From positions 1 through 28,945 of the IMG/VR virus record IMGVR_UViG_3300010412_000059: a stretch of DNA of 28,945 bases. One strand, written 5' to 3'. Below are positions 1-28,945 of the stretch, in pieces. Within the stretch, counting starts at the first letter, position 1. Every line of letters starts with the position of its first letter. The stretch comes from a virus. Position numbers and translations under genes: made by a program. The notes under the pieces are model-generated. The model made no database searches. It was not told where the DNA came from and saw nothing but the letters and a program-made list of their open reading frames with translations.

Positions 1-2532
1 ATATTCTAAAACATTATCTCCAATATCATTTGCTACAATTAATGGATTATTTTCACTGCTAGAAAAATAATAAGTATTTGGTGTAGTTGATTCTATAGTT
101 AAATCAGTAGCTGTCATGGATCCGCTTATTCTTAATTTATCTGGGTTACTTGGGTTCCATTTAATATAATCAACAGCATCTCCAATATTAAATTCAGCAA
201 TTCCTCCAGTAGTAGTTCCCAACCAAAATCCTGAAGCTACACTATCGGGGGACGTTTTTCCTGAATAAATTTCTCCTGGAAAATCTAATTGAATACTTCC
301 AGCATAAACTAAACTAGTAGATAATTTATTTGATGTAATTGCACCATCAACTATAAGTTCTCCACTGTTTACCCTGCGCATCACCATTCCATCAACATAC
401 ATATCTCCTGTCAACGCAGAAGGTCGCGTACTCATACCGGGACGCATATAATACTTGCCCGCAGGTACAGTTACTGTGCCCGTGCCTTGGGTATAGGTTG
501 CGACAGGGGTTGATGTAGTAGAAACCGGTACGGTCCATGTTTTATTTGTTTTATTTTCATCCGACCATTCCACAATAAATGGATATATTTCTCCGCCTGC
601 TGTGAATCCGGCAGTAGTTTTATACCAAACCGAACAATAATATTGCTGTCCCGGCTCTACTGGAATATACTCAGTTTTATAGTTTCCGTTAGCGCCCCCA
701 TCTGCCGTCATTACGGCGTGGTATGTTCCAAATTTTGGATCAGTAGACGCAATAGAGAAGTCAGTTGGGCTCCCATCCCATGACGAAGTGCTTTGGCTTT
801 CAAAGTCACCATCATCTGGCACTAAATTAGTCAGGTCTGCAACGACTATATGTTTCGCTGTCACCGCATTTGCAGCTATTTCATCTGCTCCAATAGCGCC
901 TGCTGCGATTTTTCCTGCAACAATTGAGTTAGCTTCTATATCCCCACCATCTATCGCTTTTGTCCAACCAAGAGGGGTGACGCTTGAATTTCTATATACT
1001 TTACCGTCTGTAGTTAAATATACAAGACAACCTTCGGGGTACAAACTATCGGGCAACGATGGAAGTGCATTTACTATTTCGATTGGTCGTATTGTATTGG
1101 CAAAAGCTGTATTACTATCAATAGCTCCGGCATCAATCTCTCCAGGACGAACATTATATCTCCAAGATACTAAACTAGCTATTGAACCTATTCCTGTATC
1201 TCCATTAATTCTTTTACCTATAGCAATTACAACTGTTTCTTCATCTGGTGTAAAAGTTTGGGTACTTCCTGTTTTAACTAAAGTATATACATTAGTTGTA
1301 CTATCATATATTAAAGTACCAAAATCTTGTCCAAAGAAATTAGATACAGTTGTATCATCCGAATATATAATAAAGAATATACCAGTAGGTGGGTACGTAG
1401 TATCAGTATAGGTAGTAATTACTTCATTTGTAGTAGGAACCGTTCTAACTACCCCATCTGGGTGTAAATATTCTCCTGCAGTTATAATCTGTACTGTTCC
1501 ATTTTCTGCCCCACCAGAAAAATTAGTATTATTTGTAAAAGTAAATTCTCCTGCTCCACCAAATTTTAAACCTGGGGGTATTGTTGGTTCTGATACGACA
1601 GGAATTACTTTATTAATTATTACATAACTTAACAGTCCTTGACAGCTAACTTCTACAGTTATAATTTCATTATTAGTAATAGTATCGAAATCAGAAGCTG
1701 TTAGTGTAGCACCAGTATCTGGATCAGTATTTAATGTTAAATAATCTGTTACGGGAGTTAAAGAAGCCCCAGTAGAATCTTTAATAACCCAAGTAATTGG
1801 AGAAGTTAAATTTTCTTTATTAATATCAAAAATAATAGTTTCTGCTGGAGGAGTAGTAGAATTAATATATTCAAATTCGTTTGCAGAAGAAAGTAATGTT
1901 AACTTAGGAGATATAGTATCTTGTACAGCGGGATAATTATAGTTTATTCTAGAACCCTTAGTTAATATTAAACTTTTTAATTCTACAGTTTCAGAACCAG
2001 AAGCCCAAGAACTACTATCAAACTCATAACCCATATCTATTACTTGTGTAATAGAGGGCAGAATAAAATTTTCACTAACATATCTATCCCAAACATTTGC
2101 AGTATTTGCAAAAGTAGGATAAGTATGATTAATACTTGGAGGACCTATATGCTTCCAAACTAATGTTATAGTATCTCCTGGAGAAGGGGAAGAAAAAGGA
2201 GTACTTACTGTAATAACTAAATCAGTAGAAAAGGTAATTGTATTTATAGTTCTTTTTTCTTCTCCAGGTAGTCCCCAATTTAAAATAATTTCTTTACAGT
2301 TAGTCAAATCTGAAGTAGTTAAATCCGTATAGCCAGGATTTAAACTAGCAGTAATTGTAGTTGTGGTCGATCCTGTTTTTACTGAATAAGAATAGCAATT
2401 TATGGCGTACAATACACAACGAACATTATTTAAGACAACAGAACTTTTTAAAAAGAAACTACCAGATATTGGTAATCCATTTGCAAGTTCTATAGTGTCT
2501 ATTCCTAAATCTACTATACTTCTTTTAGCCAT
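1..2532 (-). CDS. Tail tip / receptor-binding fibre protein, C-terminus cut by window edge
   Basis: The minus-strand frame is open from ATG at 2532 to base 1 without a stop, so at least 844 residues are present and the C-terminus lies outside the window. An SD-like AGGAAA precedes the ATG. The N-terminal half is Thr/Ser/Asn-rich beta-type sequence. Around 830-1000 comes a run of short repeats (DIEANSIVAGKIAAGAIGA and similar) typical of the trimeric stalk that follows gpJ-like hubs in tail tips. Around 420-830 a segment starting NLVPDDGDFES and containing WYKT and YMRPGM resembles a carbohydrate-binding jelly roll. Its place directly downstream of the gpJ-like gene supports a tip fibre that contacts the host surface. 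The part from about 361 to 1130 is clearly more GC-rich than the rest of the gene, suggesting a swapped module. Role confident, family tentative. Confidence 0.75.
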   Translation of the reverse strand, partial: MAKRSIVDLGIDTIELANGLPISGSFFLKSSVVLNNVRCVLYAINCYSYSVKTGSTTTTITASLNPGYTDLTTSDLTNCKEIILNWGLPGEEKRTINTITFSTDLVITVSTPFSSPSPGDTITLVWKHIGPPSINHTYPTFANTANVWDRYVSENFILPSITQVIDMGYEFDSSSWASGSETVELKSLILTKGSRINYNYPAVQDTISPKLTLLSSANEFEYINSTTPPAETIIFDINKENLTSPITWVIKDSTGASLTPVTDYLTLNTDPDTGATLTASDFDTITNNEIITVEVSCQGLLSYVIINKVIPVVSEPTIPPGLKFGGAGEFTFTNNTNFSGGAENGTVQIITAGEYLHPDGVVRTVPTTNEVITTYTDTTYPPTGIFFIIYSDDTTVSNFFGQDFGTLIYDSTTNVYTLVKTGSTQTFTPDEETVVIAIGKRINGDTGIGSIASLVSWRYNVRPGEIDAGAIDSNTAFANTIRPIEIVNALPSLPDSLYPEGCLVYLTTDGKVYRNSSVTPLGWTKAIDGGDIEANSIVAGKIAAGAIGADEIAANAVTAKHIVVADLTNLVPDDGDFESQSTSSWDGSPTDFSIASTDPKFGTYHAVMTADGGANGNYKTEYIPVEPGQQYYCSVWYKTTAGFTAGGEIYPFIVEWSDENKTNKTWTVPVSTTSTPVATYTQGTGTVTVPAGKYYMRPGMSTRPSALTGDMYVDGMVMRRVNSGELIVDGAITSNKLSTSLVYAGSIQLDFPGEIYSGKTSPDSVASGFWLGTTTGGIAEFNIGDAVDYIKWNPSNPDKLRISGSMTATDLTIESTTPNTYYFSSSENNPLIVANDIGDNVLEY

Positions 2533-2541
2533 AATTATTTC

Positions 2542-5388
2542 CTATACCACATTTATTTCTCTGCCATTGAACGCTCTAGATACTCCTGTAACACCTGTAT
2601 CTCTTGATGTTGCAGATGTTTGAGTATTTGCAGCAGTTCCTGTCGGGTTAGGTCCAGAACCTCCACCCCCACCCTCAACAAGATCTATTAAAGGAGTAGA
2701 AGATACATCATTATCTATTAAATTTATCCCTGCTCCAACTACACTTTGAGGGGTATATGGTCCACTTCCTGATATAATAGAAGACCCGGGAGTCCATGCA
2801 GGAGACCAATCTGTAAATCTTCCATTTTTCATAACTAATCTAGCCCAGAGATATATAGGTTGAATTACTCGATAGAAATTAGTGGTATCTAATCCTACCT
2901 GTCTAGCTCCAGAATATACTGGGACCAGTACTTTAATACTATTCATTGATAATATACTGGGTATTTTTCTTTCATAATTATTAATTCTTGCTTGATAAAC
3001 AGTACTGTCCTCATCTACCCAATCATAGTCGTCAGGAGTTACTTGATTTGGATCAGTAGTTGCTAATTCAGGATCTCTAGCACATACTAGTACTTCTACT
3101 CGATCCCATCCTGCTATTAAAGCATTATTTGTAGTATATGCTATTTCAACACTATAATAATCTGGTGCAGCCACTATTTCTAGTAATTTTACACTAACTA
3201 TTTCTGGAGGGCTTATAGTATTATCACTTACTATATATCCCGAAGAAAATAGTGGATCAGAATTATCTGTATATTGTTCTGTTAAATATGTCCAAGGAGA
3301 AACTCTATTACTAAATATCTTAGACCTCATTCTTATATCATATGCAGTATTACCATCTTTTATTAAATCATCAGCAAATATATAAGGCCCTTGTAATGCT
3401 TTTGTCCTATCAGCAGAAATTGTTTGCGTAGGGCTCCAAGAAGATACCCTATCAGCATATGCAGGCTCTGTAGGGTTATCAATAACCCCATATTGTAATT
3501 CATATCCTGTAATTTCTGAAGTATCAAATTCCGCCGTTGTAACGCGCTCAGGAGCTTCCCAATATAATCTAGTTATTATATTATATCCATCTAAGGTTTC
3601 TTTTACTGATTCTGTTATAGTAGATAACCCAGTTGCCCACAAAACAGGAGGATTAATTATTAACTCTGATTTACCTATAATAGAAGAATTTGGTGCATAA
3701 TCTGAGTCAAACGCATCTCCCTCATTCCAATCGTAAATTTCGGGAGCTTCTTCTTGTAAAGTCATATCTATAGTATTATCTTCATTATAATACATAGACA
3801 ATATTCTAAATTGTTTATAATACGCAGTAAATGGGGTATGTGGTAGATTTTGTACAGTATTATCCCACCCAAATATATTAAAGAAACTTTCTCCAACATA
3901 CTTAGAATCGTCTAATAATCTAAAATATATAACATCTCCAACAGAAAATTTTAATGCTTTTAAATTAGCTTTAAATGACATTTGTAAAGAATTTCTATTT
4001 CTTTCAAGTTCTATTCTAGCTACTCTTTGAGCTTGATGTATATCAGTTATAAATGGAAACTCTACTTCATATATTAACTCTTCTCCATCTTCCGTCTCAT
4101 ATGGGTTTACTCCACCAACTTTAGGGTCTACAAGAGGAAAATCATCGGATTCATAAAGTGGAAGAGTGGGGGAACCTACAGTAGAGTCCTTTTTTATAGT
4201 GGGTTTTGTATATGTGCCACTAATTTTATTAAATTTTTCTTGTCTTGATGGCCCCGTTCTAACATCCAATGAACCTGCTAAATAACTTTCATCCATTATA
4301 TCTAAATCAGATTCAGGAAAATAATATTTTCCCATATAAGGAGAATAAACTCCTTGAGCATATCTTAATCTTCCTGCGCAAGTTGCTAACATATCTTCTA
4401 CTATATTTATTGGTTTTGTAGAAGTAACTATACAGGCATTAAGTGTATATCTAGGTATTAATGGAGTAGTTTCTCCACTTACTCCCGTTATTATTGATTC
4501 ATCACAAATATCTGCAGACTCTTTAAAAGCATCTATATCTATTTCTGGTAAAAGTGCATCTGTATATTTAGCCCCTAATCCATAACTAGTATTAGTTAAA
4601 TAGTCTAATATACAAAGAGCAGGATTATTTGACCATACCCACGTTGTGGGATCTTCTTTAATATGTGAAGTAATTCTCGGATCAAAAACTCTAGCTCCTC
4701 TTATTACAAATTTGAAAGAGGGTCTACCAGTAAAAGCTTCTTGATTATATTTTATTTTTATATATACACAAGAACAATTAGTTAATTTATGTCCTGAAGG
4801 ATAATTTCCATCGGAGTCTCTTGTGCTATTAAAATTCATAGTCCAAGGATTAATTAAAATGTCATCCATTAGTGTAGATAATTGACCCCATCTTCCTCTA
4901 TCTTCTGTTATTTCTGTAATATTTGTTTCAGAACCTATAGGTACATATCTAGCATTTGCAAACCCCCAACCAAGATTTTTGACAATTTGTATTTGATTAT
5001 CAAAAACAGGATCTTTAAAACCAGAAATAAAATAGTTAGCATCTATATTAGCGGTTGTACTATTACCAGAAATATCAAAATATTCATCATCAATTAATAC
5101 TCCAATAATATCATCTACAGGGTGTCCAGTTAATACGGTTATTAAATGAAGATGATTTCTTCTATCTCCTTGATCATATATTGTATTACTAGACGATTCC
5201 GCATAAACTAATATACCTCCAGTCATATGAGTACCGTAAATAATTTTTCTTGGAGATACAGTAGAACGTATAATATCCTCACTACCTACATCTAGCAATG
5301 ATTTTTTCTTTGGCTTCATAATGAAACCAACTGCTGCTGAAAGCACTAAGTTAATTATAACGCCTACCCAAAATGATTCAACTCCCAC
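2542..5388 (-). CDS. J: Tail tip hub / central fibre protein (lambda gpJ-like)
   Basis: This 948-residue protein begins with a hydrophobic stretch (about residues 6-22) and then the segment DIIRSTVSPRKIIYGTHMTG, characteristic of the N-terminal hub domain of lambda gpJ-type host-specificity proteins. Later parts match the usual order: hub beta domains (LHLITVLTGHPVDDI, then an LDYLTN segment), followed by fibronectin-like beta domains after about residue 560 (ITGYELQYGV, AYDIRMRSK) and a Gly-rich C-terminus (EGGGGGSG). The start is GTG at 5388, overlapping the upstream gene by 11 bases, with GGGAG about ten bases upstream. In the family, a trimer closes the tail tube and carries the fibre. 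The next gene downstream is probably that fibre. Confidence 0.88.
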   Translation of the reverse strand: MGVESFWVGVIINLVLSAAVGFIMKPKKKSLLDVGSEDIIRSTVSPRKIIYGTHMTGGILVYAESSSNTIYDQGDRRNHLHLITVLTGHPVDDIIGVLIDDEYFDISGNSTTANIDANYFISGFKDPVFDNQIQIVKNLGWGFANARYVPIGSETNITEITEDRGRWGQLSTLMDDILINPWTMNFNSTRDSDGNYPSGHKLTNCSCVYIKIKYNQEAFTGRPSFKFVIRGARVFDPRITSHIKEDPTTWVWSNNPALCILDYLTNTSYGLGAKYTDALLPEIDIDAFKESADICDESIITGVSGETTPLIPRYTLNACIVTSTKPINIVEDMLATCAGRLRYAQGVYSPYMGKYYFPESDLDIMDESYLAGSLDVRTGPSRQEKFNKISGTYTKPTIKKDSTVGSPTLPLYESDDFPLVDPKVGGVNPYETEDGEELIYEVEFPFITDIHQAQRVARIELERNRNSLQMSFKANLKALKFSVGDVIYFRLLDDSKYVGESFFNIFGWDNTVQNLPHTPFTAYYKQFRILSMYYNEDNTIDMTLQEEAPEIYDWNEGDAFDSDYAPNSSIIGKSELIINPPVLWATGLSTITESVKETLDGYNIITRLYWEAPERVTTAEFDTSEITGYELQYGVIDNPTEPAYADRVSSWSPTQTISADRTKALQGPYIFADDLIKDGNTAYDIRMRSKIFSNRVSPWTYLTEQYTDNSDPLFSSGYIVSDNTISPPEIVSVKLLEIVAAPDYYSVEIAYTTNNALIAGWDRVEVLVCARDPELATTDPNQVTPDDYDWVDEDSTVYQARINNYERKIPSILSMNSIKVLVPVYSGARQVGLDTTNFYRVIQPIYLWARLVMKNGRFTDWSPAWTPGSSIISGSGPYTPQSVVGAGINLIDNDVSSTPLIDLVEGGGGGSGPNPTGTAANTQTSATSRDTGVTGVSRAFNGREINVV

Positions 5389-5806
5389 TACTTGGTAACT
5401 CCCATGAATATAAACATTCTTCGATTGGAATAGCTATTAATTTTCCGCTTAAAGAAAAAAAGTAAGCACGAGCTCCATTGCATATTCCTAACATTCCTTC
5501 ACTTTCTGTATTTGGTTCCCAGTATACTACATCGCTGTATTTAGCTTCTTTACCTAATTTCTTCTTAGTTTTAAGTAAAATATTAGGTAAATCACTTATT
5601 GATTTGCATCCTATTTTTTCAATTAATTTAATATGTTCTGGTATAGTTGAGTATTTATTTCTTAAATTTTCTGCGTAATCTATACCAGTTAATTGCTTAA
5701 CTATATCTGCTACGAATATACAACAGTCTACTTCACCTTTTATATATGTGTCATGGTTTATTTTATATTCTAGTATAAGTTCTGTAATAGATTTATTTGA
5801 TAACAT
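5378..5806 (-). CDS. Tail assembly protein with NlpC/P60-like Cys motif (DUF6950-like)
   Basis: This 142-residue protein is read from ATG at 5806, one base after the stop of the previous gene. An in-frame upstream Met at 5887 would overlap that gene by 80 bases and add a low-complexity stretch, so it was rejected. The segment GEVDCCIFVADIVKQLTGID, followed by YSDVVYW and a LGICNGARAYF strand, matches the small phage proteins known as DUF6950, which occupy the slot of lambda gpK between the tip proteins and gpJ. The DCxxF cysteine fits an NlpC/P60-like fold; no clear catalytic His was identified, so peptidase activity is uncertain. Probable role: tail-tip assembly or cell-wall contact. Confidence 0.72.
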   Translation of the reverse strand: MLSNKSITELILEYKINHDTYIKGEVDCCIFVADIVKQLTGIDYAENLRNKYSTIPEHIKLIEKIGCKSISDLPNILLKTKKKLGKEAKYSDVVYWEPNTESEGMLGICNGARAYFFSLSGKLIAIPIEECLYSWELPSSGS

Positions 5807-5807
5807 A

Positions 5808-6464
5808 TTAATATAATACCCTAGGGTTACGTTCATTACCAAAGGTGCCGCCACCGCCACCACTACCTCCTGTCCATTTAGGTGCATCCCCCCAGGTTAA
5901 ATTCTTATTAACTAAACTCGGTAGGTATTGAAATCCTTGATCTGTAGGATCTACATAAGTAATTTGGTATGCGGTATTAAATCTTCCACCTTTTGTTTTT
6001 TCCCAATCTGATAATCTAGAAATTACTTGGATACTTACTGCTGCAGTTTCACCCAATGAAATAGTTAAGAAATCCATTCTTCCAGCAAACATTAATACAG
6101 GATCTCCAATTACTGCAAAAGTATCCTTGTCTAAAATCGCTCTCCATATAAAAGCTGGATTTCCTGCATGATTAGCAAACATAGCATGATTAATAGTTTC
6201 TGGTTTAATTCCTGTTAAAGTAAGTTGTATAGTTTGTAATTGAAGTTCATCAGTTTCAGCTAATGCTTCTATACTTCCTAAATTACCAACGGCCTGATAT
6301 ACTTCTTCTCCAGCACCTGCCTCATCCCAATATATATCTTGCCCCGCATTAGCATACCTAGAAGGATAAGTAGAATTAGAGAAATGAAGTCTGGCAAGCA
6401 TACAAGTTGCTATATCTCCAGATTCTATTAATGTTTCTACTGCTGTACTTAATATTTTGCTCAT
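5808..6464 (-). CDS. Minor tail / tail tip protein
   Basis: The preferred start is ATG at 6464, giving an ATGA overlap with the upstream gene; a Met six codons earlier (6482) would make a longer overlap. The 218-residue product opens MSKILSTAVETLIESGDIATCMLARLHF, followed by a beta-rich body with GSIEALAETDELQLQ, MFAGRMDFLTI and SVQVISRLSDWEKTKGGRFN. This layout is seen in phage tip proteins annotated DUF2163/BR0599-like, which sit between the distal tail protein and the NlpC-like protein. The C-terminus is Gly-rich (GGSGGGGGTFG). Gene order (tape measure, distal tail, this, NlpC-like, gpJ) supports a baseplate role. The exact family is not proven. Confidence 0.62.
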   Translation of the reverse strand: MSKILSTAVETLIESGDIATCMLARLHFSNSTYPSRYANAGQDIYWDEAGAGEEVYQAVGNLGSIEALAETDELQLQTIQLTLTGIKPETINHAMFANHAGNPAFIWRAILDKDTFAVIGDPVLMFAGRMDFLTISLGETAAVSIQVISRLSDWEKTKGGRFNTAYQITYVDPTDQGFQYLPSLVNKNLTWGDAPKWTGGSGGGGGTFGNERNPRVLY

Positions 6465-7069
6465 ATAAATGCCTCTATACATTCAATATCTATATCGTTT
6501 AGAAACCCTCTAGTTCTTGTATTCCAATACGATTGATCATTACTACTTAACATAAATACCCCCTTACATTGAGAATATGCAATTTCTAATCCTATATAAG
6601 ATTGGCGTCTAATAGGGGGCTCTATAGTATAAGTTCGTGTACCAGGCCCTGTAGCCGAGGCAGCTATAATCATTTTTAATTCTCTATTTTCATCAGAACT
6701 ATTAGTTCTTATTTCAATATAATCTCCAGGTAAAAAAGCTGCACCAGTGGTAGTTGTTATAATATCCCGTCTAGTGCTACTCGTCTCTATTGTAGGGGAC
6801 CCGGTAACACTATTATAAGTATTTGGCTTTCCAAAATCATATAAATAAAATCTTCCGGACATACCTCTTAATGAAATTAACCAAGCTTTCAATTGATTAG
6901 CTTCTAAATCAGATAAATCTTTATATGATAAATTTGCCTTCCATCTAGCTCCTGGTAACTCCATAGTTTGTGTAGTACCTGATAAACCGGATACACTAAC
7001 ACTAACATTATGTATCATTCCGAAAGATATAGATTCAGGGATTACAGGAGGAACACTTATAACAGCCAT
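6461..7069 (-). CDS. Distal tail protein candidate
   Basis: This 202-residue protein lies immediately downstream of the tape-measure gene; its ATG shares one base with that gene's stop (TAATG), which suggests coupled translation. The N-terminal part reads as a beta sandwich (MELPGARWKANLSYKDLS), with a helix (LEANQLKAWLISLRG) and GRFYLYDF, a pattern frequent in distal-tail/gpM-like tip proteins. The C-terminus is again beta (TYTIEPPIRR, IDIECIEAFI). In siphoviruses the protein in this slot forms the ring joining the tail tube to the tip. No enzymatic motif is visible. Assigned mainly by position. Confidence 0.6.
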   Translation of the reverse strand: MAVISVPPVIPESISFGMIHNVSVSVSGLSGTTQTMELPGARWKANLSYKDLSDLEANQLKAWLISLRGMSGRFYLYDFGKPNTYNSVTGSPTIETSSTRRDIITTTTGAAFLPGDYIEIRTNSSDENRELKMIIAASATGPGTRTYTIEPPIRRQSYIGLEIAYSQCKGVFMLSSNDQSYWNTRTRGFLNDIDIECIEAFI

Positions 7070-10000
7070 TATTTTCTACCTACCATTCTAGCGTATTTAC
7101 CGCCTTTATTTATTTCATTAAATATTTTATTAAATGTTCTATCTTCTATATTTCTGGCTTCTGCTCTTAGTTTTCCTATAGCATTTTCATCTGCATTTCT
7201 AAAATCAAAAGATTGACTTACATTAATTATATCTCCTCCAGCATTACTTCTTAAATCTACTGGAATAGCTCTATTATTTGGTAAAGGTACTATAGCTTCA
7301 TTCTTTTTACCCTCTCCTACTAAACCAATAGTTGGTTTTTTAACTAAACCACCATCAGCAAATGCTCTAAAACCTCCTTTTGCTATTCCTCCATCAGCAA
7401 ACATACTTGCTGCATTACTGGCTACCATGGCCGAAACTAATTGGGCTGTCATTGTAAAAATAGCAGTTACAATAGCTGTTTTAGTATCTTTTCCAGAGGC
7501 ATAATATGCAGCAACTCCTGCAGCTAATCCAGTGGCGACGGTAGTATTTAAAGAAGTTATTCCTGTATTAATTTCTTCAGTATTTGCTGCAGTTTCTTCT
7601 TGACTTTGTGGAACATTATATGCTTCGATACCTGAAGCAGTTTGTGTAGTTTTTGGAGCTTGTCCTGCTTGTGTTCCCATTGCAGAAATTTCTGATGTTC
7701 TAGTTTCTTGCCCTCTACCTATAGTTGACATAGTAGTATTTAACGTAGTTAATAAATTATTAGTAGCAAGTAAAGTGGTATTAGTAGTGGTTATATTAGT
7801 ATTAGTATTGCCTAAAGTAGTATTTAATAGTAATTCAGGTGTCTCTTTTCCAATATCTTTATCTGTTTGAAGCCCAAATACTCCTGATATTTCAGTGCTT
7901 AATCCAGCTATTCCTTTTCCAACTAATTTTTTAATATTATTTGTAAATACATCATTTAATGCTTCTGTTAATCCCTCTACTAAACTTTGTTTTAAGGCTC
8001 TTCCCATCTTACTGAAACCATGTTCCATTAAACTATCTACTACATTTTCTATACTAGAATTTAATGTATTGGAAAATCCTTCCGCTAAAGTTTTCATTGC
8101 TGGATCTAATTTATCTGCGCCTTCTGCAAAATAAAATATAAATAAATCTGCTGCATTTTTCATACCTTTCTTAGAAGCTAATCCACCAAGTAATTGTTCA
8201 TTCTGTAAACTTGTAGCTTCTATAAGCTTTTCTCTTAACCATTTTTCTTGTTTTAACTGTTTAATAGTAGCGTCAATGATTTGTGCTTTAATATTCAAAC
8301 TTTTATTTTCTTGCTCTATTAAATCTCTAGCTTCTTCACTAGATAAATTATTTTTTTCCATTAGAGTTTTTATACGAGCTTCTTTATTAGAAAGTTTTTC
8401 TCTTTCTACTGCTAAATCTCTAGACGCTAATATTTGTTGTTGTAAAGATAAATGTATATTTTGAAGAGCTAATAATTCTCTATCAATGGAACTAAAACTA
8501 GTAGAAGATCTTATATTGTTTAGTTCAGACATAAGATCGGTTTGCTCTTTTAAAAGCTTTAATCTTTTTTCTTCATGGTTTAAAGAAATATCAGAAATTT
8601 GAGATAATTTATCTCTAAGATTTATTTGTTCTTTTAAATAATTCTCTTGATCTTCTAAGTATTTTAATTCTTCAGCTTTTTTCCCGCTAGGGTCTCCAGT
8701 ATTTTGCACTTCTAGGCGTGCTTGGGCTATTTTTCGCTGTAAAGCTCGTAATTCTAATTGTTCTTGTTCTTTTTTAAGTTTAATTAATTCTCTTTCTTTA
8801 AATAAAGATAAAGTTAAACTATCTAACCCATCTTCAATAAGACTTACGAAACCACTTTGTTTATCTAAAACACTCTTATATTCTGCATCTATTTTTTCGA
8901 TTGCTTTATGTTCAGCCTTCATAGCCTCTAGTATAGGATTTATTAGTTTTGCTTGTTCTCTTAAAGTATTTGCTTGTCTTTCTAATGCTGTTGCTTGTAA
9001 ATTAGCTAAAGTTGCTTGCTCTTCATCTAAGCTACTTAAGGTTCTTTTTTGGGCGGCTTGTTCTTCTAGCTGAAGTGCTTGTAGTTGTAAATTGGAAATT
9101 TCTAACTGAGAACTATTTTTAGCTAAATTACCGGCTTCTCGTATAGTTATATTTGTTTCAGATCTTAATTTATTTTCTTGTATTATAGCTTTATTTAAGT
9201 CTTGAGTAGCTTTAAATATTTCTATACGTTTGGCAGATTTACTTAAAATATCTATATTTTTTCGTAAATTTATTCCCAAAGAATCCGCTAATTTTAGAAG
9301 ATCTTCTGGACGTAAACTCTCAATTAAATCAGACATACTGCCACTCATTAATCCAGCATAGTCTCCAATATCTTCTATCATTTTTGGTAAAAATTCTTTA
9401 GGAATTTGTTGCAATGCAGTTCTTAAATGCTTAAAATTAATTTGTCCAGTAGAGTTATTAATTTCCGTTGTTATAGTTTTTAATGCTTTTTCTAAATCAG
9501 ATGACATAGCATATATAGCAGGATCTAAAATTCCTTTTTGATTTATTTGATTTAATCTAGCGGAAAAATCATCTGATACTTTAATAACTGTACTAATAGC
9601 TTGATCTGCAGATTTAGTAGAAGCATTAGTAGCTCTAGCTACACTAGTCCAAGCTTCTGACATTTGTAATATAGCGTGTACACCTAATCCAGCAGATGAT
9701 ATAATCTCTTCTATATCGTTTTTGATAACGTCACTATATCCAAAAGCTTTTATCTTATCTAATTGTTCAGTTAGTTGGTCTATTACATCTTGGCCTACAC
9801 CAGTAGCGTTTAATTTATCTACAAATTGATTTCTAAAAGAATCTCCTGAGAATCCCGCTTGATCTAATAAAGTTTCAGCATTTGCTATTTCTCTAAAGCC
9901 TAATGCAAAATTAGTTGCTGCAATAGACCCTGCATCTTCTAAATTTCTATAATATTGATTATCTATAAAATCTAAACCAGATATACCTTCTGCTGCTCCG

Positions 10001-12027
10001 CCTATATTTGAAGATTCTTGTTGTAATAATTGTTGTCTTAATTTACCTAATTGTTTAACTCTATTACTAACTTCATCTATTTGCTTTGTAAAACTATCTA
10101 CATAATCTTGTAAAGCATTAGTTACAAATTTTAATTCTTGAGAGATTCTTTGAGCAGCACTAACTCCTGCTTCTTTAAATCTTTCTTGTAACTTTATTAA
10201 ATTTTTAATAGGCTTTTCACTTTCTTCTAATCGTTCTGTATATTCTTCAGTACTCTTAATTAATTTCTTTTCTTCTGCATCTAATCCTCTAATGCTATCT
10301 ATTACCCCTATAATTAATGGTTTTAATACAGAATAAGCAAAAAATATAGTAGTTGCAACACTAAGTATTGAGCTAAATGCTACAGTAGTTATTGCTCCTA
10401 GTCCGCCCATAGCTAAACCTATGCGGGATAGTCCACCTACAATTTTTGATGGAGTACTTACTTGCTTTACTCCTTCTGCCCACTTATTACGAAATTCAAT
10501 AACTGCCTCTTTAAGCTTACTCATGGGCCCTATACCATTTTGTGCCGCAGCTAATACGGAAGAAAACATTGAAGTACCAAGAGAACCAGCTAATTTAAAA
10601 CCTGTGCTAGTATCGAGAAGTGCTAATTTTGCGGCTTCTCCAAATCTTCTCATGCCAGTAATATTTGCTTCAGTTTGAGTCTGTACACCTCTTAATATTT
10701 CAGTAACTCGTTTTACATCAGCAGCTACTGCAGCAAATCCTGCTTTATCAGTATTAAACCAATCTATAAAGGCTTTCTCTATTCCTCTAACGCCCTTAGT
10801 TACATCTGATTCACTTTGAATCAATCTTTGCATTTGTCTATTAATATTCTCTAGGTCTTTTTGATGTTTTTTAGCATCAAATTGAGACTGTCCTAATGCA
10901 GATTGTACTCTACGAAGTGCACCCTTTTTGGACCCCTCAGGTGCATCCTCTAATCCTCTGATTCTTTCTTGTCCGTGTTTAGATACAGCTTTGCGTACCC
11001 TTTCTTGTGCTAAAGCAATACTTTCTAATTTTCCTCTATATTTTTCTAAATTATTAGTAGTTGCTTGAATAGCAGGAGCTGCTTTTTGTGCAAAGGCAGA
11101 CGTCATCTCGGCAATAGAAGGTACCATGGTTCTAACAATAGAGGCTGCTATTAATCCTACAGCGCCAGCTAAGGCTTCCGTATTGTCTCTAAAGAATATA
11201 GCTATATCATCCAAATGTAATATATCCCTAGCTACTTTTAATATTTCATCAGATAAATCTGTAAAAGCTTTAGCTAAAGTTTGATAAGGATTTGGATCTA
11301 TAGTTATATCTCCTAGGGCTGCGTTACCTTGCTTAATTATAGCATTAATAATAGCTTGTTGTCTTTCGAACTCATTTAATTCTTTACCACTCTTATTTAA
11401 AGTAGCAGCATAAGTTGACATGGCTTTATCTAAATTAACAACAATACCTAACTTTTGTACTAACTCAGTTCTACCACGTAAAGTAGCATCTACGAAGCGG
11501 TTCATAGCATCTGTAGTTGTTCCCCCAAATGTTTGAGCCGCCTTAGTAGCTAATTGGGTTAATTCAACTATTTGTTGATTACTTGCTGGAGTAGTTCCTG
11601 CTTTATTAGCTAAAGCTAAAGATTCGCCAAAAGATAAAGCTGCTCCAGAGGCTTGTTGCATATTTTTTGCAATAAACTGGAAATTTCTACCTGTTACAGA
11701 TGCTAAATTCTCTGCTGAAATAATCATACTGCTTAAATCAGCACTTCTTTCCAAAACTTTGAAAGCGGAACTTAAAGCGTATACGTTAGCAGCTACAGTA
11801 GCGTAGGCTTTTACTAGTCCGCCCATTCCTTGGGACATTCTACTAAAGTCTTTACCTGAACGGTTTGCTCTTTGAGCAACTCCTTCATTAGCTCTTTTTA
11901 AAGCATTTGCAGACTTAGAAACTTTATTCTGAGCAGTATTTAACTCATTTAGTTCCTTTGTTGCTTTTTTAATGCCTTTTGCAGTTAACTCTACTTCTAA
12001 GTTAATTTTTTTAACTTTACCTGCCAT
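7069..12027 (-). CDS. Tape measure protein
   Basis: At 1652 residues this is the longest gene in the window and lies where tape-measure genes lie, after the chaperone frameshift pair and before the distal tail gene. It begins with a basic amphipathic segment (KKINLEVELTAKGIKKATKEL), followed by long helical, Ala/Gln/Lys/Glu-rich stretches with heptad character (clear near residues 1020-1290). Hydrophobic segments are visible near residue 530 (ATTIFFAYSVLKPLIIGVI) and near residue 1520 (AAGVAAYYASG, IFTMTAQLVSAMVAS). The C-terminus carries FADGGIAKGGFRAFADGGLV and GLVGEGKKNEAIVPLPNNRAIPV, a tail signature often seen in tape-measure proteins. Family members set tail length and enter the envelope on injection. 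The known scaling of about 0.15 nm per residue implies a tail of roughly 240-250 nm. Confidence 0.93.
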   Translation of the reverse strand: MAGKVKKINLEVELTAKGIKKATKELNELNTAQNKVSKSANALKRANEGVAQRANRSGKDFSRMSQGMGGLVKAYATVAANVYALSSAFKVLERSADLSSMIISAENLASVTGRNFQFIAKNMQQASGAALSFGESLALANKAGTTPASNQQIVELTQLATKAAQTFGGTTTDAMNRFVDATLRGRTELVQKLGIVVNLDKAMSTYAATLNKSGKELNEFERQQAIINAIIKQGNAALGDITIDPNPYQTLAKAFTDLSDEILKVARDILHLDDIAIFFRDNTEALAGAVGLIAASIVRTMVPSIAEMTSAFAQKAAPAIQATTNNLEKYRGKLESIALAQERVRKAVSKHGQERIRGLEDAPEGSKKGALRRVQSALGQSQFDAKKHQKDLENINRQMQRLIQSESDVTKGVRGIEKAFIDWFNTDKAGFAAVAADVKRVTEILRGVQTQTEANITGMRRFGEAAKLALLDTSTGFKLAGSLGTSMFSSVLAAAQNGIGPMSKLKEAVIEFRNKWAEGVKQVSTPSKIVGGLSRIGLAMGGLGAITTVAFSSILSVATTIFFAYSVLKPLIIGVIDSIRGLDAEEKKLIKSTEEYTERLEESEKPIKNLIKLQERFKEAGVSAAQRISQELKFVTNALQDYVDSFTKQIDEVSNRVKQLGKLRQQLLQQESSNIGGAAEGISGLDFIDNQYYRNLEDAGSIAATNFALGFREIANAETLLDQAGFSGDSFRNQFVDKLNATGVGQDVIDQLTEQLDKIKAFGYSDVIKNDIEEIISSAGLGVHAILQMSEAWTSVARATNASTKSADQAISTVIKVSDDFSARLNQINQKGILDPAIYAMSSDLEKALKTITTEINNSTGQINFKHLRTALQQIPKEFLPKMIEDIGDYAGLMSGSMSDLIESLRPEDLLKLADSLGINLRKNIDILSKSAKRIEIFKATQDLNKAIIQENKLRSETNITIREAGNLAKNSSQLEISNLQLQALQLEEQAAQKRTLSSLDEEQATLANLQATALERQANTLREQAKLINPILEAMKAEHKAIEKIDAEYKSVLDKQSGFVSLIEDGLDSLTLSLFKERELIKLKKEQEQLELRALQRKIAQARLEVQNTGDPSGKKAEELKYLEDQENYLKEQINLRDKLSQISDISLNHEEKRLKLLKEQTDLMSELNNIRSSTSFSSIDRELLALQNIHLSLQQQILASRDLAVEREKLSNKEARIKTLMEKNNLSSEEARDLIEQENKSLNIKAQIIDATIKQLKQEKWLREKLIEATSLQNEQLLGGLASKKGMKNAADLFIFYFAEGADKLDPAMKTLAEGFSNTLNSSIENVVDSLMEHGFSKMGRALKQSLVEGLTEALNDVFTNNIKKLVGKGIAGLSTEISGVFGLQTDKDIGKETPELLLNTTLGNTNTNITTTNTTLLATNNLLTTLNTTMSTIGRGQETRTSEISAMGTQAGQAPKTTQTASGIEAYNVPQSQEETAANTEEINTGITSLNTTVATGLAAGVAAYYASGKDTKTAIVTAIFTMTAQLVSAMVASNAASMFADGGIAKGGFRAFADGGLVKKPTIGLVGEGKKNEAIVPLPNNRAIPVDLRSNAGGDIINVSQSFDFRNADENAIGKLRAEARNIEDRTFNKIFNEINKGGKYARMVGRK

Positions 12028-12340
12028 GTCTTATTCCGGCTCCCTTAGATTCGGCTTTTTTAGCTTCCGCCTTTTGTTTTTTAGAAACTTCTTCTCCTAC
12101 TACACTGTCTATAATAGGTATTAAAAATAGACAGTACTTTTTCTGGGCTTTATCTAATTCAAATTCTTTAAATAACATAGATAGCATAGATAAATCTTTT
12201 CCTAAATATAAACCACTAAATCCTTCCCATCTAGTGGGTAACATATCATAAATTGAAAACACTAGTTGGGATTCTGAGCTTAGATCTGATCTATCTAATG
12301 GTAAATCTTCCTCTCGCACTTCTTGACCTAACTGTCTCAT
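12017..12340 (-). CDS. Tail assembly chaperone, frameshift extension (lambda T-like part of GT)
   Basis: This 107-codon frame overlaps the tape-measure start by 11 bases. It is one base back (-1) relative to the upstream G frame and has no SD before its ATG (AAAAACATATCGAAATT upstream). The frame is also open upstream of that ATG for 31 codons, to 12433, reading YWESIDSEVDKIKRYIKE and so on. It is therefore most probably translated only by -1 frameshifting from the upstream gene, giving a fused protein of about 269 residues. The C-terminus is a charged Lys/Glu/Ala helix (KKQKAEAKKAESKGAG). In lambda, G and GT bind the tape measure and recruit tube subunits. The protein is recognised by arrangement, not by sequence identity. 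Confidence 0.78.
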   Translation of the reverse strand: MRQLGQEVREEDLPLDRSDLSSESQLVFSIYDMLPTRWEGFSGLYLGKDLSMLSMLFKEFELDKAQKKYCLFLIPIIDSVVGEEVSKKQKAEAKKAESKGAGIRHGR

Positions 12341-12363
12341 AATTTCGATATGTTTTTCTTTAT

Positions 12364-12825
12364 CTATGTTTGTGCTACTTTCTTTAATGTATCTTTTGAT
12401 TTTGTCAACTTCTGAGTCGATTGACTCCCAGTAAAATTTTCCAAATCAGATAACACCTCACTAACCCATGTATCAAATACTGTACTATTTTTCATAAGTG
12501 TAAGTGCGTTTTCGTGACTATATTCCATTTCATCTTCTTCATTAAAAGAACTTAAATCAATCAATAAGAATTTAGGTATATATTTAAATTTAAAACCAGA
12601 CCAACCTTTTACAGTAGCCCTCACATATTCATCTAAAAATTTATCTTGATTTAATTCAGTATAGGGTTTTCGGCTCTTAGAGTCGAATTTTGTTTCTTCA
12701 CATCTTTTAAGAATTTGTTGATTTGTTTCCCTAGATAGGAAAGCTAACTCAAATTTTAATCCTTCGCATCCTGGAAAATCGAATTGTACAATGCGTTCTG
12801 GTATTAAAATACTTTTTAGATCCAT
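12364..12825 (-). CDS. Tail assembly chaperone (lambda G-like)
   Basis: This 153-residue protein lies between the tail-tube gene and the tape measure, the conserved slot of tail assembly chaperones. The start is MDLKSILIPERIVQFDFPGCEGLKFELAFLSRE; a central part contains YVRATVKGWSGFKFKYIP and the acidic segment SSFNEEDEMEYSHENAL. The segment on GWSGF resembles the region before 'VLMKNSTVFDTWVSEVL' seen in chaperones of many siphoviruses. The C-terminal 22 residues beyond codon 131 would be replaced in the frameshifted form. In the family, the short form is made in excess and the long form bridges to the tape measure. Confidence 0.78.
   Translation of the reverse strand: MDLKSILIPERIVQFDFPGCEGLKFELAFLSRETNQQILKRCEETKFDSKSRKPYTELNQDKFLDEYVRATVKGWSGFKFKYIPKFLLIDLSSFNEEDEMEYSHENALTLMKNSTVFDTWVSEVLSDLENFTGSQSTQKLTKSKDTLKKVAQT
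12433..12439 (-). other. Candidate -1 ribosomal frameshift heptamer (A AAT TTT)
   Basis: Read on the minus strand in the G frame, codons 129-131 are gaa-aat-ttt, forming the X XXY YYZ heptamer A AAT TTT. Slippage by -1 moves from frame G to the frame of the downstream chaperone part. The T frame has a stop (TGA) just upstream of this site and then stays open, so the heptamer lies inside the permitted window before the G stop at 12364-12366. No other X XXY YYZ heptamer in the correct phase was found in that window. Confidence 0.6.
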
Positions 12826-12837
12826 GGTATATTACCT

Positions 12838-13851
12838 CTATATATTGTATGTAATTGTTGAATAATTACCTGTTGATTCTTCGGCGGTAAATTTAAATGT
12901 AGTAGTTACTATATCATCTAAAGATTGATTAGCGTGATCAAACTTTACAAGTGGAAAATTAAATACTATATTTTCAGTACCATATCCATTTAAAGTAATA
13001 ATTGCTTCTCCATCTTCAAATCCATTTTCCCATTCTGTTAAAATATCCTTCACTAAAAACTCTGAATAAGTACTTACTCCGCCTTTTAAATAACACTGTA
13101 ATTCTACTTCTATAATTCTAGTATCTACCCAATGTCCTGTTACTGTAACGACTTGTCCTAATTTAGGTGTACTATATGTTTGTACTTCATTTTTTATATT
13201 TATTTGTCCACCTATTATTGGTAACGTATATACATGATTACCACCAGAAGTATACTTCGTTAATGTAACCGCAGTCTTTTTACCAATTAAATTGGGTAAT
13301 ACATTTGTTCTATCTGTAAAGTTACCCCCGGTAGGGATAGCTCCCTCTATCAAATCTTGACTATTTACTCCTAATAACTTCCAGGTAGCTAATATTAAAT
13401 TATCTATTCCTAATTCTATTGATACAGATTCTACTACTCCTGTAAGTACCCATACTTTATTTCCATTTCTAGGGGCTACTATTGTAGATAATATAGGTAA
13501 TGTAGATACATTACCATCTGCACAATCAAAAATAGATGTATTAGAAAAAGAAGTAGGAGCTGCACCTATTAAACTTTCCCATAGAAACTCTTCTGAACTA
13601 GTAACAGGATTAGAATTTATTGGTTTAATATACATACTAAGTTCCCAATTAACATTACTAACTTGTGATAATTGTATTTTTCTACCCCTATCATATGAAG
13701 AATCTAAAACTTTTCTAGTTATATCGTCTATGGAAAAATTCTTAGAAAAAGAAAAATTAGTTACTAATATTTTTGCAGTATTAGATGCATTCATACTTGC
13801 ATAATTTTTTGTTATATAAAAATCATATTCATTATTGTAATTGTAACTCAT
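12838..13851 (-). CDS. Second tail tube-like protein (paralog of the next gene upstream)
   Basis: This 337-residue beta-rich protein is clearly related to its neighbour at 13915-15099. Matching pieces in order are FSFS..., RGRKIQLSQVSNVNWELSMYIKP (neighbour RGQRVFTTAVEPVTWSISQYMRP), EEFLWESLIGA (ERVLWAGLQA), LTGVVESVSIELGIDNL (INGVVVDTVEADFSIDS) and SLDDIVTTTFKF (NIEDVVTVDIPF). Each protein also looks internally duplicated, with two tube-type beta domains. The ATG at 13851 has the SD AAAGGAAA. A hairpin separates the two genes. It may be a minor tube subunit, tail-tube end cap or first ring; which one cannot be decided here. Confidence 0.65.
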   Translation of the reverse strand: MSYNYNNEYDFYITKNYASMNASNTAKILVTNFSFSKNFSIDDITRKVLDSSYDRGRKIQLSQVSNVNWELSMYIKPINSNPVTSSEEFLWESLIGAAPTSFSNTSIFDCADGNVSTLPILSTIVAPRNGNKVWVLTGVVESVSIELGIDNLILATWKLLGVNSQDLIEGAIPTGGNFTDRTNVLPNLIGKKTAVTLTKYTSGGNHVYTLPIIGGQINIKNEVQTYSTPKLGQVVTVTGHWVDTRIIEVELQCYLKGGVSTYSEFLVKDILTEWENGFEDGEAIITLNGYGTENIVFNFPLVKFDHANQSLDDIVTTTFKFTAEESTGNYSTITYNI

Positions 13852-13868
13852 ATTTCCTTTCCGAAGTT

Positions 13869-13898
13869 AAAGAGAGCCCCCTTTCGAGGGCTCTCTTT
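13869..13898 (-). terminator. Hairpin between the two tail-tube genes (attenuating terminator)
   Basis: AAAGAGAGCCC at 13869-13879 pairs perfectly with GGGCTCTCTTT at 13888-13898. On the minus strand only three T residues close the stem before AAC, while on the plus strand five T residues follow. Located in a 63-base gap after the presumed main tail-tube gene, it probably lowers read-through downstream or protects the upstream mRNA 3' end. Confidence 0.65.
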
Positions 13899-13914
13899 TT
13901 GTTTACTTAATTAA

Positions 13915-15099
13915 TTAAGTTTCATCTGCAAAATAACGAACTGTTAGTTCATTTGTTGCACCTTCATCATATACCCCAGAAGTTAGTGTTGGTAAACCAT
14001 TAAATGGTATATCTACAGTTACTACATCTTCTATATTAATTTGAGGAATTACTAAGTGAGCATGTGGTAAGTCAAATTGTACTAATGCTCTATTATTCCA
14101 AGGGGCAGAAGGAGAAGCGCCTCCTACATTAATTTTTAGTGCAAAGTCTGTAGGATCTGGATCATTTAAATCTGCATAAGCTAACAAATCTTCTAACAGG
14201 TCGGCTGTTTCATTGGTAGCTGTTTTTAAATATGCAGTCATAGTACCACTAACTTGTCGTGTTCCTGTATAGTGTCCACAAGGTCTATTTACTACACCAA
14301 GTGATTCAGGAGTTAAGAAAGTAATATTGTTATTAATAGATATGGATCCACCTGTTAATGCTACTGAATAAGTATTATTATAAGGAGTATTATTACCTGT
14401 AATATCTACTGTTGATAGTTTATTACGAATACAACCTAAACCATCTGAAGCAGTAGGTGCTAAGATATAATTTCCAGTTGTTACTCCTGAATTTAAAGCA
14501 TTGCCTGTCCAATTTGGGTCAACAATTCTTGTAATACTTAAACCATATCCAGTCCAATTTAAAGTTGCAATACTATCTATTGAAAAATCAGCTTCTACTG
14601 TATCAACTACTACTCCATTAATGTGATACCAAACTCCTCCTAGATCGAATACAAATGATAATTGTAATAATTCATTAGTATTCGATTGGCTAAAATCTAC
14701 AATCATACCGCCGGAAGCATCTGTAGATAACTGTTGAGTTATTCCAGCTCCTGGTTGAGTATATTTAGTAGGAGCAGTTGAGGTTCCGGGAGCCTGTAAT
14801 CCTGCCCATAATACTCTTTCTATAGCGTCTACTTGAAGTGGTGTTACGGCAGTATATCTTGGACGCATGTATTGTGAAATACTCCAAGTAACTGGCTCTA
14901 CGGCAGTAGTGAATACGCGTTGTCCGCGTGCAGGAGTTGAACCTGCTTCACTTATTTGAATTTCTTGCGTAGCTGTTTCAGCAGAAAATGAGAAACCGTC
15001 TAAAATAGGTACTTCCCATGTATTATCTCCTGTCATATTTCCTACAACTTGAGCAGTAGAAACATACAGCTTTGCATTTCTTGATAAACTAAATGCCAT
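13915..15099 (-). CDS. Major tail tube protein (T5 pb6-type duplicated tube subunit)
   Basis: This 394-residue protein is upstream of the G/T pair and downstream of the tail terminator candidate, the slot of the major tail protein. It reads as two similar beta halves. The first half contains DGFSFSAETATQEIQISEAG and WSISQYMRP; the second contains GGSISINNNITFLTPESLG and VSGTMTAYLKT. Such duplicated tube subunits are known in phage T5, where pb6 trimers mimic a hexameric ring; that this phage does the same is inference. SD GGAGAAATAAT precedes ATG 15099. The hairpin just downstream fits a highly expressed structural gene. The downstream gene is a diverged copy. Confidence 0.78.
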   Translation of the reverse strand: MAFSLSRNAKLYVSTAQVVGNMTGDNTWEVPILDGFSFSAETATQEIQISEAGSTPARGQRVFTTAVEPVTWSISQYMRPRYTAVTPLQVDAIERVLWAGLQAPGTSTAPTKYTQPGAGITQQLSTDASGGMIVDFSQSNTNELLQLSFVFDLGGVWYHINGVVVDTVEADFSIDSIATLNWTGYGLSITRIVDPNWTGNALNSGVTTGNYILAPTASDGLGCIRNKLSTVDITGNNTPYNNTYSVALTGGSISINNNITFLTPESLGVVNRPCGHYTGTRQVSGTMTAYLKTATNETADLLEDLLAYADLNDPDPTDFALKINVGGASPSAPWNNRALVQFDLPHAHLVIPQINIEDVVTVDIPFNGLPTLTSGVYDEGATNELTVRYFADET

Positions 15100-15116
15100 T
15101 ATTATTTCTCCTTAAA

Positions 15117-15566
15117 CTATGTTAAAATTGTGTACCGAACTTCTACTACCATCTCACCAACTCCTAATGGATTTAGTAATCCTTCATCGGTAGTGATAGA
15201 TAAAATTCGTATATCTGTGCATTCTTCTTGAGCAGTAGTTCCATATTGCAAATTGTTATTTGCGTCTAATAGAACTTCTATATCTTCAAAAATTTGTTCT
15301 AATTTTGTTTGTGCATCTTCGTCTTGTACAAATACTCTTATATTTATTGAAAGAAATCCCCACTTAAATCCTCCGGGTAAGTATTCTCTTCTTTCTTGAC
15401 CAGCTACTATAGATACAAAAGGATACTCTTCTACTTCGTCCCAAAAATATAATTTAGGGTATACATTTTCATATAAATTAGATACAAAAGGCGTAGTACC
15501 GTCTATAGATTTAATTAAGGTTGCAAAAGCGTTTACTATCGAGTCTCTTCTAGTACTTGTGGCCAT
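15117..15566 (-). CDS. Tail terminator / tail completion protein candidate
   Basis: This 149-residue protein opens with a helix (MATSTRRDSIVNAFATLIKSIDG), then beta strands (YPFVSIVAGQERREYLPGG, FLSINIRVFVQDED), a helix (TKLEQIFEDIEVLLD) and final strands (CTDIRILSITTDEG, GEMVVEVRYTIL). This alpha-beta order and length match tail terminators of the lambda gpU type, which cap the tube and join it to the head. Its position just before the tail-tube genes is the expected one. Two bases separate it from the previous stop. Confidence 0.72.
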   Translation of the reverse strand: MATSTRRDSIVNAFATLIKSIDGTTPFVSNLYENVYPKLYFWDEVEEYPFVSIVAGQERREYLPGGFKWGFLSINIRVFVQDEDAQTKLEQIFEDIEVLLDANNNLQYGTTAQEECTDIRILSITTDEGLLNPLGVGEMVVEVRYTILT

Positions 15567-15568
15567 TA

Positions 15569-17299
15569 TTATACTACTCTTGAGTTAACTTGTAGATTTT
15601 GTGCTATTAAATCTACCATTAATTGTCTAATACTTCTTCTAATTATTAATTCTGGATTTCGTAGTGGTTTATGTAAGTGACCACCTGGAGCAAATACACT
15701 ATATGGACTTGTTTGATAAGAAATAGCTATATTAATCATTTTTCCTCTTACCGAGTCTATATTTTCTAATCTGGCGGATCGAGCAAATCTTCCTGTCCTA
15801 TAGTTCAACATTTCTTTTGCTCCGCCCTTTCCCATATTTTTATCTTTAATTTTATCGTGTAATTTCATATTAATATAAGAAATTAAATCTTTAAAATCTA
15901 AAGTATTAACTTGTGTAGTACCTACTGCATTTTCTATTTTTGGTGGTTTTTGTAAATATTTTTTAGAATTTATTGCTTTTTTACTTTTACGTTCATTTAT
16001 TACCATTAAATTCTTTTGTTTTACCTTAACGGGTTTTCTCTTTTTTCCTGCTTTTCTTTTTCCATTAAATTTATCTACTATAGCAGTTTCTATATTATCT
16101 GCTAAAGACGGAGAACCCTGTAATGTAGCTAATGCATCTAATGAAGCATCATTTAGTTTTGCACCCTTAAATGAACTAAAAAATGGAGAATCCCAAATAA
16201 ATCCATAAAATCCTTTTTTAGGGTCTAATATATCATTAAAAATGGTTTGTGCCATTCTTCCTTCAGATTTATTTGTTCCAGATAATTCTACTTTTAATAA
16301 TACTTTACGATTAAAATTATTTCCTTCTACTAAAAAACTTGAATCAAATTCATGGTGGGCATCAATATTTATAATAGGTTGTAATTTATCTATTAAATCT
16401 AAAGCATCCTGTCTTGTAAAAGTTCTAGTAGGGGTAGAAAAATGTTGTAAAGTTAAATCTTTATTATTGGGATCTAATGCGCCGGTCATAAAACTTATTA
16501 AAGTTGCTGCTTTTTCTACTAAAGGTCCATAACCGTGGCCTAAGTTAAATTCTCCAAAAGGACTGTCTTTCTTATCAATACCAGGCCTTTTTGGCTTTAC
16601 ATATAAAGAATGCCCAGAAAGTATATTATTTAGTATAGTTACATAAGCTAACTCATTAGGTATAGATACAGCATCTTCTATAATCCGCATAAAATCTGCA
16701 CTTCTAGCGTGTTCGCCTCTAAGTGCAAACTCTTTTGACGCTTCTAATGCTCCCTTAGCAGCGGCAACAGTAGGTTCCTTTTGCGAATTTAATATAATAT
16801 GAGAAGCTCGTTTTCTTATTCCTACCTTTATTTGACCCATAGCGGTTTGCATTTTTGTAAATAAATCTTTTCTTTCTATATTTCCTTTATTATCTGGGTC
16901 AACAATAGTTACTATAAAAATACCTTGTGTTTCTGCTATAAATATAGGTTTTTTAGAAGGTTTAATATTTTTTTGGTCTGTAATAGTACCACTAAGCCCT
17001 TTGCCTAACTTAAAATGTATTTCTTCTGCATACTTAGCGGTTTCAGCCATTAAAGATTCTTTGTTTTTTGTACCACCAAAAAATACTTCTGCAGCCCAGT
17101 CAAAATATGATTCTTCTATATAACCACTATTTTCACCTGTAGCAACTTTCCATCTCCATTCTTTATCTATAGCTTTCATTCCCTCCAACCACCATCTAGC
17201 TGAATAATCTAATTCTTGAGTTTGAATATTAAATATCTGTTCTCTAGATTTTCCAGATGTATGGTATGCAACATATTTTTTTACGGAAGCTACGGACAT
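15569..17299 (-). CDS. Large neck / head-tail joining protein candidate, unknown family
   Basis: This 576-residue protein occupies the place where siphoviruses usually have one or two short neck proteins (head closure and gp10-like completion). Its start shares one base with the connector stop (TAATG). The last 100 residues (NYRTGRFARSARLENIDS, ISYQTSPYSVFAPGG, RNPELIIRRSIRQLM) resemble small gp10-like tail-completion proteins. The N-terminal 450 residues are unlike anything recognised here; they start YSARWWLEGMKAIDKEWRW and include a stretch AETQGIFIVTIVDPDNKG and a basic segment KRKAGKKRKPVKVKQK. No enzyme motif was seen. The gene may be a completion domain with a large N-terminal addition. 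Confidence 0.55.
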   Translation of the reverse strand: MSVASVKKYVAYHTSGKSREQIFNIQTQELDYSARWWLEGMKAIDKEWRWKVATGENSGYIEESYFDWAAEVFFGGTKNKESLMAETAKYAEEIHFKLGKGLSGTITDQKNIKPSKKPIFIAETQGIFIVTIVDPDNKGNIERKDLFTKMQTAMGQIKVGIRKRASHIILNSQKEPTVAAAKGALEASKEFALRGEHARSADFMRIIEDAVSIPNELAYVTILNNILSGHSLYVKPKRPGIDKKDSPFGEFNLGHGYGPLVEKAATLISFMTGALDPNNKDLTLQHFSTPTRTFTRQDALDLIDKLQPIINIDAHHEFDSSFLVEGNNFNRKVLLKVELSGTNKSEGRMAQTIFNDILDPKKGFYGFIWDSPFFSSFKGAKLNDASLDALATLQGSPSLADNIETAIVDKFNGKRKAGKKRKPVKVKQKNLMVINERKSKKAINSKKYLQKPPKIENAVGTTQVNTLDFKDLISYINMKLHDKIKDKNMGKGGAKEMLNYRTGRFARSARLENIDSVRGKMINIAISYQTSPYSVFAPGGHLHKPLRNPELIIRRSIRQLMVDLIAQNLQVNSRVV

Positions 17300-17883
17300 T
17301 AGATACTATACCTATATAAATCTAATATTCTTCTTATATGTGGTGGAAAACTATTTGCTATATATGGTTGAGGATTATCAATACTTGCCCCTGCTAGATT
17401 CATTGAAGGTACATTTTTATTATCTCTATAATAATCTATAGTATCAAATACAGCTAATTTTAAATCGCTAGGTATATCTGAATATCCATATTTATAAGAT
17501 ATTTCTAAACTTCTATAGGGGGTATTATAATTAGAATTAAATGTTATTCCTGATACAGTAGTTCGTACTTGACCATTTTCTATATCTACAAAATAATCTA
17601 TAGGGCTACTGGCACTTAATAGAGTTTGAGTTACTCCGCCATCGGAAGAAATATTAACACTTGTAACGCTTATAAGTGGAAATCCAGATAAAGTAACAAC
17701 ATCAGTTTTACTATCAAACCACTCAGTAAAATCACTTAAAACATAATCTTTAAATTTTCTATTACAATAGTTTTCAATTAAAGAACTAACAAATGACACC
17801 AATAATTGGTTTTTACCATCATCAGTGGGATTTTTAAGTCCTTTATATTCCTTAAATTCTTCCAGTGTTACTAAGTCTGCCAT
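17299..17883 (-). CDS. Head-tail connector protein (HK97 gp6-like)
   Basis: This 194-residue protein begins MADLVTLEEFKEYKGLKNPTDDGKNQLLVSFVSSLIENYCNRKF, the helical start typical of gp6-type connectors that add a ring under the portal. It continues with a beta part (DVVTLSGFPLISVTSVNISSDGG, typical 'L.g.Pv.sV.sV') and ends in helices (DLKLAVFDTIDYYRDN). It is the first gene after the capsid, as in HK97-like gene orders. Reliable as a family assignment. Confidence 0.85.
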   Translation of the reverse strand: MADLVTLEEFKEYKGLKNPTDDGKNQLLVSFVSSLIENYCNRKFKDYVLSDFTEWFDSKTDVVTLSGFPLISVTSVNISSDGGVTQTLLSASSPIDYFVDIENGQVRTTVSGITFNSNYNTPYRSLEISYKYGYSDIPSDLKLAVFDTIDYYRDNKNVPSMNLAGASIDNPQPYIANSFPPHIRRILDLYRYSI

Positions 17884-17905
17884 TTATTTTTTTCCTATTA
17901 AAAGT

Positions 17906-17927
17906 GGTCGCCCCCGAAGGGGCGACC
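17906..17927 (-). terminator. C(UUCG)G hairpin after the capsid gene
   Basis: GGTCGCCCC at 17906-17914 and GGGGCGACC at 17919-17927 form a perfect 9-bp stem. On the minus-strand RNA the loop is UUCG closed by C-G, an exceptionally stable tetraloop. It is followed by ACTTTTAAT, a poor U-tract, so partial termination or mRNA protection is more likely than full termination. It separates the capsid gene from the connector gene. Confidence 0.7.
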
Positions 17928-17942
17928 TTATTTTACATTAAC

Positions 17943-19901
17943 TTATGTTGCGATTTCTAAGTTAACAACACCTTCGCCTGCGATAATATCACGGAAAGCG
18001 AATCTACGAGTAGATACTAGAACTCTCTTTTGGTTAACGATGTCTAGAGCAGACTCTGTACGAAGTCCTCTGTGATCACCGTGAATAAAGTTAGCAGTAT
18101 TTACCATACAACCTAGAGGTGTTCCTAGTGTTCCTGCTGCAATAGCGGCATTATCAAACTGCTGAGATACAACAACACGTACACCAAAGATTGAACCTAC
18201 TTGACCTGTCAATATTGTAGCACGAGCTTCACCAAGTACATCAACAGTCTTAAAGTTAGGTAGCTTCATTAGAGCATAATATAGATCATGAGAAGCTATT
18301 AATACAAGCTGATTAGGATCTAGACCATATAGTCCTAGATTTTTGCGCATATCAGCAATTGCATTATCCCCAACATTGGCACCTAAGAATGTAGTTTCCC
18401 AGGCTGTACCACCAGCTACTTCAACTGGAGTATTACTCGATCCTAGATTTGTTAATCCAGTAATAGGATCAAAATTAGCAGTAGTTAGAACGCCAGCACC
18501 TCTTAAGTGTGCTCTATCAGAAGATAAAGCCATACGACGTGCTACTGCATCATTAATGATCGGAGCAAGAGTAACAATACTATCTTCCTCTTCTTCATAG
18601 CCTACATATTCACGAGTAGCTAATTTATAAGATACTAGAATATTTTGGTTTAATTGATGATCCACCGCAGTTCCAGAAGAGCTTCCAGCAGTTGTTTCAT
18701 CTGCAGGATTTAGCGAAGAACGATAGTTCCCTTCTGGTACCCATGATGCAAAACCTGCCTCTGGATTAATAGGCATATACATTGTAGGTGTTGACATTGG
18801 CATAGAACTAAATAGTCTTTCAACTACTAATTGTTCACGTACAGCATTAAATACACGTGTATTCCATGTTTCTTCCCAGCCTGCACCAACGCCTGGATCC
18901 CAGTGTTGCATTTCTGATTTAGTTACGTAATTTTCAAAGCTCTTTAATGATCTAATATCAGTATTTTTAAGCTTAGATAAAATTACCAATCCATCTTTTT
19001 GTGCTTCTGTTAGAGACTTGAAAGTTGTGTCAACATTATCACTAAAGTTCATTTTGCTATTTTTTGCATATACTTCAGGAATTTCTTCCTTATTTGCAGC
19101 AATAGCTTCGTGTAATCCTTCTAAAGCCTTAGCAAGATTTTCAGTATTATCATTGATTCTCTTTTCTAGGTCTTTAACTAATTTTTCTGCAGCGGTAGTA
19201 GCAGTGGCTTCAATCTTTGCAAGTTCTTTTGCTTCAGCTTCTGCTTTTGCTGCTTTTGCTGCTTGTGCCTTTTCCAGATCGGCTTCGACTTGCTTACGAA
19301 TCTGGTCAGCTAATTTTGCAACATCAATAGGTGTAGCAGTATCTTTTTCGTCTTTCATTAATTTCTCCTCACTAATTTCTAGAGATTTATTAAATTGTTT
19401 CTTAAATTCTTCATATTCATCCATCGAACTAAAATTCTTTGCAACACTAAAAGTAGCGCCAGCATTAGCCGGAATTGTTACAACGCTAACCTCCAGCAGC
19501 TCTACTTCCTTAATGACAAAAATATCTGTCTTTTGGTCATAATCAGCGTCTTTAACAATGAAACCTATACTAAAAGTAGATAAAATTCCATCTTTAATAA
19601 GTTGAGCAATATCTCCGGCAGCTTTACTTATCTTAGCAGTAATGCGTAAACCTTTATTATCCGCAGTATGTTCTATTGTTCTGCCGATAGGTCTATTCAT
19701 ATCATGATAAGCTAATACAACGGGATTTTTTAGATAATTATCTAGAGCTCCAGCTTGCTTCCACGCGTCCGCTTTAATAACGTCACCCATACGGTCTTTT
19801 TCAACTGTACTAGCGTAGCCGGATATAATAAGCTCTTCCTGGTCCTCATGTGCTGCTTTAGTTTCGATCGGAGCAACAAGTTGTAAAACTTTATTAATCA
19901 T
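17943..19901 (-). CDS. Fused HK97-type prohead protease, scaffold and major capsid protein
   Basis: Start ATG 19901 is chosen because GGAGG lies seven bases upstream and the overlap with portal is only 8 bases; an in-frame ATG at 19982 has no such support. The product is 652 residues. Residues about 1-155 are a U35-type prohead protease: GYASTVEKDRMGDVI, His 66 in LAYHDMNRPIG, Ser 111 in LSTFSIGF, and LLEVSVVTIPANAGA. Residues about 180-290 are a charged Ala/Lys/Glu coiled coil (scaffold, delta-domain-like). The rest is an HK97-fold capsid protein (SMPMSTPTMYMPINP, GLYGLDPNQLVLIAS, TILTGQVGSIFGVRVVVS). Usually these are two genes. An internal start (separate entry) may give capsid without protease. 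Confidence 0.92.
   Translation of the reverse strand: MINKVLQLVAPIETKAAHEDQEELIISGYASTVEKDRMGDVIKADAWKQAGALDNYLKNPVVLAYHDMNRPIGRTIEHTADNKGLRITAKISKAAGDIAQLIKDGILSTFSIGFIVKDADYDQKTDIFVIKEVELLEVSVVTIPANAGATFSVAKNFSSMDEYEEFKKQFNKSLEISEEKLMKDEKDTATPIDVAKLADQIRKQVEADLEKAQAAKAAKAEAEAKELAKIEATATTAAEKLVKDLEKRINDNTENLAKALEGLHEAIAANKEEIPEVYAKNSKMNFSDNVDTTFKSLTEAQKDGLVILSKLKNTDIRSLKSFENYVTKSEMQHWDPGVGAGWEETWNTRVFNAVREQLVVERLFSSMPMSTPTMYMPINPEAGFASWVPEGNYRSSLNPADETTAGSSSGTAVDHQLNQNILVSYKLATREYVGYEEEEDSIVTLAPIINDAVARRMALSSDRAHLRGAGVLTTANFDPITGLTNLGSSNTPVEVAGGTAWETTFLGANVGDNAIADMRKNLGLYGLDPNQLVLIASHDLYYALMKLPNFKTVDVLGEARATILTGQVGSIFGVRVVVSQQFDNAAIAAGTLGTPLGCMVNTANFIHGDHRGLRTESALDIVNQKRVLVSTRRFAFRDIIAGEGVVNLEIAT
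19356..19370 (-). promoter_or_regulatory. Internal SD and ATG giving scaffold-capsid alone
   Basis: Inside the protease-capsid fusion, GAGGAG at 19365-19370 lies six bases before an in-frame ATG at 19358-19356 (codons for MKDEKDTATPID). Initiation here would make a 471-residue scaffold-capsid protein without protease. This is the boundary where the protease domain ends and the coiled coil starts, which is where a separate capsid gene would begin. Confidence 0.6.
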
Positions 19902-21144
19902 TTGATTCCTCCGAATCATCTTCGTTGTCGTCATTCCCGGGCGGTCTGCCACCCTCACCTGGATTGACTGCACTACCTGCAATATTTGCAGGAATTCTTA
20001 GTTTATCTGCATGTTCTTCTGAACTAGGGGGTAATCTAAGTTCAGCTCTTGCTTCGTTAACGGTCATAATTCCTCCGTTAACTAATCCTGTAAAATACTG
20101 TCCTGCATCTCTCAATTCTGGTCGTAATGCTCTAATATTAGCTACATCCGGTTCCATATCATAACCAAAAAAGGATTCGAGAGCAGATATTACTTTAACT
20201 GTTAAAGGTAATACTGTTGTTTCATAAAATAACTGTAAATTTGGTCTTATATTAGCATTGTTTCCCGATTCTAATAGTATCGGTGGCACGCCCAATGCTT
20301 TCAAAATTTTAATATCTCTACTTTGCAGAGATGCTTCTAAATCTAATTCTCCATATTTTACATTACTTAAAGGATTAACCTTTAAATCACCATCTAAAAT
20401 AATTGGCCTTCTTCCACCATTGTCTGGACTATAAACTCTATTCCACTCATCTAACATTCTTCGTTTGATTTTATCACCTAAAATATTAGGAGTAGTTAAT
20501 ATTAGTCCGGGAACGGCTCCATTTTCAAAAAATGATTCTTGAAACTTTAACATTCTATATACTATACGTATAGAATTAGAAGCACTTTTAAGTCTAGATT
20601 CTCCTACATAAACAGAACTAGAACTATTATCTTTTATATGAATTATCTCTTCTGAAGTAAAGGTAGTATTACTATCGTAAATATATTTAGATATTTTATT
20701 TTGTTTCTTTCCAGTTTCTATCTGCATTAATTTACTTGGTAATTGCCACATATTTGTGCCGTCCCAATAAATATACGCATTACCCGTCAATATTAAATCT
20801 GTATATAGTTGACGTCTGAAAGAATTTACATCTTCTTCTGGATTTGGAAAGAAATTTAACTTAGTAAAGAGGTTTTTTTGTCGAACAAATTGAACTTTAT
20901 TTGAGTCAGTTGGACTATTTGTTCGGGGAGGCATTAAGGGGATTTTTCCAGTAATAGAAATATTTACTTCGGATGCACAATCAACAATTAGATCAGTTCC
21001 TCGTCTAGCACTTTCTAGTGTTTGATAAGCATGCTCAAAATAATACCTTTTAAAACTACTGTCTACTCTATCTCCTTCTAAAGCATGAATTCCAGGCTGT
21101 CCCCTATGTTTCCATGCCATTTCTATTCTTTTTAAAAATTTCAT
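19894..21144 (-). CDS. Portal protein (HK97 family)
   Basis: This 416-residue protein has the HK97 portal layout: AYQTLESARRGTDLIVDCASEVNISI near the start, then DLILTGNAYIYWDG (wing), EEIIHIKDNSSSSVYVGESRLKSASNSI, GAVPGLILTTPNILGDKIKRRMLDEW (stem helix), ILDGDLKVNPLSNVKYGELDLEASLQSRDIKILKALGVPPILL (crown part) and a C-terminus FTGLVNGGIMTVNEARAEL. Twelve copies form the DNA entry ring at the head vertex. It overlaps the PAS gene by 4 bases (ATGA) and precedes the protease-capsid fusion. The acidic tail (NDDNEDDSEESND) is short and low complexity. Confidence 0.92.
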   Translation of the reverse strand: MKFLKRIEMAWKHRGQPGIHALEGDRVDSSFKRYYFEHAYQTLESARRGTDLIVDCASEVNISITGKIPLMPPRTNSPTDSNKVQFVRQKNLFTKLNFFPNPEEDVNSFRRQLYTDLILTGNAYIYWDGTNMWQLPSKLMQIETGKKQNKISKYIYDSNTTFTSEEIIHIKDNSSSSVYVGESRLKSASNSIRIVYRMLKFQESFFENGAVPGLILTTPNILGDKIKRRMLDEWNRVYSPDNGGRRPIILDGDLKVNPLSNVKYGELDLEASLQSRDIKILKALGVPPILLESGNNANIRPNLQLFYETTVLPLTVKVISALESFFGYDMEPDVANIRALRPELRDAGQYFTGLVNGGIMTVNEARAELRLPPSSEEHADKLRIPANIAGSAVNPGEGGRPPGNDDNEDDSEESND

Positions 21145-21818
21145 ATGTCTAACCTTGGCATATCTGGTGTTACCATATCATGCACATTTTTTCCTAGATA
21201 GGGTAGGTACACTTCTGGAGTATGGGAGTCTATTGTAACAAGTCCTATATGTCCTACTACGGATTGCACTTTTCCTTTGTCAAGTTTTTCTAATCCGTAT
21301 AAAGGAAATGTTCTAGCATAAACAGGAATTTTTGTGCCATTAATATGTAATATATTATAATGTGCAGAAAATTCTCGTTTTGCCTCAACAGCGCTTAACC
21401 ATTCCTTGAATATTCTATCCCTATCCTCTGGATCAATGGCATTAACCCAATTAAACTTTAATAATTCAGAGGGCAACCTTCCAGTAAGTCTAGCAAATGT
21501 TCTATTAACCCAAGTGCACTCGCCATCGGCATTAGTTTCACATATTGCTAAGTTTAAATCTTGAAAAAATACTCTCTGTCTTTGATCGGATAGTAATTGT
21601 CGTATTTCAATTCTATCTACTGCATCTCTTATACTGCTTCCACCATTTGGTGTAAATTCTGCTACTACTAACTCTATATTGTCTACTAACTCGTAAAACT
21701 TACTTAATCCTTTATATAGGGGTTTAATTAATTTTTTCCACAATAAAGCTATAACAGTTATGCCCGCTATAATAGCAGAAAACAGAGCAGTACTTTGCTC
21801 AAAAATACTCATGTCCAT
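21141..21818 (-). CDS. Membrane-anchored PAS-domain protein in the head operon
   Basis: This 225-residue protein has one membrane segment at about residues 10-27 (TALFSAIIAGITVIALLW) with a positive flank (KKLIKP), then an amphipathic helix with coiled-coil character to about residue 82. A PAS-like domain follows from about 83: FFQDLNLAICETNADGECTWVNRTFARLTGR, then NWVNAIDPEDRDRIFKEW and KIPVYARTFPLYG. No kinase, HTH, GGDEF or other output domain follows; the C-terminus is about 30 unrecognised residues. The gene is packed between HNH nuclease and portal (ATGA overlap with portal), so it is expressed late with head genes. SD AAAGGAT. PAS domains sense ligands or redox, usually in signalling. 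Why a phage head operon makes one is unknown. Confidence 0.8.
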   Translation of the reverse strand: MDMSIFEQSTALFSAIIAGITVIALLWKKLIKPLYKGLSKFYELVDNIELVVAEFTPNGGSSIRDAVDRIEIRQLLSDQRQRVFFQDLNLAICETNADGECTWVNRTFARLTGRLPSELLKFNWVNAIDPEDRDRIFKEWLSAVEAKREFSAHYNILHINGTKIPVYARTFPLYGLEKLDKGKVQSVVGHIGLVTIDSHTPEVYLPYLGKNVHDMVTPDMPRLDI

Positions 21819-21828
21819 TAATTATCCT

Positions 21829-22206
21829 TTAGATGATAGAGTGCTTCTCTCGCTGTTTCTCTAACCAGCGTTCTTGTTTTTCGGCTGTAGAAAGGGCGGG
21901 TTTTTGGCTGTAAACAGTATGTAACCTTTTGTGGCAGTCTCTACATAAAGTACGAACATAAGTATAAAGCTCATACTCATGTTCTGAAATAAAATCATCT
22001 CGTACTTCAAGAATATCTTCTACAGTTTGTATTGTTATATTGTTTTTCTTTGCCCACTTAGCAAACAGGACATCTACTGTATAGAGATGATGGAGATCTA
22101 GACTGCCTGTTGCATTACACACATAACACGCAGAATCTTTTTTATAGCGACTTTTAGCACGATCTCGGATATACTTTATTGGAATTCTTTTTAGGGAAGT
22201 GGACAT
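21829..22206 (-). CDS. HNH endonuclease
   Basis: This 125-residue protein shows a zinc-binding HNH fold: CYVC (Cys 27, 30), LDLHHLY (His 39, 40), and TLCRDCHKRLH (Cys 88, 91, His 92, 96). HNH proteins next to terminase genes are known in many HK97-type phages, where they assist cos/pac cleavage with the terminase; here it lies between large terminase and portal. It is the first gene of the second late promoter (-35 at 22277-22282), with a 5' leader of about 40 bases. No SD of usual strength precedes ATG 22206 (the leader is almost all A/T). Confidence 0.88.
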   Translation of the reverse strand: MSTSLKRIPIKYIRDRAKSRYKKDSACYVCNATGSLDLHHLYTVDVLFAKWAKKNNITIQTVEDILEVRDDFISEHEYELYTYVRTLCRDCHKRLHTVYSQKPALSTAEKQERWLEKQREKHSII

Positions 22207-22253
22207 AACATAATTTAAAAATTCAAGTAATTATTGTTTTTTCTCTTATTTTA

Positions 22254-22282
22254 ATTTTACTATAATTTGAGCACCGTGTCAA
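22254..22282 (-). promoter_or_regulatory. Late promoter upstream of HNH gene
   Basis: On the minus strand TTGACA (22277-22282) and TAAAAT (22254-22259) are 17 bases apart, an almost perfect sigma70 promoter. A run of seven A residues plus GTTC lies just upstream. The core AAATT/GCACCGTGTCAA resembles the promoter at 24794-24822. Confidence 0.8.
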
Positions 22283-22300
22283 GAACTTTTTTTCAACTGC

Positions 22301-22411
22301 TCAGAATAGTAAGGAGAAAGCCCGCCTCTTATCTTTCCTTCTCATTCCTACCGGTGCACCGAAGTTTGGTAGTACTGGAGCGGGGCGTCCTGGTGCTACA
22401 GACGTATTCAA
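22301..22411 (-). CDS. Possible 36-residue Pro/Arg-rich protein with TTG start
   Basis: After the terminase stop the sequence continues as an open frame one base back. The first usable start is TTG at 22411, which overlaps the terminase stop (TTGA), with AAGGTGG six bases upstream, a very good SD. The product reads NTSVAPGRPAPVLPNFGAP, then VGMRRKDKRRAFSLLF. It could instead be the remains of a longer terminase C-terminus or be reached by frameshift. No family is recognised. It ends about 20 bases before the next promoter -35. Confidence 0.4.
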   Translation of the reverse strand: MNTSVAPGRPAPVLPNFGAPVGMRRKDKRRAFSLLF

Positions 22412-23751
22412 GCAATTCCACCTTGACCAAGTTCATAAGTATATATAGCATATCTTATTGCGGAAGCCATGTGAGATGCACGATTATGTTCTGGTTTTTC
22501 TGTCTCTATATCCCACACACCATCTGCAGATCTACCTTTCCACTTATAGTTACGTAGTGCATAAATAGCTTCCACACATTCTTCGTGTACTTTTAATCGA
22601 CGATTATCTATAACTGCACCGACTGCACCAATACCATCTATTATGGATTTTTTAGCGTTAATAGTAGTAATATCGTACATAGCGGCCAAGTCAAACCGAG
22701 TTTGAGCAGCAGCAGAATCAATAAAGATATAGTCAATGTCGTAAGTAGCAACTTTATCAGCGATTTCAATAGCATGCTGCTCCGTCGAACGCTGTTGTGC
22801 CATATACTCATCAATAATTGTATATTCATTAAACCCATCTTTATTAGTTTCTACATGAATAATTGCCAGTGCAGTATGATCACGAAATCCTACGTCTAAT
22901 CCAGCAATCACTTCATTGGCTGGAAGATTTTCTAATATTCTATTTATTAATGGAGTTGCATCAATAATATCATCATTTGAAAATGACCATATCTGACCTT
23001 CGAAAGTAACAAAGTCCGCCATATATTCTTGCTGAAATTCAGCATGAGACATGGATTTTTTCGCCGCTTCTATATCCCGCGCGCTAGCGCGCGGGTTTTC
23101 ACTATAGTCAGCATGAATAGATAACCAATCTGGAAATGAATCCGAAAATCCACGTTCAAAAAATTCCCGAAACCAGTTATCACCACGAGGTGTTGAAATA
23201 AATAAACATTTAGAGTTTTCTTTATCTAATGTAGGACGAAGTGCTATATTGAAAGCTACACCGCCACCATCATTTAGTGCCGCTTCGTCAAAGATGATCA
23301 AGTCATAACTACGACCTACGGCAGAATCTACACGAGATACAGACGCAACACGAATCATAGATCCGTTTCCAAGTTCTATTATACGATCTTTTGCGTTATC
23401 ACGTTCACGTTCAACATCAAACTTGTCTAATAGTTGGCGCTGCAAATCCCAAGATATAGATGCTAGAGAGTAGTCCGGGGCAATAATTAATACAGTAGTT
23501 CCAGGATATAGTGCAACTAATTGTAAAATTATATTTGCAATATAAGTTTTTCCAACTCGGCGGCTAACGCACGCAGTTAGGAAGCGAAACCTAGGATCAT
23601 TAATCCCGTTTAAAATTGCGTATTGAGGTCCGTTCGGTTCTATCCCCAATAGATTCAGATAGTTTTCGGCCGGTATCTTCAGAAACCGATCCTTCTTCGG
23701 ATACTGCACTAGGTGTGTCGATGGTATGTTTTGTCGACTTATTTTTAACAT
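22408..23751 (-). CDS. Terminase large subunit
   Basis: This 447-residue DNA-packaging motor has a Walker A-like SRRVGKT (residues 63-69), Walker B LIIFDEA (151-157), coupling motif FISTPRG (about 184-190), and a nuclease domain with GLDVG (Asp 286) and FIDSA (Asp 345). The usual third acidic site 'DALRY' reads SHMASAIRYA, with Ser in place of Asp; neighbouring acidic residues may substitute. Its N-terminus overlaps the 101-residue gene by 152 bases in another frame; a shorter start would lose the conserved-looking opening NYLNLLGIEPNGPQYAILNG. The ATG has only a weak SD, suggesting translation coupling. Confidence in the family is high. Confidence 0.93.
   Translation of the reverse strand: MLKISRQNIPSTHLVQYPKKDRFLKIPAENYLNLLGIEPNGPQYAILNGINDPRFRFLTACVSRRVGKTYIANIILQLVALYPGTTVLIIAPDYSLASISWDLQRQLLDKFDVERERDNAKDRIIELGNGSMIRVASVSRVDSAVGRSYDLIIFDEAALNDGGGVAFNIALRPTLDKENSKCLFISTPRGDNWFREFFERGFSDSFPDWLSIHADYSENPRASARDIEAAKKSMSHAEFQQEYMADFVTFEGQIWSFSNDDIIDATPLINRILENLPANEVIAGLDVGFRDHTALAIIHVETNKDGFNEYTIIDEYMAQQRSTEQHAIEIADKVATYDIDYIFIDSAAAQTRFDLAAMYDITTINAKKSIIDGIGAVGAVIDNRRLKVHEECVEAIYALRNYKWKGRSADGVWDIETEKPEHNRASHMASAIRYAIYTYELGQGGIA
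23076..23095. repeat. Perfect 20-bp GC-only palindrome inside large terminase
   Basis: Positions 23076-23095 are a perfect inverted repeat, all G/C except TA at the centre, followed on the plus strand by TTTT. It lies within a coding region that is otherwise AT-rich, in the codons for NPRASAR. It could form a strong hairpin in either strand's RNA. Confidence 0.8.
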
Positions 23752-23905
23752 TTAAAAACTTCTCATAACTATATTCTTTTCCAGTTGAAATATCAACTAT
23801 TTTAATTTTTTCATAGTCGCGTTCACGTACTTGTAATGATTTTACTTCTTCAAAAGATGCGCGACGTTTAAAAATAGATCCGCGAAAATATATATTAAAA
23901 AACAT
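23600..23905 (-). CDS. Small protein between the terminase subunits, unknown
   Basis: This 101-residue protein has a strong SD (GGAGG, six bases before ATG 23905) inside the end of the small terminase gene. It starts MFFNIYFRGSIFKRRASFEEVKSL and has a basic and then an acidic/Ser-rich half ending SIRNFKRD. Its last 50 codons lie over the start of the large terminase gene in another frame. No family was recognised. Given its place it may help terminase assembly, but that is a guess. Confidence 0.6.
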   Translation of the reverse strand: MFFNIYFRGSIFKRRASFEEVKSLQVRERDYEKIKIVDISTGKEYSYEKFLNVKNKSTKHTIDTPSAVSEEGSVSEDTGRKLSESIGDRTERTSIRNFKRD

Positions 23906-24376
23906 TTATTCCTCCATAAGTTTCGCCATGAGAGCACCGTAGTTACCATCATAGACATTAACTTGTGTATTTTTTTGGTTAATAGTTGTAGTATTTTTAC
24001 TACGACGCTCTAAATGATCTAGTGCATCTTTTTGCATTTTATGGTGTATTTGTAATAGATCAGCAATATCTTTATTAGAACCTATTTCTGCCTCTTCTAG
24101 TTCTATCAGCTTCTTGTCAATTAAATTTTCCATTTTTTCAGAGATACCTTCCATTCTACGAAGAGTGCTCTCTTGCATAATATTTAAAATATATGTTTTG
24201 ACTATTTTTTGTTCTAGAATTTCTGATACCTCATGTGCGGGCATACCTAATTCTCTTGCAGTTTGAGAAAGACTGCATCCTGTGCCAAGATATATACTTG
24301 CCACCTCTGCCCCTTCGGGGCTTATTTTGGCAGGTAATGAATCTGCAGATGTAGGCAAAAGTTTATAGTCACTCAT
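23906..24376 (-). CDS. Terminase small subunit
   Basis: The start at 24376 (MSDYKLLP) is preferred over an in-frame ATG at 24430 because AAAGGAT lies five bases upstream, giving 156 residues. An HTH-like part (LSQTARELGMPAHEVSEIL, about residues 35-53) is followed by a long helical segment with coiled-coil character (RRMEGISEKMENLIDKKLIE, HHKMQKDALDHLERRSK), as in small terminases that recognise packaging sites as rings. The gene is directly upstream of the 101-residue gene and large terminase. Assigned mainly by HTH/helix layout and order. Confidence 0.8.
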   Translation of the reverse strand: MSDYKLLPTSADSLPAKISPEGAEVASIYLGTGCSLSQTARELGMPAHEVSEILEQKIVKTYILNIMQESTLRRMEGISEKMENLIDKKLIELEEAEIGSNKDIADLLQIHHKMQKDALDHLERRSKNTTTINQKNTQVNVYDGNYGALMAKLMEE

Positions 24377-24536
24377 TTTTATCCTTTTCAATATTAGGGA
24401 GACAGTAGGTTTCTGGATCTTCGCAAACAATTGTAAAAATATTTTCTTTATTTTCCATTAAATATTTTTCACACTCTTCTCTAGTTCCTACATAAATAAT
24501 TGTACCAGAAGTTGCTAATATTACATAACAGGTCAT
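24369..24536 (-). CDS. 55-residue protein, paralog of the next gene upstream
   Basis: The ATG at 24536 overlaps the upstream stop (TAATG) and the TGA at 24369-24371 overlaps the small terminase start. The product MTCYVILATSGTIIYVG then TREECEKYLMENKENIFTIV is similar to the upstream neighbour (same pattern: start, strand, G(T)xEECExx, strand, C-D-P). It lacks the proline-rich tail. It is too short for many gene finders. No known function. Confidence 0.7.
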   Translation of the reverse strand: MTCYVILATSGTIIYVGTREECEKYLMENKENIFTIVCEDPETYCLPNIEKDKNE

Positions 24537-24757
24537 TATTCTTCCGGTAATGGAGGTAACGGCGGCGGGGCAGGAGGTGGATCAATTGGTTCAGGTTCAA
24601 CTGGGCCAGGAGGCAGAGGGGGCGGCTCGACTGGATCCGTGCAACGAATCTCATAATGGCTTAAATTTCCACGAGCGTTATTCTCCACCCATAGTTCGCA
24701 TTCTTCGTAAGTTCCGGAAAATTGAAATCTACCTTTTCGATAAACGGTACATGCCAT
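24536..24757 (-). CDS. 73-residue protein with proline-rich tail
   Basis: First gene of the late block, starting at 24757 with SD AAGGAGA. Residues 1-40 (MACTVYRKGRFQFSGTYEEC, then ELWVENNARGNLSHYEIRC) are paralogous to the following 55-residue gene. Residues 41-73 are almost only Pro, Glu, Leu and Asp (PPPLPP, PEPIDPP). Such tails usually bind or project from surfaces. The function is unknown, though the strong promoter and first position suggest high expression. Confidence 0.72.
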   Translation of the reverse strand: MACTVYRKGRFQFSGTYEECELWVENNARGNLSHYEIRCTDPVEPPPLPPGPVEPEPIDPPPAPPPLPPLPEE

Positions 24758-24793
24758 GGTTTTTTCTCCTTCTATGTGTACTCGTATACTATT

Positions 24794-24822
24794 ATAGTAT
24801 CAAAAATTTAGCTTCGTGTCAA
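24794..24822 (-). promoter_or_regulatory. Late promoter of the terminase operon
   Basis: On the minus strand TTGACA (24817-24822) is exact; TACTAT (24794-24799) at 17-base spacing is the best -10, with an overlapping TATAAT three bases further on. It shares the context GTnCTTGACACG with the promoter at 22254-22282, so both may be one regulated class. Transcription would start about 30 bases before ATG 24757. Confidence 0.75.
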
Positions 24823-25001
24823 GTACTTTTTTTGAGTTTGGTGTTAGGTAGTTATATAGTATGTTTTTGGAGCAATTTTTTGAATTTAAGCACCGTTTGC
24901 AATTTTCAAATTTTTTTAAGTGGTACACGTGTGGTTGGGTTAATATATAGGGGTTTAGAATGGGTCTAATAACCGCCCTCCCAGGCTGTTGCATTGCAAC
25001 A

Positions 25002-25016
25002 TGGCACGGTTTGTGC
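25002..25016 (+). promoter_or_regulatory. Sigma54-like -24/-12 element (site a)
   Basis: TGGCACG-GTTT-GTGC has GG and GC exactly ten bases apart, as sigma54 promoters require, with one deviation from the TTGC box. It is preceded by an inverted repeat GTTGCATTGCAAC. See the corresponding finding for the other sites. Confidence 0.4.
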
Positions 25017-25039
25017 ATATACGAAAAATTTTTTTCAAT

Positions 25040-25057
25040 ATAGGTATAACTACCTAT
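25040..25057 (+). promoter_or_regulatory. Operator-like inverted repeat
   Basis: ATAGGTA and TACCTAT form perfect 7-bp arms around TAAC. The 16-base stretch GTATAACTACCTATTG (25044-25059) is repeated exactly at 28557-28572. Probably a binding site for a regulator not encoded in this window. Confidence 0.6.
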
Positions 25058-25123
25058 TGCATCCATGCCCCGTTCTGTTATTCTATATTCAAGGGTTAGG
25101 GAATAGGAAAGAGGAAATAGGAA

Positions 25124-25237
25124 ATGACCAAGACACAGCAAGAACTCTATCAGAATCTGGTCGGACTTTGGCTGGACGATTTCATTGGCACAGATGCTTT
25201 CCTTGAGCTGGTTCACTACTGGATAATGGGAGACTAG
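25124..25237 (+). CDS. 37-residue early protein, unknown
   Basis: The ATG at 25124 has GAGGAA and AGGA upstream. The product MTKTQQELYQNLVGLWLDDF and IGTDAFLELVHYWIMGD is helical and amphipathic. It is followed two bases later by the next gene, so they are co-translated. Too short to classify; the SD and tight packing support that it is real. Confidence 0.6.
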   Translation: MTKTQQELYQNLVGLWLDDFIGTDAFLELVHYWIMGD

Positions 25238-25238
25238 A

Positions 25239-25427
25239 ATGTATATCACTCACAAGCAGAAACTGGAAGCCGCGCTGAAAGCAATTGATCTTTGGGCGCT
25301 GAATCAGAATCGAGACCCTTTCCGACCCTACAGCAAGGAACAGAAACTGGAAGCCTATCGGCTGCAAACCGCAGAATTGGAATTGGTCGAAGAAGGGCAC
25401 GACCCCTACAATCGCTCCCTGCGGTAA
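25239..25427 (+). CDS. 62-residue early protein, unknown
   Basis: The start at 25239 has GGGAG six bases upstream and is one base after the preceding stop. The product MYITHKQKLEAALKAIDLW, then NQNRDPFRPYSKEQ and KLEAYRLQTAELELVEE is helical, charged and probably soluble. Both ends contain a KLEA segment (QKLEAALK and QKLEAYRL), a possible short internal repeat. No family recognised. Confidence 0.65.
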   Translation: MYITHKQKLEAALKAIDLWALNQNRDPFRPYSKEQKLEAYRLQTAELELVEEGHDPYNRSLR

Positions 25428-25473
25428 CGATTGAAGGGTTATTTATAAGGTACTTATCTGTAGGTATTTCAAA

Positions 25474-25746
25474 ATGTTTAAATTCTATATGATTGCAATG
25501 ACTACACTGGCCGCCATTGTTGCAGGTTGGGTCGCAATTTTTGGTTTGGGTTATTTGCTGTTTTGGCTGCATATAACCTATGGCGAAATTGCCTCCGCTG
25601 TTATGGTTACAACTTTGGCAGCATGGGTATTTATCACCTACTCTCGCTGGCAGGATTGGCTTGCAGAACAAGAAAAAGAAGAAGAAGAATGGTGGGAGGG
25701 TTACGATGAGGAAAGCGACGATCCTCGCTTTGATAGAATTAATTAA
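25474..25746 (+). CDS. Small two-span membrane protein with acidic tail
   Basis: This 90-residue protein has two hydrophobic spans, about residues 8-31 (AMTTLAAIVAGWVAIFGLGY) and 38-56 (EIASAVMVTTLAAWVFITY), and a strongly acidic C-terminus (EKEEEEWW, DEESDDPRF). Preceded by AGGT at some distance; the 46-base gap from the previous gene shows no promoter. It ends before the terminator at 25765. Function unknown; small membrane proteins are common in phage early regions. Confidence 0.65.
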   Translation: MFKFYMIAMTTLAAIVAGWVAIFGLGYLLFWLHITYGEIASAVMVTTLAAWVFITYSRWQDWLAEQEKEEEEWWEGYDEESDDPRFDRIN

Positions 25747-25764
25747 GACCTAAACCCCTACACT

Positions 25765-25796
25765 AAAACCCTTGCCTTGTCAAGGGTTTTATTTTG
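25765..25796 (+). terminator. Intrinsic terminator of the first early cassette
   Basis: AAAACCCTTG (25765-25774) pairs perfectly with CAAGGGTTTT (25781-25790) around a 6-base loop, followed by ATTTTG. In reverse direction the stem ends TTTTAG, so it may stop minus-strand transcripts as well. It sits just before the first 65-bp palindrome. Confidence 0.85.
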
Positions 25797-25806
25797 TTTA
25801 TAGGTG

Positions 25807-25871
25807 TTGACAGGGTGCCGCTGGCGCGGCATCCTCCTCCGGAGGATGCCGCGGCGAAGCCGCACTGTCAA
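25807..25871. repeat. 65-bp multi-hairpin palindrome, copy 1
   Basis: Bounded by TTGACAG and CTGTCAA. The interior can fold as three hairpins: TGCCGC/GCGGCA with loop TGGC, TCCTCC/GGAGGA with loop TCC, and GCGGC/GCCGC with loop GAA; or as one 13-bp stem centred on TCC. It is nearly identical to copies at 27027 and 28411. The 36 bases that follow are also shared with copy 2 (CACTTTTATTTGCGAAAACT and on). Confidence 0.95.
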
Positions 25872-25891
25872 CACTTTTATTTGCGAAAACT

Positions 25892-25906
25892 TGGCATGAT
25901 TTTTGC
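25892..25906 (+). promoter_or_regulatory. Sigma54-like element (site b)
   Basis: TGGCATG-ATTT-TTGC carries GG and GC at ten-base spacing and an exact TTGCA box. It lies in the shared 36-base segment after palindrome copy 1 and points to the gene at 26065, about 150 bases upstream of it. Confidence 0.45.
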
Positions 25907-25952
25907 ATACATCCTAGGCCTGGTTTAGACTCGGTACAGAAAAACGGCGCCC

Positions 25953-25982
25953 ATTATACCATAGCGCGCTATGCCTTGTCAA
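25953..25982 (-). promoter_or_regulatory. Minus-strand consensus promoter (copy 1)
   Basis: On the minus strand TTGACA (25977-25982) and TATAAT (25953-25958) are 18 bases apart, both exact. The spacer contains the 14-bp palindrome CATAGCGCGCTATG. Transcription would run left across the sigma54-like motif and the 65-bp palindrome with no gene in that direction. Confidence 0.65.
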
Positions 25983-26004
25983 TACGTATATGTACGAATA
26001 TTTT
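25976..26004 (+). promoter_or_regulatory. Plus-strand promoter with operator in spacer (copy 1)
   Basis: TTGTCA (25976-25981) and TATTTT (25999-26004) are 17 bases apart; the spacer holds the operator-like ATACGTA-N4-TACGAAT (25982-25999). The -35 box overlaps that of the minus-strand promoter. It would transcribe the genes from 26065 on. Confidence 0.55.
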
Positions 26005-26064
26005 CACTGGCTGGTTCTGATACTATATCCCTACAGACAGAACCCATGCCCAAAGGAGGGCGAT

Positions 26065-26415
26065 ATGAAGAACGTGAACTACACTGAGGAACAGGTGCGC
26101 GAACTGGTCGCGGCCTATGTTGCTGCCGAAGATGACGCCTCGCGTCTGGCGGTTGTGATTGACTATGCGGAATTGTACGGCAAGACCGTTGCATCCATTC
26201 GGGCCAAACTGGTTCGGGAAGGTGTGTACGTTGCCAAGGAATATAAGACGAAGAAGGGCAACAAGCCGCAGAGCAAGGAAGATATGGTAACTCTGATTGC
26301 CGCTGCAATGAATGTTGCTTCCGATAGGTTGGTCGGTCTGGAAAAGGCGAACAAAAATACTTTGACCCTGATTCTGGATGCGCTGACTCCCTCGGAAAAG
26401 GAGGTTAGCGAATAA
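26065..26415 (+). CDS. Small HTH-like phage protein, possible regulator
   Basis: This 116-residue protein starts at ATG 26065 behind the strong SD AAAGGAGGG; an in-frame upstream Met at 25990 lacks an SD and overlaps the promoter. The sequence MKNVNYTEEQVRELVAAYVA is followed by a likely HTH (YAELYGKTVASIRAKLVREGVYV), then KTKKGNKPQSKEDMVTLIAAAMNV and LEKANKNTLTLILDAL. This 'SIRAKLxREGVYxAKEYKTKxG' pattern is frequent in small phage proteins of unknown role, probably DNA-binding. It is the first gene of its cassette and a candidate for a regulator of nearby operators; not proven. Confidence 0.68.
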   Translation: MKNVNYTEEQVRELVAAYVAAEDDASRLAVVIDYAELYGKTVASIRAKLVREGVYVAKEYKTKKGNKPQSKEDMVTLIAAAMNVASDRLVGLEKANKNTLTLILDALTPSEKEVSE

Positions 26416-26666
26416 TGACTAGGCTGGAGAAAATCGCGACAATAGCCGGAATCGCTCTGTTGAACGTCTATACTTTGCCCGCGATTGTTTCGATTTTCTC
26501 CGGCAATCCTTCGACAATGCCTGCCGCCTCTCACCTGATGTTAGCAGGTGGCATTATGGGAACAACTATTAGATTAATTGGTTTGCGGGAATGGCTGCTG
26601 ACTACCAACAACATTCTCGGCGTGGTAATACACCTTGTCCTAGCATCGTTTGCTCTGGCATATTAG
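26415..26666 (+). CDS. Small membrane protein, three hydrophobic spans
   Basis: This 83-residue protein starts at 26415 sharing one base with the previous stop (TAATG), with GGAGG about 15 bases upstream. Spans are about residues 7-28 (IATIAGIALLNVYTLPAIV), 38-58 (ASHLMLAGGIMGTTIRLIGL) and 64-83 (NILGVVIHLVLASFALAY). Short loops, no cysteine and no lysis-specific feature. Function unknown. Confidence 0.65.
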   Translation: MTRLEKIATIAGIALLNVYTLPAIVSIFSGNPSTMPAASHLMLAGGIMGTTIRLIGLREWLLTTNNILGVVIHLVLASFALAY

Positions 26667-26701
26667 TCACACCATTCCCGCGTTTTTTTGAGGTACTAAA
26701 A

Positions 26702-26962
26702 ATGGCATATGTTAGCTTGGCGAACACGGAATTTGTGCGTTATGATTTGCAGAATTTGCGCGCGTTTCAACTCTACCAAATTGCGGTTGCATTGCAGGAG
26801 AAAATTGACCGCATCCCTGCCGACTCGGATCTTGCTTGTTCCCTTGTTACTCTGCTAGAGGACATTGAATTTTCTTTGGATGAAATTGCAAAAGCCGAGA
26901 AGCGCGAGCAACGGATTTGGGGCAGCATAATCACCACTAGCATACAGGAGGACAACGGGTAA
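26702..26962 (+). CDS. 86-residue helical protein, unknown
   Basis: ATG 26702 with GAGG eight bases upstream is preferred over an upstream in-frame Met at 26591 that overlaps the membrane protein gene. The product (MAYVSLANTEFVRYDLQN, LRAFQLYQIAVALQEKIDRI, LLEDIEFSLDEIAKAEKREQ) is amphipathic helical. It ends immediately before the terminator at 26971. No family recognised. Confidence 0.65.
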   Translation: MAYVSLANTEFVRYDLQNLRAFQLYQIAVALQEKIDRIPADSDLACSLVTLLEDIEFSLDEIAKAEKREQRIWGSIITTSIQEDNG

Positions 26963-26970
26963 CTAGCCAA

Positions 26971-27015
26971 TTTGGCACGCTTCTTGCCTAGCAAAAAGCG
27001 TGCCAAATTTTTTTT
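26971..27015 (+). terminator. Strong intrinsic terminator of the second cassette
   Basis: TTTGGCACGCTT (26971-26982) pairs without mismatch with AAGCGTGCCAAA (26996-27007), followed by eight T residues. The left arm and loop also match the sigma54 pattern TGGCACG-CTTC-TTGC (26973-26987), which is probably coincidental here. Confidence 0.93.
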
Positions 27016-27026
27016 GCAAACCGCGC

Positions 27027-27091
27027 TTGACAGGATGCCGCTGGCGCGGCATCCTCCTCCGGAGGATGCCGCGGCGAAGCCGCACTGTCAA
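27027..27091. repeat. 65-bp multi-hairpin palindrome, copy 2
   Basis: Identical to copy 1 except for A instead of G at the ninth base. It follows the terminator by 12 bases (GCAAACCGCGC, also present before copy 3). The shared block with copy 1 extends to about 27127, so the direct repeat is about 100 bp. Confidence 0.95.
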
Positions 27092-27111
27092 CACTTTTAT
27101 TTGCGAAAACT

Positions 27112-27126
27112 TGGCACGATTTTTGC
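27112..27126 (+). promoter_or_regulatory. Sigma54-like element (site d)
   Basis: TGGCACG-ATTT-TTGC is an exact match to the classical sigma54 -24/-12 pattern with GG and GC ten bases apart. It also forms an imperfect hairpin (TTGGCA/TGCCAA) on either strand, so the alternative reading is a small RNA hairpin. It lies about 95 bases upstream of ATG 27222. Confidence 0.5.
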
Positions 27127-27141
27127 CAATAGGGCGCGCCA

Positions 27142-27171
27142 ATTTTACCACACCGGCCCAGGCCTTGTCAA
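27142..27171 (-). promoter_or_regulatory. Minus-strand promoter (copy 2)
   Basis: On the minus strand TTGACA (27166-27171) and TAAAAT (27142-27147) are 18 bases apart, equivalent to the copy at 25953-25982. It would transcribe left through the palindrome with no gene until the reverse strand of the preceding cassette. Confidence 0.6.
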
Positions 27172-27193
27172 TACGTATATATACGAATATGCA
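27165..27193 (+). promoter_or_regulatory. Plus-strand promoter with operator in spacer (copy 2)
   Basis: TTGTCA (27165-27170) and TATGCA (27188-27193) are 17 bases apart with the operator-like ATACGTA-TATA-TACGAAT in the spacer (27171-27188), whose core CGTATATATACG is a perfect palindrome. The -10 box is weak. It would drive the HAD-exonuclease cassette. Confidence 0.5.
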
Positions 27194-27221
27194 AAAAGAA
27201 TCATCCTGCTAAACTAACCAT

Positions 27222-27686
27222 ATGGAAAAAATACATATATACGACATGGACGGGGTGCTGGTAGATACTAGCCACCGTTACCGCAACCTGCCAAACGGTT
27301 CAATTGATTTAGATTATTGGCTGACCAACAATACGCCAGAAAAGGTAGCGCAAGATACCTTGCTGCCGCTGGCAAAGCAATATAAAGCCGACCTGCTAAA
27401 CCCTGCAATTTATGTTGTAATTTGTACAGCAAGGGCAGCACTAGCGCACGATTATGATTTTATTCGAAACCGTTTAGGTTGGCCGAATAAAATTATTTGC
27501 CGCCCGGTTGGCAACATGGAACCTGACGCGGTTTTAAAACGTCGCGGCTTGTGTCGCTTGCTTAACTTGAAACAATTTCAGAACATTGTCCGCGTGTTCT
27601 GGGATGATAACAAGAAAAATCTTGACGCGGTAAAAGATTTAGGGTTAAAATTGGTTCACGTTAAAAGCAATATTTGCGAGGAATAA
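27222..27686 (+). CDS. HAD-superfamily phosphatase (polynucleotide phosphatase-like)
   Basis: This 154-residue protein has the four HAD motifs: I DMDGVLVDT (Asp 8, Asp 10), II VICTARA (Thr 69), III Lys 106 in AVLKRRGL, IV VFWDDNKKN (Asp 128, 129). The small size and motif I are like the 3'-phosphatase part of phage polynucleotide kinases (phage Pnkp/PseT-type), without the kinase part; nucleotidase or DNA-end phosphatase activity is possible. No SD is visible; the leader TAAACTAAC is shared with the gene at 28604. It shares one base with the exonuclease gene (TAATG), suggesting joint work on DNA ends. Confidence 0.82.
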   Translation: MEKIHIYDMDGVLVDTSHRYRNLPNGSIDLDYWLTNNTPEKVAQDTLLPLAKQYKADLLNPAIYVVICTARAALAHDYDFIRNRLGWPNKIICRPVGNMEPDAVLKRRGLCRLLNLKQFQNIVRVFWDDNKKNLDAVKDLGLKLVHVKSNICEE

Positions 27687-28354
27687 TGAAAGCGAAAAAT
27701 TTTATTACTGTCGACACTGAAACCGTTGGGCTGCCGCCTTGCAATCTGGTTTATGATCTTGGCTATACGATTGCAACTCGCAAGACGGTTCTGGTTCGCC
27801 GGTCTTTTCTTGTCAAAGAAATTATTACTGATGGCGATGCTATGATGGGCGCTTTCTATGCAAAAAAGATTTTCTCGCATTATATCCCTGCGCTAGATAC
27901 CAATGAAATTTCTTTGGTATCGTTTGCCGATATTGCGAACACCATGCGCAAGGATGTGGAAGAATACAACGTATCGGTTTTGTGCGCGTACAATTTAAAC
28001 TTTGACGTTTCCGCTATTCGTGCAACTAGCGCGAAACTTTCCCACGGCAAGATTTTTTCTCACCCGCTAGACTTACTTGATCTTTGGACGTTTGCATCGG
28101 GCGCGTTGAATACTCGCCTTTACCATGATCTTGCGAGGGAGCAGGGGTGGATTTCTCCCGCTGGTAATGTTCGGACTACGGCAGAAAAAGCTTATGCGTA
28201 TCTTTTTGGTGCGCGTGATTTTGTGGAAAGCCATACCGCGTTACATGATGCCGAAATCGAAACCGCTATTCTGCAGAAACTATTGGCGCGGAAAAAGCGT
28301 ATTCCCTACGGCAAACCCCATTATGCCCCGTGGAAACTAGCGCAGACCACCTAA
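27686..28354 (+). CDS. DnaQ-like 3'-5' exonuclease (DEDDh)
   Basis: This 222-residue protein carries the DEDDh motifs: Exo I VDTETVGL (Asp 10, Glu 12), Exo II AYNLNFDVSAI (Asp 107), Exo III HTALHDAEIE (His 183, Asp 188). Start ATG 27686 has GAGG upstream and overlaps the previous stop; an upstream Met at 27674 was rejected. No polymerase or other domain is fused. The C-terminal tail (KKRIPYGKPHYAPWK) is basic and may bind nucleic acid. Likely roles: trimming of DNA or RNA 3' ends, nucleotide recycling or proofreading. Confidence 0.88.
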   Translation: MKAKNFITVDTETVGLPPCNLVYDLGYTIATRKTVLVRRSFLVKEIITDGDAMMGAFYAKKIFSHYIPALDTNEISLVSFADIANTMRKDVEEYNVSVLCAYNLNFDVSAIRATSAKLSHGKIFSHPLDLLDLWTFASGALNTRLYHDLAREQGWISPAGNVRTTAEKAYAYLFGARDFVESHTALHDAEIETAILQKLLARKKRIPYGKPHYAPWKLAQTT

Positions 28355-28358
28355 CATA

Positions 28359-28399
28359 TTCGGCCCTAGGTGTCAACCCCTAGGGCCGAAATTTTTTTT
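28359..28399 (+). terminator. Strong intrinsic terminator of the third cassette
   Basis: TTCGGCCCTAGG (28359-28370) pairs perfectly with CCTAGGGCCGAA (28379-28390) around an 8-base loop; after one A there are eight T residues. The bases from the T-tract on (GCAAACCGCGC and palindrome) match those after the terminator at 26971, although the stems differ. Confidence 0.93.
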
Positions 28400-28410
28400 G
28401 CAAACCGCGC

Positions 28411-28475
28411 TTGACAGGGTGCCGCTGGCGCGGCATCCTCCTCCGGAGGATGCCGCGGCGAAGCCGCACTGTCAA
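28411..28475. repeat. 65-bp multi-hairpin palindrome, copy 3
   Basis: Identical to copy 1 over all 65 bases. It is preceded by the same 11 bases as copy 2 but followed by a different sequence (AT-rich, then a consensus promoter), so only the palindrome and its left flank are shared here. Confidence 0.95.
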
Positions 28476-28497
28476 CAAAATTATTTAAAAAATTAGC

Positions 28498-28527
28498 TTG
28501 ACAGCCCAGGCTCTACTATGCTATAAT
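28498..28527 (+). promoter_or_regulatory. Consensus sigma70 promoter of the SprT cassette
   Basis: TTGACA (28498-28503) and TATAAT (28522-28527) are both exact, 18 bases apart, with an AT-rich upstream stretch. It is the strongest plus-strand promoter in the window and starts a leader of about 70 bases before ATG 28604. Confidence 0.9.
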
Positions 28528-28552
28528 ATAAAATTAAATCAAGAAACGCCTT

Positions 28553-28570
28553 ATACGTATAACTACCTAT
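28553..28570 (+). promoter_or_regulatory. Operator-like site downstream of the SprT promoter
   Basis: ATACGTA-TAAC-TACCTAT fits the same 7-4-7 pattern as the sites at 25040, 25982 and 27171. It lies about 20 bases into the expected transcript, a position where a repressor would block elongation. Confidence 0.55.
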
Positions 28571-28603
28571 TGACTTTAACTAGGATTCGGTTAAACTAAC
28601 ATT

Positions 28604-28915
28604 ATGAAATTAGAAACCATCAAGCAGCTTTACCGGAATATCAATACCTACATTTTTGACGGGCAACTAGAGGAACCCGTTATTAGATTTTTCCGGGCGC
28701 GGAATAAGCATGGCGAATACCGACAGGCTCGCGGCAAAGCAATTATATACCTTGATCGAGGAATCAAACTTCATGAGGCCGCCGATATTCTTTATCATGA
28801 GATGGTTCACCAATACGAAAGCGAAATTTTAGAATTTGATACTTTGGATCATGGCGACACTTTCCTTGCTCATGCTTGGGTGGCCGACGCAATGGGATGG
28901 AAGAAATTTATCTAG
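28604..28915 (+). CDS. SprT-like zinc metalloprotease
   Basis: This 103-residue protein has the SprT core: zinc-binding HEMVH (His 65, 69; Glu 66), third ligand probably in DHGDTF (His 83), and an N-terminal helix-strand (LYRNINTYIFDGQLEEPVIRFF). The C-terminal zinc ribbon of cellular SprT is absent. Relatives (Spartan/SprT) degrade DNA-protein crosslinks or process other proteins; the phage role is unknown. No SD is visible; the leader holds the shared TAAACTAAC 9-mer three bases before ATG. Confidence 0.86.
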   Translation: MKLETIKQLYRNINTYIFDGQLEEPVIRFFRARNKHGEYRQARGKAIIYLDRGIKLHEAADILYHEMVHQYESEILEFDTLDHGDTFLAHAWVADAMGWKKFI

Positions 28916-28924
28916 GGGTTTACA

Positions 28925-28945
28925 ATGGCTGAATTTGAGAACACA
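28925..28945 (+). CDS. Start of a gene cut by window edge
   Basis: ATG at 28925, 10 bases after the SprT-like stop, with AGGGG nine bases upstream. Only seven codons (MAEFENT) are visible, so nothing can be said about function. Confidence 0.5.

Follow-up and report, generated by a model that had tools for sequence, protein, structure and literature searches.

Facing promoter-like skeletons in a 65-bp inverted repeat suggest a possible boundary element between gene cassettes of a T5-like phage

The window analyzed here, a stretch of 28,945 nucleotides (IMG/VR record IMGVR_UViG_3300010412_000059), represents, judging by its sequence, part of the genome of an uncultured T5-like phage, with a terminase 44 to 48% identical to those of eight known T5-like phages and a late region that returned no match in a megablast search of INPHARED. 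Part of the window is organized as short gene cassettes separated by boundary modules (Table 1). The cassette between the first two modules encodes a putative relative of the T5 A2 protein (96.7%, E value of 4.6e-10, in a profile comparison with annotated A2 proteins), for which a sequence search of the PDB found no convincing relative. The following cassette pairs an exonuclease-like gene with one for a predicted Dmp-like phosphatase (43% to the Dmp of phage ABurr across 97 aa), the family of which is labeled polynucleotide kinase in PHROGs, and the match of the SprT-like product to its Pfam family (23.9 bits) lies slightly under the curated cutoff of 25.6. Since relatives of A2 and Dmp occur among them, the cassettes, which the sequence-only reading had rightly delimited and called early, look pre-early instead, and the region is probably the first-injected part of the genome.

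Three copies of a 65-bp element mark the cassette borders. The sequence-only reading had correctly reported their positions, their near identity (one base of difference at most), their shared flanks, and their placement directly past terminators at the edges of cassettes. Copies 1 and 3 match at 65 of 65 positions, with identity ending near the TTGACA/TGTCAA termini; the left flank common to copies 2 and 3 extends for 22 nt, and the right flank common to copies 1 and 2 extends for 25 exact nt, with weaker likeness beyond. Simple tandem duplication is ruled out by the differing flanks and cassettes. The terminators lie 10 to 15 bp before each copy; the one ahead of copy 2 was missed by the terminator scan, and its arms constitute two facing sigma54-like sites. 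That the copies precede promoters, as had also been claimed, holds for copy 3, the only one followed by a strong forward promoter (12/12), but the best matches by copies 1 and 2 are minus-strand promoters directed back at the element. Such backward sigma70-like promoters are present at modules in four genomes (window, 25982 and 27171; L012, 4085; L016, 4881 and 7857; L022, 5912). DnaA-box matches in the window number two (at 21734 and 24465), both outside the modules, with none in the pre-early region.

Table 1. Elements, transcription signals, and genes at the boundary modules (window coordinates)
Feature	Position	Strand	Details
Intrinsic terminator ahead of copy 1	25764..25791	+	11-pair stem, 4 G-C pairs, T-rich tail
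65-bp element, copy 1	25807..25871	.	Identical to copy 3
Copy 1 parts			TTGACA 25807-25812, spacer 17, CATCCT 25830-25835, center 7, AGGATG 25843-25848, spacer 17, TGTCAA 25866-25871
Sigma54-like site	25892..25907	+	TGGCATGATTTTTGCA; 1 mismatch to consensus
Sigma70-like promoter	25953..25982	-	12/12, 18-bp spacer; directed back at copy 1
T5 A2-like DNA-binding protein, predicted	26065..26415	+	phrog_1725; cassette between copies 1 and 2
Terminator ahead of copy 2	26969..27016	+	14-bp stem, then T8
65-bp element, copy 2	27027..27091	.	One base off: position 9, G to A
Sigma54-like site	27112..27127	+	TGGCACGATTTTTGCC
Sigma70-like promoter	27142..27171	-	11/12, 18-bp spacer; directed back at copy 2
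Dmp-like HAD phosphatase, predicted	27222..27686	+	Cassette between copies 2 and 3
Exonuclease-like protein	27686..28354	+	phrog_20187, phrog_192, alignment A3; same cassette as Dmp-like gene
Intrinsic terminator ahead of copy 3	28359..28398	+	12-pair stem, then ATTTTTTTT; 28359-28390 in the terminator scan
65-bp element, copy 3	28411..28475	.	Identical to copy 1
Sigma70-like promoter	28498..28527	+	12/12, 18-bp spacer; directed at next cassette
SprT-like protein	28604..28915	+	PF10263; first gene past copy 3

The copies are predicted to fold strongly, both as RNA (about -43 to -44 kcal/mol, z of -5.6 to -6.2, with 0 of 200 shuffles equally good) and as DNA (z of about -6.7 on both strands). 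At minimum energy each copy forms a single extended hairpin with interruptions, its 13-bp stem being closed by TTGACA/TGTCAA; the three-hairpin cloverleaf, possible by eye, is not the minimum-energy fold. No T run directly follows the 65-mer on either strand, so that the element does not itself qualify as an intrinsic terminator. An integron attC site was considered and rejected by eye, the ends not fitting GTTRRRY/RYYYAAC. There are no further copies in the 28.9-kb record, a search of IMG/VR for the exact 24-base left arm found it in no other place, and the 119-nt unit had no match among the 50,697 phage records of INPHARED.

What is conserved is not the cloverleaf, as first proposed, but a promoter skeleton in facing copies (TTGACA, 17 bp, CAYCCT). 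The 65-mer reads TTGACA-N17-CATCCT-N7-AGGATG-N17-TGTCAA, that is, two face-to-face sigma70-type -35 boxes, each separated by precisely 17 bp from a GC-rich "-10" retaining A-11 and T-7. Terminase alignment recovered relatives from IMG/VR, where the portal protein as a single query had found none. Two relatives (G001 and G002), with terminases 67 to 69% identical, have several such modules apiece in this region, in which the sequences differ and the skeleton is kept. Across these three genomes, TTGACA and CAYCCT are separated by 17 bp at 20 sites and by any other distance from 8 to 26 bp at one, against a random expectation of 0.01 to 0.04 sites per genome; all six half-sites in the window have the 17-bp distance, and the 20 spacers include 17 different strings. 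All 20 sites have A at -11 and T at -7, and these are the only positions at which CATCCT or CACCCT agrees with TATAAT, apart from -10 in the window. When the palindromes are aligned, the A-11 and T-7 pairs are invariant and the other pairs co-vary, five stem pairs being altered on both sides; the palindromes are alike within one phage and different between phages, both arms changing together.

The sequence upstream of the skeletons also resembles that of promoters. Mean scores for an A-rich upstream tract are 0.53 at skeleton sites versus 0.49 at the same phages' canonical promoters (P = 0.47) and 0.34 at other TTGACA sites (P = 0.0007 versus skeleton sites), the tract being weak in the window on the left side of copies 2 and 3, and an upstream motif, TATACGTATTGACA, is common to several of the relatives' copies and to canonical promoters. 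The relatives' modules contain Fur-box-like palindromes, like the T5 terminal repeat. Equivalent modules lie at comparable boundaries in relatives, with differing cassette content between them, which bears out the proposal of a recurring boundary module; the element had been expected to reappear in relatives, and it does so as a skeleton, the exact 65-mer being found only in the window phage.

The skeleton is carried by only three genomes. Among other phages, loci combining TTGACA-N17-CAYCCT with a palindrome appeared chance-like on inspection outside G001, G002, and G003/L145, the last being the same phage as G002. A T5-like contig with a 55% identical terminase (L154) lacks the skeleton and has sigma54-like sites adjoining its A2-like gene, and G004 (L022) has GC palindromes at boundaries, also without the skeleton. 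Scanning more generally for palindromes located 17 bp past TTGACA turned up nothing comparable in other T5-like records, nor did it favor 17 bp within the clade; since one long palindrome can fit several offsets in such a scan, the specific CAYCCT test was used.

That two distant relatives keep this plan with a different sequence suggests that the control or boundary element is genuine and not previously described. We tentatively favor, as possible rather than probable, a DNA-level boundary element that would insulate the cassettes and provide a dock for RNA polymerase or, alternatively, for a regulator made by the phage. Polymerase would be recruited through the -35 box and upstream contacts, and the GC-rich -10 would be hard to melt, leaving the enzyme to wait there in a complex, either poised or blocking, that could isolate a cassette from read-through and from its neighbor's promoters until a phage factor or changed conditions released or activated it; incidentally, the near-identical copies would also supply homology for cassette exchange. 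Consistent with docking are the 17-bp spacing, the invariant A-11 and T-7 (the two -10 bases that sigma70 captures on melting), the A-rich tract and TATACGTATTGACA, the placement after terminators, and the five compensatory pairs. Against it, CAYCCT is so far from TATAAT that polymerase might fail to engage, expression would hardly call for promoters that face each other, the skeleton is confined to three genomes, the A-rich tract is weak to the left of copies 2 and 3 in the window, template-switching palindrome repair could yield compensatory changes without selection, and much of what is observed would equally follow from a dedicated phage regulator.

Such a regulator, a reading we consider doubtful, would make the palindrome an operator, bound by a phage protein (the A2-like protein being a candidate) over the -10 of the promoter skeletons and repressing or activating them. 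The single specificity of a phage's regulator would then account for the single palindrome sequence kept in that phage, and likeness within a phage, difference between phages, and joint change of both arms are what a dimer site tracking its protein should display. A2-like proteins are encoded by all phages compared, with paralogues in the relatives and 28 to 44% identity to that of the window, but G004 has them without this palindrome, and an operator alone needs no 17-bp distance to TTGACA. The stoperators of cluster A mycobacteriophages likewise vary with their repressor (PMC6550527). The same 17-base distance is left unexplained by a role in RNA, since several spacers form no hairpin. Here the backward promoters would yield short RNAs running through the palindrome toward the preceding terminator, with hairpins that regulate as small RNAs, mark sites of processing, or stabilize the transcript; we regard this as improbable, even with backward promoters at modules of all four genomes, a 65-mer that folds better than shuffles, and a predicted L012 RNA of three hairpins with a T run after the last, given that copy 3 lacks a strong backward promoter, the window's predicted RNAs lack a clear terminal T run, and no Rfam family reached its gathering score in the window, L012, L016, or L022 (two sub-threshold hits in L012 were set aside).

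We give no better chance to an element devoid of regulatory function that spread by gene conversion or recombination and was retained for cassette exchange. Near-identical copies within a phage, mosaic flanks, and the relatives' differing cassette content would suit it, but neutral spread would hold neither 17 bp over 17 different spacers nor A-11 and T-7, and no target duplications were seen at the flanks. Copies are also absent from host genomes (one each of 84,980 species), which contain no two-sided match to the skeleton, and a host-derived mobile hairpin is disfavored. Least likely in our estimation is that the first-entering DNA of T5-type phages is lined with sites at which abundant DNA-binding proteins of the host would dock. 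Bound there but not transcribing, these proteins would hold in place, stall, or ratchet the DNA as it enters (the injection stop) and separate pre-early cassettes until A1 and A2 act; candidate sites would be the 65-mer with its facing sigma70 skeletons and GC-rich -10 boxes, Fur-like palindromes, sigma54 sites that face each other (TGGCAYG-N4-TTGC), and the DnaA boxes of T5.

Several known systems resemble these modules in part. The PeSL regulatory cassettes of T4-type phages, reportedly proposed by Arbiol et al. in 2010 as mediators of modular shuffling, are likewise recurring intergenic units that combine transcription signals with a stem-loop at small-gene borders in an early region. The window phage, however, is T5-like, its 65-mer is two-sided with a GC-rich palindrome in place of the skeleton's -10, and the early promoter that PeSL directs at the downstream gene has a candidate counterpart in the forward 12/12 promoter following copy 3, the strong promoters at copies 1 and 2 being backward ones and the forward half-sites having a GC-rich -10. 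Sigma70 promoters share TTGACA, the 17-bp spacing (16 to 18 being the norm), the A-rich upstream tract, A-11, and T-7, but the remaining -10 bases of the skeleton are mostly G/C within a stable palindrome and its two copies face each other. The T5 injection stop signal is regarded as one region, noted for DnaA boxes, whereas the window elements recur at several gene boundaries in modules without DnaA boxes. Pre-early DNA with this signal in T5-type phages contains repeats, inverted repeats, and palindromes (PMC13250531), as does the probably pre-early DNA here in having palindromes, Fur-box-like ones in the relatives' modules included; the A2-like and Dmp-like genes between modules make this a candidate likeness. 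Cluster A stoperators influence transcription from scattered positions, are specific to their phage, and vary with the regulator (PMC6550527), and the elements described here are similarly dispersed and vary between phages; stoperators, though, are asymmetric 13-bp sites of a temperate phage repressor, whereas the element here is an inverted repeat of 65 bp and its T5-like phage has no identified repressor.

Boundary modules uniting transcription signals and cassette exchange are already known in T4-type phages, and those reported here would give T5-type phages a form of their own, the design rule of which can be read from the sequence: exact promoter spacing is kept and the melting box is swapped for a palindrome. 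If polymerase docks without starting, the element would be a natural poised or blocking promoter. The pause in T5-type DNA injection was termed poorly understood in a 2026 paper (PMC13250531), and the position of the modules among A2-like and Dmp-like genes provides concrete sequences in which to study pre-early gene separation and the injection pause in T5-type phages.

The record is a virus fragment of 28,945 bases whose terminase is 44 to 48% identical to those of eight known T5-like phages and whose portal is ~41% identical to the best of them. An A2-like and a Dmp-like gene lie at its right end and, since the pre-early genes of T5 include A1, A2, and Dmp (PMC13250531), the cassettes there are probably pre-early. 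The G+C content is ~32% in most late genes (32 to 38% over positions 1 to 24757) versus 44 to 49% in the pre-early region (24757 to 28945).

The sequence-only reading described three 65-bp elements differing by at most one base, each just after a terminator, and both points hold: alignment of the window copies shows copies 1 and 3 to be identical at all bases and copy 2 to carry a single change, and the terminator tail lies 10 to 15 bp upstream of the element start in all three. The flank sharing that it reported was also recovered, copies 2 and 3 having 22 nt in common on their left and copies 1 and 2 ~25 nt on their right. Because identity between copies 1 and 3 stops near the TTGACA and TGTCAA ends, the 65-mer is a unit in itself. 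Folding of the copies, as RNA and as DNA alike, is far better than that of shuffles; the 13-bp stem survives, but as part of a single long interrupted hairpin rather than the three hairpins also suggested. Placement before promoters stands for copy 3 alone, the only one with a perfect forward promoter, whereas the near-perfect promoters at copies 1 and 2 point back at them; weaker forward matches exist near gene starts.

Features of the window and of compared loci (positions in the window unless a locus is named)
Feature	Position	Strand	Remark
65-bp element, copy 1	25807-25871		
65-bp element, copy 2	27027-27091		
65-bp element, copy 3	28411-28475		
Near-perfect sigma70 promoter	25982 to 25953	minus	points back at copy 1
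Near-perfect sigma70 promoter	27171 to 27142	minus	points back at copy 2
Perfect forward promoter	28498-28527	plus	beside copy 3
T5 A2-like protein	26065-26415	plus	phrog_1725 in common with annotated A2 proteins; profile comparison 96.7%, E 4.6e-10
Dmp-like phosphatase	27222-27686	plus	43% over 97 aa to Dmp of Vibrio phage ABurr
Exact or near-exact sigma54 consensus sites	25002, 25892, 26973/27005, 27112		
Sigma54 consensus sites, relatives	L012 8165-8395; L016 8695-8745; L022 5221/5253		
Sigma54 consensus sites, further records	L152, L155-L159, L161-L166, L168-L170		
Fur-box-like palindromes	L012 4039-7035; L016 2916-7922; L005 505-650; L004 505-716; L129 8405-8475		
TAGGTATAACTACCTA inverted repeat and partial copies	24845, 25041-25056, 28558-28569		near divergent and early promoters
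~370-nt stretches between two modules	L012 4243-4615; L016 5068-5445	minus	no convincing gene in either relative
Dispersed GTTCC/GGAAC-type palindromic motif	L022 3300-8000		pre-early region, close to many gene ends
Array of 16 predicted tRNA genes	L124 1786-12952		relative G002

The 65-mer is built exactly as 6+17+6+7+6+17+6 (TTGACA-N17-CATCCT-N7-AGGATG-N17-TGTCAA), with half-sites that point inward, into the module. In the window and two relatives, G001 (the L012 contig) and G002 (the L092 contig, from the same phage as L016), TTGACN-N17-CAYCCT occurs 20 times, against a random expectation of 0.01 to 0.04 per genome, and the same boxes at spacings of 8 to 16 and 18 to 26 combined occur once. 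As 17 of the 20 spacers are distinct, spacer length, not sequence, is conserved. Sigma70 -35 and -10 boxes usually work best when 17 bases apart, and CAYCCT retains A-11 and T-7 of the -10 box. Upstream of the half-sites, the A content matches the level at canonical promoters in these phages and is higher than at other TTGACA sites, and TATACGTATTGACA or TATACCTATTGAC is common to several relatives' copies and canonical promoters. The TTGACA boxes of the three pre-early regions divide into 18 paired with CAYCCT, 17 paired with a canonical -10, and 13 paired with neither.

The spacing, the retention of two -10 bases, and the upstream tract are difficult to account for in other ways, and on these grounds we tentatively favor, reading function from sequence, a DNA-level element on which RNA polymerase would dock, either poised or as a block. 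Close behind comes an operator for a phage regulator over the -10, a somewhat unlikely reading under which the two arms of a dimer site would be expected to change in step, as palindrome arms do. An alignment of 14 palindromes taken from the three genomes has both-sided changes at five pairs and invariant A-T and T-A pairs at -11/-7, and its covariation score (0.227) is above that of each of 500 shuffles and of every slid version; 95.5% of cells pair, a proportion high by construction, since MAFFT was applied to hand-picked palindromes. This covariation fits selection on the palindrome, although template switching can also keep palindromes perfect; with that and the joint change expected of operator arms, it is indecisive between DNA and RNA. 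An RNA role of the element is improbable, as is a bare recombination linker, each explaining less than polymerase docking or an operator.

Neighboring sites, named by consensus only, may belong to the module. Copies 1 and 2 each have a sigma54-like site ~20 bp to their right, and two such sites facing each other make up the terminator that precedes copy 2. All 25 pairings of TGGCAYG with TTGC in the clade at gaps of 0 to 8 have a gap of 4; TGGCAYG-N4-TTGC is also present in three Vibrio T5-like records. Sites sigma54-like by consensus, often as two facing copies, occur in T5-like pre-early noncoding DNA and in other phages, the facing pairs including phages without detected T5-like genes. Fur-box-like palindromes (near AATGANAATNATTNTCATT) lie within G001 and G002 modules and cluster, above random, in the terminal repeats of T5 and phiR2-01. 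ATAGGTA...TATACSTA motifs, similar to TAGGTATAACTACCTA, lie upstream of many promoters in relatives; this motif is likely an operator.

The two-sided skeleton had no match among 84,980 bacterial and archaeal species, each represented by one genome, and the one-sided pattern in IMG/VR returned records of these phages plus scattered matches resembling chance; the collections searched may leave out records very near the window. The skeleton is absent from the relative G004 (terminase 66%), which has other GC palindromes at its boundaries.

Modules in G001 and G002 lie within the few kilobases that follow the terminase end, behind terminators, and separate short cassettes. The ~370-nt stretches between two modules look different in sequence between L012 (G001) and L016 (the phage of G002), and their folding is not clearly above shuffles (z -0.98 and -1.82). 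The Dmp-like gene adjoins an exonuclease gene in all genomes compared. The A2-like gene of the window forms a separate cassette bounded by modules 1 and 2, and an A2-like gene follows the exonuclease with no intervening module in G001 and G002. In the window, the SprT-like gene lies past the exonuclease, on the far side of module 3; in G001 it is on the side of the Dmp-like gene, at a distance of two modules, a position taken in G002 by a set that includes an SPFH gene. The cassette exchange proposed earlier thus fits the differing contents in these few genomes.

PeSL, the regulatory cassettes of T4-type phages, are among the nearest known systems, and the window's modules share some, not all, of their defining features. 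The same applies to two other nearest systems, the T5 injection-stop region (PMC13250531) and stoperators (PMC6550527). Because the features of each are only partly present, the modules would represent a new form of boundary module rather than a member of any of these systems.
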